A model generated the notes under the pieces. That model was not told where the DNA came from. It did no database searches and saw only the letters and a program-made list of their open reading frames with translations. From Cryobacterium sp. PAMC25264 (lineage in GTDB: Bacteria > Actinomycetota > Actinomycetes > Actinomycetales > Microbacteriaceae), in contig NZ_CP080383.1 in the NCBI RefSeq assembly GCF_019443325.1, forward strand, positions 1,426,001-1,490,000: DNA of 64,000 bases. The letters are read 5' to 3'. Position 1 is the first letter of the stretch, and every line of letters starts with the position of its first letter. Positions 1 through 64,000 of the stretch are shown here, piece after piece. Position numbers and translations under genes: made by a program.

Positions 1-1257
1 GGCTGCTCCTGGCCGCTGAGTCGGTCGGCGCCCTGATCGCGGCTGAGATGCAGTTTGCCGGGCTGCCGTGGCGCAGCGCCATCCACGACACCCTGCTGAC
101 CGCTGAACTGGGCCCCAGAGCGGCGACCGGCCAACGGCCGGCCCGCCTGGAGGGGCTCGCGGTCCGCATCCGCAACGAACTCGGCGACCAGACGGTCAAC
201 CCGGACTCGCCCCCCGAGCTGCTCCGCGCCCTCAACCGGGCCGGGGTGCAGGTCACGACGACCCGGGCCTGGGAGCTGGAGAAGCTGTCGCACCCGGTGA
301 TCGAACCGCTGCTGCGCTACAAGAAACTCGCCAGGCTGCAGAGCGCCAACGGGTGGTACTGGATGGAGACCTGGATCGTCGACGACAGGTTCCACCCCGA
401 GTACCTGCCGGGCGGTGTGGTGACCGGTCGGTGGGCCACCCGCGGCGGCGGAGCGCTGCAGCTGCCCCGGCAGATCCGGGGAGCCGTGGTGGCGGACCCC
501 GGGTGGCGTTTCGTCGTGGCCGACGCCGCCCAGTTGGAACCTCGCATCCTGGCTGCCCTGTCGGCGGACACGGCCATGGCCTCGGCCGGTCGAGGAACCG
601 ACCTCTACGCGGGCATCGTGGCCAGCGGTGTGGTGGAGACACGCGCCCACGCGAAGGTCGCCATGCTCGGCGCCATGTACGGCGCCACCTCGGGCGAGAG
701 CGGGCGCCTGCTGCCCCGCCTGGCCCGGGCGTACCCGCGGGCCCTCGCTCTCACGGAATCCGCGGCGCGGGCCGGGAGCGCGGCGACATCGTCAGCACCC
801 GGCTGGGGCGGTCCTCGCCCCGCCCCGGCCCGGACTGGCAGGACGAGCAGGCCAGGGGAGCGAGGACGGCGCCGGCTCGGCGGCCCAACGACGGGCACGC
901 AGCCAGGCCGGGGACTGGGGCCGGTTCACCCGCAACTTCATCGTCCAGGGCACCGCAGCGGAGTGGGCGTTGTGCTGGATGGCCGAGATTCGGAAGGGCC
1001 TGTGGGCGCTCTCCTCACCGGCGGCCCCGGAGTCCGGGGCGGCGCGCTCAGCGCCCGGCCCCTTCGCCTCCGTACCGCACCTGGTCTTCTTCCTGCACGA
1101 CGAGGTCATCGTGCACACCCCGGCGGCCCTGGCCGACGATGTCGCGCGCATCGTGGGCGAGGCTGCGGCGACGGCGGGGCGTCTGCTCTTCGGCGACTTC
1201 CCGGTCGATTTCCCCTTGACCTGTGTTGTGGTGGACAGCTATGCCGACGCGAAGTAG
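1..1257 (+). CDS. Family-A DNA polymerase (bifunctional 3'-5' exonuclease/DNA polymerase type), 5' end outside window, two frame breaks
   Basis: The frame is open from base 3, so the gene starts before the window and any exonuclease domain is not visible. The polymerase part is recognisable: motif A reads VVADAAQLEPR with the catalytic Asp, motif B (O-helix) reads RAHAKVAMLGAMYG with Arg, Lys and Tyr in place but Leu where Pol I has Phe, and motif C is FLHDEVIVH with the HDE triplet. The product resembles the short Pol I-like polymerases annotated in Microbacteriaceae, which lack the 5' nuclease. The frame slips twice by one missing base, near the GGG at 774-776 and near the CCC at 884-886. 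Adding one base at each rejoins the protein (AGERGDIVSTR and then RRARSQAGDWGRF). I treat both as sequence errors, although a decayed gene cannot be excluded. It ends 5 bases from the convergent PadR gene. Confidence 0.8.
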
Positions 1258-1262
1258 AGCGC

Positions 1263-1850
1263 TCAGCCGGGCGGTCGCGACGAACCGGCGGGTGCCGGCC
1301 GGCGTCCTCGCTTCGGGCGCAGGCCGCTGAGTTCACGGTGCAAGGGCGGGCCGTCGCCCTGCTCCCCGGCCAGGCCGGCGACCTCGGTGAGCCACGCCAG
1401 AGCCGCACTGCCTTGGGCGGCGTCCGCGGCGTCGGCCAGCTGGTCCTGACCGGAGTCCGGTTCCGTCGCCTGCGCCGCGAGCCGACACTGCCACGCCGAC
1501 CGGTAGCCGGCCACTACGACCGTGAGGTCGATGTGGGGGAGCGACGAGGCGATCATGACGCGCTCGAGCATGTCGTTCCACTCGTCGCCGGAGCTGCTGC
1601 GGGTGTCGTGCAGCCAGGCGACGGCCTCGGTGCGGCCCGTGTCGGTGAGCCCGTACAGGGGCAGGCCGTCCGCCGTCGTCCCGGCGGATTCGACGGCGCC
1701 TTGGGTCATCAGGCGCTCCAGGGTGGCGTAGATCTGGCCCACGTTCACGGAGCGACGTCCGCCGGTGCGACGGGCGAGTTCGCCGTGCAGCTGGAAGCCG
1801 TAGGCGGGGCCCATGGTCAGCACGGCCAGGAGCGAGTTGCGTACCGACAC
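1263..1850 (-). CDS. PadR family transcriptional regulator
   Basis: A 195-residue protein with the PadR winged helix at its N-terminus (SVRNSLLAVLTMGPAYGFQLHGEL, then a wing with VNVGQIYATLERL), followed by a C-terminal segment typical of the longer PadR-s1/s2 dimerisation arm. PadR proteins repress nearby genes and release DNA on binding a ligand or a stress signal; no ligand can be deduced here. I chose the GTG at 1850 because the family begins with (M)SVRN and a GGAGG ribosome site sits just upstream; an ATG further upstream would add a 28-residue tail that looks non-coding. It is divergent from the DUF3145 gene, and the AT-rich gap between them holds an operator-like near-palindrome, so self-repression is plausible. 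Confidence 0.85.
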   Translation of the reverse strand: MSVRNSLLAVLTMGPAYGFQLHGELARRTGGRRSVNVGQIYATLERLMTQGAVESAGTTADGLPLYGLTDTGRTEAVAWLHDTRSSSGDEWNDMLERVMIASSLPHIDLTVVVAGYRSAWQCRLAAQATEPDSGQDQLADAADAAQGSAALAWLTEVAGLAGEQGDGPPLHRELSGLRPKRGRRPAPAGSSRPPG

Positions 1851-1874
1851 CGTGCCTCCGAAATCCACTAAAGC

Positions 1875-1887
1875 TATACCGAATATA
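1875..1887. promoter_or_regulatory. Possible PadR operator in the divergent gap
   Basis: An imperfect dyad, TATAC-CGA-ATATA, lies 24 bases upstream of the PadR start in the only AT-rich stretch of the area. PadR operators are usually AT-rich dyads overlapping the regulator's own promoter. This is inferred from position and symmetry alone. Confidence 0.3.
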
Positions 1888-2057
1888 CATAACGCGTGGC
1901 CGCTTCGTTGTGATTTCCCGGTTTGGTGGGGCATAATTCAGCTAATAGCACCGCCCATAGCCCGCATCCGTCGGTCTGGTCCCGGTTCCACAGTTGTTGC
2001 AGTCGAGTTCGTTGGGGAAGACGCACCTCGAACAACAACCAGGGAACGGAGAACACG

Positions 2058-2579
2058 ATGACGGCACCCCATGCTCGTCAGTCACCGACTGCGCGGGGAG
2101 TTTTGTATGTGCATTCGGCACCGCGCGCCCTGTGCCCGCATGTGGAGTGGGCCGCCAGCCGAGCGCTCGACGAGGCGGTCAGTTTCGACTGGAGCGCGCA
2201 GCCCGTGCTTCCCGGCGCCCAACGTGCCGAGTTCTATTGGGAGGGGGCGCCGGGAAGCGGAGCGGCCATTGCCTCCGAGCTGCTGGGCTGGGAGCACCTG
2301 AGGTTCGAGGTGACCGAGGATCCCGGCCCGGGCCGCGACGGCGGCCGCTGGGTGCACACCCCGGCCCTGGGCATCCACTTCGCCCAGACCGACACGGCGG
2401 GCAACGTCGTGCTGCCCGAAAACCGGCTGCGGGCGGCTATGTCCACCGCGGGAACGGACCCGGCCGCGCTGCAGCACGAACTGCACCGGGTGCTCGGGCA
2501 GGCCTGGGACGACGAGTTGGAGGCGTTCCGGCACGCCGGTGACTTCTCGAGCGTGGTCTGGCTGCATCGCGCTGGCTGA
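2058..2579 (+). CDS. DUF3145 family protein
   Basis: A 173-residue protein matching the actinobacterial DUF3145 family from start to end: after a short variable tail comes RGVLYVHSAPRALCPHVEWA, then a conserved core with FDWSAQPV and LRFEVTEDP, ending in FSSVVWLHRAG. The family is widespread in Actinobacteria and its function is unknown. No membrane segment or signal peptide is seen, so it is probably cytoplasmic. The ATG at 2058 follows a GGAG-containing leader and gives the usual family length; the open frame upstream to 1923 is not family-like. It stands alone between the divergent PadR gene and the convergent fabF, with a terminator hairpin after its stop. In related genomes it also sits close to the fab genes. 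Confidence 0.85.
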   Translation: MTAPHARQSPTARGVLYVHSAPRALCPHVEWAASRALDEAVSFDWSAQPVLPGAQRAEFYWEGAPGSGAAIASELLGWEHLRFEVTEDPGPGRDGGRWVHTPALGIHFAQTDTAGNVVLPENRLRAAMSTAGTDPAALQHELHRVLGQAWDDELEAFRHAGDFSSVVWLHRAG

Positions 2580-2612
2580 GGCCGTGCGGGCCGACGCCGG
2601 GCGGCTACGACA

Positions 2613-2649
2613 GAAGCCGGCCACCCGACCGTGGTCGGGCGCCGGCTTC
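2613..2649. terminator. Hairpin between convergent DUF3145 and fabF
   Basis: A 9-bp perfect stem GAAGCCGGC/GCCGGCTTC with a further inner pairing CCGAC/GTCGG lies in the 87-base gap between two convergent stops. No strong T run follows on either side, so it may act as a bidirectional or Rho-assisted terminator. Confidence 0.55.
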
Positions 2650-2666
2650 AGCGACGTGCGGGCGGG

Positions 2667-3902
2667 TTAGACGGACCGGAAGGCGACGACGGCGTTGTGG
2701 CCGCCGAACCCGAACGAGTTGCTGATCGCCAGCAGGTCTCCGGCACCCAGTGCCCGGGGCGAGGTGACGACGTCCAGGGGAATGGCGGCATCCTGCTCGG
2801 TGAGGTTGATGGTCGGCGGAAGCATCCGTTCGGCCAGGGCCTTGACCGTGAACAGCGCCTCGATCGCGCCGGCGCCGCCGAGCAGGTGCCCGGTCGAGGC
2901 CTTGGTGGCCGACACGGGGATGCCCTCGAGCAGGTCGCCGAAGACGCGGCGCAGCGCGTTGTACTCGGCGATGTCGCCCACGGGCGTGCTCGTGGCGTGA
3001 GCGTTGATGTGCATCACGTCGGCCAGGTCGGCGCCGGCGTTCTGGATGGTCTGGATCATGGCGCGTGCCGCGGCGGAGCCCTCGGGGTCCGGCGCGGTGA
3101 TGTGGTACGCGTCACTCGTGATCGAGCCGCCGAGCAGCTCCGCGTAGATGTGTGCGCCGCGGGCCAGGGCGTGCTCCTCGGTCTCCACGACCAGCGCAGC
3201 GGCGCCCTCACCGAGCACGAAGCCGTCCCGGGTGACGTCGTACGGGCGGGAAGCCGTTGCCGGGTCGTCGTTGCGCTTGGACAGCGCCTGCATGGCGGCA
3301 AAGGACGCGATGGGCAGCGGGTGGATGGCCGCCTCCGAACCGCCGGCTATGACGACGTCCGCGAGTCCGGCCTGCAGGCGGTTGTAGGCATTCACGAGGG
3401 ACTCGGTGCTCGAGGCGCAGGCGGACACCACGGTGGTGATGCCGGCGCGCGCGTGCAGGTCCATGCCGATGGCCGCTCCGGGGCCATTGGGCATGAGCAT
3501 GGGAACCGTCATCGGCAGGACGCGGCGCGGGCCACGTTCGCGGAGGGTGTCCCAGGCGTCCAGCAGGGTCCAGACCCCGCCGATGCCGGTGGCCCAGTCC
3601 ACGGCGAGCCGCTCGGGCTCTACGGCGGGCATGCCGGCATCGGCCCAGGCCTCACGGCCGGCGATGAGGGCGAACTGGCTGGACGGGTCGAGGCGCTTGG
3701 TCTCGTGGCGTGCGAGGACGTCGATGGGCTTGACCCGGGCCTGGGCGGCGAAGGTGATGGGGAGCGCCGTGCGCTCGACCCACTCATAGTCGAGGGTGGA
3801 TGCGCCGGACTCGCCGGCGAGGAGGGCGTTCCAGGTATCTGTGGCGGTCCCGCCGAGGGGGGAGGTGGCACCGAGACCGGTGACAACGATTTTTTTGGTC
3901 AT
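2667..3902 (-). CDS. fabF: Beta-ketoacyl-ACP synthase II
   Basis: A 411-residue condensing enzyme that elongates acyl-ACP with malonyl-ACP in type II fatty-acid synthesis. The catalytic triad is present: Cys162 in VVSACASS, His302 in HINAHATSTP and His339 in KASTGHLLGG. The glycine-rich ends GLGATSPLG and NSFGFGGHN are typical. The start ATG at 3902 gives MTKKIVVTG, the standard N-terminus. It is the last gene of the run fabD-fabH-acpP-fabF, but a good intrinsic terminator precedes it (3985-4017), so it may be transcribed at a lower level than acpP or partly from its own promoter. Length and motifs are normal and nothing is broken. Confidence 0.96.
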   Translation of the reverse strand: MTKKIVVTGLGATSPLGGTATDTWNALLAGESGASTLDYEWVERTALPITFAAQARVKPIDVLARHETKRLDPSSQFALIAGREAWADAGMPAVEPERLAVDWATGIGGVWTLLDAWDTLRERGPRRVLPMTVPMLMPNGPGAAIGMDLHARAGITTVVSACASSTESLVNAYNRLQAGLADVVIAGGSEAAIHPLPIASFAAMQALSKRNDDPATASRPYDVTRDGFVLGEGAAALVVETEEHALARGAHIYAELLGGSITSDAYHITAPDPEGSAAARAMIQTIQNAGADLADVMHINAHATSTPVGDIAEYNALRRVFGDLLEGIPVSATKASTGHLLGGAGAIEALFTVKALAERMLPPTINLTEQDAAIPLDVVTSPRALGAGDLLAISNSFGFGGHNAVVAFRSV

Positions 3903-3984
3903 AACAACGACTCTCCGTCAAAACGAGCGCGAGTGAGAACGTACGCGAAACGAGGCAACGACCCCGGATGGAGCGTCCCTGGAA

Positions 3985-4017
3985 AACGGGCCGGCCGGCA
4001 GCTGCCAGCCGGCCCGT
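3985..4017 (-). terminator. Intrinsic terminator or attenuator between acpP and fabF
   Basis: On the minus strand an 11-bp perfect stem, AACGGGCCGGC with GCCGGCCCGTT, is followed directly by TTTTCC. The inner loop holds a second dyad, GGCAGCTGCC. It begins 12 bases after the acpP stop and lies before fabF of the same orientation, so it could let most transcripts end after acpP while some read into fabF. Confidence 0.75.
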
Positions 4018-4029
4018 TCGGGCGTGGAC

Positions 4030-4278
4030 CTAGTCCTGGGCCTTGACGATGAACTCGACGGCGTCGCCGACGGTCTTGAGGTTCTTGACCTCTTCGTCGG
4101 GGATTTTGACGTCGAACTTTTCTTCAGCGTTGACGACGATGGTCATCATCGAGATGGAATCGATGTCCAGGTCGTCGGTGAACGACTTGTCCAGCTCAAC
4201 CGTGTCGGTTGCGATGCCCGTCTCGTCGTTGATGAGCTCGGCCAGGCCGGCAAGAACTTCTTCGGTGGACAATGCCAT
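4030..4278 (-). CDS. acpP: Acyl carrier protein
   Basis: An 82-residue acidic protein that carries growing acyl chains on a 4'-phosphopantetheine arm. The attachment residue is Ser41 in LDIDSISMM, with the usual downstream helix containing KIPDEEVKNLKTVGDAVEFI. ATG at 4278 follows a GGAG ribosome site and gives MALSTEEVLAGL. It lies 62 bases downstream of fabH and upstream of fabF in the fatty-acid operon. A strong hairpin follows its stop, fitting the known need for a high level of ACP relative to the synthases. A much longer open frame extends upstream through fabH but is only a GC-rich shadow. Confidence 0.96.
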   Translation of the reverse strand: MALSTEEVLAGLAELINDETGIATDTVELDKSFTDDLDIDSISMMTIVVNAEEKFDVKIPDEEVKNLKTVGDAVEFIVKAQD

Positions 4279-4340
4279 GGTGTTTTCTCCTTGAGGGTGT
4301 CTCGTTTGACCGAGATTCAGTTTAGATGGACAGAGGACAG

Positions 4341-5342
4341 CTACGGCAGCACAACCACCTGCGCGCCGTAAACCAGGCCGGCTCCGAAGCCGATCTGGAG
4401 GGCAAGACCACCACTGAGCTCGGGGTGTTCCTCGAGCAGGCGGTGGGTGGCAAGGGGGATCGACGCGGCGGAGGTGTTCCCCGTCGTGGCGATGTCGCGG
4501 GCGATCACGACGGACTCCGGCAGCTTGAGCTGCTTGGCGAACTCGTCGACGATTCGCATGTTGGCCTGATGCGGGATGAAGGCGGCCAGCTGGTCGGCCG
4601 TGATACCGGCGGCTTCGAGGGTCTGCTTGGCGATCTTGGCCATATCCCAGACGGCCCAGCGGAAAACGGTCTGGCCTTCCTGGCGGAGCGTTGGCCACTC
4701 CTTCTCGCCACGGCGGTACTCCTGCAGCGTGGCATTCATGCCCACGGCGTCTGCGCGCCCGTCCGAACCCCAGACCGAGGCGGAGATGCCCGGGTAGTCG
4801 CTCGGGCCGATGACCACCGCGCCGGCGCCGTCGCCGAGAAGGAAGGAGATGCTGCGGTCGGTGCCGTCGACCATGTCGGAGAGCTTCTCGGCGCCGATGA
4901 CCAGCGCGTAGTGCGCGGCGCCGGACCGGATCAGGGCATCGGCCTGGGCGACGCCGTAGGCGTAGCCGGCACAGGCGGCGTTGAGGTCGAAGGCGGCGGC
5001 CGGGACGGCGCCGATGCGGTCGGCGACCACGGCAGCCATCGACGGGGTCTGACGACCGTTGCTGATGGTGGCGATGATGATCGCATCGATCTGGTCGGCA
5101 CGGATGCCACTCTTCTCGATGGCCTCCAGGGCCGCCGTCGTGGCCAGATCGACCGCGAGCACGTCCTGGCTGGCGCGAGTGCGGGTGATGATTCCGGTGC
5201 GCTGCTGGATCCACTCGTCGGAGGAGTCGATCGGGCCGACCAGGTCGTCGTTGGGGACGACAAGGTCGCCGCGGGCGGCGCCCACAGAGAGGATGCGGGT
5301 GTACTGGGCGCCCTGCGACTGCAGGAGTTGTGGCTGGGTCAT
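4341..5342 (-). CDS. fabH: Beta-ketoacyl-ACP synthase III
   Basis: A 333-residue enzyme that starts fatty-acid synthesis by condensing a short acyl-CoA with malonyl-ACP. Catalytic residues are visible: Cys124 in DLNAACAGYAYG, His258 in IPHQANMRI and Asn289 in ATTGNTSAAS. In Actinobacteria FabH usually prefers branched acyl-CoA primers, giving iso- and anteiso-fatty acids; that preference is inferred, not seen. The ATG at 5342 is preceded by a purine-rich site (GGAAGAG) and lies 29 bases after the fabD stop, so the two are co-transcribed. It produces acetoacyl-type ACP for the cycle completed by FabF on the same operon. Confidence 0.96.
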   Translation of the reverse strand: MTQPQLLQSQGAQYTRILSVGAARGDLVVPNDDLVGPIDSSDEWIQQRTGIITRTRASQDVLAVDLATTAALEAIEKSGIRADQIDAIIIATISNGRQTPSMAAVVADRIGAVPAAAFDLNAACAGYAYGVAQADALIRSGAAHYALVIGAEKLSDMVDGTDRSISFLLGDGAGAVVIGPSDYPGISASVWGSDGRADAVGMNATLQEYRRGEKEWPTLRQEGQTVFRWAVWDMAKIAKQTLEAAGITADQLAAFIPHQANMRIVDEFAKQLKLPESVVIARDIATTGNTSAASIPLATHRLLEEHPELSGGLALQIGFGAGLVYGAQVVVLP

Positions 5343-5371
5343 TCGTCTCTTCCGGTGGCGACTGGGCTGAT

Positions 5372-6292
5372 TCAGGCCTGGTGGTCGATCAGTTCGTATG
5401 CGGCAGGCAGATCGTCCGGGGTCTTGATGGCCACGCTCGGGATGCCCCGCAGGGCGCGTTTGGCCAGTCCGACGAGGGCGCCGGCGGGGGCGACCTCGAT
5501 GATTCCGGTGACGCCGGCGTCGGTGAAGGCCTGCATGCACAGGTCCCACCGTACCGGCGACGAGACCTGGCCGACGAGAAGTTCGACGAAACGCGCGCCG
5601 TTGGCGACCGACGTGCCGTCCCGGTTGGTCCAGAGCGGAAGGGTCGGATCCTGCGGGGAGAGGGTGCGCGACACCGCGTCCAGGTGCTGCACGGCGGGGA
5701 GCATATGGCGGGTGTGGAACGCGCCGGCGACCTGCAGGGGAATGACCCTGGCCTTGGCCGGGGGCTCGGCGGCGAGGGCCGCGAGAGCGTCGAGGGCACC
5801 AGCGACGACGATTTGGCCGCCCCCGTTGAAGTTGGCCGGCTCGAGGTCAAGCTCGGCGAGGCGGGCGAGCAGCTCGGCCTCGTCACCGCCGAGGACCGCG
5901 CTCATGCCGGTCGGCGTGAGGGCGGCGGCGGCCTTCATGGCCCGGCCACGCTCTCCGACGAAGGTGAGCGCGTCGGTACTGCCGAGCACTCCGGCTCCGA
6001 CTGCGGCGGTGATCTCTCCGACCGAGTGGCCCGCGATGCCGCCGATGCCCTCCCGGCGGCCGTCGGCGAAGAGGGCGTCGAGGGCCAGCAGGCCGGCCGC
6101 CACGATCAGGGGCTGGGCGATCGCCGTGTCGCGAATAGTGTCCGCGTCGCTGACGGTGCCCGCGGCGACGAGGTCGGTGCCGGACGGGGCGGACATGGCC
6201 GCCAGACGGTCGGCGAAGTCAGGGTTCTGCAACCACGGCTCGAGGAACCCGGGCGTTTGTGAGCCCTGACCGGGGCAGACGACAACAATCAT
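5372..6292 (-). CDS. fabD: Malonyl-CoA:ACP transacylase
   Basis: A 306-residue acyltransferase that loads malonyl units from CoA onto ACP. The N-terminal PGQGSQTPGFL and the nucleophile elbow GHSVGE with Ser90 are present, as is the partner His193 in GAFHTRHM. ATG at 6292 gives MIVVVCPGQGSQ, the usual start. It is the first gene after the FasR-type regulator, and the 99-base gap between them holds a perfect 8+8 inverted repeat and an AT-rich promoter-like stretch, so the fab genes may have their own regulated promoter here. It is followed after 29 bases by fabH. Confidence 0.95.
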   Translation of the reverse strand: MIVVVCPGQGSQTPGFLEPWLQNPDFADRLAAMSAPSGTDLVAAGTVSDADTIRDTAIAQPLIVAAGLLALDALFADGRREGIGGIAGHSVGEITAAVGAGVLGSTDALTFVGERGRAMKAAAALTPTGMSAVLGGDEAELLARLAELDLEPANFNGGGQIVVAGALDALAALAAEPPAKARVIPLQVAGAFHTRHMLPAVQHLDAVSRTLSPQDPTLPLWTNRDGTSVANGARFVELLVGQVSSPVRWDLCMQAFTDAGVTGIIEVAPAGALVGLAKRALRGIPSVAIKTPDDLPAAYELIDHQA

Positions 6293-6353
6293 TTCCTAAG
6301 TCTCCCAACTCGGAACAGACGGGGGGTGTGGATAATCTACCGAGTATCCGCCA

Positions 6354-6379
6354 GACGTTTGTCCGGAAACGCAAACGTC
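6354..6379. promoter_or_regulatory. Perfect inverted repeat upstream of fabD, probable operator
   Basis: GACGTTTG-N10-CAAACGTC is perfect over both 8-base arms and lies 61 to 87 bases upstream of the fabD start. A TAGATT sequence on the minus strand, closer to fabD (about 6337-6342), could be the -10 box, which would put the repeat over the -35 region. No T run follows, so a terminator for fasR is less likely. A natural candidate for the binding protein is the FasR-like regulator encoded next door. Confidence 0.55.
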
Positions 6380-6391
6380 GGCTCTGTCGCC

Positions 6392-7593
6392 TCAGCGTCG
6401 CCGGGTCGATCCGTCGTGGTCGCTGATCGACCCGATGATGAGGGCTGCCTGCAGGATCAGGGCTTCCCTGGCTCCCGTGGCGTCGTAGCCGATGACTTCG
6501 GAGACCCGTTTGAGCCGGTAGCGCACGGTGTTGGGATGCACGAACAGTTCCCGCGCCGTGGCCTCGAGCGACCGTCCGTTGTCGAGGTAGCACCACAGGG
6601 TGGTGAGCAGTTCGGTGGAGTGCGCCTGCAGTGGGCGGTAGATGCGATGGATGAGGGTCGCCCGGGCCAGCGGGTCGCCGGCCAGGGCGCGTTCGGGAAG
6701 CAGATCGTCGGCCTGCACGGGCCGGGGTGCGTTCCGCCAGGACCGAGCGACGGCGAAACCGGCCAGGGCGGCCTTGGCGCTCTTGGAGGCGTCGACGAGG
6801 TTGGGCACCTCGTGACCGAGCACCAGATGTCCGGGCCCGAAGCTGGGCTCGAGTTGCAGGGCGATGTCCAGGAAGCTCAGGGGCGGTGGGCCGGTCGCGT
6901 CGTCCGAGTCCTGCACGGTGGGGTGGGCCCGGCCGATGACCAGGACCAGCCGGTTGCCCTGCACCCCGATGAGCACGTCGGCGGTCATGTGCCGGGCTGA
7001 CCGGCGCAACTGGTCGACGTCGAGCATCTTGGGGGTGGTGCCGACGAGCACGCAGACCTCGCCGTGACCGTGCCAGCCAGGGCCGCGATGCGGCTGGGCA
7101 GCTCGTCGTCGTACTCGCCGGACAGGATCGAGTCCACCACGAGGGCCTCGAGCCTGGCGTCCCAGAGACCGCGCGCCTCGGCGGCGCGGGCGTAGACATC
7201 CGCCGCGCCGAAGGCGATCTCGCGGGAGTACAGCAGGATCGCCTCGCGCAGCGTTTCGGAGCCGTCCTTAACACGCTCCTCGACGACCTCGACGGTGACC
7301 CGGATCAGCTGCAGGGTCTGCTGCAGGCTCACCGAGCGAAGCAGCTCCCGGGGGGCTGCACCGAAGACGTCCGCGGCGATCCACGGGGTGGACCGGGGAT
7401 CGTCGTACCAGGAGATGAAGGAGGTGATGCCGGCCTGGGCCACCAGGCCGACGGCGGACCGCCGCCCTGGTGGCATATCGCCATACCAGGGCAGCGTGTC
7501 CTCGAGTCGTTTCAACGTCGCCGTGGACAACTCACCTGAAATCGTGCGCAACCAGGTGAGGGTCTGTTCCTTTGTCTTCGGCGCCGGTGCCAC
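6392..7593 (-). CDS. fasR: FasR-type fatty-acid synthesis regulator (PucR/CdaR-like helix-turn-helix), one frame break
   Basis: About 400 residues if repaired. The N-terminal part reads MAPAPKTKEQTLTWLRTISG and continues to LPSRIAALAG; the C-terminal part starts about HGHGEVCVLVGTTPK and ends with the PucR-type helix-turn-helix LEATARELFVHPNTVRYRLKRV. In Streptomyces the regulator beside fabD, FasR, has this architecture and activates the fab operon. The gene lies 7 bases after aceE and directly before fabD, the conserved actinobacterial position. The frame slips by one missing base near 7076; restoring one G/C there joins the halves as ALAWHGHGEV or similar. The GTG at 7593 is the first start after aceE. 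The break is most likely a sequence error, since both halves are well conserved. Confidence 0.82.
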
Positions 7594-7600
7594 GGGTCAG

Positions 7601-10327
<2,727 letters not shown>

Positions 10328-10533
10328 ACTCGACCTCTTTCTGTAGGGCAGATCGTGTGGGGGAAGGATCATGCCTGGTTAGGCGTGCCGGACACAGCCC
10401 GGCCGGGTCACGACCGAAAGGCACCACGTCAGCCTAGTGATTCTTGCTGGGAAGCGTGCACGGGACGGGGCGTGTTCGCCGGTGGCACGTCCGCCGCCTT
10501 CGAACAGGGGACACCCCGGGCGGATCGTCCGGG

Positions 10534-10562
10534 TTGGAACGCCCGGGTTCGGCGGCTAGGCT
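10534..10562 (+). promoter_or_regulatory. Candidate housekeeping promoter for the peroxiredoxin gene, overlapped by an inverted repeat
   Basis: TTGGAA (10534-10539), a 17-base spacer and TAGGCT (10557-10562) fit an actinobacterial SigA promoter, predicting a leader of about 45 bases. A 7-bp inverted repeat CCCGGGC...GCCCGGG (10515-10521 and 10541-10547) flanks and overlaps the -35 box and could be an operator. The rest of the 286-base gap to aceE shows nothing clear. Confidence 0.4.
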
Positions 10563-10613
10563 GTCCCCCCGTATTCAGCCATCGTTCCCCGGTGGCCGGG
10601 AAGGACACGCACC

Positions 10614-11099
10614 ATGGCACTGGAGAACGACACCCAGGCTCCGGATTTCGAACTCGTCAGTCAATTCGGCGAGACCATTCAACTCAGCCGCTACCGGGGC
10701 GAGAAGTCGGTCGCCCTGGTCTTCTTCCCCCTCGCGTTCTCCGGAATCTGCAGCGGTGAGCTGTGCGAGCTGCGGGACAACCTGGGTCTCTTCGCCGACA
10801 ACAACGTCGAACTCATCGGTATCTCGGTCGACTCGCGGCACACCCTGCGGGCGTGGGGGGAACAGCAGGGCTACGGTTTCACGCTGCTCGCCGACTTCTG
10901 GCCGCACGGCTCTGTCGCGAAGGAGTACGGGGTGTTCCTCGAGGAGAAGGGCTTTGCCAATCGGGCGACGTTCCTCATCGACACGAACGGCATCATCCGG
11001 GCGAGCTTCATCACCGCGCCAGGGCAGGCCCGTTCGCTCGAGGCCTACCGTGCGGCCCTGGACGAACTGCATCCGGCGCCGTCGTTTTCCGGCAGCTGA
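10614..11099 (+). CDS. AhpE-type peroxiredoxin
   Basis: A 161-residue thioredoxin-fold peroxidase that reduces hydroperoxides and peroxynitrite in the cytoplasm. The active site PLAFSGICSGELCELRD carries the peroxidatic Cys46 and is close to the Mycobacterium AhpE motif. A second cysteine, Cys51, sits five residues on, where the 1-Cys AhpE has Asp; it might act as a resolving residue or a reductant contact, but this is inferred. The ATG at 10614 is preceded by GGGAAGGA. It is monocistronic, divergent from aceE and followed by a tRNA gene. Family length and motifs are normal. It may be annotated elsewhere as bcp-like. Confidence 0.9.
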   Translation: MALENDTQAPDFELVSQFGETIQLSRYRGEKSVALVFFPLAFSGICSGELCELRDNLGLFADNNVELIGISVDSRHTLRAWGEQQGYGFTLLADFWPHGSVAKEYGVFLEEKGFANRATFLIDTNGIIRASFITAPGQARSLEAYRAALDELHPAPSFSGS

Positions 11100-11146
11100 C
11101 GTTGTGTCGTAGGCTTGTCCCATCCTGACCCGGTTCGTTCCGGTCG

Positions 11147-11219
11147 GGGCCTTTAGCTCAGTTGGTAGAGCGCCACGTTTACACCGTGGATGTCATCGGT
11201 TCGAGCCCGGTAGGGCCCA
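11147..11219 (+). tRNA. tRNA-Val (anticodon TAC)
   Basis: A complete cloverleaf of 73 bases. The acceptor stem GGGCCTT pairs with AGGGCCC using one G-T pair; the D arm is GCTC-AGTTGGTA-GAGC; the anticodon arm is CCACG-TTTACAC-CGTGG with TAC at positions 34-36; the T arm contains GGTTCGAGC. The discriminator is A and the CCA tail is not encoded. No integrase or repeated 3' end nearby suggests use as an attachment site. Confidence 0.96.
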
Positions 11220-11327
11220 CACTTCCTCTCGAGTTCCCACACCGTAGTTCCACACCCGGGCCCGGTGGGCCCGGCGGTTACGAGGTCACCATGGCATCAC
11301 GGCAGGAGACGGCCGCCCGCGTCGTGG

Positions 11328-12059
11328 ATGCTCATGTCTGATCGCGTGGCCTTCGGCGCGGCCGTCGAGGAGCTGTCGCTCGCCTTCGAACGCCGCACGA
11401 GTCTGTGTCGCCCGTTCCTGCGGGTACTGCCCGTCACCGGTGCCGCTATTTCCACCCTCGGCCATCCGTTCGGCTCCGAGACGCTCTGCGCCAGCGACGC
11501 CCAAGCGGCCCGGCTCGACGAACTGCAGTTCGACCTCGGCGAGGGTCCATGCTGGGATGCCCTCACCCACCGCCGTCCGGTGCTCAGCCAGGAATTCCGC
11601 ACCGACGACACCCGCTGGCCGCTGTTCTCCGAGGCGCTCGGTACCGCCGAGGTGGGTTCGCTTTTCGCGTTTCCTCTGGCCCTGGGCAGCCTCAACATCG
11701 GCGCCGTCGACCTGTATAGCCGGCAGCCGGCCACGCTGACCGACGTCCAGGTGGGCGATGCCACGACCCTGGCAACAATCTGCGCCCGGCAGGTGCTGCG
11801 CCGCAGCCTGGCGGACCAGCCCCAACCGGGCCCGGACGAGGACGGTGACGGCTTCTCCCGCCGGGAGGTCCACCAAGCCACCGGGATGGTCCTCGCCCAA
11901 CTCGGGGTGAGCGCTGCCGATGCCCACCTGATCATCACGGGCTACGCTTTCGCGCGGGGCCGCACGGTGCGTGAGGTCGCTGCCGACATCGTGGCCAGGC
12001 GCCTGGATTTTACCGACGAGTGGGCATCCCCGCCTGAGCCCTCGTCAGACTCATTATGA
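11328..12059 (+). CDS. GAF-ANTAR domain protein (first of a tandem pair)
   Basis: About 243 residues. A GAF sensor domain fills the N-terminal two thirds (LDELQFDLGEGPCWDALTH, then FAFPLALGSLNIGAVDLYS), and an ANTAR RNA-binding domain closes the protein (EVHQATGMVLAQLGVSAADA, ending REVAADIVARRLDF). ANTAR domains bind paired hairpins in nascent RNA and prevent termination; the GAF domain would sense a ligand or redox state. No hairpin target was identified here. The start is uncertain: ATG 11328 or 11334, both with only a distant AGGAG. The next gene begins 7 bases after the stop and has the same architecture, so the two are translationally close and probably arose by duplication. Confidence 0.82.
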   Translation: MLMSDRVAFGAAVEELSLAFERRTSLCRPFLRVLPVTGAAISTLGHPFGSETLCASDAQAARLDELQFDLGEGPCWDALTHRRPVLSQEFRTDDTRWPLFSEALGTAEVGSLFAFPLALGSLNIGAVDLYSRQPATLTDVQVGDATTLATICARQVLRRSLADQPQPGPDEDGDGFSRREVHQATGMVLAQLGVSAADAHLIITGYAFARGRTVREVAADIVARRLDFTDEWASPPEPSSDSL

Positions 12060-12066
12060 TGGAGTG

Positions 12067-12777
12067 ATGGCAACAAAGACCCGTGAAGGCCAACTCGTCG
12101 AGGCCTTCGTGACACTCGCCGACACGCTCGTCGTCGGGTACGACCTCGTTGATCTGCTGCACTCTCTGGTCTCCAAGTGCGTGCCGCTGTTCGAAGCCTC
12201 CGCGGCCGGCATCATCCTCACCGACGAGGAGGAATTCGAAGTCGTCGCGTCCACAAACGAACGCAGCCGCCTGGTCGAGATCCTGCAGCTGCGCAGTGGC
12301 AGCGGTCCGTGCGTGGAGAGTGTCATCACCGGGCGCTCCGTCTCCGTGCCCGACATCGACGCATCCGGCCCCAAATGGCCCCGTTTCCGGGACGGTGCCC
12401 TCGAGCAGGGCTTTGGATCCATGTTCTCTGTGCCGATGCGCCTTCGCGCGACGACCATCGGCTCCCTCAACCTGTTCTGGGAACGCACCGGTGGGCTGCC
12501 CGCGGAGGACTCGCCGACGGTGCAGGCCCTCGCCGACGTCGCCACCATCGGAATCCTTCAGGAGCGGGCGCTGCGGGAAAGCGATGTCGCCCGCCAGCAG
12601 CTGCAGTACGCGCTGAGCAGCCGCGTGGTCATCGAACAGGCGAAGGGCGTGGTGGCGTACACCCGCGGGGCCAGCATGGACGAGGCGTTCACCCTCATTC
12701 GCACGCATGCGCGGTCGAACGGCCTCCCGCTGGCCGATGTCGCCGCGCAAATCGTGAGCGGCGACCTCGCACTCTGA
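12067..12777 (+). CDS. GAF-ANTAR domain protein (second of a tandem pair)
   Basis: A 236-residue protein with an N-terminal GAF domain (LVSKCVPLFEASAAGIILTD, LRSGSGPCVESVITG, SMFSVPMRLRATTIGSLNLF) and a C-terminal ANTAR domain (LSSRVVIEQAKGVVAYTRGA, ending LADVAAQIVSGDLAL). As for its neighbour, the expected role is signal-dependent antitermination by RNA binding. ATG at 12067 follows GATGGAG and is 7 bases after the upstream stop. The two proteins share the plan but differ in sequence, so they are an old duplication. Related pairs are often found near stress or two-component genes, as here. Targets are unknown. Confidence 0.88.
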   Translation: MATKTREGQLVEAFVTLADTLVVGYDLVDLLHSLVSKCVPLFEASAAGIILTDEEEFEVVASTNERSRLVEILQLRSGSGPCVESVITGRSVSVPDIDASGPKWPRFRDGALEQGFGSMFSVPMRLRATTIGSLNLFWERTGGLPAEDSPTVQALADVATIGILQERALRESDVARQQLQYALSSRVVIEQAKGVVAYTRGASMDEAFTLIRTHARSNGLPLADVAAQIVSGDLAL

Positions 12778-12860
12778 CGGTCACCGCCGTAGAATCACTC
12801 GTAGAGCCCCAGACCCCGGCTTCACGACCGAGGTATCACGTGAACCAGCAGGGGTGCGCC

Positions 12861-13199
12861 ATGAAACGAATTTTCCATCCCGGGGGATCCATCATCACCG
12901 GCAGTGACCTCGCCGACGCGGTGATGCGGTACGCCGAGGCTCTGAGCAACCGCAGAGAGACGGATGTCGTGGACATCCCGGTCATCTCCGATGACGGCAG
13001 CCCGGGTCGGGCCCAGTTTCTCATCGGCGCCGCGAGTCAGCTGGTCAGTGTCACCAGTGCCGACGTTCTCGCCGAGCTGACCGAGACGGCTACCACGGAG
13101 GCGTTGCATCTGAAGGTGACCCGTCGGGGGCGCCCTTCGTCCTCGGCGTGGGCGGGCGCAGTGGTCGGGTCGCCGCAGTTCGACGAATTCGACTACTGA
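12861..13199 (+). CDS. Small protein of unknown function
   Basis: I do not recognise this 112-residue protein. It starts MKRIFHPGGSIITGSDLADA at an ATG preceded by AGGGG, has an acidic middle (DVVDIPVISDDG), an alternating hydrophobic segment (FLIGAASQLVSVTSADVL) and a small-residue C-terminus ending FDEFDY. No membrane helix, cysteine or catalytic signature is seen. It follows the second GAF-ANTAR gene by 83 bases on the same strand and precedes the convergent stress-protein genes, so it might belong to the same stress group. Codon use looks like that of its neighbours and the start is well supported, which favours a real gene. Confidence 0.65.
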   Translation: MKRIFHPGGSIITGSDLADAVMRYAEALSNRRETDVVDIPVISDDGSPGRAQFLIGAASQLVSVTSADVLAELTETATTEALHLKVTRRGRPSSSAWAGAVVGSPQFDEFDY

Positions 13200-13251
13200 G
13201 GCAGGCGCCCGGTCTGCTCAGGCGACTGTTCTACTCGGCCACCTGTTTTCC

Positions 13252-14145
13252 TCAGACACTGACCGCCGAGACGCGTGACGCCGACTCGTGCGACGTCGCA
13301 GCGCCCCGGGCGATGAGCACGGGAACGTTGATGTTCATCAGCACATCGTGGGTTACCGAGCCGATCAGGCTGCTGTCGCCGTGCCGTGCCGAGACGCCCA
13401 GGATCAGCAGCGCCGCGTCGAAGCTCGCGTCCAGCAGTGCCTCGGCGGGGTCCCGGTGGGCCACCCGGCGCCGGACCGTGATGCGGGAGGACGTGGCCGC
13501 CGCCACGGCGGCCGCGCGGCTCATCAGGCCAGCGGTTTGCGGGCTGCGGTCGTCGGGGGAGTCGGAACGGGATTCGGCCCGGTTCGACTCCGCTCGTTGC
13601 AGGGTGGGCGGAGCGTAGACCAGGAGCAGGTCCTGGTCGAGGCGGTCCGCCTCCTGCGCGCCCATCTGCACGGCGGGGAGGGAGCCCTCGGTGCCGTCGA
13701 TGCCCACGACGACGTCGTGACGGGATTCGAGGGTTGTGTCGGGGACGATGGCGACCGAGCACCGTGCCGCTGACGCGATCTGCACGCTTCGGGAGCCGAG
13801 TACCCGGCCCCGGAGGAACCCGGTCTTGTGGGTTCCGACGATGAGCAGGTCTTCGGGGCTGGGCAGTTTTGCCAGTTCCCACGCCGTCCCGCCGTGCACG
13901 ATCCGGGTCGTCAGGCTCACCCCCGTGTGCAGGGCGTCGACCCGGGCGGACTCCTCCGAGAGGAGTTCCCTGGCCTGGCGTTCGGCGTCGGCGGCGGCGT
14001 CCCGTCCGACCAGACCCCACTCGTCGTCGACGGTGTTCACCAGGACCACGGCTGCACCGCGTTCGGAGGCCCGGCGTACGCCCCACCGGAGGGCGGCGCG
14101 GCTGGGGCCCGAGCCGTCCACACCGATGTAGTAGGTGGCGCTCAT
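13252..14145 (-). CDS. Universal stress protein with two UspA domains
   Basis: A 297-residue tandem UspA protein. The first domain begins YYIGVDGSGPSRAALRWG and has the nucleotide-site run GTHKTGFLRGRVLGSRS; the second begins VVVGIDGTEGS, with LILGVSARHGDSSLIGSVTHDVLM near the end. ATP-type binding is suggested by G-x2-G-x9-G(S/T)-like spacing in the first domain. Such proteins are induced by hypoxia or stationary phase in actinobacteria. The ATG at 14145 overlaps the stop of the upstream usp gene by four bases, so the two are co-translated. A region between the domains (ESNRAESRSDSPDDRS) is a variable linker. Confidence 0.9.
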   Translation of the reverse strand: MSATYYIGVDGSGPSRAALRWGVRRASERGAAVVLVNTVDDEWGLVGRDAAADAERQARELLSEESARVDALHTGVSLTTRIVHGGTAWELAKLPSPEDLLIVGTHKTGFLRGRVLGSRSVQIASAARCSVAIVPDTTLESRHDVVVGIDGTEGSLPAVQMGAQEADRLDQDLLLVYAPPTLQRAESNRAESRSDSPDDRSPQTAGLMSRAAAVAAATSSRITVRRRVAHRDPAEALLDASFDAALLILGVSARHGDSSLIGSVTHDVLMNINVPVLIARGAATSHESASRVSAVSV

Positions 14146-15023
14146 GAGGTCGCCCCCGATCGCGTGGTGTCGGCGTCCGCGCGAGCGGGTGGCACAACCA
14201 AGACCGGGCACGGCATGTTCAGGAGCACGTCGTGACTCACCGACCCGAGAATCAGGCCGGCGACGGCCCCACGCCCGTGGGTGCCCACCACCAGGACGCT
14301 CGCCCTCGCGGCCGCTTCGACGAGGACCGGTGCCGCGGCGCCCTGCATGAGGACCGCTGACGCGGCCAGGCCGGGGTGGGCGTCGGTGACCCGCTGCAGG
14401 GCCCGGTCCACGATGTCGGTGTGGGCTTCGATCAGTGCGTCGTACGGGACCGCGGCACCGAAGTCGACGCCCAGCGTGGCCGGGATGGACCAGGCGTGCA
14501 CGATGTCGAGGGGTTGCCCGAGCCGGACGGCCTCTGCCGCTGCCGCGCCGAGGGGGGCGTCCTGGGTACCGTCGTCCTCGACTCCCACGACGACCCGGTC
14601 GCCGCCGGAGACCCAGCCGGCGGGGACCACTGCGACGGCGCAGGGCGCATGTGCGGCGAGCTTGAGCGGCAGGGTGCCGTGCACGGCTCCGGCCAGCGCG
14701 CCGGTCTTGTTGGTGCCGATCACGATCAGGTCGGCATCGGCCGCGGCCCGCACGAGCTCGTCCACGGGGACACCGCGACGGACGACGCTGAGGGTCTTGA
14801 GCTCAGGGAGGTTCTTCTCGACGAACCGGGTGGCCTCGGCCAGGGCCCGCTCGTACACCGGCTGAAAATCGTCGTCGGGCCCGTCAACGGGCGACCAGCC
14901 CAGTTCGACGACCGTGGTCAACTCCAGCCTCATCGGCACGGTGGCGGCTCTGGCCAACGCCCAGTCCAGGGCTGCCCGACTCGCCGGCCCCCCGTCGACG
15001 GCTACGATCACTCTCTCAACCAT
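14142..15023 (-). CDS. Universal stress protein with two UspA domains
   Basis: A 293-residue tandem UspA protein. It starts MVERVIVAVDGGPASRAALDW at an ATG preceded by GGAGA; the first domain carries VIGTNKTGALAGAVHGTLPLK and the second, starting VVVGVEDDGTQ, carries VVGTHGRGAVAGLILGSVSHD, the ATP-binding G-2x-G-9x-G-S pattern. It is the first gene of the usp pair and divergent from the DevS-like kinase, 141 bases away. A DevR-box-like 15-mer lies 80-94 bases upstream of its start, so control by the neighbouring response regulator is likely. Its partner gene overlaps its stop. Confidence 0.9.
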   Translation of the reverse strand: MVERVIVAVDGGPASRAALDWALARAATVPMRLELTTVVELGWSPVDGPDDDFQPVYERALAEATRFVEKNLPELKTLSVVRRGVPVDELVRAAADADLIVIGTNKTGALAGAVHGTLPLKLAAHAPCAVAVVPAGWVSGGDRVVVGVEDDGTQDAPLGAAAAEAVRLGQPLDIVHAWSIPATLGVDFGAAVPYDALIEAHTDIVDRALQRVTDAHPGLAASAVLMQGAAAPVLVEAAARASVLVVGTHGRGAVAGLILGSVSHDVLLNMPCPVLVVPPARADADTTRSGATS

Positions 15024-15102
15024 GAGTTGATCTCCAGTTCTTCCCGGTGGTGCGTCGGGAGATGCCATGTCTCCAGGGTGGCAAGATCCCCTAAACTGCG
15101 AA

Positions 15103-15117
15103 AGGGCCGAAGGTCCC
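15103..15117. promoter_or_regulatory. DevR/DosR-box-like site
   Basis: The minus-strand 15-mer GGGACCTTCGGCCCT differs at one position from the mycobacterial dormancy-regulon consensus GGGACTTNNGGCCCT. It lies in the divergent gap between two usp genes and a DevS/DevR-like pair, 48 bases from the kinase start, exactly where autoregulation would place it. A weaker, more degenerate copy may lie around 15086-15100. Confidence 0.55.
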
Positions 15118-15164
15118 AGTCAGTTACACTTTGGGCTAGCGCGAACCGAAAGGGGACGCATTCT

Positions 15165-16886
15165 GTGACCGTTCCTGAGACCAGGCTCTCCTTTCCCGAC
15201 GGGCCGCGGTCGGCCCTCGACCAGGCGCTGTCCGAACTCGTCCTGAACGCCCAGAAGGTGCTCGCCACCCAGGGGAGGCTGCGCAGCCTGCTGCAGGCCA
15301 GCCAGGCCGTCGTCGAGGAACTCGACCTCGCCGCGGTCCTTCGGCGCATCGTGGACGTGGCCGTCGACCTCGTCGGCGCCCAGTACGGCGCCCTCGGCGT
15401 CATAGCCCCCAGCGGCAACCTCGAGCAGTTCATCCACGTGGGAATCCCCGACGAGCTGGCCGCCCGGATCGGGCACCTGCCGAACGGGCACGGCCTTCTC
15501 GGCGCGCTCATCGACGACCCGCACGCCATCCGCCTGACCCACCTGGGCGAGGACCCGCGGTCCTCGGGCTTCCCGGCACATCACCCGCCGATGGACAGCT
15601 TCCTCGGTGTCCCTGTTCGGGTGCGCGGCGAGGTGTACGGCAACCTCTACCTGTCCAACCAGATCTCCGGCGGCTTCAGCGAGGAAGACGAGGAACTCCT
15701 GACGGCCCTCGCCGCCACGGCGGGCATCGCGATCGACAACGCCCGTCTGTTCGACGAGACCCGGCGGCGCCAGCGCTGGTCGGCCGCGTCAGCGGAGATC
15801 AGCGCGGCCCTGCTGTCCGACCGGGCGGATGCCTCGCTCGAACTCCTCGCCGACCGGTTCGCCTCGCTCGCCGACGCGGACCTGGTCTGCGTGGTCCTGG
15901 CCGCGGGGGAGGGCACCCTCATCGTCGACACCGCCCGCGGCACGCAGGCCAAGCGGGTCAAGGGCCTCGTCATCCCGTCGGCCGGGACCACCGTGGGGCG
16001 CGCCTTCGACAGCGGCCAGCCCATCCTCACCGCCGACAGCGGAGCCAGCCTGGACCAACCGGACGCCCAGCTCGTGCTCGGCCCGACCATGGTCATCCCG
16101 CTGCTGGCCTCGGGCCGCACCCACGGCGTCATGACGGTCTCCCGTTCGACGGGCCGCCCCCGCTTCACGACGAGCGACCTGGAGATGGCGGCGGACTTCG
16201 CCGGCCAGGCCAGCGTGGCACTCGAGCTCGCCCGCGGGCGTACCGCCGGGCAGAAGCTGGCCCTGCTCGAGGACCGCAGCCGGATCGCCAGGGACCTGCA
16301 CGACAACGTGATCCAGCGGGTCTTCGCCGCAGGCATCGGCCTGCAGGCCATCAGCGGATCCGTCGACGATGCGGATGTGCGTGAACGGATCATCGAGGAG
16401 GTCGTCGCCCTCGACGTGGCCATCGTCGAGATCCGCACCGCGATCTTCGCCCTGACCGCGCAGACCAGCCGGGACCGTGGTTCGATCCGGCACCGCGTCA
16501 TCGACCTGCTCAGCGAGCTGGCGTCCCTGTTCCCGCAGACACCCCGTCTGGTCTTCACCGGTCCGATCGACCTGCTCACCCCTCCGGCGATGTCCGACGA
16601 TATCGCCGCGGTCATCCGTGAGGGCCTGATGAACGTGGTCCGCCACGCCGAGGCCACCGAGACCGTCGTCAACCTCAGCGTGGGCGACGACCTCGTCGTC
16701 ATCGAGGTCGTCGACAACGGTGTCGGCGTCACGGAATCTGATCGGCGCAGCGGCCTGGCCAACCTGGCGGCGCGCGCCGAACAGTGGGGCGGTGACGTCG
16801 TGCTCGAGAACCGGGCCAGGGGCGGCAGCCGATTACGCTGGACCGCCGGTATCGAACCCGAACCCGTACGAAAGGAACCGTCATGA
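15165..16886 (+). CDS. GAF-GAF sensor histidine kinase, DevS/DosT type
   Basis: A 573-residue kinase with two GAF domains (about 50-200 and 220-365), a HisKA_3 dimerisation domain with His379 in IARDLHDNVIQR, and a HATPase domain (N box IREGLMNVVRHAEA, G box EVVDNGVGVTE). In Mycobacterium DevS/DosT the first GAF domain binds heme and senses oxygen, NO or CO; here the same region reads SSGFPAHHPPMDSFLGVPV, with two histidines (139, 140) where the heme-ligand region is expected. Heme binding is an inference. GTG at 15165 follows GGGG at good spacing. The stop overlaps the response regulator start by four bases. No membrane segment is present, so it is cytoplasmic. Confidence 0.9.
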   Translation: MTVPETRLSFPDGPRSALDQALSELVLNAQKVLATQGRLRSLLQASQAVVEELDLAAVLRRIVDVAVDLVGAQYGALGVIAPSGNLEQFIHVGIPDELAARIGHLPNGHGLLGALIDDPHAIRLTHLGEDPRSSGFPAHHPPMDSFLGVPVRVRGEVYGNLYLSNQISGGFSEEDEELLTALAATAGIAIDNARLFDETRRRQRWSAASAEISAALLSDRADASLELLADRFASLADADLVCVVLAAGEGTLIVDTARGTQAKRVKGLVIPSAGTTVGRAFDSGQPILTADSGASLDQPDAQLVLGPTMVIPLLASGRTHGVMTVSRSTGRPRFTTSDLEMAADFAGQASVALELARGRTAGQKLALLEDRSRIARDLHDNVIQRVFAAGIGLQAISGSVDDADVRERIIEEVVALDVAIVEIRTAIFALTAQTSRDRGSIRHRVIDLLSELASLFPQTPRLVFTGPIDLLTPPAMSDDIAAVIREGLMNVVRHAEATETVVNLSVGDDLVVIEVVDNGVGVTESDRRSGLANLAARAEQWGGDVVLENRARGGSRLRWTAGIEPEPVRKEPS

Positions 16887-17512
16887 TCCGAGTCTTCCTG
16901 GTGGATGACCACGAGGTCGTGCGCCGCGGAATCGCGGACATGATCAACGCCGAACCCGACCTCGAGGTGGTCGGCGAGGCGTCAACGGCCCGTCAGGCCG
17001 TGGCCAGGGTCGCGGCCACCGTGCCCGACGTCGCCGTGCTCGACGTCCGGCTGCCCGACGGCAGCGGGATCGACGTGTGCCGCACCATCCGGTCGGCCAA
17101 CCCCGTCGTGCAGTGCCTGATGCTCACCGCCTACGACGACGACGAGGCCAGTTATTCCGCTGTCCTGGCCGGCGCCGCCGGCTACGTCCTCAAGGACATC
17201 CGCGGCCAGCACCTCGTCGAATCCATCCGGCGGGTCGCCCGCGGCGAGTCGCTCGTTCAGAAAGCCGTGACCCGCAAGGTCGTCACCGAACTGACCGGCA
17301 CCGCCGCCGATTCCCCGGCGTCCAACCTGACCACACGGGAGCGTCAGGTGCTCGAGCTCATCGCCGAGGGACTGACGAACCGGCAGATCGGCGACCAGCT
17401 CGACCTCGCCGAGAAGACCGTCAAGAACTACGTGTCCGGCCTGCTCGCCAAGCTCGGCATGGCCCGGCGCACCCAGGCGGCCGTGTACGGCGCCGGTCTC
17501 CGGCCGCGGTAG
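16883..17512 (+). CDS. NarL/DevR-type response regulator
   Basis: A 209-residue response regulator. The receiver domain has Asp8/Asp9, the phosphoacceptor Asp54 in AVLDVRLPDGSG, Thr82 and Lys104. A LuxR-type helix-turn-helix follows (LTTRERQVLELIAEGLTNRQIG, then LAEKTVKNYVSGLLAKLGM), as in DevR/DosR. It is translationally coupled (ATGA) to the DevS-like kinase and is its evident partner. The DevR-like box upstream of the operon and facing the usp genes suggests that it regulates both sides. Length matches the family (about 210-217). Confidence 0.93.
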   Translation: MIRVFLVDDHEVVRRGIADMINAEPDLEVVGEASTARQAVARVAATVPDVAVLDVRLPDGSGIDVCRTIRSANPVVQCLMLTAYDDDEASYSAVLAGAAGYVLKDIRGQHLVESIRRVARGESLVQKAVTRKVVTELTGTAADSPASNLTTRERQVLELIAEGLTNRQIGDQLDLAEKTVKNYVSGLLAKLGMARRTQAAVYGAGLRPR

Positions 17513-17516
17513 TCCC

Positions 17517-18020
17517 ATGGACAGAGCCCGTCGGAATCGTGAAATCCCCGGCCCCGGCCAGGAATCCGTCTGGGACTACCCGCGGCCGCCGCGGGTGGAA
17601 CCGAGCTCCGAGCACGTCGTCCTATGGTTCAACGGCCGGGTGATCGCCGACACCCGTGAGAGCGTCCGGGTGCTGGAGACCAGCCATCCGCCGACCTACT
17701 ACCTGCCGCGAACCGCGTTCGCGCCCGGAGTGCTGGTGCCCGTGAACGGGCACAGCGTGTGCGAGTACAAGGGACTGGCGTCCTACCTCAGCGTCGTCGT
17801 CGGCGACGTCCACGCGGACGCCGTGGCCTGGTACTACCCGGCGCCGCTGGCCGGATTCGAGGCCCTGGCCGGCCGGGTGGCCGTGTACCCCGGCCGTCTG
17901 GACGAGTGCACCGTGGACGGGGAGACCGTGCGGGCCCAGCCGGGCGACTTCTACGGCGGCTGGATCACTGACCGCATCGTCGGCCCGTTCAAGGGCGCAC
18001 CGGGAACCCTCGGCTGGTGA
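17517..18020 (+). CDS. DUF427 domain protein
   Basis: A 167-residue protein of the DUF427 beta-fold family. Typical features are ESVWDYPRPPRVEPS, the core VLETSHPPTYYLPR with VCEYKGLASYLSV, then AWYYPAPLAGFEALAGRVAVYPG and the ending GFYGGWITDRIVGPFKG-like segment. The function of the family is not established. It starts four bases after the response regulator stop without a clear ribosome site, so translation may be coupled. In other actinobacteria DUF427 genes also occur near redox or stress genes, but I can not say more about its role. Confidence 0.85.
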   Translation: MDRARRNREIPGPGQESVWDYPRPPRVEPSSEHVVLWFNGRVIADTRESVRVLETSHPPTYYLPRTAFAPGVLVPVNGHSVCEYKGLASYLSVVVGDVHADAVAWYYPAPLAGFEALAGRVAVYPGRLDECTVDGETVRAQPGDFYGGWITDRIVGPFKGAPGTLGW

Positions 18021-18070
18021 ACGGCCGGTCCGCGTCCCCGTGCCCGTCCGCCGACAAGTAGGCTGATGGG

Positions 18071-18892
18071 GTGTCATTCTCGCTTGCTGAAGTAGCCCGG
18101 GTCTCCCATGACCTGTGGCCGCTCTCCGGAGCCGAGGACTGGGACGCGCCGGGCCTGATCAGCGGCGACCCCGCGCACCGGGTGGACTCCATCCTTCTGG
18201 CCGTCGACGCCGTGGCGGACACTGTCGCCGAGGCCGTCGAGTCCGGTGCCGACCTGCTGCTCACACACCATCCGCTTCTGCTACGCGGTGTGACGACCGT
18301 GGCCGAAGACGGCTACAAGGGTGCCCTGCTGGCCCGGCTCATCCGCGCCGACTGCGCCCTTCTGGCCGCGCACACCAACGCCGACATCGTCGCCGACGGC
18401 GTGTCCGACGTGTTCGCCCAGCGACTGGGCCTCGTCGACGTGCGCCCGATCACCGCGGGCGACACGCCGGGGACCGGCATCGGCCGGGTCGGGAGGCTCC
18501 CCGAACCGACCACGCTGGGGCACCTCGCCCGGCGACTGGCCGACCTGATCCCGCCGACGGCATCCGGCGTGCGCGCCGCGGGCGGCTACACAGACGTCGT
18601 CTCGACCATCGCCCTCTGTGGCGGCGCCGGAGACTCGCTTCTGCGCGAACCGCTGGTGCGCGGCGCGGACGTCTTCATCACCTCCGACCTGCGGCACCAC
18701 CCGGCGTCGGAGTCCCGGGAACAGTCCGTGCTGGCCGGGGTTGGCCCTGCCCTCATCGACGTGTCACACTGGGCCAGCGAATGGCTGTGGCTGGACGTCG
18801 CGGCCGCCGCGCTCCGGCAGGCGCTGCCCGGAATCCGGGTCACGGTCAGCGAACTGCGCACCGACCCGTGGGACTTCGCCGTCACCCAGTGA
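18071..18892 (+). CDS. Nif3-like dinuclear metal center protein (DUF34)
   Basis: A 273-residue member of the Nif3/YbgI family. Metal-binding positions are visible: LLLTHHPLLLRG near residue 60, HTNADIV near residue 97, and the C-terminal DVSHWASEWLWL. An internal glycine-rich segment, STIALCGGAGDSL, leads to the second conserved block with ADVFITSDLRHHPA. Family members are often labelled GTP cyclohydrolase I type 2, but the biochemical role is uncertain. GTG at 18071 begins (M)SFSLAEVARV. It is followed after 54 bases by the zinc-ribbon coiled-coil gene, a pairing found widely in actinobacteria. Confidence 0.9.
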   Translation: MSFSLAEVARVSHDLWPLSGAEDWDAPGLISGDPAHRVDSILLAVDAVADTVAEAVESGADLLLTHHPLLLRGVTTVAEDGYKGALLARLIRADCALLAAHTNADIVADGVSDVFAQRLGLVDVRPITAGDTPGTGIGRVGRLPEPTTLGHLARRLADLIPPTASGVRAAGGYTDVVSTIALCGGAGDSLLREPLVRGADVFITSDLRHHPASESREQSVLAGVGPALIDVSHWASEWLWLDVAAAALRQALPGIRVTVSELRTDPWDFAVTQ

Positions 18893-18946
18893 GCCCCGCT
18901 CACCCCCGCTCATTTCAAACTCCATAATCATGAAGGTCAGGACATT

Positions 18947-19683
18947 GTGAAGGCATCCCCCCAGAGCAGAAAGAACTCCTGCGGCTCCAGGCCCTCGACA
19001 TCCGTCTGCAGCAGGTCGAACACCAGGCGAAGGCGCTTCCCCAGCACGCCGAGCTCGCGTCGCTCGCGCGCACCCTCGACGCGTCCAAGACGGTCCTCAC
19101 GGGGCGTACCGGCGAGGTCGAGGATGCCCGGATCGAGCTGCGCCGGATCGAGTCCGACGTGGAGGTCGTGGAGAAGCGGATCGCCCGGGACACCGACCGC
19201 GCCCAGCACACCTCCTCGATCAAAGACGTGCAGGCGTTGGAGACCGAACTCGCCGCTCTGACCGGCCGCCTGTCCGCCCTCGAGGAGATCGAACTCGCGG
19301 TGATGGAACGGCTCGAGGAGAAGGAAGCCGCCGTCGCCGAGACCGAGGCCGAACGCGCCGCCGTGGCGACCAGGGTCGCCGAGATCGAGGCGGACCGCGA
19401 CGTGCTCCTGGTGGACCTGAACCGTCAGCTCGGCGAGCTGGCCCGCGACCGGGAGGCCATCGTCTCCGCCATCGGCGCCGACCTCGCCGCGCTCTACGAG
19501 AAGCGCCGGGTCGCCGGCCGCGGCAATGCCGCATCGCTGCTCCGGGCCCGCACCTGCAGCGGCTGCACCATGACCCTGACCGGCAACGACCTCGAAGACG
19601 TGCGGGCCGCTCCGGCCGACGACATCGTCTTCTGCCCGGACTGCGGCGCCATCCTGGTCCGCACGGAGGAATCCGGCATCTGA
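18947..19683 (+). CDS. Coiled-coil zinc-ribbon protein (DUF164/CT398 family), one frame break near the start
   Basis: If repaired, 245 residues: a long charged coiled coil (LRLQALDIRLQQVEHQAK through to DLNRQLGELARDREA) and a C-terminal zinc ribbon with CSGC and CPDC. This matches the CT398-like family, whose helical hairpin resembles other nucleic-acid or secretion-associated adaptor proteins; the function is not known. GTG 18947 follows AGGTCAGGA and starts (V)KASP, but the frame then slips. One more C in the six-C run at 18957-18962 gives KASPPEQKELLRLQ, the family N-terminus. It sits directly after the Nif3-like gene and before rnpB. The break is most probably a sequence error. Confidence 0.85.
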
Positions 19684-19748
19684 TCAACCCGGCCGGTGCC
19701 CGGTCCGGTACCGGGCCGGCGCCGGAGGCCTGTAGGCTCGACGACGGA

Positions 19749-20120
19749 ATGGGTCGGCAAGACGGTCGCGTCATCCGAGCTCTTCGGAGCCCGCGATGCC
19801 GAGGAACGTCCGGGCTCCACAGAGCAGGACGGTGGGTAACACCCACCCGGGGCAACCCGCGAGACAGTGCCACAGAAAATAGACCGCCTGGAGCTTCGGC
19901 TCAAGGTAAGGGTGAAACGGTGGTGTAAGAGACCACCAGCGGCCAGGGTGACCTGGCTGGCTCGGTAAACCTCGTCCGGAGCAAGGTCACACAGGGAACG
20001 TCAAGGCTGCTCGCCGAGTTCCCGGGTAGACCGCTAGAGGGCTGCGGCAACGTAGTCCCGAGATAGATGGCCGTCCAGAGCGCAAGCAGGGACAGAACCC
20101 GGCGTACCAGCCGGCCCATT
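19749..20120 (+). ncRNA. rnpB: RNase P RNA, bacterial type A
   Basis: The ends pair (ATGGGTCGGC with GCCGGCCCAT). Conserved blocks appear in order: GAGGAACGTCCGGGCTCC, ACAGTGCCACAGAAAATAGA, GGTAAGGGTGAAACGGTG, TAAGAGACCACC, GTAAACC, and near the 3' end GATAGATGGCC and ACAGAACCCGGCGTA. RNase P RNA cleaves 5' leaders from tRNA precursors together with RnpA. Block CR-I has GGAACG where GGAAAG is common. Position after the Nif3 and zinc-ribbon genes is usual for actinobacteria. Confidence 0.96.
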
Positions 20121-20195
20121 CCCCCAACCTGTGAGTCCCGCGTGACCATCCCGGCGGGGGTGGCGGCGGTCAGGAAGGGCTTCTACGCTGGGCCC

Positions 20196-20591
20196 ATGGC
20201 CACCACCTCGTCATACCCGCCCGGTACGCACCCCGCCACGGGACCGGACAGCCTGCCGGGAGCTCCTAGACCGGGCGCGAGGCTTCGGCAGCTGCTGACC
20301 CGGACACGTGCCTGGATCCACCGGCACCCGCGCCTGCGCACCCCGTACCGGTTCCTGGTGGGGGCCGCTGGGCTGACGGTGATCGTCATCGGCCTCATCC
20401 TGGTGCCGCTTCCCGGCCCGGGCTGGCTCATCGTGTTCGTGGGGGTGGCGGTGCTGGGCACCGAGTTCCCCGCCGCGCACCGGATCACGCTGTCGGTGCG
20501 GCGCATGGCGCACCGGGTGCGACAGTGGTGGCGGGCGCGCCGGGACCGCCAGGGCGCTCGGTCCTCAGGTGCAGGAGTCGAGGCGGCGTAA
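20196..20591 (+). CDS. PGPGW/TIGR02611 family small membrane protein
   Basis: A 131-residue protein with a variable, Pro-rich N-terminal tail, an arginine-rich helix (WIHRHPRLRTPYRF) and a hydrophobic hairpin LVGAAGLTVIVIGLILVPL-PGPGWLIVFVGVAVLG. The PLPGPGW turn between two membrane segments defines the family. A basic C-terminus (RMAHRVRQWWRARRDR) should lie in the cytoplasm. Function is unknown. ATG at 20196 is the best start, since the frame upstream runs through rnpB. It is convergent with ppgK, 17 bases from its stop. Confidence 0.85.
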   Translation: MATTSSYPPGTHPATGPDSLPGAPRPGARLRQLLTRTRAWIHRHPRLRTPYRFLVGAAGLTVIVIGLILVPLPGPGWLIVFVGVAVLGTEFPAAHRITLSVRRMAHRVRQWWRARRDRQGARSSGAGVEAA

Positions 20592-20608
20592 GGCAGTGCC
20601 GGTCCGGA

Positions 20609-21376
20609 TCAGGCCGTGACGGGGGCGTGCTTGACGGCAAGGGCCGCAGCGCCGAGGATGCCCGCGTTGTTGCGGTGCACGGCCGGGATGATGCGCGTGT
20701 TCAGGTCCAACAACGGCAGGAAGTCCTCGTGGTGCTTCGACACGCCGCCGCCGACGATGAACAGGTCCGGGGTGAATAGGGCCTCCAACCGGCTGTAGTA
20801 CTTCTGCAGCCGGGCCGCCCACTTCTCCCAGCTGAGGTTGTCGCGTTCCTTGGCCGAGAACGCCGCGCGGGTCTCGTAGTCCACGCCGTCGATCTCGAGG
20901 TGGCCGAGTTCGGTGTTGGGCACCAGCTCACCGTCGTTGATCAGCGCCGTGCCGATGCCGGTGCCCAGCGTGGTCAGCAGGACCACACCGTCCACATCGC
21001 GGGCGGCGCCGAACTGCGACTCGGCGTAGCCGGCCGCGTCGGCGTCGTTGACGAAGTGGATGGGAACGCCCAGACCCTTCTCGAAGAGCTTCTCCGCGGC
21101 CAGGCCGATCCACTTGTCCGACACGTTCGCCGCGGACATGGTGTGCCCGTGCTTGACGACGGCCGGGAAGCAGACGCCGATCGGAAGGTCGCTGGTGCCG
21201 CTGGAGACCGTGGCGAGCAATTGGCGCGTGGTCTCGATGATGTCCTGCGGGCGGCCGCCCTTGGGGGTGGGCAGTTTGATTCGGGAAGAGAGCAGGGCGC
21301 CGGTGGACAGGTCGACCACGGCCCCCTTGATGCCGGTTCCGCCGATATCGATGCCGATGGCAGTGGATGAACTCAT
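20609..21376 (-). CDS. ppgK: Polyphosphate glucokinase (ROK family)
   Basis: A 255-residue ROK-family kinase that phosphorylates glucose with polyphosphate or ATP. Features: the N-terminal phosphate-binding motif GIDIGGTGIKGAVVD, the catalytic-region HFVNDADAAGYAE, the TTLGTGIGTAL loop, and the segment ELGHLEIDGVDYE in place of the zinc-binding GHxxxDP motif of other ROK proteins. Length and sequence match actinobacterial PpgK (about 250-270). ATG at 21376 is the only sensible start. It is on the minus strand after map, 42 bases away, and could share its transcript. Cytoplasmic. Confidence 0.94.
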   Translation of the reverse strand: MSSSTAIGIDIGGTGIKGAVVDLSTGALLSSRIKLPTPKGGRPQDIIETTRQLLATVSSGTSDLPIGVCFPAVVKHGHTMSAANVSDKWIGLAAEKLFEKGLGVPIHFVNDADAAGYAESQFGAARDVDGVVLLTTLGTGIGTALINDGELVPNTELGHLEIDGVDYETRAAFSAKERDNLSWEKWAARLQKYYSRLEALFTPDLFIVGGGVSKHHEDFLPLLDLNTRIIPAVHRNNAGILGAAALAVKHAPVTA

Positions 21377-21418
21377 GCAGCCAATCTACCGGCTACGCGC
21401 GGCGGCTTCGGTAGCCGG

Positions 21419-22285
21419 CTACGGGAGGGTCAGGATTTCGGCGCCGCGTTCGGTGACCACGAGGGTGTGTTCGAACTGGGCGGTGATGCTGCGGTCCTTG
21501 GTCAACACGGTCCAGTCATCCGCCCACATGTCCCACTCGCTCGTGCCCAGGGTGAGCATGGGTTCGATCGTGAAGACCATGCCGACCTCCATGACGGTGT
21601 CGTACTGCGGCGCTGAGTCGTAGTGCGGGATGATCAGACCGGAGTGGAATGCATCACCCACGCCGTGGCCGGTGAAGTCCCGCACCACGCCGTAGCCGAA
21701 CCGCTTGGCATAGGACTCGATCGTGCGGCCGATCACATTGACCTGACGCCCGGGGGCGACGGCCTTGATACCGCGGGCCAGGGCCTCCCGGGTGCGGTCG
21801 ACGAGCAGGGTGACCTCCTCCGAGGCCTCCCCGACGATGAAGGTGACGTTGGAGTCTCCGTGCACGCCGTTCTTGAACGCGGTGATGTCGATGTTCACGA
21901 TGTCGCCGTTCTCCAGCACGGTGTCGTCGGGGATGCCGTGGCAGATGACTTCGTTCACCGACGAACACAGCGACTTCGGGTAGCCCCGGTAACCCAGCGT
22001 GGAGGGATAGGCGCCCTGGCCGATCACGTACTCGTGGCCGATCCGGTCCAGTTCCTCCGTCGTGACGCCGGGCCGCACGGCGCGGCCGACCTCCTGGATG
22101 GCCTCGGCGGCGATCCGCCCCGACTCGCGGATCAGCGCGATGCGGTCGGGGGAGTACACATCGGAGCCGGTGAACCGGGCCGGTGCGGTCCGTCCGACGT
22201 ACTCCGGACGGGGGATCTGGGAGGGAACGGAGCGGTGGCTGGACACGGCTCCTGGAATGAGGTGACCGATGGAATCCTTAGGCAT
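21419..22285 (-). CDS. map: Methionine aminopeptidase, type I
   Basis: A 288-residue enzyme that removes the starting Met from new proteins. The five metal ligands are visible: the two Asp in [13 protein letters not shown], His in [11 protein letters not shown], and Glu in FTIEPML and QFEHTLV. The N-terminal extension of about 45 residues ([10 protein letters not shown]...) is typical of the longer actinobacterial MapA-type enzyme with an SH3-binding-like tail. ATG at 22285 gives [12 protein letters not shown]. The start is only 12 bases from that of the divergent small SPOR-like gene, so their promoters and leaders must overlap or transcripts must be leaderless. Downstream lies ppgK. Confidence 0.94.
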
Positions 22286-22297
22286 AGGATCAAGCTT

Positions 22298-22486
22298 ATG
22301 GCCGAAGATACTGAGCACCAGTTCTGGTACAACATGCGCACGGGCGCCGTCGAGCAGGGTCTGCTCTCACCGTCGGTGGACCGCGTGGGTCCGTTCGCGA
22401 CGTTCGACGAGGCGACGCACGCACTGGACAAACTCCGCGCGAACAGCGCGAAGTGGGCCGAGGACGACGCCACCGACGAGAGGTAG
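22298..22486 (+). CDS. Short SPOR-like protein
   Basis: A 62-residue protein, [21 protein letters not shown]..., seen across Actinobacteria and commonly labelled SPOR domain-containing. The pattern F-W-Y-N-x-R-T-G-x-V-E-x-G is conserved, and a hydrophilic helix [24 protein letters not shown] follows in split segments. There is no signal peptide, so a peptidoglycan-binding role as in true SPOR domains is doubtful. The ATG is 12 bases from the start of divergent map, with no visible ribosome site, suggesting a leaderless mRNA. It converges on panB, 27 bases away. Confidence 0.8.
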
Positions 22487-22513
22487 ACCGCCGGCAGGTC
22501 CTCCTGCGCAGAG

Positions 22514-23386
22514 CTACTCGTAGCTGTGCTCGGGGCCAGGATAGGCGCCGGAGTCGACGTCGGCCTTGAAGGCGTGCACGGCATCCGTGAGCGCCGAACG
22601 CATATTTGCGTACTGCCGGACGAAGCGGGGTACCCGGCCGCCAGTCATGCCCGCGAAGTCGGTCCAGACCATGAGCTGGCCGTCGACAGCCGGGCCGGCG
22701 CCCACGCCGATGGTGGGGATGTCAAGCTTCTCGGTGATCAGTGCCGCCACCGCAGAGGGCACCATCTCCAGAACCACCGCGAACGCGCCCGCCTCTTGCA
22801 CGGCGAGGGCGTCGGCCATGAGCTGGTCGGCGGCGGCACCGCGGCCCTGGATGATGTGGCCGCCCAGACCGTGCTCGCTCTGCGGAGTGAAGCCGATGTG
22901 GGCCATCACAGGGATACCGGCCGAGACGATCCGGGAGATCTGCTTGCGGCTGCGCACCCCGCCCTCGAGCTTGACCGCGTGGGCCTGCGCCTCCTTCATG
23001 AACCGCACGGCGGTGTGCAGGGCCTCTGATGGACCGGTCTCGTAGGTGCCGAAGGGCATGTCCGCCACCACAAGGGCGCGCGTCACTGCGCGGGCGACGG
23101 CGCGCGTGAGGGGGATGAGCTCGTCGACCGTGACCGGGAGGGTGGTCTCGTAGCCGAAGACGTTGTTGCCGGCCGAATCGCCCACGAGGAGGAAGTCGAT
23201 CCCGGCCTGGTCGAAGATCTGCGCGGTGAGCATGTCATAGCTGGTCAGGCCCGTGATCGGGATGCCCTGCTGTTTCGCGTTCTGGAAATGCCTGGTGCGC
23301 ACCCGCTTGGGTCCGGAGGGGACACTGACATACGGATTCTGCACCTCGACGGCATTGGCGGCGTCCGGTGTGACTGGCTCAGGCAT
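22514..23386 (-). CDS. panB: 3-methyl-2-oxobutanoate hydroxymethyltransferase
   Basis: A 290-residue enzyme of pantothenate synthesis that adds a hydroxymethyl group from methylene-THF to ketoisovalerate. Signature regions: MLTAQIFDQAGIDFLLVGDS with the metal Asp, VVADMPFGTYE, AVKLEGG with the substrate Lys and metal Glu, and PVMAHIGFTPQSEH. C-terminal YANMRSALTDAVHAFKADV is typical. The 30-residue N-terminal tail is longer than in E. coli, as usual in actinobacteria. The ATG at 23386 is used; other pan genes are not nearby. It is divergent from glnA2 by 140 bases. Confidence 0.95.
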   Translation of the reverse strand: MPEPVTPDAANAVEVQNPYVSVPSGPKRVRTRHFQNAKQQGIPITGLTSYDMLTAQIFDQAGIDFLLVGDSAGNNVFGYETTLPVTVDELIPLTRAVARAVTRALVVADMPFGTYETGPSEALHTAVRFMKEAQAHAVKLEGGVRSRKQISRIVSAGIPVMAHIGFTPQSEHGLGGHIIQGRGAAADQLMADALAVQEAGAFAVVLEMVPSAVAALITEKLDIPTIGVGAGPAVDGQLMVWTDFAGMTGGRVPRFVRQYANMRSALTDAVHAFKADVDSGAYPGPEHSYE

Positions 23387-23526
23387 GTGCCCAGTGTAGT
23401 CAGCGACAGATTCGGCATCCCGATCCGGCCTGCGGATGCCCGGCCCGATTCGTCCGCGCGATCAGCCGGTTTTCGCGCGCGCACCGGCGGCAGCCGGTAG
23501 CCTAGGAGCAACAAGAAAGGGCGTGG

Positions 23527-24864
23527 ATGGACAAGCAGCGCGACTTCGTTCTTCGGACCATCGAGGAACGGGGCATCAAGTTCATTCGACTATGGTTCAC
23601 CGACGTAGTCGGCACCCTGAAGTCGGTCGCGATCGCACCGGCCGAGGTCGAGGGGGCGTTCGCCGAGGGACTCGGCTTCGACGGCTCCGCGATCGAGGGC
23701 CTCACGCGCTCCTTCGAAGCCGACGTACTGGCCCACCCGGACCCCACCACCTTCCAGATTCTGCCCTGGCGTGGCGAGGTCGACCCCACCGCGCGGATGT
23801 TCTGCGACATCACCACGCCGGACGGCCAGCCCGCCGTCGCCGACCCCCGGAACGTGCTCAAGCGCACCCTGGCGAAGGCCGCCGAACGCGGGTTCACCTT
23901 CTACACGCACCCGGAGATCGAGTTCTACCTGCTCAAATCCTCGAAGTTCGGCAAGAACGGGCCCGTCCCCGTCGACTCCGCCGGCTACTTCGACAACGTT
24001 CCAGGCGGCACAGCGCACGACTTCCGCCGCCGTTCCGTGCGGATGCTCGAAGACCTCGGCATCTCGGTGGAGTTCAGTCACCACGAGGCCGGCCCCGGCC
24101 AGAACGAGATCGACCTGCGTTACGCGGATGCCCTGACCACTGCGGACAACATCATGACGTTCCGCACCGTGATCAAGGAAGTGGCGATTGAGCAGGGCGT
24201 CTACGCGACGTTCATGCCCAAGCCGCTTTCCGACCAGCCTGGCTCTGGCATGCACACCCACCTGTCGCTCTTCGAGGGCGACACCAACGCCTTCTACGAG
24301 GCGGGAGCCCAGTACCAGCTGTCCACGACGGGCCGCCAATTCATTGCCGGATTGCTCCGCCACGCTCCCGAGATCACGGCGGTGACCAATCAGTTCGTGA
24401 ACTCGTACAAGCGGCTCTGGGGTGGCGACGAGGCGCCCAGCTTCGTCTGCTGGGGTCACAACAACCGGTCGGCACTCATCCGGGTTCCGCTCTACAAGCC
24501 CAACAAGGGGCAGAGCTCGCGCATCGAGTACCGCGCGATCGACTCGGCGGCCAACCCGTACCTGGCCTACTCGTTGATGCTGGCCGCCGGGCTGAAGGGC
24601 ATCGAAGAGGGCTACGAACTGCCGCCGGAAGCTGAGGACAACGTCTGGGGTCTCAGCGACACGGAACGCCGCGCCCTGGGGTACCACCAGCTGCCCGCCA
24701 GCCTCGATCACGCCATCCAGTACATGGAGGAGTCCGAACTGGTCGCCGAGACCCTCGGCGAGCATGTCTTCAACTACGTGCTGCTGAACAAGCGCCAGGA
24801 ATGGCGCGAGTACCGGTCGCAGGTCACCCCGTTCGAGCTCAACAAGAACCTCGAGATGCTCTAA
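23527..24864 (+). CDS. glnA2: Glutamine synthetase, GlnA2 type
   Basis: A 445-residue type I glutamine synthetase paralog. Catalytic regions are present: GLGFDGSAIEG, the metal-site PEIEFYLL, HHEAGPGQNEID, GSGMHTHLSLF with the flexible His, NSYKRLWGGDEAPSFVCWG, and SRIEYRAIDSAANPYLA. The length equals mycobacterial GlnA2 (446). The C-terminal region lacks the Tyr-containing LYxLPPEE adenylylation motif seen in GlnA1 of this window, so GlnE should not modify it. GlnA2-type enzymes can have low GS activity or act on other amines; the substrate is open. It is followed after 39 bases by glnE in the same direction, with GTGG ATG start at 23527 preceded by GAAAGGG. Confidence 0.93.
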   Translation: MDKQRDFVLRTIEERGIKFIRLWFTDVVGTLKSVAIAPAEVEGAFAEGLGFDGSAIEGLTRSFEADVLAHPDPTTFQILPWRGEVDPTARMFCDITTPDGQPAVADPRNVLKRTLAKAAERGFTFYTHPEIEFYLLKSSKFGKNGPVPVDSAGYFDNVPGGTAHDFRRRSVRMLEDLGISVEFSHHEAGPGQNEIDLRYADALTTADNIMTFRTVIKEVAIEQGVYATFMPKPLSDQPGSGMHTHLSLFEGDTNAFYEAGAQYQLSTTGRQFIAGLLRHAPEITAVTNQFVNSYKRLWGGDEAPSFVCWGHNNRSALIRVPLYKPNKGQSSRIEYRAIDSAANPYLAYSLMLAAGLKGIEEGYELPPEAEDNVWGLSDTERRALGYHQLPASLDHAIQYMEESELVAETLGEHVFNYVLLNKRQEWREYRSQVTPFELNKNLEML

Positions 24865-24903
24865 GGGCAATCCCAGCCAGGCAGACTCAGACAGGCGCAC
24901 ACC

Positions 24904-27900
24904 ATGGCGAGAGAACAGCTGACCCTGACAGACCTCGCTCGGGTGGGCTTCGCCGATCTCGGCGAAGCCCGCGCACGCCTCGACGAGGTCAGCGAGTTGG
25001 GCGGGCCTGACCCGTCCGACCTTTTCCCGTTGCTCAGCCGCGCGGCGAACCCGGACGCGGCTCTGTTTGCCGTGATCTCGTTCGTCCGGCAGTGTCCGGC
25101 CGAGTTCGCCGTGCTCCGACGACACCCCGGTGCCGTGCAGCGCCTGATCCTGGTCGCCGGCGCGTCGACGGGCCTGACCGACTTCTTCCTGCGGCACCCC
25201 GACCAACTCGCGGTACTGCACGAGAAGACCACGGCGCTGCCCGGTCTGGCCGAGCTGACCGGCGACCTGCTCGACGCTGTGAAGTCGACGGACGGTGTCG
25301 CGGCCCTGGTCGACGACGCCGGCTGGGTGGCCCTGCGGGTACGTTACCGCCGCCGGCTCGCCGAGCTGGCCGCGTTCGACCTCGAACAGGCCGACCCCGT
25401 CGGCGGCCTCGACAGGATCGCGCGGCAACTGTCCCATCTGGCCGCCGCCGCGCTGGAGGCGTCCCTGGCGGTTGCCCGGGGGATGGCCGGCGGTCCCGTG
25501 GCGGCCCCCGGCGTGTTCCCACTCGAGCAGGTGCGCCTGACCAAGCTGGCCGTGATCGGCATGGGCAAGGCCGGCGCGGGCGAGCTCAATTACGTCAGCG
25601 ATGTCGACGTCATCTTCGTCGCCGAAGGGGACCAGGACGCCGGCCTCGACACGGGTAGGGCCGTGGACATCGCCACCCGGCTGGCGATCCTCATGATGCG
25701 CGGCCTCAACCAGCCCACCGTTGAGCCAGAGCTGTGGGAGGTGGACCCCAACCTACGGCCAGAAGGCAAGTCGGGAGCACTCGTGCGCACCCTGGAGTCC
25801 CACATCGCCTACTACGACAGGTGGGCCAAGAGCTGGGAGTTCCAGGCGTTGCTCAAGGCCCGGCCCCTCGCCGGGGACGTCGACCTCGGTTCCCGGTACG
25901 TCGCCGCGGTCGCGCCCAAGGTGTGGACCAGCGCGAGCCGGGAGAACTTCGTCGAGTCGGTGCAGCGGATGCGCGAACGCGTGACCAGCAACATTCCTGC
26001 CGACGAGGTCGCCGTGCAGCTCAAACTCGGCCCCGGTGGCCTGCGGGACATCGAGTTCACGGTGCAGCTGCTGCAGCTCGTGCACGGTCAGGCCGACCCT
26101 GACGTGCGCCAGCCCGGTACGTTGCCGGCGCTGGCCGCCCTGGCCGAATCCGGCTACGTCGGCCGGGCGGAGGCCGCGGAGTTCGCCCAGGACTACCGGA
26201 TGCTCCGGCTCATGGAACACCGCCTGCAGCTGGACCGTCTCCGTCGCACCCACCTGCTGCCCCGGGACGAGGCCGGTCTGCGGGTGCTCGCGCGCGCCAC
26301 CGGCCTGGCTACCAGCGCGGCCGGGCTGAGCGCCAGGTGGGAGGCCACCAAACACCGGGTTCGAGGTCTGCACGAACGGCTGTTCTACCGCCCGTTGCTC
26401 TCAGCCGTGGCGGCTCTGCCCGCCGAGGGGCTCAACCTCACGAGCGCCCAGGCGGAGGCACGACTGGCGGCCATCGGTTTCCGCAACACGGCGGGAGCGC
26501 TGGCTCACATTGCCGCGCTCACGAGCGGGGTGTCCAGGCGCGCGACCATCCAGCAACACCTACTGCCGGTTCTGCTCCAGTGGCTCTCCGACGGCGCCGA
26601 CCCGGACTACGGTCTGCTCGCGTTCCGTCGGCTGAGCGACAGCCTGGGCTCCACCTACTGGTTCCTGCGGATGCTGCGCGACTCGTCCGGAGCCGCCGAA
26701 CGCCTGACCCGGGTGCTCTCCGCCTCGCGGTTCGTCGGGGAGCTCTTCGAGACCATTCCAGAGGCCGTCGCCTGGCTGGAGCACGATGACGAGCTGCGCC
26801 CGAGGCCCCTCGGCGTGCTGCAGGACGAGGCACGGGCTGTCCTGGCCCGGCACGGCAGCCCCGACGCGGCCGCGTCGGTGCTGCGCACCAGCCGGCGGCG
26901 GGAGATGCTGCGCCTGGCCCTGTCGGCGATCCTCGGCCGCATCAGCATCGACGAGCTGGCGACAGGCCTCACGGATGTGGCCACCGTGATCATCCAGGGG
27001 GTGCTCGGCGCCATCCGCGGCACCGGTCTCACCGGCGACGACGGTCCGCTGGCGCCGGACGGTATCGAGTTCGCGGTCATCGCACTGGGCCGGTTCGGGG
27101 GAGCGGAGCTGGGCTTCGGCTCCGACGCCGACGTCATGTTCGTCTTCCGGCCCGGCATGCTCGAGGGCGGCGCGGCGCACGACCGGGCGACGTTCATCGT
27201 GCGCGAGCTGAACCGGCTCACCGACGACAACAGACTGCCGCTGGACCTCGATATCGGTCTGCGCCCGGAGGGCAAGAACGGGGCCGTGGTGCGCTCCCTT
27301 GACTCCTACCAGGCCTATTACCGCCGCTGGTCGCTCACCTGGGAGGCGCAGGCGCTGCTGCGCGCCCGCGGCATCGCCGGGGAGCCGGCGCTCGTGGAAA
27401 GCTTCCACGCCGTGATGGACCCCGTGCGGTACCCTGAGGCCATCTCCGAGCAGGACGTGCGCGAGATCAAACGGATCAAGGCGCGGGTGGAGAACGAACG
27501 TCTGCCGCAGGGCGCCGACCCCAACCGGCACCTCAAGCTGGGCCGCGGCTCACTGAGCGACGTGGAATGGTTCGTGCAGCTGCTGCAGCTCCAGCATGCT
27601 GCCGCGCTGCCGGCGCTGCGCACGACCTCCACCCTCGAGGCACTGGAGGAAGCCACCCGGGATTCGCTGGTGACGGCGCCGGAGGCGGCGACGCTCCGGG
27701 CGGCGTGGCTGTTTGCGTCCCGGTGCAGGTCGGCCATCACCCTATGGACCAACAAGACCGCCGACGTGCTGCCGAGCGACCGGATGCAGCTGGACGGTGT
27801 GGCCCGCATGATGGAATACCCGCCCGGCTCGGCCAACCAGCTGGAGGAAGACTATCTCGCGGTCACTCGCCGCGCCCGCGCGGTGTTCGAGCGCCGGTTC

Positions 27901-27939
27901 TACGGCCCCGTGGAGCGACCCGGGGCCTTCTCGGGTTAA
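24904..27939 (+). CDS. glnE: Bifunctional glutamine synthetase adenylyltransferase/adenylyl-removing enzyme
   Basis: A 1011-residue protein with two nucleotidyltransferase domains. The N-terminal (deadenylylating) one has GMGKAGAGELNYVSDVDVIF from about residue 218; the C-terminal (adenylylating) one has ALGRFGGAELGFGSDADVMF from about 725. Each is followed by the family helical segments with PNLRPEGKSGALVR and IGLRPEGKNGAVVRS. GlnE attaches AMP to, or removes it from, the Tyr of GlnA1, shutting down or restoring glutamine synthesis with nitrogen state. It sits between glnA2 and glnA1, the standard actinobacterial order. Length and motifs are complete. It converges on glnA1, with a strong hairpin between the stops. 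Confidence 0.96.
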   Translation: MAREQLTLTDLARVGFADLGEARARLDEVSELGGPDPSDLFPLLSRAANPDAALFAVISFVRQCPAEFAVLRRHPGAVQRLILVAGASTGLTDFFLRHPDQLAVLHEKTTALPGLAELTGDLLDAVKSTDGVAALVDDAGWVALRVRYRRRLAELAAFDLEQADPVGGLDRIARQLSHLAAAALEASLAVARGMAGGPVAAPGVFPLEQVRLTKLAVIGMGKAGAGELNYVSDVDVIFVAEGDQDAGLDTGRAVDIATRLAILMMRGLNQPTVEPELWEVDPNLRPEGKSGALVRTLESHIAYYDRWAKSWEFQALLKARPLAGDVDLGSRYVAAVAPKVWTSASRENFVESVQRMRERVTSNIPADEVAVQLKLGPGGLRDIEFTVQLLQLVHGQADPDVRQPGTLPALAALAESGYVGRAEAAEFAQDYRMLRLMEHRLQLDRLRRTHLLPRDEAGLRVLARATGLATSAAGLSARWEATKHRVRGLHERLFYRPLLSAVAALPAEGLNLTSAQAEARLAAIGFRNTAGALAHIAALTSGVSRRATIQQHLLPVLLQWLSDGADPDYGLLAFRRLSDSLGSTYWFLRMLRDSSGAAERLTRVLSASRFVGELFETIPEAVAWLEHDDELRPRPLGVLQDEARAVLARHGSPDAAASVLRTSRRREMLRLALSAILGRISIDELATGLTDVATVIIQGVLGAIRGTGLTGDDGPLAPDGIEFAVIALGRFGGAELGFGSDADVMFVFRPGMLEGGAAHDRATFIVRELNRLTDDNRLPLDLDIGLRPEGKNGAVVRSLDSYQAYYRRWSLTWEAQALLRARGIAGEPALVESFHAVMDPVRYPEAISEQDVREIKRIKARVENERLPQGADPNRHLKLGRGSLSDVEWFVQLLQLQHAAALPALRTTSTLEALEEATRDSLVTAPEAATLRAAWLFASRCRSAITLWTNKTADVLPSDRMQLDGVARMMEYPPGSANQLEEDYLAVTRRARAVFERRFYGPVERPGAFSG

Positions 27940-27942
27940 CGA

Positions 27943-27978
27943 CCGAAGGGCCGCGACCTTGCGGTGGCGGCCCTTCGG
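27943..27978. terminator. Bidirectional hairpin between glnE and glnA1
   Basis: A 12-bp perfect stem CCGAAGGGCCGC/GCGGCCCTTCGG with a 12-base loop starts right after the glnE stop and 20 bases from the glnA1 stop. T runs are weak on both sides, but the stem is very stable. Confidence 0.7.
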
Positions 27979-27998
27979 CTCAATGAGTGCTCTTCTGC

Positions 27999-29423
27999 TT
28001 AGACGCCGTAGTACAGTTCGAATTCGAACGGGTGCGGACGCTGCGCGAGGGGCTTGATCTCCTTCTCGCGCTTGTAGTCGATCCAGGTCTCGATGAGCTC
28101 CGGGGTGAAGACGTTGCCGGCCAGCAGGAAGTCGTGGTCGGCCTCCAACGCCTGCAGCGCCTCTTCGAGCGAAGCGGGAACCTGGGGGATGTTCTTGGCC
28201 TCTTCGGGCGGCAGCTCGTAGAGGTCCTTGTCGACCGGCTCGTGCGGTTCGATGCGGTTCTTGATGCCGTCAAGGCCGGCCATCAGCTGGGCGGCGAAGG
28301 CGAGGTACGGGTTTCCGGAGGCGTCGGGTGCGCGGAACTCGAGACGCTTGGCCTTCGGGTTGGTGCCGGTGATCGGGATGCGGATCGACGCTGAACGGTT
28401 GCCGGCCGAGTAGACCAGGTTGACCGGTGCTTCGAAGCCCGGCACCAGGCGGTGGTACGAGTTGACCGTCGGGTTGGTGAAGGCGAGCACGGCGGGGGCG
28501 TGCTTGAGCAGGCCACCGATGTACCAGCGCGCCACGTCGGAGAGTCCGCCATAGCCGGCCTCGTCGTAGAACAGCGGCTTGCCCTCAGACCACAGGGACT
28601 GGTGGGTGTGCATACCGGAGCCGTTGTCGCCGAAGAGCGGCTTGGGCATGAACGTGGCGGTCTTGCCCCACTCGTGTGCCGTGTTCTTGACGATGTACTT
28701 GAACTTGAGCAGGTCGTCGGCCGCGTGCACCATGGTGTCGAACTTGTAGTTGATCTCACCCTGGCCGCCGGTGCCGACCTCGTGGTGGCTACGTTCGAGC
28801 ACCAGGCCGGCGTCGATGAGCTTCAGGCAGATGTCGTCGCGCATGTCGGCGTGCTGGTCGACGGGGCTGACCGGGAAGTAGCCGCCCTTGTAGGGGGTCT
28901 TGTTGGCGAGGTTGCCGCCCTCTTCCTTGCGGCCGGAGTTCCAGGCGCCCTCGCCGGAGTCGACGGAGTAGAAGCTGGTGTGCTGGTTGACCTCGTAGCG
29001 CACGTCGTCGAAGATGTAGAACTCGGCTTCGGAGCCGAAGTACGCGGTGTCGCCGATGCCGGTGGACGCGAGGTACTTCTCGGCCTTCTTGGCCACCTGG
29101 CGCGGGTCCTTGGAGTAGATCTCGCCGTTGCGCGGGTTGTAGATGTCGAACAGCATGATGAGCGTGCGCTCGGCGCGGAACGGGTCGACGAAGGCGCTCG
29201 TGACGTCGGGGATCAGCTGCATGTCTGATTCGTGGATCGACGCGAAACCGCGGATCGACGAGCCGTCGAACATCTGGCCGACGGTGAAGAACTCCTCGTC
29301 AACGGTCGACGCGGGGATGTTGAAGTGCTGCTGCACACCCGGCAGGTCGGTAAAGCGGAGGTCAAGGAACTTGACATCGGTGTCCTTGATGAAAGCGAGC
29401 ACTTCGGACGAATCGCGGAACAT
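27999..29423 (-). CDS. glnA1: Glutamine synthetase type I (adenylylatable)
   Basis: A 474-residue glutamine synthetase, the main ammonium-assimilating enzyme; the length equals that of mycobacterial GlnA1 (478) closely. Motifs: [55 protein letters not shown], and [16 protein letters not shown]. The adenylylation site is Tyr402 in [11 protein letters not shown], so GlnE encoded nearby can control it. ATG at 29423 is in the family position. Its upstream region carries a four-element GlnR-type box (29504-29541), indicating transcriptional control by nitrogen. It is divergent from the RDD gene. Confidence 0.97.
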
Positions 29424-29503
29424 GCGGTTTAACTCCAAACGACGTAGGCGTGGGTGACTATCAATGTCGCACACTGCGGCTTCCCCGACACTATTACGGA
29501 CGG

Positions 29504-29541
29504 GTTACTTAAGAATGACGCTTATGTTTCCGCAATGTTAC
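29504..29541 (-). promoter_or_regulatory. GlnR-type nitrogen-control box upstream of glnA1
   Basis: Read on the minus strand the site is GTAAC-N6-GAAAC-N6-GTCAT-N6-GTAAC, with all four 5-mers spaced by exactly 11 bases. This fits the actinomycete GlnR pattern gTnAC-n6-GaAAC repeated; the first pair is perfect, the second pair degenerate. It lies 81-118 bases upstream of glnA1 and 29-66 bases upstream of the divergent RDD gene, so it could affect both. Confidence 0.72.
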
Positions 29542-29569
29542 AGGGGAGGTCGCTCGGTAAACTGGGCGG

Positions 29570-30013
29570 GTGAACGCGACACCTCCAGGCCCCACGACTT
29601 TCGGGCAGCTCCCGCCCAGCACCTGGCCGGGGGAGCGGCTCGGCCTGCCCCGGAGCGGCCGGCACTCGGTGGGCCGGGTCGGCCGGCGCATCCTTGCCCT
29701 CGTTATTGACTGGGCGATCGCGGTGGGCCTGGCCTGCCTGATCTGGGGGTACACCCTGCTCGACTACGACGGTTTCGTCGTACTGGGCGTCTTTGTGCTC
29801 CTGCAGGCCGTCCTGCTCGCGACGCTCGGTGCCAGCATCGGCCACCTGTTGGTGGGTCTCCGCCTGATCAGCCTCAGCGGCGGACCGGTGGGCGTCTGGC
29901 GGCCCCTCGTGCGCTCCGTGCTGCTCGGCCTGGCCGTTCCCGCGTTGGTCTGGGATTCGGATCAGCGCGGCTTCCACGACAAGATCGCCGGCACGGTTCT
30001 GATCCGTCGGTAG
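29570..30013 (+). CDS. RDD family membrane protein
   Basis: A 147-residue integral membrane protein. RRILALVIDWAIAVGLACLI carries the RDD-type motif (Arg then Asp in the first helix), followed by a second helix (VVLGVFVLLQAVLLATLGA), the SIGHLLVGLRLI segment and WRPLVRSVLLGLAVPALV, ending DQRGFHDKIAGTVLI, which holds the conserved DxxxxxxHD block. Role unknown; some RDD proteins act in ion exchange or stress. GTG at 29570 is the start; AGGGGAGG is somewhat distant. In actinobacteria this gene is a regular neighbour of glnA1. Its promoter region overlaps the GlnR-type box. Confidence 0.87.
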   Translation: MNATPPGPTTFGQLPPSTWPGERLGLPRSGRHSVGRVGRRILALVIDWAIAVGLACLIWGYTLLDYDGFVVLGVFVLLQAVLLATLGASIGHLLVGLRLISLSGGPVGVWRPLVRSVLLGLAVPALVWDSDQRGFHDKIAGTVLIRR

Positions 30014-30037
30014 CCGGGGTCGCTCCGGAGCATACAG

Positions 30038-30066
30038 ACAGGGCACGGGAAGATCCCGTGCCCTGT
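30038..30066. terminator. Bidirectional hairpin between RDD gene and DUF4191 gene
   Basis: A 13-bp perfect stem ACAGGGCACGGGA/TCCCGTGCCCTGT with a 3-base loop sits between two convergent stops (30013 and 30089). Short T tracts follow on the plus strand. Confidence 0.75.
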
Positions 30067-30088
30067 TGTGGTGTGCCCGTGCGGCCGG

Positions 30089-30799
30089 TCAGTTGCCGCG
30101 CTGCGGGCGCGCCTTGGTCGGGTCGACACCCTTGGGGATCGGGAGCTTCTTGGCGATGGAGTTAAGGCGGTTGTTCACCGCGAGAACCTCGGCCTTGGTC
30201 AGCGACGGCTTGATCTTGGTCAGACGACGGGCGAGCTTGTGCAGCGGCACGGCGTCCGAGTCGGGTCCGACCGAGATGACCGTGACGGCGACGTTGCCGC
30301 CCACCTTGGCCACGGAGCGGCGTTCTTCGTCCACCATGCGGGCCGTGCGGGTGCGGGGGCCCTCGCTGATCAGCACGACACCGCCACGACCGACGGCGCG
30401 GTACACGGCATCCTGGGTCTTGCCGTTGACGGCGACCGGCATCTCACTGCCGACCCAGCCGCGCTTGAGCGAAGAACGCAGCACGGCGCCCACGGCTCCG
30501 GGCTGGCCCTCGATCTGTGAGTATGCGGCCTTCTCGGCGCGCCGACCCAGGATAATGAGCATCGCGAGCACACCGCCGAGCACTCCGGCGATGATCCACA
30601 GGGCTATGGTGAACCCGCTGTCCGGGGTCAGGAGCAGTGCGAGGATCAGCCCCACCGCGACCGGGATCAGGAAGCCCAGGATCATGAACAGAACGATGTT
30701 CGAGTCGTAGCGCCTGGTCATCTGGAAGACCTGCCACATTTGCTTCAAGCGGCCAGGTTCTTTGGGGGTGCGGGGACTCTTGTCCTTGCTGCGTGCCAT
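30089..30799 (-). CDS. DUF4191 family membrane protein
   Basis: A 236-residue protein of the actinobacterial DUF4191 family. A basic N-terminus ([20 protein letters not shown]) precedes two membrane helices, [20 protein letters not shown] and [20 protein letters not shown], and then a soluble domain with [26 protein letters not shown] and [12 protein letters not shown]. Both ends should be cytoplasmic. Function is unknown, but the gene follows lipA in most actinobacteria, and here it lies 48 bases after the corrected lipA stop, so it belongs to a lipB-lipA-DUF4191 unit. Confidence 0.9.
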
Positions 30800-30847
30800 G
30801 GTTCTAAGACTACCCAGTCGGTCGATATCCGCGTGACGGATTTAGGG

Positions 30848-31833
30848 TCAAACGGCCTGGCTGAACCCCGGGTGGCGTCGGCGAGGTGCTGCAGGCCGGC
30901 GGGAACGGGGCGCCCCGTCGCAGCCATGGACTGCGCCCAGAGGCGGCCGGCCCGGTACGACGACCGCACCAGGGGGCCGGAGAGGACCCCGAGGAAGCCG
31001 ATTTCCTCGGCTTCTTCCTTGAGTTCGACGAACTCCTCAGGCCGTACCCACCTCGCCACCGGCAGGTGCCGGGGACTCGGGCGAAGGTACTGGGTGAGAG
31101 TGAGGATGTCGGTGCCCGCCTCGTGAAGGTCCCGCAGGGCTTCGGACACCTCGGCGCGCTCCTCTCCCATGCCCAGGATCAGGTTCGACTTGGTGATCAG
31201 CCCGGCTGCGCGCCCCTGGCTCAGAACGTCGAGCGACCTGTCGTAGCGGAAAGCGGGGCGGATGCGCTTGAAGATCCGGGGGACCGTTTCGACATTGTGC
31301 GCGAACACCTCGGGGCGGGCGGAGAACACCTCGGCGAGATGGTCGTGGTTTCCCGAGAAGTCGGGCACCAGGATCTCGACACCGGTACCGGGGCACTGGG
31401 CGTGGATCTGCCGGATCGTCTCGGCGTAGAGCCAGGCGCCCTCGTCGGGCAGGTCGTCACGGGCGACCCCGGTGACGGTGGCGTAGCGAAGGTCCATGGC
31501 CCGCACGGATTCGGCCACCCGGCGGGGCTCGTCGGTGTCGTAGTCCGCGGGTTTGCCCGTGTCGATCTGGCAGAAGTCGCAGCGCCGGGTGCACTGCGAC
31601 CCGCCGATGAGGAAGGTCGCCTCGCGATCCTCCCAGCACTCATAGATGTTCGGGCAGGCGGCTTCCTGACAGACCGTGTGCAGGTTCTCGCTGGTCACCA
31701 GGTTCTGCAGTTGTCGGTACTCGGGGCCCATCCGCGCGCGGGTCTTGATCCAGGAGGGCTTCTTTTCGATGGGCGTCTCGGCGTTGCGGACCTCCAGCCG
31801 CAGCATCCGGCGCCCGTCGGGTGCGGCGCTCAT
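30848..31833 (-). CDS. lipA: Lipoyl synthase, one frame break near the 3' end
   Basis: A radical SAM enzyme that inserts two sulfurs into octanoyl groups on E2 and GcvH. Both [4Fe-4S] clusters are visible: auxiliary Cys55, Cys60, Cys66 ([12 protein letters not shown]) and the SAM cluster Cys81, Cys85, Cys88 (CTRRCDFC). As read, the frame runs on to 30745 and overlaps the next gene by 55 bases. One extra C in the run at 30866-30869 (plus strand) restores the usual ending TRGFSQAV and a TGA at 30848, giving 328 residues, the normal family length. I therefore place the end at 30848. The ATG overlaps the lipB stop by four bases (ATGA). Confidence 0.93.
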
Positions 31834-32465
31834 GCGGGCACCGCCAGGTGGCTGCGGAAGGCGGCGGTGACGGAGGGCACGGCGTCCTCCGTGCTGACGG
31901 TGCGGCCGAGCACCCGGGTCATGGTGGTGACGCCGGCATCCGCGATGCCGCAGGCGACGATGCGGTCGTACGGCTCCAGGGAGTTGGCGCAGTTCAGGGC
32001 GAAGCCGTGCATGGTGACACCGTCGGCGACGCGGATGCCGATGGCGGCGATCTTGTCCTCGGCCCCGTCGGGCCCGACCCAGACCCCGCTGCGTCCGTGC
32101 ACCTGTCTGCCGTCGATGCCGAAGTCGGCCAGGGCGTCGATGAGGACGGCCTCGAGCAGCCGCACGTAACCGACCACATCGATCGGTTCGGCCAGGCGCA
32201 GGATCGGATAGCCGACCAGCTGCCCTGGGCCGTGCCAGGTGATCCGGCCGCCGCGGTCGACGTCCACGACCGGGGTGCCGTCGGTGGGACGGTCCTCCGG
32301 CTGGGTGCGTTTGCCGGCCGTGTACACGGCGGGATGTTCGAGGAGCAGGACGGTGTTCGGTCGGTGACCGGACACCACCGTGCGGTGGACGGCGCGCTGG
32401 AGCTCAAGGCCCTCGAAATACGGCACGGAGTTGGCGCTTAGCCCCGCGACGACAAAGTCGAGCAT
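31830..32465 (-). CDS. lipB: Octanoyl-ACP:protein N-octanoyltransferase
   Basis: A 211-residue transferase that moves octanoyl from ACP to lipoyl domains, the first step of lipoate synthesis. The active-site Cys172 in [15 protein letters not shown] and Lys138 in [10 protein letters not shown] are present, with the substrate-loop [21 protein letters not shown] at 32465 is standard. Its stop overlaps the lipA start, so the pair is co-translated. Substrates are the E2 protein encoded at 34.2-35.6 kb and other lipoyl proteins. It is divergent from the pseudokinase gene, with 107 bases between starts. Confidence 0.95.
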
Positions 32466-32572
32466 GCGGCCAGTCTAGGGGGCCGCTCCTCCCCAGCGGG
32501 GGAGTCCCGCGAGATATTCCCCGACCTGCCCCGCAGCGACCCTGGCGGGCGTCCGGCGGGCACGGTGAGACG

Positions 32573-34144
32573 ATGGACGAAGCGAGCACAGCAGGAGTGA
32601 GCGGAACCGTCGCGGGGCACCGACTGGTACGCCGGATCGGGACCGGGAACCGATCATCGGTCTACCTGGGGGTCACCTTCGGCCCGAGCGGCGAACCACG
32701 CACAGCCGCGCTGCAGGTGTTCCACCGTGGCCAGGACGGTGCCGACCTTGACCGGCAGGTACGGGCGCTGCTCACCGTGCCCGCCGGATACCTGTGCCGG
32801 CTCATCGATGTGGCGACGACGCCGGACGGCCGGGTCTGCCTTGTGCTGGAGCGGCTACCAGGACCCACGTTGGACCGGGCGCTGGCAGACCAGGGAGCAC
32901 TGACGGCGGGAGAGGCCGTGACGATCGGGGCCACGGTCACGGCCGCCCTGGGGGCGCTGCACGCCGCAGGGTTCAGCCATCCCGCCATCGGTGCGGCCTG
33001 TGTGCGTTTCGACGCCTCCGGCCGCCCGGTGCTGGTGGGGCTGGGCGCGCTCGACGACCTCCCGGCCGGCGGCGGCGGGGCAGCACGGCGTCGGGACGAC
33101 CTGCTGCGGCTGGCCGGGTTCCTCCGTGGGCTCCTGGACCATCTCGATCCCCGGGATTCGCATACCGGCGGGGCCGCCGCGGTGCTGGCCCGGTTCGAAT
33201 CTGCAGCGACCGCCCGTCCGCTGCCACCGGACCTGACCGGGCTGGAGGCGGCGCTGTTCGATTGGGCGGCCGCGGTCGCCGTGCGCGGCGTGGGGACGCG
33301 GCTGGTTGCCGAGACCGGGGACGAGGTGAGCGAAGCTGTGTCGATCGGGGCTCGGTCGACCGGAGCCGTGCTGACTGGAGCCGTGCTGACCGGAGCCGTG
33401 TCGAGCGCCGCCGGGATGCCCAGCGCCGTTGTCGTCCGCCGCGGACCCGAGCGGGCCGGCCGGCCGGCAGGTGCCCGGGGCCCCGCGCCCAGGCTTGTGA
33501 CCGCGATCGTGGCGGCGCTCGGCGCCGGGCGGGTGAGGCTGCGCAGAGTGCGGCGACCGGTGCTGGTCGGAGTGGGTCTTGCGGTCGTCCTCGGAGCCGG
33601 GGGATTGGGTGCGTTGGGCCCGGGCGACGCCGCGCCCGGCGGCGGGCAGTCCGATCTTCCGTCTCACGCCCGCTCGGAGGTGCCCTCCGACGCGGCCGCC
33701 AACGCGACGGGCCACGACGTTGATGCCCCGGCCGTGCCGACGGATTCGGTGCCGACGGACTCGGTGCCGACCAACTCCCTGCTGGCAGACGATCCTGCTG
33801 CGGCGACGCTGACCCTGCTGGCGCTGCGAGACCGGTGTCTGGCGGACGCCTCGGTGCTGTGCCTCGACTCCGTCGACCAGGCCGGTTCCGTCGCCAGCGC
33901 CGCAGACGTCTACACGGTCCGGCTGGGGCGGCCGGAACCCCCGGCCGATTGGGGTGGGCCGCGGGGTTCGACGGCGCCGTTCACCGCCAGCGTGCAGGAG
34001 CGAACGGGGAATTCGGCGCTCGTGCTGCTCACGCCGGTGCCGGATGCGGCCGGCTCCGAGGTCGTGGAAACAAGACAACCGGCCTCGGCCCTGGTGATCA
34101 GGGGCGAGGCCGGTTGGCGGTTACGCGAACTCTTCGATTGGTGA
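32573..34144 (+). CDS. Membrane-anchored Ser/Thr-kinase-like pseudokinase
   Basis: A 523-residue protein with a degenerate kinase fold (about 12-240), one membrane helix (PVLVGVGLAVVLGAGGLGAL, about 329-348) and an extracytoplasmic C-terminal domain. The glycine loop RRIGTGNRSSVYLG is kept, but all key catalytic residues are lost: the VAIK Lys is Gln48, the HRD Asp is Ala138 (HPA), the following Asn is Cys143, and the DFG Asp is Gly156 (GLG). It should therefore not phosphorylate but may bind partners or nucleotide. Two 15-base triplications encode TGAVL and PTDSV repeats in linkers. It lies between divergent lipB and convergent sucB. I do not recognise a named homolog; the C-terminal domain is unassigned. 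Confidence 0.75.
   Translation: MDEASTAGVSGTVAGHRLVRRIGTGNRSSVYLGVTFGPSGEPRTAALQVFHRGQDGADLDRQVRALLTVPAGYLCRLIDVATTPDGRVCLVLERLPGPTLDRALADQGALTAGEAVTIGATVTAALGALHAAGFSHPAIGAACVRFDASGRPVLVGLGALDDLPAGGGGAARRRDDLLRLAGFLRGLLDHLDPRDSHTGGAAAVLARFESAATARPLPPDLTGLEAALFDWAAAVAVRGVGTRLVAETGDEVSEAVSIGARSTGAVLTGAVLTGAVSSAAGMPSAVVVRRGPERAGRPAGARGPAPRLVTAIVAALGAGRVRLRRVRRPVLVGVGLAVVLGAGGLGALGPGDAAPGGGQSDLPSHARSEVPSDAAANATGHDVDAPAVPTDSVPTDSVPTNSLLADDPAAATLTLLALRDRCLADASVLCLDSVDQAGSVASAADVYTVRLGRPEPPADWGGPRGSTAPFTASVQERTGNSALVLLTPVPDAAGSEVVETRQPASALVIRGEAGWRLRELFDW
33359..33403 (+). repeat. Three tandem 15-base repeats in the pseudokinase gene
   Basis: Units of the type ACCGGAGCCGTGCTG occur three times with few changes, encoding TGAV(L/S) repeats in the juxtamembrane linker. 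Length could vary between strains without a frame change. Confidence 0.8.
33734..33778 (+). repeat. Three tandem 15-base repeats after the membrane helix
   Basis: Units of the type GTGCCGACGGACTCG occur three times, encoding VPTDS-VPTDS-VPTNS in the extracytoplasmic stalk of the pseudokinase. Confidence 0.8.
34079..34113 (-). terminator. Possible sucB terminator inside the 3' end of the pseudokinase gene
   Basis: A 15-base stem with one mismatch (arms 34079-34093 and 34099-34113, CCGGCCTCGGCCCTG against CAGGGGCGAGGCCGG) and a 5-base loop. On the minus strand it is followed by TTGTCTTGTTTCC, so it could end sucB transcripts 54-88 bases past their stop. It lies within coding sequence of the convergent gene. 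Confidence 0.45.
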
Positions 34145-34166
34145 ATCGAACCGTTCAGGTGGGGTG

Positions 34167-35644
34167 TTAGATGCCCAGGTTCGCCTCGAAGGCTCCGGCT
34201 TCCAGACGTGCCTTCATCGTGGTGAGGAAGCGCGAGGCGTCCGCTCCGTCGATGATGCGGTGGTCGTAGGAGAGCGCCAGGAACACCGTCGAACGGATCG
34301 CGATGGAGTCCAGGCCCTTGTCGGTCACGACGATGGGCTTCTTGTAGACCACGCCGGTTCCGAGGATGGCGCTCTGCGGCAGGAAGACCACCGGGGTGTC
34401 GAACAGTGCGCCGCGCGAACCGGTGTTGGTCAGCGTGAACGTGCCACCGGACAGTTCGTCGGGCTTGAGCTTGTTGTCGCGGGTGCGGGCGGCCAGGTCG
34501 GCGATCTGGGCGGCGAAGCCGGCCAGATCGAGTTCCCCGGCGTCGCGGATGACCGGCGTCAGCAGTCCACGCTCGGTGTCCACGGCGATGCTCATGTTCT
34601 CCTGGGGCGGGTACACGATCGAGGTGCCGTCAACGGTGGCGTTGATGATCGGGTTGGCCTTCAGGGCCTCGGCCGCGGCCAGGGCGAAGAACGGGAGGAA
34701 GGACAGCTTGTTGCCGGTCTTCTCGTGGAAAGAGACCTTGACCTTGTCGCGCAGCATCGCGACCCGGGTCACGTCCACCTCTACCACGGTCGTGAGCTGT
34801 GCGGTCTGCTGCATCGAGGCAACGGCCCGCTCGGCGACAACCTTGCGCAGACGCGACATCGGCTGAGTGGTGCCGCGCAGCGGCGAGACCTCGACGGCGA
34901 CGGCCGACTCGGCGGGAGCCGCCTGGGCCGGCGCCTTGGCGTTCTCGATGTCCTGCTTGCGGATGCGTCCGCCCACACCGGTGCCGGTGATGGTGGACAG
35001 GTCGACGCCGGCTTCGTTGGCGAGCTTGCGCACGATGGGCGTGACGTAGCCGCTGGTGCCGGCGTGCGCGCCGCGGGCGGGCTCGGCGGCGGGTGCGGCG
35101 GGTGCTGCTGCGGGTGCGGGTGCCGCGGGTGCTGCAGGGGCGGCTGCGACGGGGGCAGGTGCTGCGGGTGCTGCGGGCGGCGCCTCGACGACGGCCGGAG
35201 CCGGCGGGGTTGCCGCGGCAGCCTCGGCGGGGGCGGGGGCCTCCGTGGAGGGGACCTCTGCGGCGGCAGGCGCTGCTTCGGCCTCGGGGGCGGGGGACTC
35301 GTAGCCGCCCTGGGCTGCAGCGGGAGCCGCGGCCTGGGGTGCGGCGGCCTGCGGAGCGGCGGGCGCCTCCTGCTGGGGAGCCTCGGCGGCCGGTGCCGCA
35401 GCAGCGGATCCGTCGCCGATGGTCACGAGGGGGTTCCGACCTCGACGGTCTCGTCTTCCTGAACCAGGATGGCTTCGATGACGCCGGCGATCGGGGATGG
35501 GATCTCGGTGTCGACCTTGTCGGTCGATACCTCGAGCAGCGGTTCGTCGACTTCGACGCGGTCTCCCACGTTCTTGAGCCAGCGGGTGACCGTACCCTCT
35601 GTGACACTCTCACCGAGTGCCGGGAGGTTGACGGATTCGCTCAT
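34167..35644 (-). CDS. sucB: Dihydrolipoyl acyltransferase E2 (2-oxoglutarate/pyruvate dehydrogenase), one frame break
   Basis: Repaired, about 492 residues: one lipoyl domain with Lys43 in VSTDKVDTE, a long Ala/Pro linker, a peripheral-subunit-binding domain ([20 protein letters not shown]) and a catalytic domain with [12 protein letters not shown] holding the active His. The frame slips by one missing base in the five-G run at 35430-35434 (plus strand); restoring one base joins [13 protein letters not shown]. In actinobacteria such a protein is the shared E2 core of the pyruvate and 2-oxoglutarate dehydrogenase supercomplex, so it would accept acetyl groups from AceE here. lipB and lipA nearby supply its cofactor and lpdA lies 69 bases upstream. 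The break is likely a sequence error. Confidence 0.9.
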
Positions 35645-35712
35645 GCGTTTGTCTCCTTTGAAACCATTAATGTCTGACCAATGTTAGTGACGTTCTCTGT
35701 GCCCGAAGCGGG

Positions 35713-37086
35713 CTACATGGCGTGCAGCGGCTTGCCGGCCAGGGCCAGGAAGGCCTCGCCGAGCGCTTCGTTCTGGGTGGGGTGGGCATGCAGCAGCGGA
35801 GCGAGGTCCTCCGGGTACGCTTCCCAGTTCACGATCAGCTGGCCTTCACCGATCAGCTCGCCGACGCGGGCGCCGATCATGTGGATGCCGAGAATGGGGC
35901 CATCGACTTCGCGGACGACCTTGATCGAGCCGGCGGTGCCCAGGATCGAGCTCTTGCCGTTGCCGCCCAGGCTGTACTCGTAGCTGGAGACCTTGTCGGC
36001 GCCGAACTTGGCGGCGGCCTTGGCCTCGGTGTAGCCGACGGATGCGATCTCAGGGTCGCAGTAGGTGACCTTAGGGATGTTCAGGTCGTCCACGACGATC
36101 GGGGACAGGCCCGCGATCTCCTCGGCGACGAAGATGCCCTGCTGGAAGCCGCGGTGCGCGAGCTGGAGGCCGGGGACGATGTCGCCGACGGCGTAGACGC
36201 CGGGGATGTTGGTGGCGAGGCGCTCGTCGGTGAGGACGAAACCGCGGTCCATGGTGATGCCGGCCTCTTCGAAGCCGAGCCCTGCGGTCGAGGGGCCACG
36301 GCCGACGGCGACGAGGAGCAGCTCGGCCTCGATGGTGGTGCCGTTCTCGAGGGTGACGACGACGCCGGAGTCGTCCTGGGTGACCGACTGGAACCGGACG
36401 CCGAGGGAGAACTCGATGCCGCGCTTGCGGAAGGCCCGCTCGAGCTGCTTGGAGACGGATTCCTCTTCGTTCGGGGCCAGGTGCGGCAGCGCCTCGATGA
36501 TGGTCACGTCGGCGCCGAAGGACTTCCAGACACTGGCGAACTCGACGCCGATGACGCCGCCGCCCAGCACGGCGACCTTCTTCGGCACGTAGGTCAGCTC
36601 GAGGGCCTGCTCGCTCGTGATGACGCGGCCTTCGACGGCCAGTCCGGGCAGCGAACGGGAGTAGGAACCGGTGGCCAGAACCACGTTCTTGCCGACGATG
36701 GTGTCCTCGCCGACCTGGACGGTCGTGGGGGACACCAAACGGCCCTCGCCGGAGATGACGGTGATGCCGCGGGCCTTGATCAGCCCCTGCAGTCCGCGGA
36801 ATTTGCTGGCGACGATGCCCTCACGGAACGCCGTGACGGCCGCCATGTCGATGCCTTCGAACGACGTCGTGACGCCGTACTTGGCCGACTCGCGGCTGAC
36901 GTCGGCGACCTCGGCGGAGTGCAGCAGGGCCTTGGTCGGGATGCAACCGACGTGCAGGCAGGTACCGCCGAGCTTGTCTTTCTCGATCAGGCCCACGGTC
37001 AGGCCGAGCTGGACGGCGCGCAAAGCGGCCGCATAGCCGCCGCTGCCGCCACCGAGAACTACAAGGTCAAAATTCTGTTCAGACAC
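35713..37086 (-). CDS. lpdA: Dihydrolipoamide dehydrogenase (E3)
   Basis: A 457-residue FAD-dependent disulfide oxidoreductase that reoxidises lipoyl groups and makes NADH. The FAD motif LVVLGGGSGGYAAA, redox disulfide Cys43/Cys48 in GGTCLHVGCIPTKAL, NAD motif VAVLGGGVIGVEFA, and the C-terminal HAHPTQNEALGEAF with the His-Glu pair are all present. GTG at 37086 follows GAGGGAG and gives the family N-terminus (V)SEQNFDLVVLG; a farther ATG would add 27 atypical residues. It is upstream of sucB on the same strand, so E3 and E2 are probably co-transcribed. Confidence 0.96.
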   Translation of the reverse strand: MSEQNFDLVVLGGGSGGYAAALRAVQLGLTVGLIEKDKLGGTCLHVGCIPTKALLHSAEVADVSRESAKYGVTTSFEGIDMAAVTAFREGIVASKFRGLQGLIKARGITVISGEGRLVSPTTVQVGEDTIVGKNVVLATGSYSRSLPGLAVEGRVITSEQALELTYVPKKVAVLGGGVIGVEFASVWKSFGADVTIIEALPHLAPNEEESVSKQLERAFRKRGIEFSLGVRFQSVTQDDSGVVVTLENGTTIEAELLLVAVGRGPSTAGLGFEEAGITMDRGFVLTDERLATNIPGVYAVGDIVPGLQLAHRGFQQGIFVAEEIAGLSPIVVDDLNIPKVTYCDPEIASVGYTEAKAAAKFGADKVSSYEYSLGGNGKSSILGTAGSIKVVREVDGPILGIHMIGARVGELIGEGQLIVNWEAYPEDLAPLLHAHPTQNEALGEAFLALAGKPLHAM

Positions 37087-37192
37087 CCAGATACTCCCTC
37101 GTGCATCACATACACTTTCACGGCCTGCCAGCGCAATTATGCTGCGCGGACAGGCGTTGAACGGCAAGGATTTTCCTGCCTATACGACTGTA

Positions 37193-38680
37193 CTACGGGC
37201 GTGAAAAGTCCTCGGCCAGTCGCAACAGGGTTCGAACGGTGACTCCGGTGGGCCCGGGGGCCGTGAAGCCGAGGCCGCCGCCGACCAGCTGAGCGCTGCC
37301 GGCGATGTCCAGGTGTGCCCAGGGGATGGTCCGGGCGTTCTCGCCCTCGCCCACAGAGCCGATGAATTCGCGCAGGAACACGGCCGCCAGGAGCATGCCG
37401 CCGCCCGTGTTGCCGATCTTGGCGTTGGCGATGTCGGCGACGTCGGAATTCAGCAGGGCCCGCAATTCCTCGGGCATCGGCATCGGCCAGGCCAGTTCTC
37501 CCTCCGAGGTACTGGCGGCGAGGACCTGCGCCACGAGGTCGTCATCGCCGAGTACGGCGGAGTACCGCGTGCCGAGGGCCACGACGGCGGCGCCCGTGAG
37601 CGTGGCGACGTCGATGATCGCATCGGGCTCTTCCTCGCCGGCCGCGACAAGGCCGTCGGCCAGGACCAGGCGGCCCTCTGCGTCGGTGTTGAGCACCTCG
37701 ACCGTGCGTCCGCCGCGGATGCTCAGCACGTCGTTGGGGCGGATGGCCGACCCTGACGGCATATTCTCCGCGATGCAGAGCCACGCCGTGATGCGCACGT
37801 TGAGGTTCAAGCGCGCGGCGGCGAGCGTGACGGCCAGCACCGTGGCCGCGCCGGTCATGTCGTATTTCATGCCCACCATCGATGCCGGCGGCTTGAGCGA
37901 GAGTCCGCCGGTGTCGAAGGTGATGCCCTTGCCGACGAGGGCCAGGTGCTTGGCCGCGCCGGCCGGGGCGTAGCTGACCTTGACCAGACGGGGCGGGCGG
38001 GTCGAGCCCTGCCCGACACCGGCGATCCCGCCGAAGCCGTCGGCGACGAGCTGGTCTTCGTCCCACACCGTCAGGGTGACGGGCAGTCCCTCGGCCGCGG
38101 CCTGGGCCAGAGCGGTCAGGGATTCGGGGTAGAGGTCGAGCGGGGGAGTGTTGACGAGGTCTTTCACGAGGCTCACGGCCCCGGCGACGACGTCCGCTCG
38201 GTCGGTGGCGCCGGAGGCAGCCTGGTCGGTGTGCACGGTGATGTCACCGGTGGGCAGGCTGGTGCCGGCCAGGGACGCCTTGCGGTAGGTCGTGAAGGAG
38301 TACCCGCCGAGAGCCGCACCCTCCAGGACCGCCGCGGCCTGCTCGGCATCGGCCAGCGGAAGGGCGAACGCCACGGTGGCCGCGCCGGTGAGCTGGCGTA
38401 CGGCCGACCCGGCCGCATACCGCAGTGAATCGGGCGTGATGACAGAGCCGAGACCGACGACCGCGATGCTGCGAGCGCTGCCGACGACAGGGGCGAAACG
38501 CACAACCTGGTCCTTGGCGCCGGAGACGCCGACGGCCGTGAACTGGTCGGCGAGGGGTGCGAAGGAGGCGTCGGCGAACAGGGTGGGACCGTCCTTGCCC
38601 TGGACGGCGCCGACGACGATGACGTCGGCGGTGGATTCGATCGCGGGCTGTGCGGACACTGAAATGCGGGGAACGGTCAT
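37193..38680 (-). CDS. pepA: Leucyl aminopeptidase (M17)
   Basis: A 495-residue di-metal exopeptidase that removes N-terminal residues from peptides in the cytoplasm. The active-site region has VGKGITFDTGGLSLKP with Lys and Asp ligands, MKYDMTGAATVL, and the signature NTDAEGRLVLADGL. The N-terminal domain is variable, as in the family. ATG at 38680 gives MTVPRISVSAQ. The gene is divergent from the PAC2 gene by 95 bases and followed by lpdA after 106 bases. Position next to lpdA is usual in actinobacteria. Confidence 0.96.
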   Translation of the reverse strand: MTVPRISVSAQPAIESTADVIVVGAVQGKDGPTLFADASFAPLADQFTAVGVSGAKDQVVRFAPVVGSARSIAVVGLGSVITPDSLRYAAGSAVRQLTGAATVAFALPLADAEQAAAVLEGAALGGYSFTTYRKASLAGTSLPTGDITVHTDQAASGATDRADVVAGAVSLVKDLVNTPPLDLYPESLTALAQAAAEGLPVTLTVWDEDQLVADGFGGIAGVGQGSTRPPRLVKVSYAPAGAAKHLALVGKGITFDTGGLSLKPPASMVGMKYDMTGAATVLAVTLAAARLNLNVRITAWLCIAENMPSGSAIRPNDVLSIRGGRTVEVLNTDAEGRLVLADGLVAAGEEEPDAIIDVATLTGAAVVALGTRYSAVLGDDDLVAQVLAASTSEGELAWPMPMPEELRALLNSDVADIANAKIGNTGGGMLLAAVFLREFIGSVGEGENARTIPWAHLDIAGSAQLVGGGLGFTAPGPTGVTVRTLLRLAEDFSRP

Positions 38681-38775
38681 GCCTCGATGCTACGGGGCCC
38701 GGTGTTCGCTCTGGGCACCACGCCGAGCGCCGGGATTCTCGGACGGCGGGCAAAAACCCCGAATAGAGTTAACGA

Positions 38776-39699
38776 ATGCGCGATCCCGATGAAATCTACA
38801 CGCTCACTGCGGACGCCGCCGGCGTCCCCGAAGGGCTGCATCTTGTCGCGGGCCTGACCGGCTTCACCGACGCAGGCGGTGCCGTCTCGCAATTCACGGA
38901 GTACCTGCTCGCGACCCTGGAGCACACGGTCATCGCGGAGTTCGACGCGGATTTGCTCCTGGACTACCGGGCCCGCCGCCCCATCATCTACTTCGATCAG
39001 GACCACCTCACCGACTACCGGCCGCCCAGGCTGCGGCTGTACCTGGCCCGGGACGAGATCGGTCAACCATTCCTGCTGCTGGCCGGCTTCGAACCCGACT
39101 TCCGCTGGGAGCAGTTCACAGCCGCCGTGCTGGAGCTGGTCAGCCGGTTCACGGTGTCGTCGACGACCTGGGTGAACGCGATTCCCATGCCCGTGCCGCA
39201 TACCCGGCCGATCGGCGTGACGGTGAGCGGAAACCGCACCGATCTCATCGAGAGCATGTCGGTCTGGCGTCCGCACACCCAGGTGCCCGCGAACGCCCTG
39301 CACCTGGTCGAGTTCCGGCTTCAGGAGATGGGGGCCTGGGCGATCGGCTATGTCCTCCTGATCCCGCACTACCTCGCGGACACCGAGTTCCCCTCGGCGG
39401 CACTGTCCGCCCTGGAGAGCACCAGCGCCTCCACCGGCCTGATCTTTCCGACCGACTCGCTCCGGGAGAAGAACCGTGAATTCGTCGCCCGGATCGACGA
39501 GCAGGTCGGCGACAATCCCGAACTGGCCAAGCTTGTCGGCACCCTCGAAGAGCGTTACGACGCCTATATGGAGGGGAACACCCTGCGGTCCCCGTTGACC
39601 GACGAAGACGGGGCGCTGCCCACGGCCGACGAGATCGCGGCCGAGCTGGAGAAGTTCCTCGCGACCCGCCGCGGCCGCGACGACGGCCAACCCGGCTGA
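38776..39699 (+). CDS. PAC2 family protein (proteasome assembly chaperone-like)
   Basis: A 307-residue actinobacterial PAC2 protein. It has LVAGLTGFTDAGGAVSQFTEYLL at the start, YRARRPIIYFDQ, LLLAGFEPDFRWEQF, AIPMPVPHTRPIGVT and the central MGAWAIGYVLLIPHYLA-type segment, then a helical tail with KNREFVARIDEQVGDNPELAKLV. Similar proteins occur in mycobacteria with the archaeal/eukaryotic PAC2 fold. No proteasome genes are in the window, and Microbacteriaceae generally lack one, so a chaperone role for proteasomes is doubtful. It is followed 23 bases on by an MFS gene. Confidence 0.88.
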   Translation: MRDPDEIYTLTADAAGVPEGLHLVAGLTGFTDAGGAVSQFTEYLLATLEHTVIAEFDADLLLDYRARRPIIYFDQDHLTDYRPPRLRLYLARDEIGQPFLLLAGFEPDFRWEQFTAAVLELVSRFTVSSTTWVNAIPMPVPHTRPIGVTVSGNRTDLIESMSVWRPHTQVPANALHLVEFRLQEMGAWAIGYVLLIPHYLADTEFPSAALSALESTSASTGLIFPTDSLREKNREFVARIDEQVGDNPELAKLVGTLEERYDAYMEGNTLRSPLTDEDGALPTADEIAAELEKFLATRRGRDDGQPG

Positions 39700-39722
39700 T
39701 CCTCCCGACTAGATTGGGGGGA

Positions 39723-41057
39723 GTGAACTCTCGTCGATCCTGGTTGATCTTTTCCTTCGGGTCGTTCGTCTACCTCTCGGCCGTCATGCAGCGCACGTCG
39801 CTCGGCATCGCAGGCGTGTCGGCCACCGAACGATTCGGGGGCTCGGCCGCCGTCCTGTCCAGCCTCGCCGTGGTGCAGCTGATCGTCTATGCGGCGGCGC
39901 AGATCCCGGTCGGGGTTCTGATCGACCGGTTCGGCCCACGTGTGCTGATGCTCTCCGGAACCATCCTGATGGTCGCGGGGCAGTTGACTCTGGCATTCGC
40001 GCCGTCGATCACCATTGCGGTGGTGGGACGGATGCTGGTGGGGGCGGGCGACGCCACCATCTTCATCTCCATGATCCGGTTGATCACCTCCTGGTTCAGC
40101 GGAAGGATCGTGCCGCAACTGTCGCAGTGGTTCGGCAACATCGGCCAGCTCGGCCAGGTGCTCTCGGCCGTTCCGCTGGCCTGGATCCTGCACAGCTGGG
40201 GGTGGACGCCGGCATTCCTCGTTGCCACCCTGGTGGCCTTCACGGCGTTCGTCGTCGTGGTCGTGGCCATCCGGGACCGGCCGGCGGGGTCCGCCGACCA
40301 GGCCCGGCCCGGCACCTGGGGCAGCGCTCTCACTCAGCTTCGGCACAGTTTCAGCCGGCCGGGAACCCAGCTCGGGTTCTGGTCGCACTTCGTCACCCAG
40401 TCCTCCGGAGCCGTTTTCACCCTGCTCTGGGGCTTCCCCTTCATGGTCTACGGACTGGGTTACGAGTCGGGGATGGCCGCGGCCATGCTGACCATCCCGG
40501 TCGCGGCGGGCATCCTCTGCGGCCCGGTGCTCGGGGTGCTCACGGCTCGCCATCCGCTGCGTCGGAGCAACATCGTGCTCGGTATCGTGTCGGCCATGGG
40601 CACGGCCTGGGCGCTGGTGCTCCTGTGGCCCGTCGAGCCGCCCTTCCCGCTCGTGGTGCTCCTGCTGATCGTTCTGGGCATCGGCGGTCCTGGCTCCCTG
40701 ATCGGATTCGACTTCGCTCGCACCTTCAACCCCCAACGCAGCCTGGGGTCGGCCAACGGGGTTGTGAACGTGGGTGGTTTTCTCGCCAGCTTCGTGATGA
40801 TGTTCCTGATCGGCGTGCTCCTCGACCTTCAGGACGGGTGGCGGCTGGCCCAGGGCGGCACCAGCGACCTGTACGCGCTGAACTCGTTCCGGATCGCCTT
40901 CGCGGTGCAGTTCCTGGTGATCGGCGCGGGAGTGGTGATGCTCGTCACGACCCGCAAGCGCACCAGGCGGGTGCTCTCGCGCGATGAGGGAATAGAAGTG
41001 GCCCCGCTCTGGGTTGAACTTTCACGACGGATGCGTCGGCGCGGGCGCGGTCAGTGA
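39723..41057 (+). CDS. MFS transporter
   Basis: A 444-residue major facilitator protein with about 12 membrane helices. The loop 2-3 motif appears as GVLIDRFGPRVLMLSGTILM, and helix 5-like NIGQLGQVLSAVPLAW follows. The central loop is short. The substrate cannot be inferred; related sequences in actinobacteria are annotated only as MFS. GTG at 39723 lies directly behind GGGGGGA; a TTG at 39714 is possible. A basic, arginine-rich C-terminus (RKRTRRVLSR, RRMRRRGRG) is cytoplasmic. The gene ends 253 bases before sigA and overlaps nothing, but a promoter-like sequence beyond its stop points back into it. Confidence 0.85.
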   Translation: MNSRRSWLIFSFGSFVYLSAVMQRTSLGIAGVSATERFGGSAAVLSSLAVVQLIVYAAAQIPVGVLIDRFGPRVLMLSGTILMVAGQLTLAFAPSITIAVVGRMLVGAGDATIFISMIRLITSWFSGRIVPQLSQWFGNIGQLGQVLSAVPLAWILHSWGWTPAFLVATLVAFTAFVVVVVAIRDRPAGSADQARPGTWGSALTQLRHSFSRPGTQLGFWSHFVTQSSGAVFTLLWGFPFMVYGLGYESGMAAAMLTIPVAAGILCGPVLGVLTARHPLRRSNIVLGIVSAMGTAWALVLLWPVEPPFPLVVLLLIVLGIGGPGSLIGFDFARTFNPQRSLGSANGVVNVGGFLASFVMMFLIGVLLDLQDGWRLAQGGTSDLYALNSFRIAFAVQFLVIGAGVVMLVTTRKRTRRVLSRDEGIEVAPLWVELSRRMRRRGRGQ

Positions 41058-41072
41058 TGTCGCGTGGCTCGG

Positions 41073-41102
41073 TTTATACACAATCCGTGCAATAATTGTC
41101 AA
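41073..41102 (-). promoter_or_regulatory. Near-consensus SigA-type promoter pointing leftward, antisense to the MFS gene
   Basis: On the minus strand TTGACA (41097-41102), an 18-base spacer and TATAAA (41073-41078) lie in an AT-rich island in the MFS-sigA gap. It would start transcription near 41066, antisense to the 3' end of the MFS gene. No minus-strand gene follows closely. Confidence 0.4.
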
Positions 41103-41175
41103 TAGGACCCGTTCTGGTTCCTGGGCACACCGGCTGATCGTTGGCTGCATTCCCGGGGACTTGACATGGGTCCTA

Positions 41176-41213
41176 GTACTGCCCAAAAACGTACTTCCAC
41201 AAACGTACTGCCC
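41176..41213 (+). repeat. Three direct GTACT repeats upstream of sigA
   Basis: GTACTGCCC (41176), GTACTTCCA (41191) and GTACTGCCC (41205) recur at 15- and 14-base intervals, about 100-130 bases before the sigA start. They lie just after a TTGACA at 41161. A regulatory role in sigA control is possible but unproven. The rest of the gap shows nothing else clear. Confidence 0.4.
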
Positions 41214-41309
41214 ACCACCCCGCCTGGTGCGTACCCGGTCCGCGCCGAGCGACCGGGTGAGCGGGGGCAGCGCCGCACGCGCACGAACTACGGCATGAGA
41301 GGTGTTCGC

Positions 41310-42644
41310 ATGGCAACCCCAACGAAGACAGAGCCCGAATTGAAGACCACAGAGACCACGCCGGTCGACGCAGCAGCCGTCGACGCCGCGCCCCGCACGG
41401 CCGCCCAGAAGGCCGCAGCGACCCGCGCGGCCAAGGCCGCCGCAGCCGCCGACGGCACCGCAACGCCCGAGAAGGCCGCCCCGCGCAAGCGTGCCGCCAG
41501 CACGAAGACCAAGGCGGCCGCCGCCGGTAAGAAGAAGGACGGCGACTCCGACGCCGGCGACGACGAGGTCGTGGTTCCCGGGGACGAGCACGACACCGAC
41601 GACGAGGAGAACAGCGACGGTTCCGCCAAGCGCGTGGCCCCCGCCGAGCCGCTCCCCAGCGGTGCGCTCGTGCTCTCGCTCGTGGACGACGAGGATGAGG
41701 TGCCGGTGTACTCCAGCGCCATCACCGGCGCCACGGCCGACCCCGTCAAGGACTACCTCAAGCAGATCGGCAAGGTCGCGCTGCTCAACGCAGCGGAAGA
41801 GGTCGAGCTGGCGATGCGTATCGAGGCCGGTCTCTTCGCCGAGGACAAGCTCGCGCAGATGACGGATGCCGAGAAGAAGAGCGCCCTCGGCCGCGAACTG
41901 CAGTGGGTCGCCAAGGACGGCGCCCGGGCCAAGAGCCACCTGCTCGGCGCCAACCTGCGTCTCGTCGTCTCCCTGGCCAAGCGGTACACGGGTCGAGGGA
42001 TGCAGTTCCTCGACCTGATCCAGGAAGGCAACCTGGGCCTGATCCGTGCGGTCGAGAAGTTCGACTACACCAAGGGCTTCAAGTTCTCCACTTACGCCAC
42101 CTGGTGGATCCGTCAGGCGATCACCCGCGCCATGGCCGACCAGGCCCGCACCATCCGTATCCCCGTGCACATGGTCGAGGTCATCAACAAGCTCGCCCGC
42201 GTACAGCGCCAGATGCTTCAGGACCTGGGCCGCGAGCCCACACCGGAGGAGTTGAGCCGCGAGCTCGACATGACCCCGGAGAAGGTCGTCGAGGTGCAGA
42301 AGTACGGTCGCGAGCCGATCTCGCTGCACACCCCGCTCGGCGAGGACGGCGACAGCGAATTCGGAGACCTCATCGAGGACACTGAAGCCGTCGTGCCGGC
42401 CGACGCCGTTGGCTTCACCATGCTGCAGAAGCAGCTCGAGAGCCTGCTCGACTCGCTGTCCGAGCGTGAGGCCGGCGTGATCCGCATGCGCTTCGGTCTC
42501 GGTGACGGCATGCCCAAGACCCTCGACCAGATCGGCGACACGTTCGGGGTCACCCGGGAACGTATCCGCCAGATCGAATCGAAGACCATGGCCAAGCTGC
42601 GCCACCCGTCCCGGTCGCAGTCCCTGCGCGACTACCTCGAGTAG
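41310..42644 (+). CDS. sigA: Principal RNA polymerase sigma factor
   Basis: A 444-residue sigma-70 factor. The N-terminal 120 residues are an Ala/Lys-rich then acidic tail, typical of actinobacterial SigA/HrdB. Region 1.2 ([21 protein letters not shown]), region 2 ([38 protein letters not shown]), region 3 and region 4 ([20 protein letters not shown]) follow. ATG at 41310 is preceded by GAGAGG; upstream ATGs in frame lie in non-conserved sequence. It recognises standard -35/-10 promoters of housekeeping genes. The murT-like gene follows by 9 bases, and parE and parC are nearby, an arrangement shared with Streptomyces hrdB. Confidence 0.97.
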
Positions 42645-42653
42645 AAGTTGCCT

Positions 42654-43922
42654 GTGCGGTACGCGCCGGCGATCCTCCTCGGGAGGGTCGCGCGGACGCT
42701 CGCGCGCTGGCGGAAGCCCGGTGGGGGTTCCGCCGTCCCCGGCCTGGTCGTGAATACGATCGCGCCGGGGTTCCTGCCGCGCACGCTGAACTCCTTCCCT
42801 CAGGGGCTGGTCATCGTGACCGGCTCCAGCGGCAAGTCCACCACGACGAAGATGCTCGTCGCTGCTCTCCGGGCGCACGGCTCCGACGTCTTCACGAACC
42901 CGTCCACGGCCAACATCAGCCAGGGCCTCACCTCGGCCCTGCTCGAGCAGGTCAGCCTGACGGGCCGTATCGCCGGCGACATCGCGGTGCTGGAGATGGA
43001 CGAGGGCCACGGTGCCCTCATCTCCGGTTCGCTGCAGCCCCGCGTCGTGGTGCTCACCAACGTGATGGTCGACCAGATCGACCGGTTCCACGATTCCGAC
43101 ATGGTCGCGGCGATGCTCGCCAAGATCGCCGCGCGTGCCACCGGCACCGTCGTGATCAACGCCGACGACCGGTACCTCGTCGACATCGGTGACGCCATCC
43201 GCCCACCCGTGTCGGTGGGGCGCTACGGCGTGACCGAGGCCGTCCTCGCCGCCAACCCACGCGGGCTCGGCTACGCGGCCACGGCCGCCACCCGGTTGAA
43301 CGAGGACGGCGGCATGCTGTTGACCGCGGTCGACGGCCGGGACGCCCGCGTGCGGGTCGACGGTACGGTCCTGGCGGTCCGGCTGCCCGCGCGAGGTACG
43401 CACTACGCCGTGGATGCGCTGACGGCGTTGGCCGCGGCCCGCGCTGCTCTCGGGACGGGCTTCGATGCCGCACGTGCCACCGCCGCGATCTCCGGCATCG
43501 CGCCGGTGTTCGGTCGCGGTGAAGTGGTCAGCGTGCGCGGCACGAGCGTCGAATTCATCCTCGTGCAGAACCCGGCCAGCTTCCAGCTCAACGTCGACAG
43601 CCTGGCCCCCGGAACCGAGCAGATCCTCGTCGCCGTCGGCTCCGACGTGCGCGACCCGTCCTACCTGTGGCCGGCCGACACCTCGGGTCTCGGCCACGTG
43701 CTCATCGCGTCGGGGTCCAAGGCCCACGACATCGCGTTGCAGCTCGTCTACGACGGCGTCACGGTCGACCGGGTCGAACCCGATCTCGGCCGGGCACTGG
43801 ACGATTTCCTCGCGTTGCCTGAACCGGCCACGGGGATGAAGACCATCATTTTCTCGGCCGACTCCATGCGCCGCACCCGCGCGCATCTGGGCCTGGCCAC
43901 CAACGAAGCGGACCCCTCATGA
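42654..43922 (+). CDS. murT: MurT-like Mur ligase, cysteine-free
   Basis: A 422-residue Mur-ligase-fold protein. It begins (V)RYAPAILLGRVARTLARWR, has the ATP site VIVTGSSGKSTTTKM with Lys61, the metal/ATP-region VLEMDEGH, VVLTNVMVDQIDRF and NADDRYL, and a DUF1727-type C-terminus with GSKAHDIALQLVYDG, where the Asp of the MurT-GatD triad may be retained. Characterised MurT activates the D-Glu carboxyl of lipid II for amidation by GatD-derived ammonia and carries a Cys4 zinc ribbon in its middle domain. This protein has no cysteine at all and the ribbon is missing. The GTG at 42654 is in the family position, 9 bases after sigA; the stop overlaps the next start by four bases. The symbol denotes the family only. 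Confidence 0.85.
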   Translation: MRYAPAILLGRVARTLARWRKPGGGSAVPGLVVNTIAPGFLPRTLNSFPQGLVIVTGSSGKSTTTKMLVAALRAHGSDVFTNPSTANISQGLTSALLEQVSLTGRIAGDIAVLEMDEGHGALISGSLQPRVVVLTNVMVDQIDRFHDSDMVAAMLAKIAARATGTVVINADDRYLVDIGDAIRPPVSVGRYGVTEAVLAANPRGLGYAATAATRLNEDGGMLLTAVDGRDARVRVDGTVLAVRLPARGTHYAVDALTALAAARAALGTGFDAARATAAISGIAPVFGRGEVVSVRGTSVEFILVQNPASFQLNVDSLAPGTEQILVAVGSDVRDPSYLWPADTSGLGHVLIASGSKAHDIALQLVYDGVTVDRVEPDLGRALDDFLALPEPATGMKTIIFSADSMRRTRAHLGLATNEADPS

Positions 43923-44656
43923 CAGTGGACCAGTCGGCCTCTCTCACTATCGTGACGCTGCTCCCGCGCCTGCTCGACACCAACGGCGATGCCGCGAACG
44001 CGCGGGTGCTCGCGCAGCGGGCTCGCTGGGCCGGGCTGCAGGCGATCGTCGTGCCCGTGCACACCCCGGCCGACGTTCCGCCCGTTGTGGACCTCGTGGT
44101 GATCGGGTCGGGAACGGACACGGACCTCGGCGGCGTCAGGGATGCCCTGCAGCCGCTCTCGGCTGCCCTGCGCGGCTGGTTGGCCGCCGGGGTTCCCGTT
44201 CTGGCCGTCGGCACCGGCTGGGAACTGCTCAGCGACGGAGTGGACCTGCCCGGCGGCGGCGCAGTGGACGGTCTCGCCCTCGTGCGGGGCCGTGCGACGG
44301 CCCGGCCGGCTCGCGCCACCGACGACCTCGTCGTGGCCACAGGCCCGGAGCGACTGATCGGGTTCGAAAATCACGCGCGCGGGTATGCGAACGCCGCTGC
44401 GGCACTGGGGTCGGTGCTCTCGGGCACTGGGAACGGCGACGGCACGGAGGGAACGCGCGAAGGCAGCTTCATCGGTACCCACCTGCACGGGCCGGTCCTG
44501 GCGCGCAACCCCGTGCTGGCAGACAGTCTGCTGGGCGCGGCGTGCGCCGCCAGGGGGATCACTCTGAACCCATCCGCTCATACCGCGACTGTCGATGACA
44601 TGGCAAAAGCCGCACGCAACCAGGTTGCAGTGCGGCTTAGCCTCGCCTCAGAGTAG
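43919..44656 (+). CDS. gatD: GatD-like type 1 amidotransferase without the catalytic cysteine
   Basis: A 245-residue class I glutamine-amidotransferase-fold protein, translationally coupled (ATGA) to the MurT-like gene. The nucleophile elbow, normally (L/V)AICGGYQLLG, reads VLAVGTGWELLS: Gly98 replaces the catalytic Cys. The oxyanion-side strand is GSGTDTDLGG rather than GGGxDxEQ. The partner His is kept as His190 in GTHLHGPVLARNP, and FENHARGY matches the usual segment around residue 150. A Cys at 213 (AACAARG) is not at the active site. The protein probably can not release ammonia from glutamine, so it may act structurally or bind another amine for MurT. See the finding on cell-wall bridging. 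Confidence 0.82.
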   Translation: MTVDQSASLTIVTLLPRLLDTNGDAANARVLAQRARWAGLQAIVVPVHTPADVPPVVDLVVIGSGTDTDLGGVRDALQPLSAALRGWLAAGVPVLAVGTGWELLSDGVDLPGGGAVDGLALVRGRATARPARATDDLVVATGPERLIGFENHARGYANAAAALGSVLSGTGNGDGTEGTREGSFIGTHLHGPVLARNPVLADSLLGAACAARGITLNPSAHTATVDDMAKAARNQVAVRLSLASE

Positions 44657-44681
44657 GACTCGCCAGAGCGAGTCCGACTCT
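44650..44681. terminator. Bidirectional hairpin between gatD and the DUF7455 gene
   Basis: A stem AGAGT-(A)-GGACTCG against CGAGTCC-(G)-ACTCT with a 6-base loop spans the two convergent stops (44656 and 44680). It overlaps the last codons of gatD. Confidence 0.55.
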
Positions 44682-44916
44682 AGGACTTCTGGTCTTCGAA
44701 GAGCCGGCTCGACTCGTCGTGCCAGCTTTCGGCGATCGCGGCGAGCTTCTCCTGGTGCTTGCGACCATGGTGGGCGCAGAAGAGCAACTCGCTGTTATTC
44801 ACGACTACACGGATGTAGGCCTGAGCGCCACAAGCGTCGCAGCGGTCGGCCGCGGTGAGCTGGTGGGGGGCGCCCTGTTGGTCGACGGCACCATTTTCGG
44901 TGGCGATCTGGGACAT
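44680..44916 (-). CDS. Small zinc-finger protein, DUF7455 type
   Basis: A 78-residue protein with one treble-clef-like zinc site: DRCDACGAQAYIRV and LLFCAHHGRKH give Cys-Cys-Cys-His ligands. The sequence matches the small actinobacterial proteins of this family found next to sigA and topoisomerase genes. Binding to nucleic acid or RNA polymerase is possible but not shown. ATG at 44916 follows a strong GGAGGAG. It is divergent from parE, and the 199-base gap contains a TATTCT -10-like element for parE. Confidence 0.85.
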   Translation of the reverse strand: MSQIATENGAVDQQGAPHQLTAADRCDACGAQAYIRVVVNNSELLFCAHHGRKHQEKLAAIAESWHDESSRLFEDQKS

Positions 44917-45115
44917 ATTCTCCTCCTCCAGACTGATACCAGGTGATACCAATTGAATCCTTACTGACCATGTAAACACGGCCGGGCCCGGATTGGGCCA
45001 CAGTTGGGTGACATTTCGCTCACCGCGTAGCATTCACGCGGCGTACCGGGCGTATCCGGCTCCACACGGGTGTCCTGCGGAGCCGCACGGCTCGGGGTCA
45101 CTATTCTTAACCGTT

Positions 45116-47193
45116 GTGAGTTCTGACTATTCCGCCCGCCACCTCTCGGTCCTCGAAGGCCTCGACGCGGTGCGCAAACGCCCCGGCATGTACATCGGTT
45201 CCACCGACTCCCGCGGGCTCATGCACTGCCTCTGGGAGATCATCGACAACTCCGTCGACGAGGCGCTGAGCGGGCATGGGTCGTCGATCGGCATTGTCCT
45301 GCACCCCGACGAGAGCGTCGAGGTCAGCGACACCGCCCGCGGTATCCCGGTGGACATCGAACCGAAGACCGGCTTGTCCGGTGTGGAGGTGGTGTTCACC
45401 AAGCTCCACGCCGGCGGGAAGTTCGGCAGCGGCTCCTACGCCGCGTCGGGCGGTCTGCACGGCGTCGGCGCCTCGGTCGTGAACGCGCTGTCCGAACGTC
45501 TCGACGTTGAGGTCGACCGGGACGGCAAGACCTGGGCGATGTCCTTCCACCGCGGCGAGCCGGGGGTCTTCGCCGACACGGGTGAGAAGAGCCCGGATGC
45601 GCCGTTCACCCGTTCGAGAAGACCAGTGAATTGCGCGTGGTGGGCAAGGTCAAGAAGGGTGTGACGGGCACCCGCATCCGCTACTGGGCCGACCGGCAGA
45701 TCTTCACCAAGGGCGCATCCTTCCAGACCGACGACCTGATGGGCCGGGCCCGCCAGACCGCCTTCCTGATCCCCGGGCTCACGATCAACATCGACGACCG
45801 GCGGGGAGAGACGCCCCTGGCGGAATCCTTCACCTTCGCCGGCGGCATCTCCGAGTTCGTCGACCACCTCGCCGTCGACACCCCGATCACCGACACCTGG
45901 CGGCTCACCGGCGCCGGAAGCTTCACCGAGACCGTGCCTGTGCTCACCGATTCCGGAGCCATGATCCCGACCGAACTGGTCAGGGACTGCCAGGTCGACA
46001 TCGCCCTGCGCTGGGGGACCGGCTACGACACCGTCGTCAAGAGCTTCGTCAACATCATCGCCACGCCCAAGGGCGGGACCCACCAGGCAGGGTTCGATGC
46101 CGGGCTGCTCAAGTTCCTGCGGGCGCAGGTGGAACAGAACGCCCGCCGGCTCAAGGTGGGCAGCGACAAGCTCGAGAAGGACGACATCATGGCCGGCCTT
46201 ACGGCCGTACTCACGGTGCGGCTGCCCGAACCGCAGTTCGAGGGGCAGACCAAGGAGGTCCTCGGGACCCCCGCCGTTCGCGCGATCGTGGCCGCCGTGA
46301 TCCAGAAGACCATGACCGAGCGCTTCACCTCGGCCAAGCGCGACGACAAGACGCAGTCCGCCGTGGTGCTCGACAAGATCGTCGCCGAGATGAAGTCCCG
46401 CATCTCCGCCCGGGCGCACAAGGAGACCCAGCGGCGGAAGAACGCCCTGGAGAGCTCGTCGTTGCCGGCGAAGCTCGTGGACTGCCGCAGCAACGACGTG
46501 GCGCTCAGCGAACTGTTCATCGTCGAGGGCGACTCCGCCCTGGGCACGGCCAAGCTGGCCAGGGACAGCGAACACCAGGCGCTGCTGCCGATCCGGGGCA
46601 AGATCCTCAACGTGCAGAAGGCGTCGGTCTCCGACATGCTCTCCAACCTCGAGTGCGCCTCCATCATCCAGGTCATCGGTGCGGGCTCAGGACGCAGCTT
46701 CGACCTCTCCGCCGCGCGCTACGGCAAGGTCATCATCATGAGCGACGCCGACGTCGACGGCGCGCACATCCGCACCCTGCTGCTCACCCTGTTCTTCCGG
46801 TACATGCGACCCATGATCGAGGCCGGCCGGATCTTCGCCGCGGTGCCTCCACTTCACCGGGTGATCGTGATGAACCCGGGCAGCAAGCCCAACGAAACCA
46901 TCTACACCTACTCGGAGCCTGAACTGCAGGGCGTGCTCGCCGCGCTCAAGAAGAGCGGCAAGCGTTACCAGGACCCGATCCAGCGCTACAAGGGCCTGGG
47001 CGAGATGGACGCCGACCAGCTGGCCACCACGACCATGGAACGCTCGCACCGCACGCTGCGCCGGGTGAAGGTGGCCGACGCCGAGATGGCGGGCAAGGTC
47101 TTCGAACTGCTCATGGGCAACGACGTCGCCCCGCGCAAGGAGTTCATCGTGGACAGCGCAGACAAGCTCAGCCGCGACCGCATCGACGTCTGA
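45116..47193 (+). CDS. parE: DNA topoisomerase IV subunit B, one frame break
   Basis: Repaired, about 692 residues. The GHKL ATPase domain has [19 protein letters not shown] with the catalytic Glu/Asn, DTARGIPVD and the [22 protein letters not shown] segment (P-loop lid); the TOPRIM domain has [12 protein letters not shown] and [10 protein letters not shown]. Neighbouring parC and sigA indicate topoisomerase IV (decatenation) rather than gyrase, as in Streptomyces. The frame slips at the CCC at 45609-45611; one extra C joins [19 protein letters not shown]. The start GTG at 45116 sits about 9 bases behind TATTCT, so a leaderless mRNA is likely, and it lacks a ribosome site. The break is very likely a sequence error because the gene is essential. 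Confidence 0.92.
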
Positions 47194-47215
47194 CCCCTCT
47201 CCGCCCTCGCGAACC

Positions 47216-47260
47216 GTGAGAAAAGCCCCGGAATCTCGACGATTCCGGGGCTTTTCTCAC
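47216..47260. terminator. Bidirectional intrinsic terminator between parE and the SDR gene
   Basis: A 20-bp perfect stem (47216-47235 with 47241-47260, core AAAAGCCCCGG/CCGGGGCTTTT) and a 5-base loop. T runs in both directions make it an effective terminator for both convergent genes. Confidence 0.9.
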
Positions 47261-47279
47261 AGGTCGCGGGTAATGCGGG

Positions 47280-47981
47280 CTAGCTGGCGGTGAACGCCGT
47301 GCTCGGCAGGTCACGTTCGCCGTCGAGGATGGCGCGCACGATGCGCGCGCAGACGGCGACGGGGTCCAGGCCCCGGGGGAGTACCGGTGCCGTGCCGTCG
47401 ATGGGATGCGTGGACAGGGCGGTGTCGGTGTGCCCGGGCCTCGCGTCCAGGATCCGGATGCCCGAGCGGCGCAACTCCCGTCCGGCCGCGGTGCCGAAGG
47501 CCGCCAGTGCCGCCTTCGATGCGGAGTAGGCGGCGAGGTTGGCCGTGGGGCTCTCGCTCACGACCCCGCTGAGTGTGACGAAGGTGGGGGAGCGCCCCGC
47601 CGCCGCCGAGGCACTGAGCGCCGCGTGGGCGGCCTGGAGAAGCAGCATGGGCCCGACGGCGTTCACGGCGAAGAGCCGCTCGACCGTTTCCGGGACCAGC
47701 TCGGCGGCCGGGCCGAAGGCCACGACGCCGGCCGCGACGACAATCCCGTCGAGCTGGCCGGTGACGGTGACGGCCACCTGCACCAGGCGACGGATCGAGG
47801 CCGGGTCGGTCAGGTCGGCCGCGACGACGGCGCCGTGGAGTCCGAGCGCGGCGATCTGGGCCGGGTCCCGGGCGCTGAGCACCAGGGTCGCCCCGGCCTC
47901 GGAGAGTTGGCGGGCGATTTCCCGCCCCAGTCCGCCCGTTGCGCCGACAACCAGGATGGTGGAACCGCTCAGATCAGCCAT
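47280..47981 (-). CDS. Short-chain dehydrogenase/reductase
   Basis: A 233-residue SDR oxidoreductase. The cofactor motif ILVVGATGGLGREIA is present, AADLTDPAS binds the adenine, and the active site has Ser in TLSGVVSE and Tyr-x3-Lys in AAYSASKAAL. The first residues (SARDPAQ after strand 2) suggest NADP preference. Substrate unknown. It sits between parE and parC, which are convergent, so it splits the topoisomerase IV genes; parC lies 59 bases upstream on the same strand. ATG at 47981. Confidence 0.9.
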   Translation of the reverse strand: MADLSGSTILVVGATGGLGREIARQLSEAGATLVLSARDPAQIAALGLHGAVVAADLTDPASIRRLVQVAVTVTGQLDGIVVAAGVVAFGPAAELVPETVERLFAVNAVGPMLLLQAAHAALSASAAAGRSPTFVTLSGVVSESPTANLAAYSASKAALAAFGTAAGRELRRSGIRILDARPGHTDTALSTHPIDGTAPVLPRGLDPVAVCARIVRAILDGERDLPSTAFTAS

Positions 47982-48040
47982 GCCCCACCCTACTGCGGGA
48001 GGCTCCGGCTGTACCCAGGCGGGGCCGACGGAGACGCCGG

Positions 48041-50512
48041 TCAGCCGATGCCGGCGCCGATCGACCCGACCACGGCGTCCAGCATGACGCCGGAGGCATC
48101 CCGTCGCGCACCGGTCTCCGGCAAGGTGCGGGGCGATCCCTCGATACCGAGCGCTCGGGCCGGCGCCCCACCCACCCAGGCCAGGCTGATGAGGTCCTCG
48201 CCCTTGAGGAAGCGGTGGGAGCGCACGCCTCCCGTAGCCCGGCCCTTGGCCGGGTACTCGGAGAACGCTGAGACCTTCGCGCTGCCCGGATCGGTGCCGG
48301 GCAGGGTCAGGCTGCTCGAGGCGATGGTGGCGACAACAGCGGTGTCGGCGGCGTCGGCCGCCAGGCTGGTGAAGAACACGACGGTGACTCCGGTGGCGAG
48401 TTTGATGCCCGCCATTCCGCCGGCCGTCCGTCCTTGCGGCCGCACTGTCGCGGCCGGGAAACGCAGCAGCTGGGCGTCGGAGGCGACGAACACCAGTTCG
48501 TCCTCCTCGGTGCCCTGCACGGCTCCGACAACCTCGTCGCCCGGCTTGAGCGCGATGATCTCAAAATCGGGCTTGTTCGCCCAGTCGTTCGCGGTGAGTC
48601 GTTTGACCACGCCCAACCGGGTGCCGATGGCGATGCACCGGTCGCCCGTCAGTGCCACGAGTGCAAGCACATGCTCGCCACCGCCGGCCAGCGACAGGTA
48701 GTCCCGCACGCGCACTCCGGCCGCCAGCTGGATCGAAGTGGGCGGCACCACGGGGAGGTCGACGGGGGAGAACCGGATGAGCCGGCCGCGGTTGGTCACG
48801 GCGCCGATCTCGGTGCGGCTGGTGGTGTCCAGCGCCGACAGCACGGCATCGTGCTTGCTGCGGCGGTGCGCGGGGGTGATGCGTTCGGCCTGCTCGTCGT
48901 CCGACTGCGGGAGGTCGACCCTCGCGATGCGGCCCGTGGTGCTCAGGTACACCCGGGTGGGGGTGTCGGTCACCTCCAGCACGGCCGCGCGCTTGGCGGA
49001 GGCGCCGGCGATGCTCGGCCGCGCCTCGGTGAGCAGGGTGCGGCGCGGCGTGCCGAACCGGTCCGACACGGCGGCGAGCTCGGTGGACACGAGGTTGCGG
49101 ATGGCCTGCTTGCTGCCCAGCAGGGTCTCCAGCTCGCGGATCTCGGCGAGCAGCTGGTCGCGCTCGGACTCGAGCTCGATGCGGGAGAACCGGGTCAGGC
49201 GGCGCAGCCGCAGTTCGAGGATGTACTCGGCCTGGACCTGGCTGAGGTCGAACACGTCGATGAGCCGTGTGCGGGCCTGGTCGGTGTCGTCGCTGGCGCG
49301 GATGACCTGGATGACCTCGTCGATGTCGAGGATCGCAATGAGCAGTCCCTCCACCAGGTGCAGGCGCTCGCGCCGGCGCGCGAGCCGGTAGGCGGAGCGC
49401 CGGGTGACGACCTCGATGCGGTGGTCCACGTAGACCTGCAGCAGTTCCACCAGGCCGAGGGTCTGCGGGCCGCCGTTGACCAGGGCAACGGCGTTGATGT
49501 TGAACGAGTCCTCGAGCGGGGTATACCGGTAGAGCTGCTCCAGCACTGCCTCGGGGCTGAAGCCGGTCTTGATGCCGATCACCAGGCGCAGGCCCTTGGT
49601 GCGGTCCGTCAGGTCGGTGACGTCGGAGATTCCGCTGAGCTTCTTGGAGGTGACGCCGTCCTTGATCTTCTCGATCACCCGTTCGGGGCCGACGAGGTAG
49701 GGCAGCTCGGTGACGACCAGCCCGGCCTTGCGGGCCGTGATCGCCTCGACCGACACCTTGGCGCGGGTCTTGAAGCTGCCGCGACCGGTGAGGTAGGCGT
49801 CCTTGATCCCGGCCAGGCCCACGATGGTGCCTCCGGTGGGCAGGTCGGGGCCCGGCACGAACTCCATCAACTCGTCCAGGGTGGCACGAGGGTGGGCGAG
49901 CAGGTGCCGGGCCGCACCGATGACCTCGACCAGGTTGTGCGGCGCCATGTTGGTCGCCATGCCCACGGCGATGCCGCTGGCGCCGTTCACGAGGAGGTTG
50001 GGGTACGCGGCCGGCAGCACGTCGGGCTGGGTGAGCTGGTTGTCGTAGTTGGGCACGAAGTCCACGACGTCCTCGTCGAGGTGCTCCGTCATCGACAGCG
50101 CCGGCGCGGCCAGACGCGCTTCCGTGTACCGCGGTGCGGCCGGGCCGTCGTCGAGGGAGCCGAAGTTGCCGTGGCCGTCGATGAGCGGAACCCGCAGGGT
50201 GAACGCCTGGGCCATACGTACCATGGCGTCGTAGATGGCGGTGTCGCCGTGCGGGTGCAGCTTGCCCATCACCTCACCGACGACGCGAGCCGACTTGACG
50301 TGGCCGCGGTCGGGGCGCAGGCCCATCTCGCTCATCTGGTACAGGATGCGGCGTTGCACAGGCTTCAGGCCGTCCCTGGCGTCGGGGAGGGCCCGCGAGT
50401 AGATCACCGAGTAGGCGTACTCCAGGAAGGAGCCCTGCATCTCCGTCGACACGTCGACGTCTTCGATGCGCTCGGTGGACGCGGTGGGCACGGTGTTGTC
50501 TGAGCGGCTCAT
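48041..50512 (-). CDS. parC: DNA topoisomerase IV subunit A
   Basis: An 823-residue type II topoisomerase A subunit. It has [21 protein letters not shown] in the N-terminal winged helix, the catalytic Tyr129 in [10 protein letters not shown], and the quinolone-pocket segment [10 protein letters not shown] with Thr91 where E. coli GyrA has Ser83. Six blade-like repeats in the C-terminal domain ([29 protein letters not shown] and so on) lack a clean GyrA box (QRRGGKG), which supports ParC rather than GyrA. ATG at 50512 gives [10 protein letters not shown]. It is divergent from the phosphodiesterase gene and works with ParE encoded at 45.1 kb. Confidence 0.93.
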
Positions 50513-50622
50513 TCGTAGATTCTGCTGGGTGGGGCACACCGGCAGGACCGGCTGCGCCAGGCTGATACGCACGGACGTGCGCGAAGAATACGTGCGGCCT
50601 GGTCTATGTCAGACTGGGCCAG

Positions 50623-51759
50623 ATGTCCCCTATGCTACCGGTCCGGCCTTTCAGCGCCGTTCGCCTTGCCGATGTGCTGACAAGTTCGCTGGCATCGCTG
50701 CAGAACGCCCCGAACCCGCTGGGCCTGCCACCGGCGGCCCGCGCCGTCGTGGTCCTGGCCGACGGACTCGGGGTCGCCAACCTCCGAGCACGGGCGGGGC
50801 ATGCCCGCTTCCTGACGGCGCATCTGGCCAAGGCCGACGCCGTGGACGGCGTCTTCCCGGCCACGACGGCAGCGGGGATCGCCTCGTTGACCACCGGGCT
50901 GGCCCCCGGCGCGCACGGGCTGGTGGGGTACCGGGTCCTCGACTCCGCGAACGACCGGGTCGTCAACCAGCTCACCGGGTGGGACGACCGGATGGAGCCG
51001 CTCAGCTGGCAGCCGCAGCCCACGGTCTTCGACGCGGCCGGCGCGGCCGGCATCCCGAGTTTCGCGGTCGGACCGAAACGGTTCGCCGATTCCGGCTTCA
51101 GCCAGGCTGTGCTCCGCGGTGCACGGTATGTCCCGGCCGAGTCCATAGCGGCAAGGTTCGGGGCCGCCCGCGAGATTCTCGACGCCGAGTCCCGTGCGCT
51201 CATCTACCTGTACGTTCCGGAGCTCGACATCGCGGCCCACGCGCACGGCTGGGAGTCCGGTCGGTGGCTGACCCAGTTGGAGAGCCTCGATGCCGAGATG
51301 GCCCGGGCGGCGGCGGGCCTGGGCGCCGACGAAGGGCTCATCCTCACGGCGGATCACGGCGTCGTGGACGTCCCCGCTGCCAAGCAGGTGCTCTTCGATA
51401 CGGTGCCAGAACTCGTCGCCGGCGTGCGTCACATCGGCGGCGACCCACGGTGCCTGCACCTGTACACCGAGCCGGGCGTGAACGCCGATTCTCTGGCCGA
51501 GGCCTGGCGGTCGGTCGAGGGGGAGAGGGCCTGGGTGTTCACCCGGGCGGAAGCCAGGGATGCCGGCCTCTTCGGATCGGTGCGGCCCGACGCCGCCAGC
51601 CGGATCGGCGATGTCATCGTGGCCGCCCGCAAGCTCATCGCCTACTACGACTCCCGGGAACCGAATCAGTCGGCCCGGAACATGGTCGGTCAGCACGGTT
51701 CGCTCACCGATGAGGAACTCCGGGTGCCGGTGATCCGCCTGGGCGCCTACCGGCGCTGA
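50623..51759 (+). CDS. Alkaline phosphatase superfamily phosphodiesterase (nucleotide pyrophosphatase-like)
   Basis: A 378-residue metal-dependent hydrolase of the alkaline phosphatase superfamily. Metal and nucleophile positions are visible: VVLADGLGVANL, FPATTAAGIASLTTG with the Thr nucleophile, YVPELDIAAHAHG, TADHGVVDV, and a final MVGQHGSLTDEEL. The gene is conserved beside parC in actinobacteria and usually labelled nucleotide pyrophosphatase or type I phosphodiesterase; the substrate is not known. No signal peptide is seen. ATG at 50623, or 50632, is the start. A hairpin terminator follows. Confidence 0.9.
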   Translation: MSPMLPVRPFSAVRLADVLTSSLASLQNAPNPLGLPPAARAVVVLADGLGVANLRARAGHARFLTAHLAKADAVDGVFPATTAAGIASLTTGLAPGAHGLVGYRVLDSANDRVVNQLTGWDDRMEPLSWQPQPTVFDAAGAAGIPSFAVGPKRFADSGFSQAVLRGARYVPAESIAARFGAAREILDAESRALIYLYVPELDIAAHAHGWESGRWLTQLESLDAEMARAAAGLGADEGLILTADHGVVDVPAAKQVLFDTVPELVAGVRHIGGDPRCLHLYTEPGVNADSLAEAWRSVEGERAWVFTRAEARDAGLFGSVRPDAASRIGDVIVAARKLIAYYDSREPNQSARNMVGQHGSLTDEELRVPVIRLGAYRR

Positions 51760-51777
51760 CCGGCATAAACGACGAAA

Positions 51778-51803
51778 CCCCTCACACGCTTGGCGTGGAG
51801 GGG
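51778..51803. terminator. Hairpin between phosphodiesterase and DUF3043 genes
   Basis: Stem CCCCTC-(A)-CACGC with GCGTG-GAGGGG and loop TTG lies 18 bases after the plus-strand stop and 30 bases from the minus-strand stop. An AAAC tract on the left gives T-rich RNA ends for the minus strand. Confidence 0.6.
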
Positions 51804-51832
51804 CGCGGTCGTACGAGAACGACTCGTGAGAA

Positions 51833-52429
51833 TCAGGCGGGGTACTGGCCGCGCTTGACCTGGGGCTTGGGCAGACGCATGACCCGCAGCTGCAGGGCGC
51901 GCATGGCCGCGTACCAGCGCACGCGCTCGGCCCGGTCGGCGCCGAACTTGGCCTCGATCTTCTTGGTCAGGATGAAGCCCAGGACGATGCAGTCCACGAT
52001 CGCGACGAGGAAGAACGCCCACAGGGCGAGGATGCCGTAGGTCTGCACCGAGGGGTCGGGGAAGAACGTGAGCAGGATGACCAGGAACATGACCGGGATC
52101 ATGAACTCGCCCACGTTGAACCTGGCGTCGATGTAGTCGCGCGAGAAGCGCTTCTGCGGACCGCGTTCACGCAGCGGAAGGTACTTGTCTTCACCGGCGG
52201 CCATGCCGAGCCTGGCCCGTTCACGGGCCTCACCGGACTTGGCCCTGGCCTGCTTCGCGGCGAGCTTGCGGTCGTCCGGTACCAGCGGCCGCTTGTTGGC
52301 GGCTTCCTGGACACGGCGACTCGGGGTCGGCTGGCCCTTGCCCGTCGGCGTGCCAGCGAGGCGAGCCTTCGTCTGGTCGACGGTCTCGATCGACGGTTCT
52401 GCGTCGGGGTTTACAGGTTGCTTAGCCAC
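51833..52429 (-). CDS. DUF3043 membrane protein
   Basis: A 198-residue protein of the actinobacterial DUF3043 family. A long charged N-terminal half (GKGQPTPSRRVQEAANKRPLV, KQARAKSGEARERARLGM) precedes DKYLPLRERGPQKRFSRDYID, then two membrane helices (FMIPVMFLVILLTFF and YGILALWAFFLVAIVDCIVLG) and a basic tail ending RLPKPQVKRGQYP. Function unknown. It is divergent from the M20 dipeptidase with only 39 bases between starts, as in many actinobacteria. ATG at 52429. Confidence 0.9.
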   Translation of the reverse strand: MAKQPVNPDAEPSIETVDQTKARLAGTPTGKGQPTPSRRVQEAANKRPLVPDDRKLAAKQARAKSGEARERARLGMAAGEDKYLPLRERGPQKRFSRDYIDARFNVGEFMIPVMFLVILLTFFPDPSVQTYGILALWAFFLVAIVDCIVLGFILTKKIEAKFGADRAERVRWYAAMRALQLRVMRLPKPQVKRGQYPA

Positions 52430-52468
52430 ATCAATTCCTTGCAGTCAGGTTGCCTTAAGATTACTCGC

Positions 52469-53910
52469 ATGACGGATACCGTGGAGACAGCAGCAGGAAT
52501 CACTCAGCCGGACGCCCAGGGGACGCTCGATTCCGGATTGCGCAACGCGGTCGAGCAGGAGCTCCCGCGCACGCTCGCCGACCTGTGTGCGCTTGTTCGC
52601 ATCCCGTCGGTGTCGTGGGCCGCCTTCGATCGAGAACACGTGCGCACCAGCGCCGAAGCCGTCGCCGTGCTGGTGCGCGAGATCGGGGTTTTCGACTCCG
52701 TGACCGTGACGCAGGCGGGGATTGACGGGTCGGACGAATTGGGCCAGCCCGCCATTCTCGCCACCCGGGCGGCCAGGAACGGGCGGCCGACTGTGCTGCT
52801 CTACGCCCACCACGACGTGCAGCCTCCCGGGCAGGACGAGCACTGGGAATCGCCGCCGTTCGAGCCGACAGTTCGCGGTGACCGGCTGTACGGGCGCGGT
52901 GCTGCGGACGACAAGGCCGGGGTGATGGCCCACATCGCCGCCCTGCGCGGCCTCGTCGCCGTGACCGGAGGCGACATCGACCTGGGCCTGGCCCTCTTCA
53001 TCGAGGGAGAGGAGGAGTTCGGCAGTCGTTCCTTCGCCACATTCCTCAGCGAGAACAAGGACGCCCTGCGCGCCGACGCCATCGTCGTTGCCGATTCCAA
53101 TAACTGGGATGTCGACACTCCCGCCATCACCATCGGGCTCCGTGGCAACGTCACCTTCCGCCTCACCGTGAGCACGCTGGCGCACGCCTCGCATTCGGGA
53201 ATGTTCGGCGGCGCCGTCCCGACGCCATGATGGCAACCATTCGGCTGCTCGGCACCCTGTACGCGGAGGACGGATCCGTCGCTGTCGCCGGACTCACCAG
53301 CCACGACGCGCCCACCCCGCCGTACGCCGAGGACGCCCTGCGGGAGGAGACGGGCCTCCTGCCCGGGGTGTCGCCCATCGGGCACGGCTCGATCCTCAGC
53401 CGCATCTGGTCCCAGCCGGCCCTCACGGTCACCGGCATCGACGCGCCCACCGTCGCCAACGCCTCAAACACCCTGACGCCGTCGGTCAGCGTGCAGATCA
53501 GCGTGCGCATCGCTCCCGGACAGTCGGCCGCCGAGGCCGCCGGACTGATCGAGGCGCATCTGCGTGACCACGCGCCCTTCGGTGCCCACATCGACATCGA
53601 CGACCTCGACACCGGGGAGCCGTTCCTGGTTGACACCGATGGGTGGGCCGTGGCCGAAACGCGCCTGGCCATGACAGCGGCCTGGGGTGTGGAGCCAGTG
53701 GATATCGGTGTCGGCGGTTCGATTCCGTTCATCGCCGACCTGGTGCGGGAGTTCCCCGAGGCGCAGATTCTCGTCACCGGCGTCGAGGACCCGGATTCCC
53801 GGGCGCACAGCCCGAACGAGTCCCTGCACCTGGGGGTGTTCAAACGGGCGATCCTGAGCGAAGCCTTCCTGCTCGGCCGCCTCAACGGGCGCACGGGTTC
53901 CACCGACTGA
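52469..53910 (+). CDS. M20 family dipeptidase, one frame break
   Basis: Repaired, about 480 residues. Metal-binding motifs: LLYAHHDVQPPG, GRGAADDKAG with the bridging Asp, EGEEEFGS with the catalytic Glu pair, and VADSNNW; the dimerisation domain follows with SVQISVRIAPGQSA, and a final His in DSRAHSPNESLHLG. It cleaves dipeptides in the cytoplasm. The frame slips at CCC 53218-53220; one extra C joins GAVPDAMMATIRLL. The ATG at 52469 has a TAAGAT -10-like box 8 bases upstream and no ribosome site, so the mRNA may be leaderless. Divergent from DUF3043. Confidence 0.9.
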
Positions 53911-54038
53911 ATCCCGGCGCTGCCCGTCCAGCCGATTCCGGGCAACGGCAGGTAGGATGAACAGCATTCGCCGTGCGGATCCCCCCGTCATCGAGGGAGG
54001 CCGCCGGATGCGAAAACCGGATAATACCGAGGAGAACC

Positions 54039-54395
54039 ATGACCGACACGATCGAAACCCGCACCGAAGCCCACGGGGTCGGCCTCACGGATGTCGCTGC
54101 CCAGAAGGTACGCAGCCTGCTCACCCAGGAGGGTCGCGAAGACCTGCGCCTGCGGGTGGCCGTGCAGCCCGGCGGATGCTCCGGCCTGATCTACCAGCTC
54201 TACTTCGACGAGCGCACCCTCGAGGGTGACGCGGTCAGAGACTATGACGGTGTCGAGGTCGTCGTGGACAAGATGAGCGTCCCCTACCTGGTGGGCGCCT
54301 CGATCGACTTCGAGGACACCATCCAGAAGCAGGGCTTCACCATCGACAACCCGAACGCCGGCGGTAGCTGCGCCTGCGGGGATTCGTTCCACTAA
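54039..54395 (+). CDS. erpA: A-type iron-sulfur cluster carrier (ErpA/IscA family)
   Basis: A 118-residue A-type carrier that delivers Fe-S clusters to target proteins. The three Cys ligands are Cys47 in QPGGCSGLIY and Cys111/Cys113 in NAGGSCACGDSF. ATG at 54039 follows a GAGGAG site. Likely clients in this window are LipA and the Rieske protein QcrA. The gene lies just before the cytochrome oxidase genes, a standard actinobacterial arrangement, but is separated from them by a strong terminator. Whether it is ErpA or IscA in function can not be decided by sequence alone. Confidence 0.92.
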   Translation: MTDTIETRTEAHGVGLTDVAAQKVRSLLTQEGREDLRLRVAVQPGGCSGLIYQLYFDERTLEGDAVRDYDGVEVVVDKMSVPYLVGASIDFEDTIQKQGFTIDNPNAGGSCACGDSFH

Positions 54396-54419
54396 GAGGC
54401 GACGCGCCAAGCCGAACAC

Positions 54420-54454
54420 ACAGGGAGACCATCCATCGGATGGTCTCCCTGTGG
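54420..54454 (+). terminator. Strong hairpin after erpA
   Basis: A 16-bp perfect stem CACAGGGAGACCATCC/GGATGGTCTCCCTGTG with a 3-base loop, 25 bases past the erpA stop. No long T run follows. The remaining 218 bases up to ctaC hold a TAGGCT -10-like box near 54611 and nothing else I can define. Confidence 0.8.
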
Positions 54455-54672
54455 CCTATCAGGTGGACTCGCCGCTGTGCCGATCAACCCCCTATTGGGG
54501 ACCGGAATGGGCGCGGGAACAGGCCCTTCGACCCTTCCGCTCGGTACCCAATCGTAAGGAAAACTTCGGCTCACAGGCCCCGGTTGCACTCCGCGGCAAT
54601 CGACCCGGAGTAGGCTAGAGATGATAAATGCACTTCCTGTGTAGTGCCCTCACGTCTCCCGAAAGGTCACCG

Positions 54673-55560
54673 GTGCTCAGAAACCGCCGTCTCCGATGGG
54701 CCGCCATTCCGGTCGCAGCAACGCTCGCTCTTGTTCTCGCCGGATGCAGTCAGGCCGAACTCAACGGGTACCTGCCCGGCTTCGTCGAGGGTGAGGCGCC
54801 GGTAACCAATAACACCGAGCGCGTCTCCGGTCTGTGGACCACCTCGTGGATCGTCCTGCTCATCGTGGGCCTGATCACGTGGGGCCTGACCATTTGGGCC
54901 GTCGTCGTGTACCGCCGTCGCAAGGGTCAGACCGGCCTGCCGGTGCAGCTGCGCTACAACATGCCGATCGAGATCTTCTACACGATCGTGCCGCTCATCC
55001 TGGTGCTGGGCTTCTTCGCCTTCACCGCCCGTGACCAGAACGCCATCGAGGCTCGTTTCGACGAGCCCGACGTGAAGATCGAGGTCATCGGCAAGCAGTG
55101 GGCCTGGGACTTCAACTACGTCACCGACGATGTCTTCACGCAGGGTATCCAGGGGCAGCCAGACCTCGAAGGCGAGAAGGGTGCTCTCGTGGAATCCGAG
55201 CTGCCGACCCTCGTCCTCCCGGTGGGCAAGAAGATCGAGATCGCCCTCGAAGCCCGCGACGTCATCCACTCCTTCTGGGTCATCGACTTCCTCTACAAGA
55301 AGGACATGATCCCCGGAAAGACCAACTACATGTCGGTCATCCCCGAACGCATCGGCACCTACGCCGGCAAGTGCGCGGAGCTCTGCGGGGAGTACCACTC
55401 CCTGATGCTCTTCAACGTCGATGTGGTCTCCGAGGCCGACTACGAAGCGTATGTCGACTCACTGCGGGCGGCCGGCAATGACGGCCAGGTCTCCAACGAG
55501 TACGACCGCAACTCGAATCTCCCGGGCCCCGGGGCCCCGACGGCTGAGGAAGGCAACTAG
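54673..55560 (+). CDS. ctaC: Cytochrome c oxidase subunit II
   Basis: A 295-residue lipoprotein subunit of the aa3 oxidase. A lipobox LVLAGC places the lipidated Cys at 25; two membrane helices follow (WIVLLIVGLITWGLTIWAVV and IFYTIVPLILVLGFFAF), then the CuA domain with VIGKQWAWDFNY, HSFWVIDF and the copper motif CAELCGEYHSLM. GTG at 54673 follows AAAGGT and gives a clean signal peptide; an ATG at 54628 would add 15 residues. It accepts electrons from the QcrC cytochrome c domains within the bcc-aa3 supercomplex. ctaD follows after three bases. Confidence 0.94.
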   Translation: MLRNRRLRWAAIPVAATLALVLAGCSQAELNGYLPGFVEGEAPVTNNTERVSGLWTTSWIVLLIVGLITWGLTIWAVVVYRRRKGQTGLPVQLRYNMPIEIFYTIVPLILVLGFFAFTARDQNAIEARFDEPDVKIEVIGKQWAWDFNYVTDDVFTQGIQGQPDLEGEKGALVESELPTLVLPVGKKIEIALEARDVIHSFWVIDFLYKKDMIPGKTNYMSVIPERIGTYAGKCAELCGEYHSLMLFNVDVVSEADYEAYVDSLRAAGNDGQVSNEYDRNSNLPGPGAPTAEEGN

Positions 55561-55563
55561 ACC

Positions 55564-57300
55564 ATGAGCACAGCAACCGCTCCGGCCGGCGCACCCGTCG
55601 CCTCCCCGGCTCCTCGCCCCACCGGTGTTGACCGTAAGGGCAACATCGTCGTCCGGTGGATCACCTCCACCGACCACAAGGTCATCGGGTACATGTACCT
55701 GATCACCTCGTTCATCTACTTCTGCCTGGGCGGGGTGATGGCTCTCGTCATGCGCGCCCAGCTGTTCGAGCCCGGCCTGCAGATCGTGCAGACGAAGGAA
55801 CAGTACAACCAGCTCTTCACCATGCACGGCACGATCATGCTGCTGATGTTCGCGACGCCGTTGTTCTTCGGCTTCGCCAACGCGCTCATGCCCCTCCAGA
55901 TCGGGGCCCCGGACGTCGCGTTCCCGCGGCTGAACGCGTTTTCGTTCTGGCTGTTCTTCTTCGGCAGCCTGATCGCCGTCGGCGGCTTCCTCACTCCCCA
56001 GGGTGCGGCCTCGTTCGGCTGGTTCGCGTATCAACCGCTGGCCTCGACCACGTTCTCGCCCGGAATCGGCGGCAACCTCTGGATGGTCGGTCTGGGCCTG
56101 TCCGGGTTCGGCACCATCCTCGGTGGTGTGAACTTCATCACCACGATCATCACCATGCGTGCCCCCGGTATGACCATGTTCCGGATGCCTATCTTCACCT
56201 GGAACACCCTCGTCACCTCACTGCTGATCCTGATGGCGTTCCCGGTCCTCGCTGCGGCCATGCTCGCCGCCGCCAGTGACCGGATCTTCCTCTCGCACAT
56301 CTACGACCCGGCCAACGGTGGAGCCATCCTCTGGCAGCACCTGTTCTGGTTCTTCGGTCACCCCGAGGTATACATCATCGCGCTGCCGTTCTTCGGTATC
56401 GTCAGCGAGGTCTTCCCGGTCTTCAGCCGCAAGCCCATTTTCGGCTACAAGACGCTGATCTACGCAACCATCTCGATCGCCGCGCTGTCCGTCACGGTCT
56501 GGGCGCACCACATGTACGTCACCGGATCGGTGCTGCTGCCGTTCTTCTCGCTGATGACCATGCTCATCGCGGTTCCCACCGGCGTGAAGATCTTCAACTG
56601 GATCGGCACCATGTGGCGGGGCTCGATCACCTTCGAGACCCCCATGCTCTGGGCCATCGGGTTCCTCATCACCTTCACCTTCGGCGGGCTCACCGGTGTG
56701 ATCCTCGCATCGCCGCCGCTGGACTTCCACGTCTCCGACACGTACTTCGTCGTCGCGCACTTCCACTACGTCGTTTTCGGAACCGTCGTGTTCGCCATGT
56801 TCAGTGGTTTCTACTTCTGGTGGCCCAAGTGGACCGGCAAGATGCTGAACGAGCGCCTGGGCAAGTGGCACTTCTGGCTCCTGTTCATCGGTTTCCACAC
56901 CACCTTCCTCGTGCAGCACTGGCTCGGTGTGGTGGGTATGCCCCGCCGGTACGCCTCGTACCTTCCCGAAGACGGATTCACCTGGATGAACCAGGTGTCC
57001 ACGGTGGGTTCGATGATCCTGGCCGTGTCGATGATCCCGTTCTTCCTAAACGTATACATCACCGCCCGCACGGCTCCGAAGGTCACCGTCAACGACCCGT
57101 GGGGCTTCGGCGCCTCGCTGGAATGGGCGACATCGTGCCCGCCGCCGCGGCACAACTTCACGTCGATCCCGCGGATCCGCTCCGAGCGTCCTGCCTTCGA
57201 CCTGAACCACCCCGAGGCGGGCATGCCCGTCGGCATCGGCCCGGCGAAAGACGCCCCCGACGCCCCGACGTACGATGCCGCATCGGAAGAGGTCAAGTAG
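55564..57300 (+). CDS. ctaD: Cytochrome c oxidase subunit I
   Basis: A 578-residue, 12-helix heme-copper oxidase core. Heme a and a3 ligands are seen in [10 protein letters not shown] and VAHFHYV, and CuB ligands in [14 protein letters not shown] (with the cross-linked Tyr) and WAHHMYV. Proton-channel features such as the D-channel pattern near [20 protein letters not shown] are present. It reduces oxygen to water at the inner membrane face while pumping protons. It lies between ctaC and ctaF in one operon; the ctaF ATG follows its stop with no gap. Length and motifs are complete. Confidence 0.97.
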
Positions 57301-57723
57301 ATGAATGCCAATATCAAGCTCTACTGGATTCTGGCGGTCTTCTTCGCACTCCTGACGGCCGTCTACATAGTCTGGAGCCTCGTCGATCCGCTGCACGGCC
57401 GCATTGAATGGGTCGGTACCTTCGGTATCGCCCTGAGCGGTGTGCTGGTGGCGTTCGTCGCTTTCTACCTGTCGCAGGTTCACAAGGCCCAGGGTGGAGA
57501 ACTGCCTGAGGATACCCTGAGCGCGAACATCGACGACGGCGACCCCGAGCTGGGTTTCTTCAGCCCGTGGAGCTGGTGGCCCATCATGCTCGCCGCCTCG
57601 GCCGCACTGCTGTTCCTGGGTCTCGCCGTGGGCTTCTGGATCTGCTTCATCGCCATCGGGATCGGCGTGATCAGCCTGACCGGGTGGGTGTACGAGTACT
57701 ACCGGGGGCTCTTCGCCCGCTAA
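57301..57723 (+). CDS. ctaF: Cytochrome c oxidase subunit IV, actinobacterial type
   Basis: A 140-residue membrane subunit typical of actinobacterial aa3 oxidase. It has four hydrophobic segments: YWILAVFFALLTAVYIVWSL, FGIALSGVLVAFVAFYLSQV, WWPIMLAASAALLFLGLAVG and WICFIAIGIGVISLTGWVYE. Between them lies the polar loop LPEDTLSANIDDGDPELGFFSPWSW (split here by meaning). ATG at 57301 follows the ctaD stop directly, so translation is coupled. It ends the ctaC-D-F operon; an intrinsic terminator follows. Confidence 0.93.
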   Translation: MNANIKLYWILAVFFALLTAVYIVWSLVDPLHGRIEWVGTFGIALSGVLVAFVAFYLSQVHKAQGGELPEDTLSANIDDGDPELGFFSPWSWWPIMLAASAALLFLGLAVGFWICFIAIGIGVISLTGWVYEYYRGLFAR

Positions 57724-57741
57724 ACCGTCGCCCTGCGACAG

Positions 57742-57776
57742 AAGCGCCAGTGACCGTTCAGGTCCCTGGCGCTTTT
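57742..57776 (+). terminator. Intrinsic terminator after ctaF
   Basis: A 9-bp stem AAGCGCCAG/CTGGCGCTT followed by TTTT, 19 bases past the ctaF stop. It also lies 37 bases beyond the stop of the convergent methyltransferase gene and may serve both. Confidence 0.8.
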
Positions 57777-57812
57777 GCGTGCACTGAGCCGAGCAGGTTC
57801 AGGCGGGTGAGC

Positions 57813-58847
57813 TCAAGTGCGGCGGAAGGCGAGCAACCGGAACGCCACGGTGACGTCGGTGGGAAACCCAACGGCCCCGTCCGCTGCCGCAGGATGGTGA
57901 GAAGACGGCCCCATGCCGAGAAGCGCGAGAACATCTGTCTGGGAGAGGCGCAGCACGGACCCGATGTCCTGGGTCGACTCCAGCGTGAACCGGCCGGACA
58001 GGCTTGCCACGAGGTCTTCGGTCTTGTTCTCGTGCAGGCCGAGGGCCAGGCCGGCCGTTCGGAGTTCCTGCAGGTGCGTTGGGTGAGGCACCACGACGGC
58101 AAGGAGGCCGTCGGGGGACAGGATGCGGTGGAATTCGGCAGGGTTGCGTGGAGCGAAGACGTTGATGAGCGCCTCGGCGGCCCCGTCGCGGATGGGCAAC
58201 GGCGACCAGACATCCGCCACGAGACCCGCCACTGCCAGCGCAGGCGAGCCGGGCTTCCACGCTCGAGCGAGAGTCCCAGCCGAGCGCACGGTCCGCGCGA
58301 CGGCGACGGGGGACAGGTCAACGGCCAAGGCCGACAGGGGCGGGGCGGTCGCGGCGTGAGAATCAGACCGCGCGAGCCCTGACTGTTCGAGGCGCGACCG
58401 TGCAAGGCCGGTGAGGATGCCACCAAGGTAGTACCCGGATCCACAGCCGATGTCCACCACTGTGCGGGGCGCCGCTGTCGTGACGAGAGCCGTCAAGGCA
58501 TCGAGCAGGGGAGCATACCAACCCGCGGCCAGGAATCTCTCCCTGGCGTCCAGCATGGCAGCCGAGTCTCCGATGAGCTTCGTGTTCCCCCGGAGTAATG
58601 ATGCGTATCCCCGACGGTTGAGGTCGAAGCGGTGGCCGGCGGGGCAGCCCAGGACTCTCTCGTCGTGCGGGACGAGGTCCTGGAAACAGTTCGGGCACCG
58701 AAGCCAATCAGACAGGGTCTGAAGCGGCTTCGGTGCCCGAGACTGCGAACCCGAGGAGCTAGTGGTGATCGCCGTGGCTCTCTTCGATTTCCTTCGTGCC
58801 CACCGGAGCGATCCGGTCTTCGAAGAACCATCGGGATAGACCCGCAC
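57813..58847 (-). CDS. RlmA-type 23S rRNA (guanine) methyltransferase
   Basis: A SAM methyltransferase of the RlmA (rRNA guanine-N1) family. The zinc finger WLRCPNCFQDL...RVLGCPAGHRFD opens the domain, followed by NRRGYASLL and the SAM motif VVDIGCGSGYYLGG, then LAVDLSPVAVARTV and INVFAPRNPAEFHRIL. Members methylate G745/G748 of 23S rRNA and can influence macrolide tolerance. The start is uncertain: the only ATG in frame (58847) lies 89 bases inside qcrB, and no ATG, GTG or TTG occurs between the qcrB stop and the zinc finger; a CTG at 58715 would give the family N-terminus (TLSDWLRCP). A lost base near the start is also possible. Confidence 0.82.
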   Translation of the reverse strand: MRVYPDGSSKTGSLRWARRKSKRATAITTSSSGSQSRAPKPLQTLSDWLRCPNCFQDLVPHDERVLGCPAGHRFDLNRRGYASLLRGNTKLIGDSAAMLDARERFLAAGWYAPLLDALTALVTTAAPRTVVDIGCGSGYYLGGILTGLARSRLEQSGLARSDSHAATAPPLSALAVDLSPVAVARTVRSAGTLARAWKPGSPALAVAGLVADVWSPLPIRDGAAEALINVFAPRNPAEFHRILSPDGLLAVVVPHPTHLQELRTAGLALGLHENKTEDLVASLSGRFTLESTQDIGSVLRLSQTDVLALLGMGPSSHHPAAADGAVGFPTDVTVAFRLLAFRRT

Positions 58848-60375
58848 GGACCTTCTGCACGCCAGAGATCTTGCCCTGGGCGTTCGGCTTCACCGTCAAC
58901 GGCTTGTAGTCGTTGTAGCTCACCAGCTTCCAGCGCTCGTACTCGTCGACGGGCTGGTGCACCTCGATGTACTCGCCGCCGGGCAGGCGGACGATGCGCC
59001 CGGACTCGTAGCCGTGCAGCACGATCTCACGATCCTTCTTCTGCAGGGCCAGGCACACGCGCTTGGTGATGAAGTACGCGATGAACGGGCCGAGGATGAC
59101 GACGGCCTGCAGGGTGTGGATCACGCCCTCCATCGTCAGCTTGAAGTGCGTGGCGATGATGTCCGACGACGCGGCGGCCCAGAGGCCCGCGTAGAAGGTG
59201 ACACCGGCGGCGCCGATGGCCGTGCGGGTCGGAGCGTTGCGCGGGCGGTCCAGGATGTGGTGCTCGCGCTTGTCGCCCGTGACCCAGGCCTCGAGGAATG
59301 GGTAGAACAGCACCACGGCGATGAACAGGCCCAGGCCCACCAGGGGGATCAGGATGTTGAACGACCAGGTGTGTCCGAGGAAGACCCACTCGAGTCCCGG
59401 TGGGATCAGTCGGAGGGCACCGTCGGCGAAGCCAATGTACCAGTCCGGCTGGGTTCCGGCCGACACGGGGGACGGGTCGTAGGGACCGTAGTTCCAGATC
59501 GGGTTGATGGTGAAGAAGGAGGCCATCAGCATGACCACGCCGAAGACGATGAAGAAGAACCCACCGGCCTTCGCGGCGTAGACCGGAAGCACGGGGTAGC
59601 CGACGACGTTGTTGTTGGTGCGGCCGGCTCCGGGGTACTGCGTGTGCTTGTGCACGACCACGAAGAGCAGGTGCATGGCTATGAGCGCCACGATGATCGC
59701 CGGCAGCAGCAGGATGTGCAGCGAGTACAGGCGACCGACGATATCGGTACCGGGGAACTCGCCGCCGAAGAGGAGGAACGAGATCCAGGTGCCCACGACC
59801 GGGATGCCCTTGACCATGCCGTCGATGATGCGGAGACCGTTTCCGGAGAGCAGGTCGTCGGGGAGCGAGTAGCCGGTGAAGCCCTCCGCCATGGCGAGGA
59901 TGAAGAGAATGAATCCGATCACCCAGTTGAGCTCGCGCGGTTTGCGGAAGGCCCCCGTGAAGTAAATGCGGAGCATGTGCAGACCGATGGAGGCCACGAA
60001 CAGCAGGGCTGCCCAGTGGTGCACCTGGCGCATCAGAAGCCCGCCGCGAACATCGAACGAGATGTCGAGAGACGAGGCCATCGCGGCCGACATCTCCACG
60101 CCCTTCAGCGGGACGTAGGAACCGTCGTAGGCGACCTCGGCCATGGAGGCCTGGAAGAAGAACGTCAGGAACGATCCCGAGAGCAGGATGATGACGAAAC
60201 TGTACAGCGCCACCTCGCCCAGCAGGAACGACCAGTGGTCGGGGAAGATCTTGCGACCCAGCTCCTTGACCGCGGTGGAGATGCTCGTGCGCTCGTCGAT
60301 GTAGTTGGCCGCGGCGCCGGTGAAGCCGCCGGACTTCTTCGTCTCGGCGGGTTTCATGTCAGTTGCTGTACTCAC
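58759..60375 (-). CDS. qcrB: Cytochrome bc1 complex cytochrome b subunit
   Basis: A 538-residue cytochrome b, longer than mitochondrial b through a soluble C-terminal extension typical of actinobacteria. Heme ligands are the His pairs in MRQVHHWAALLFVASIGLHML and LYSLHILLLPAIIVALIAMHLL. The Qo-site region includes PDWYIGFADGALRL in place of the PEWY loop. The C-terminal tail contains LPGGEYIEVHQPVDEYE. GTG at 60375 overlaps the qcrA stop (GTGA), so the two are coupled. It is the target subunit of the drug Q203 in mycobacteria. Quinol oxidation here feeds QcrA and QcrC. Confidence 0.95.
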   Translation of the reverse strand: MSTATDMKPAETKKSGGFTGAAANYIDERTSISTAVKELGRKIFPDHWSFLLGEVALYSFVIILLSGSFLTFFFQASMAEVAYDGSYVPLKGVEMSAAMASSLDISFDVRGGLLMRQVHHWAALLFVASIGLHMLRIYFTGAFRKPRELNWVIGFILFILAMAEGFTGYSLPDDLLSGNGLRIIDGMVKGIPVVGTWISFLLFGGEFPGTDIVGRLYSLHILLLPAIIVALIAMHLLFVVVHKHTQYPGAGRTNNNVVGYPVLPVYAAKAGGFFFIVFGVVMLMASFFTINPIWNYGPYDPSPVSAGTQPDWYIGFADGALRLIPPGLEWVFLGHTWSFNILIPLVGLGLFIAVVLFYPFLEAWVTGDKREHHILDRPRNAPTRTAIGAAGVTFYAGLWAAASSDIIATHFKLTMEGVIHTLQAVVILGPFIAYFITKRVCLALQKKDREIVLHGYESGRIVRLPGGEYIEVHQPVDEYERWKLVSYNDYKPLTVKPNAQGKISGVQKVRAGLSRWFFEDRIAPVGTKEIEESHGDHH

Positions 60376-61445
60376 TGTCGCTCCCAAAAGCTCGGTCCGA
60401 CTGGTTCAAGGAAATCGCTTTGTGCGATCAAGTATCCCTCAGCATCCACCGCAATGGGTAGCTGGGGGAGTGGACGCTTGGCCGGTCCGAAGATGACCTT
60501 GGCGTGGTCGGCCACGTCGAACTGCGACTGGTGGCACGGGCAGAGGAGGTGGTGCGTCTGCTGCTCGTACAGGCCGACGGGGCAGCCGACGTGCGTGCAG
60601 ATCTTGGAGTACGCGACGATGCCGTCATAGGACCAGCTCGCGCGTTCCGGCGACTCGATGAGATCCTGCGGCTTCATGCGTACCAGGATCACCACGGACT
60701 TGGCCTTCTCTTCCAGGCGTCCGTGCTCGAGGTCCATCAGTCCCTCGGGGATCACGGCGAACGAGGAACCCAGGGTGACATCCGCTGCCTTGATGGGCGC
60801 GCCAGAGGGGTCGAGCGCCAGGCGTGTGCCCTTCTCCCACATGGTCTGCTTGAGCAGGGCGACCGGGTCCTGGTCCTGCGGTGCAAGACCGCGGAACAGC
60901 ACGACGGCCGGGAGGGGGAAGACCACCAGGGCGCCGATGAGGCTGTTGCGGATCAGAGTGCGTCGGCCGAAGCCGGACTCGGTATTCGCTTCCTGGAAAA
61001 TCTCCACGGCGCGCGCACGGGTCTCGTCGGTGCCGCGGACCGGGTGGCGTTCGTCGATTCCTTCTTCGTCGTGCATCAGGGCCTTGCCCCAGTGCACAGC
61101 GCCGATTCCCAGCGCCAACAGGGCCAGGGCCAGTCCGATGCCGATGAACAGGTTGTTCAGACGGACGGAGCCCGGGTCTTCGGGGACGATCGGGAAGATC
61201 ATGTACGCGGCGATCGCGAACACGCTGCCCACGATCGAGAGGTAGAAGAGCGTGTAAACGGTGCGCTCGGCCTGCTTCTCCTTGCGGGGGTCCAGGTCGG
61301 TGACGCGCGGCCGGTGCGGCGGGAAGCCGGGGTTGGCCACGGCGTCGCGTGCCACGACGGCGGTACCCGCGGCGGCGGTGCCGTGCTCGACGCCCGAGGA
61401 GTCGGCAGCGGTCAGGTCCTTTCCGCTGGTCTCATCGCTGGCCAT
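60372..61445 (-). CDS. qcrA: Rieske iron-sulfur subunit of the bc1 complex
   Basis: A 357-residue Rieske protein with three membrane helices (about 65-85, 98-118 and 168-188), the actinobacterial form, and a C-terminal [2Fe-2S] domain with CTHVGCPVG and CPCHQSQFD providing the Cys and His ligands. The N-terminal 60 residues are polar and variable. It passes electrons from quinol at QcrB to the diheme QcrC. ATG at 61445, preceded by GGAG; upstream by 69 bases is qcrC. Its stop overlaps qcrB. Confidence 0.95.
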   Translation of the reverse strand: MASDETSGKDLTAADSSGVEHGTAAAGTAVVARDAVANPGFPPHRPRVTDLDPRKEKQAERTVYTLFYLSIVGSVFAIAAYMIFPIVPEDPGSVRLNNLFIGIGLALALLALGIGAVHWGKALMHDEEGIDERHPVRGTDETRARAVEIFQEANTESGFGRRTLIRNSLIGALVVFPLPAVVLFRGLAPQDQDPVALLKQTMWEKGTRLALDPSGAPIKAADVTLGSSFAVIPEGLMDLEHGRLEEKAKSVVILVRMKPQDLIESPERASWSYDGIVAYSKICTHVGCPVGLYEQQTHHLLCPCHQSQFDVADHAKVIFGPAKRPLPQLPIAVDAEGYLIAQSDFLEPVGPSFWERQ

Positions 61446-61514
61446 TGTTCTCCTTCAGGGGCGCTGTCTGTGTTCGCTGTGTCAGGTGCGGGGTGGTCAT
61501 GTGCAGGGTGCCGA

Positions 61515-62327
61515 TCAATTCGATTTCGCCGTGATCCACACCGTCAGGGCCACGATGGCTCCCAGTCCGAAGATCCAGAGGAAGAGGCCTTCGGAAACGG
61601 GACCCAGTGAGCCCAGGGCGAATCCGCCCGGCGACGGGTTGTTCTCCACGTACTTGAGGTACGTGATGATGTCGCGCTTGTCTTCCGGCGAGATGTTCAT
61701 GTCGTTGAAGACCGGCATGTTCTGCGGGCCCGTGATCATGGCCTCGTAGATGTGTTGGGGGGTGACACCCTCAAGGGCGGGGGCGTACTTGCCCTCGGTG
61801 AGGGCTCCACCGGCGCCGGCCACGTTGTGGCACATGGCGCAGTTGATGCGGAACAGTTCGGCGCCGGATGCGGCGTCTCCCTGTGCGTCCAGCAGCTCCT
61901 GGGCAGGAATGGCCGGTCCGGGGGCGAGAGAGGCGACGTAGGCCGCCAGGGCCGCGGTCTGTTCCTCGGTGAACTGCACAGGCTTGACGATGGCCTGCGG
62001 GCCATTGGCCTGCATAGGCATCCGACCGGTGCCGACCTGGAAGTCGACGGAGGCTGCCCCGACGCCGATCAGGCTGGGCCCGGCACCGGTGCCCTCGGCG
62101 CTGAGGCCGTGGCAGGTGGCGCAGTTGGCGGCGAAGAGTTTTTCGCCCTCGCTGACGGTCTGCTGGGATGCTGTGTCCGTGGCAGCGCTGGCGGTTCCGG
62201 TGCTGAACATCGCGTACGCGCCGCCCGTGAAGAGCAGTCCGATGGCAATGAGGGCGACGCTCGCGAGAGGGCTGCGACGGCCGGAACGACGGGACCGTCC
62301 GGCGGTAGGTTTCTGAGTCCTGGGCAT
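61515..62327 (-). CDS. qcrC: Diheme cytochrome c subunit of the bc1 complex
   Basis: A 270-residue membrane-anchored cytochrome with two c-type heme sites, CATCH (69-73) and CAMCH (163-167). An N-terminal basic, hydrophobic segment (RRSPLASVALIAIGLLFTGGAYA) acts as signal or anchor, and a C-terminal helix (LFLWIFGLGAIVALTVWI) holds it in the membrane. In actinobacteria the second heme replaces soluble cytochrome c and hands electrons directly to CtaC, making a fixed bcc-aa3 supercomplex. It is part of ctaE-qcrC-qcrA-qcrB; ctaE is 24 bases upstream. Confidence 0.95.
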   Translation of the reverse strand: MPRTQKPTAGRSRRSGRRSPLASVALIAIGLLFTGGAYAMFSTGTASAATDTASQQTVSEGEKLFAANCATCHGLSAEGTGAGPSLIGVGAASVDFQVGTGRMPMQANGPQAIVKPVQFTEEQTAALAAYVASLAPGPAIPAQELLDAQGDAASGAELFRINCAMCHNVAGAGGALTEGKYAPALEGVTPQHIYEAMITGPQNMPVFNDMNISPEDKRDIITYLKYVENNPSPGGFALGSLGPVSEGLFLWIFGLGAIVALTVWITAKSN

Positions 62328-62351
62328 ACTGAGTGTGTCCGCTCCTGCTTG

Positions 62352-62981
62352 TTATTTAAGAACGTAGATGACCAGGAAGAGCCCGATCCAGACGACGTCG
62401 ACGAAGTGCCAGTAGTACGAGACCACGATGGCGCTGGTGGCTTCCTTGTGACCGAAGTTCTTGACCGCGAAGCCACGACCGATCACGAGGAGGAAAGCGA
62501 TGAGGCCGCCGGTCACGTGGATACCGTGGAAACCGGTGGTCAGGTAGAACGCGGAGCCGTAGGCGTTGGACGCCAGCGTGACGCCTTCGGAGACGAGGGT
62601 GGCGTATTCCAGGACCTGGCCGGAGACGAAGATCGCTCCGAGGGCGTAGGTGAGGAAGAACCACTCGACCATGCCCCACTGGCTGGGCTTCCATCCGGTG
62701 GACCGGGCCTGCAGACGCTCGGCCGCGAAAACGCCGAACTGGCAGGTGATCGAGGACGAGACCAGGATCAGCGTGTTCACCAGGGCGAAGGTGAAGTTGT
62801 GCTTCTCCGTCTCGAACTGCCACAACTCTGGCGACGTCGAGCGCAGCGTGAAGTAGATGGCGAAGAGGCCGGCGAAGAACATGACTTCGCTGCCCAGCCA
62901 GACAATGGTGCCAACCGCCACGCTGTTGGGCCTGTTCACAACGGGGAGGGTCGCCCGAGGAGTAATTGAGGTCGTCGTCAC
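62352..62981 (-). CDS. ctaE: Cytochrome c oxidase subunit III
   Basis: A 209-residue membrane subunit with five helices, typical of bacterial subunit III without the two N-terminal helices. Marks include [18 protein letters not shown] (with the conserved Glu), [15 protein letters not shown] and [18 protein letters not shown] at 62981 gives (V)[22 protein letters not shown] on the minus strand 8 bases upstream suggests a leaderless or near-leaderless mRNA. It heads the ctaE-qcrC-qcrA-qcrB operon and is divergent from trpD, the common actinobacterial arrangement. Confidence 0.95.
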
Positions 62982-63049
62982 TATTCCATTATGGCCGATT
63001 ACCGCACAGGTTTTTCTCATCCTGAAGTGCCATTCGGCCCCAATCGCAG

Positions 63050-63065
63050 GTTAGGACTACCTAAC
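63050..63065. promoter_or_regulatory. Palindrome in the ctaE-trpD gap
   Basis: GTTAGG-ACTA-CCTAAC is a perfect 6+6 dyad, 68 bases from the ctaE start and 59 from trpD, in a gap where both genes need promoters. It is too short and AT-moderate for a terminator. An operator is possible; no regulator is assigned. Confidence 0.35.
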
Positions 63066-63124
63066 TAGCGTCTGATAGCACCGGAAATGCGGGCCGGGGG
63101 AGCGGAGATCATTAAGATCGGAGA

Positions 63125-64000
63125 ATGCTCGAATCCCAGTCCTGGCCCAACATTCTCGATGCCCTTCTCAGCGGGACCGACCTCAGCGTCGCCGATGCCG
63201 CCTGGTGCATGGAACGCATCGTGCTCGGAGAGGCAAGTCAGGCGCAGATCGCGGGATTCCTGATCGCCCTGCGCGCCAAGGGGGAGACGGTCGATGAGAT
63301 CGTCGGTTTCCGGGACGCCATCCTCGACCACGCGGTTCCGCTCAAGGTGGACTCCATGGGCCTGGACATCGTGGGCACGGGCGGCGACAGGTTCGGCACG
63401 GTCAATGTGTCCACCATGGCGTCCATCGTCTGCGCGGCGGCGGGTGTACCCGTGATCAAACACGGCAACAAGGCCGCCAGCTCGGCCTCAGGCTCCTCGG
63501 ACGTTCTCTCCGAACTGGGCATCGACCTGAGCCTTTCTGCGGACGTGGTCGCCACCGTCCTGCAGGACACCGGCATCACGTTCGCCTTCGCGGCCGCGTT
63601 CCACCCCGGGTTCCGGCACGCCGCGGCCGTGCGCGCCGAGCTGGGCATTCCCACGGTCTTCAACTTCCTCGGTCCCCTGGTCAATCCGGCCAGGCCGGAG
63701 GCCTCCGCCGTCGGCGTGGCGGCGCTCGATCGGGTTCCCCTGTTCGTGGGCGTGTTCCAGACCCGAGGCGCCACCGCGCTGGTCTTCCGCGGTGACGACG
63801 GCCTGGACGAACTCACCACCACAGGCCACAGCCACGTGTGGGAGGTGTCACGGGCCTGGTCACCGAGCACGACATCGACCCGCGCGATCTGGGCATCCCG
63901 CGGGCCACGATGAGCCAGCTGGTGGGTGGGTCGCCGGCCCACAACGCCTCCGTGGTGCACGCGGTACTCGCGGGGGAGACCGGCGCGGTGCGTGACATCG
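63125..64000 (+). CDS. trpD: Anthranilate phosphoribosyltransferase, 3' end outside window, one frame break
   Basis: A tryptophan-pathway enzyme that joins anthranilate to PRPP. Visible motifs: the PRPP loop DIVGTGGDRFGTVNVST, VIKHGNKAASSASGSSDVLSELG with the KHGN element, and FAAAFHPGFRHAA, FNFLGPLVNPA. ATG at 63125 follows GGAGA. Near the end the frame slips at GGG 63852-63854; one extra G gives SRGLVTEHDIDPRDLGIPRATMSQLVGG, in segments, which is family-like, and the frame then stays open to the window edge. It stands alone, divergent from ctaE. Other trp genes are not in view. Confidence 0.92.

Follow-up and report, generated by a model that had tools for sequence, protein, structure and literature searches.

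The window analyzed here is a stretch of 64,000 nucleotides from contig NZ_CP080383.1 of Cryobacterium sp. PAMC25264. Within it, two overlapping genes whose products resemble MurT and GatD lie between a sigA-like and a parE/gyrB-like gene. The relevant features, in window coordinates, are as follows.

41166..42644, + strand: sigA-like sigma factor gene, named by eye; upstream neighbor of the pair
42648..43922, + strand: MurT-like ligase of 424 aa with zero cysteines
42822..42839, + strand: MurT P-loop, GSSGKS (GTNGKT in most canonical rows)
43653..43655, + strand: MurT Asp336, the counterpart in the alignment of the inter-subunit triad residue D349 in S. aureus MurT
43656..43658, + strand: MurT Pro337; DAB genera have Pro here, and D-Orn/D-Lys genera have Ile/Val
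43919..44656, + strand: GatD-like protein of 245 aa, a dead glutaminase
44210..44212, + strand: GatD Gly98, in place of the catalytic Cys (S. aureus C94)
44486..44488, + strand: GatD His190 (S. aureus H189)
44680..45033, − strand: open reading frame for a small Cys-containing protein, presumably DUF7455; cassette border
44993..47193, + strand: parE/gyrB-like gene, named by eye, with a frame switch near 45610; cassette border

In the parE/gyrB-like gene, residues 1–161 of a C. arcticum query match one frame and residues 152–688 another; the switch near 45610 is either a true frameshift or an assembly error.

Profile searches placed both products of the pair in the broader MurT–GatD family. The window MurT matched MurT_C and Mur_ligase_M at 28.8 and 57.4 bits and the window GatD matched GATase_3 at 41.9 bits, all above the Pfam cut-offs, and the latter protein was assigned the GatD fold. 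Scores against the NCBIfam equivalogs fell below the cut-offs, at 86.1 and 78.7 bits for MurT (cut-off 800) and 55.6 and 92.9 bits for GatD (cut-offs 400 and 450). A first-pass annotation of this DNA had read Gly98 in place of the catalytic Cys with His190 retained, and a MurT devoid of cysteine that carries a GSSGKS P-loop, and our reading of the sequences agrees on each point. Its description of the genes as intact, coupled, and constrained also held: comparison with six Cryobacterium isolates yielded dN/dS values of 0.11–0.20 for MurT and 0.16–0.37 for GatD, with GatD evolving faster than MurT in most comparisons. Judged by these ratios, which are well below 1, the window pair is under purifying selection. 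The same annotation had counted a second, canonical pair in the genome as evidence against its interpretation; none was detected, either with PF08353 or with a GatD profile.

We gathered MurT–GatD pairs from Microbacteriaceae and the wider order, together with 80 named contigs (the best 80 of 275 confirmed), and initially sorted them into three classes by score and sequence, reading the residue at the Cys site with profiles. Canonical pairs constitute class A, in which the Cys, the His, and the triad Asp are present in 47 of 47 rows (17 from Microbacteriaceae, 30 from elsewhere in the order). Class B, which includes the window pair, is without the Cys in 61 of 61 rows, the site being occupied by Gly (40), Ala (14), Ser (4), Thr (2), or Asn (1); the triad Asp is present throughout (61/61) and His is found at the GatD-190 site in 36 of 61. 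The named loci all belong to class B, and each GatD found among them (78/78) is missing the Cys; at two of these 80 loci, and at class B locus L111, no GatD was found. Pairs of class C possess neither Cys nor His (11/11) and have the triad Asp replaced (11/11), with at least four MurT cysteines in 10 of 11. Nine loci fetched later fit class B or class C. At L019–L026 and L241, where a class C pair follows sigA, a GatD His stands at the Cys site (in motifs of the FTHNALEVLG type) and Ile or Leu at the His site, and most of the accompanying MurTs retain CxxC pairs, the triad Asp being lost.

A quick MurT tree of 32 class B rows (the window among them), 27 class A rows, and 11 class C rows recovered class B as a single clade (SH-aLRT 100). 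Classes B and C are each supported as a group by this tree, and class A needs two changes. Within our sample, class B was found only in Microbacteriaceae after oddly named records were regrouped; L189, L200, L155, and L159, which carry the names Planococcus, Acidobacteria, or Auritidibacter, group with Microbacteriaceae by parE+sigA and are probably mislabelled records or bins. Canonical and dead pairs co-occur in three genomes (G054, G066, and G124), and short GatD-like open reading frames of 205–224 aa occur in some small genomes.

These counts, with the Cys absent from all 61 and all 78 class B GatDs and present in all 47 canonical relatives, exclude the strain error that the first-pass annotation had wished to guard against, and class-wide Cys loss together with purifying selection led us to discard a pseudogene as well. 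A second element of that annotation, loss of a MurT zinc ribbon in step with loss of the GatD Cys, did not withstand the comparison, as only 8 of 47 canonical MurTs have at least four cysteines. In the available excerpts of PMC6113224 and PMC6085368, the ribbon or Cys tetrad is likewise described for a subset of MurTs only, in "some Actinobacteria."

Class B shares with the MurT–GatD lipid II isoglutaminyl synthase of S. aureus, S. pneumoniae, and M. tuberculosis, which adds ammonia to this wall precursor, the pairing of a Mur ligase with a class I GATase, the overlapping genes, the GatD fold, the MurT triad Asp, and the ATP loop. It departs from that enzyme in its absent catalytic Cys, variable His, P-loop of GSSGKS or GSNGKS, scores below the equivalog cut-offs, different locus, and separate MurT clade; because of the missing Cys and the equivalog scores, we keep the pair outside the isoglutaminyl synthase family. 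MurT also has in common with the amino-acid-adding ligases MurC–MurF the Mur_ligase_M domain and a reaction in which ATP drives the joining of an amine to a peptide carboxyl. It differs from them in its truncated N-terminal part (as described in the excerpted text of PMC6113224) and in working with GatD.

The position of class B pairs recurs across genomes. sigA lies upstream in 60 of 62 class B loci and in 79 of 80 named loci, the single named miss being a record that starts inside MurT. The two are usually adjacent; a gap of 0.3–0.9 kb separates them in a few loci (L098, L106, and L149), and the small border gene intervenes between sigA and the pair in four Pseudoclavibacter. sigA is upstream of class C pairs in 8 of 11 loci and was found within about 1.5 kb upstream of class A pairs in 0 of 47. 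Where genomes with class A only were opened at sigA, at most 0.3 kb separated it from the next border gene (11/11). Classes B and C alternate within four genus groups (g38, g43, g49, and g68). Loss of the catalytic Cys could mark the pair as a non-functional relic; however, its genes are intact and coupled and occupy the same position in scores of genomes, with dN/dS of 0.11–0.37 in Cryobacterium, and we give this explanation almost no credence.

In several genomes that lack the pair, sigA is followed by an F420_ligase gene (PF01996) together with an ATP-grasp gene (PF14397). At L202 (799–2545), L209, and L214, an F420_ligase-like gene and an opposite-strand ATP-grasp gene follow sigA, and MurT–GatD is absent. 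Among 150 family genomes, the F420-ligase-like gene (at least 60% identity) was present in 21, none of which contained a GatD above 70 bits, and a class B or C pair was present in 101. The gene and the pair are mutually exclusive (Fisher p = 1.7e-12) in a test on the 150 genomes that left out 14 with canonical GatD only and the outliers G053, G123, and G005, counted three short GatDs as pairs, and drew on 101 pairs whose Cys site was read in only part of them. sigA was located in 15 of the 21 genomes, and in 14 of these the F420-ligase-like gene is within 1.5 kb of it: 13 within 100 bases and one at 1.4 kb, with the two split over two contigs in G044. Seven genus groups (g7, g9, g13, g58, g59, g77, and g84) contain the pair in one genome and the F420-ligase-like gene in another. 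These groups are broad, since sigA identity inside the pair/F420 and B/C contrast groups is only 77–92% (450 bases; without g13).

Among named records (best 120 of 4709), the F420-ligase-like gene occurs in Salinibacterium, Rhodoglobus, Microcella, and Microbacterium barkeri, among others. Its product, a putative ligase, belongs to the same amide ligase family as CofE, the F420-0:gamma-glutamyl ligase (PF01996), a Pfam family different from those of MurT–GatD. In G053 and G123 (L027 and L028), the F420-ligase-like gene, MurT, and GatD adjoin one another away from sigA, and in G053 it is a racemase pair that follows sigA (L211).

Two alanine-racemase-like genes are found at the locus in many genomes, beside either kind of ligase. 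A racemase match was obtained in 53 of 193 loci searched and both proteins in 49 (a few genomes having been fetched twice), 8 of which also hold the F420-ligase-like gene; loci with the tandem include L066 (440–2223), L079, L161–L165, L182, and L203–L206. The active site of alanine racemase is composed of the Lys of one subunit and the Tyr of the other. Both motifs of that enzyme (PF01168 plus PF00842) are present across the two locus proteins, each of which keeps one motif only (48/49 loci). The large protein retains a motif of the VKADAYGHG type, which we take to bear the PLP lysine, and is missing the motif of the catalytic Tyr. The small protein has the latter, presumably served by VSYG in 44 loci and by ASYA in 4 (Pseudoclavibacter), and at its Lys site has Arg (26) or else Gly, Ser, Thr, Ala, or no motif (18). 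The exception to this complementary arrangement, with no clear Lys/Tyr split, is L116, situated on a 927303-base contig of a much reduced genome (G015) that retains the dead pair and the two racemase-like genes at the same locus. Because the alanine racemase site joins Lys and Tyr of different subunits, the tandem proteins seem to form an obligate heterodimer that shares a single active site. No racemase pair sits at the window locus, and of the four PF01168 hits in the window genome one is clearly an alanine racemase; as regards the source of D-DAB, this weighs against the bridge-forming role proposed below.

Wall chemistry was taken from taxonomic papers, as far as the available excerpts state it. 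PMC7033078 lists DAB and type B2gamma for Cryobacterium at the genus level, D-Lys and B2beta for Frigoribacterium, Orn and B2beta for Frondihabitans, Lys/Orn for Salinibacterium, DAB for Glaciihabitans, and L-Lys of unknown structure for Lysinibacter. Excerpts of other papers give DAB with a Gly-D-Glu peptide for Rhodoluna (PMC4156110), B2gamma for Agromyces aureus (PMC5217419), and D-Orn, L-Lys, or DAB depending on species for Microbacterium (PMC10757982); Agreia has L-DAB, as in Subtercola and Herbiconiux, but D-Orn in the cross-link (PMC5945732). The wall type is not given in PMC12889094, PMC8929003, or PMC12089995. We assigned wall types per genus, not per strain, with all Microbacterium rows coded Orn/Lys. 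The remaining codings are assumed: DAB for Clavibacter, Rathayibacter, Leifsonia, Plantibacter, Herbiconiux, Pseudoclavibacter, and Amnibacterium, and D-Orn for Curtobacterium.

With these codings, the motif that begins at the triad Asp separates the MurT clades: DAB genera have DPS, and Orn/Lys genera have D(I/V)S. Okibacterium, Mycetocola, and Arenivirga make up a third clade, in which Pro follows the triad Asp. MurT residue 337 matches the diamino acid in 29 of 29 isolates from the eight documented genera and in 50 of 50 from sixteen genera when assumed codings are included. At GatD-190, DAB goes with His or Gly and Orn/Lys with Lys or Gln; this holds for 28 of the 29 documented isolates and for 48 of the 50 obtained when assumed genera are added, the exceptions being L181 and, in the assumed genera, L172. 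The isolate analysis dropped 23 named loci (bins, one mislabelled record, and one without a genus), which reduced the labelled rows from 38 to 29 (documented) and from 60 to 50 (with assumed genera). When metagenome bins are kept, residue 337 agrees in 36 of 38 documented rows; the misses, L150 and L196, are bins whose parE+sigA position conflicts with their genus name.

Among isolates, the DAB versus Orn/Lys state changes once on the MurT tree, compared with two (documented) or five (with assumed genera) changes on the parE+sigA tree; with bins kept, the numbers are 3 on the MurT tree and 5 or 6 on the species tree. Holding the 20 Ile/Val rows together on the parE+sigA tree was rejected (AU p = 0.012), this group having been picked after the MurT tree had been seen. 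Independent contrasts on supported branches run in the expected direction in 2 of 2 documented cases and 3 of 3 with assumed genera, too few for significance, and two of five contrasts show no difference when bins are kept. The telling case is Agreia, which nests with Subtercola and Herbiconiux by parE+sigA and has a MurT of the Orn/Lys clade; by sequence, this MurT sorts with the D-Orn bridge, not with the L-DAB shared with Subtercola. On these alignments, the MurT tree tracks the wall diamino acid (DAB versus D-Orn/D-Lys) rather than the species.

From this evidence, we propose that the pair is probably a neofunctionalised MurT–GatD whose task in B-type peptidoglycan is to build the inter-peptide bridge by placing the bridge amino acid onto D-Glu. 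By extension from the family, MurT would use ATP to activate D-Glu-2 of the precursor at its alpha-carboxyl, and the bridge diamino acid, which is DAB in Cryobacterium, would attack through an amine in place of ammonia. The ex-glutaminase pocket, in which GatD-98, GatD-190, and MurT-Asp336 would come together as they do in the S. aureus complex, may hold or position that diamino acid. In class B, the Cys has been lost and the Asp never varies, and the diamino acid is tracked by residues at the other two points or next to them. Most simply, MurT would activate the D-Glu alpha-carboxyl and the old ammonia site would seat the bridge diamino acid. A bridge-forming role had been suggested in the first-pass annotation, and the class-wide Cys loss, the retained triad Asp, the agreement of tree and sequence with the bridge diamino acid, and the shared locus support it in part; the ribbon loss that accompanied it is not supported, nor is a strict B-type rule.

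One variant of this proposal casts GatD as a scaffold that stabilizes MurT, with MurT alone binding the bridge amino acid. The faster evolution of GatD in most comparisons, its varying His site, and the 205–224 aa GatD-like reading frames would fit such a role; yet the GatD-190 residue agrees with the amino acid in 28 of 29 documented isolates and in 48 of 50 once assumed genera are added, and in the S. aureus complex this site faces MurT-D349 (according to the excerpted text of PMC6113224). We regard the variant as possible, if doubtful.

Alternatively, the pair could attach a different residue to the precursor or act on a different carboxylate, Gly on D-Glu and a secondary wall polymer being examples, with the diamino acid link arising from shared wall-type history. 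B1-type bridges contain Gly. The associations are confounded by phylogeny, with two to three independent contrasts among isolates, and class C pairs, without the triad Asp, occupy the same locus. Shared history accounts poorly for a MurT tree that departs from the parE+sigA tree toward the diamino acid (AU p = 0.012 for a post hoc group), or for Agreia, in which the bridge is separated from the L-DAB common to Subtercola, and we consider this explanation unlikely.

The pair might also still amidate D-Glu, with free ammonia or a glutaminase acting in trans, the Cys having been lost as ammonia is plentiful. Some amidotransferases accept free ammonia, and the MurT ATP site, Asp336, and the pair architecture are all retained. 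Continued amidation would, however, leave unexplained why residue 337 and the MurT tree track the bridge diamino acid, as well as the exclusion of F420-ligase-like genes and the racemase neighbors. In addition, C94G and C94S abolish amidation by S. aureus GatD, and MurT D349N severely reduces it (excerpted text of PMC6113224). We find this possibility decidedly improbable.

The proposed bridge-forming role meets exceptions within the family. A simple rule by which a B-type wall implies a dead pair fails: genomes with the F420-ligase-like gene are without the pair, and Leucobacter, tabulated with cross-link type B in the excerpt of PMC4804768, has a canonical one. The Cys is present in 23 of 23 named Leucobacter GatDs. 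One genome (G096, with a GatD 99.6% identical to that of L. exalbidus) has a single, canonical GatD and neither a class B or C pair nor an F420-ligase-like gene; its genus mate G014 has nothing inserted at sigA, and Lysinibacter (G024, 99.6%) shows the same pattern as G096. Leucobacter and the F420-ligase-like genomes contradict a strict equation of Cys loss with B-type walls, which we rejected, and a dead pair or an F420-ligase-like replacement is not found in all B-type relatives, Leucobacter having neither. Neither kind of ligase nor a canonical GatD was detected in 11 of 150 genomes, two of which (G081 and G144) have a MurT match, and the ATP-grasp protein PF14397 was found in just 2 of 18 cassette-free genomes (G014 and G051). 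Given Leucobacter and the ligase-less genomes, either a B-type wall can also be reached without the pair or some of the published wall types should be revisited. B-type lineages also exist in Bacillota, among them Erysipelothrix and Acetobacterium.

Considering the family as a whole, we lean toward viewing the sigA–parE interval as a modular, exchangeable B-type bridge-building locus. It would consist of a D-Glu-activating ligase, which may be a dead-glutaminase MurT–GatD from either of two classes or an F420-ligase-like protein that is frequently accompanied by an ATP-grasp protein. In many genomes this ligase would be joined by an obligate heterodimeric amino-acid racemase, in which each of two alanine-racemase-like proteins provides half of a single active site; exchange of the cassette would change the bridge amino acid.

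Among the open-access matches listed, we found no paper that names the enzyme attaching the B-type bridge and none that links MurT–GatD to B-type walls. B-type cross-linking, an unusual way of joining wall strands, has been a taxonomic marker of Microbacteriaceae, which live in soil and on plants, for decades. If our proposal is correct, it would name the enzyme that attaches this bridge, show that a dead amidotransferase has been turned into an amino-acid ligase, and point to a residue by which the amino acid may be read; peptidoglycan subtype would become predictable from the genome.
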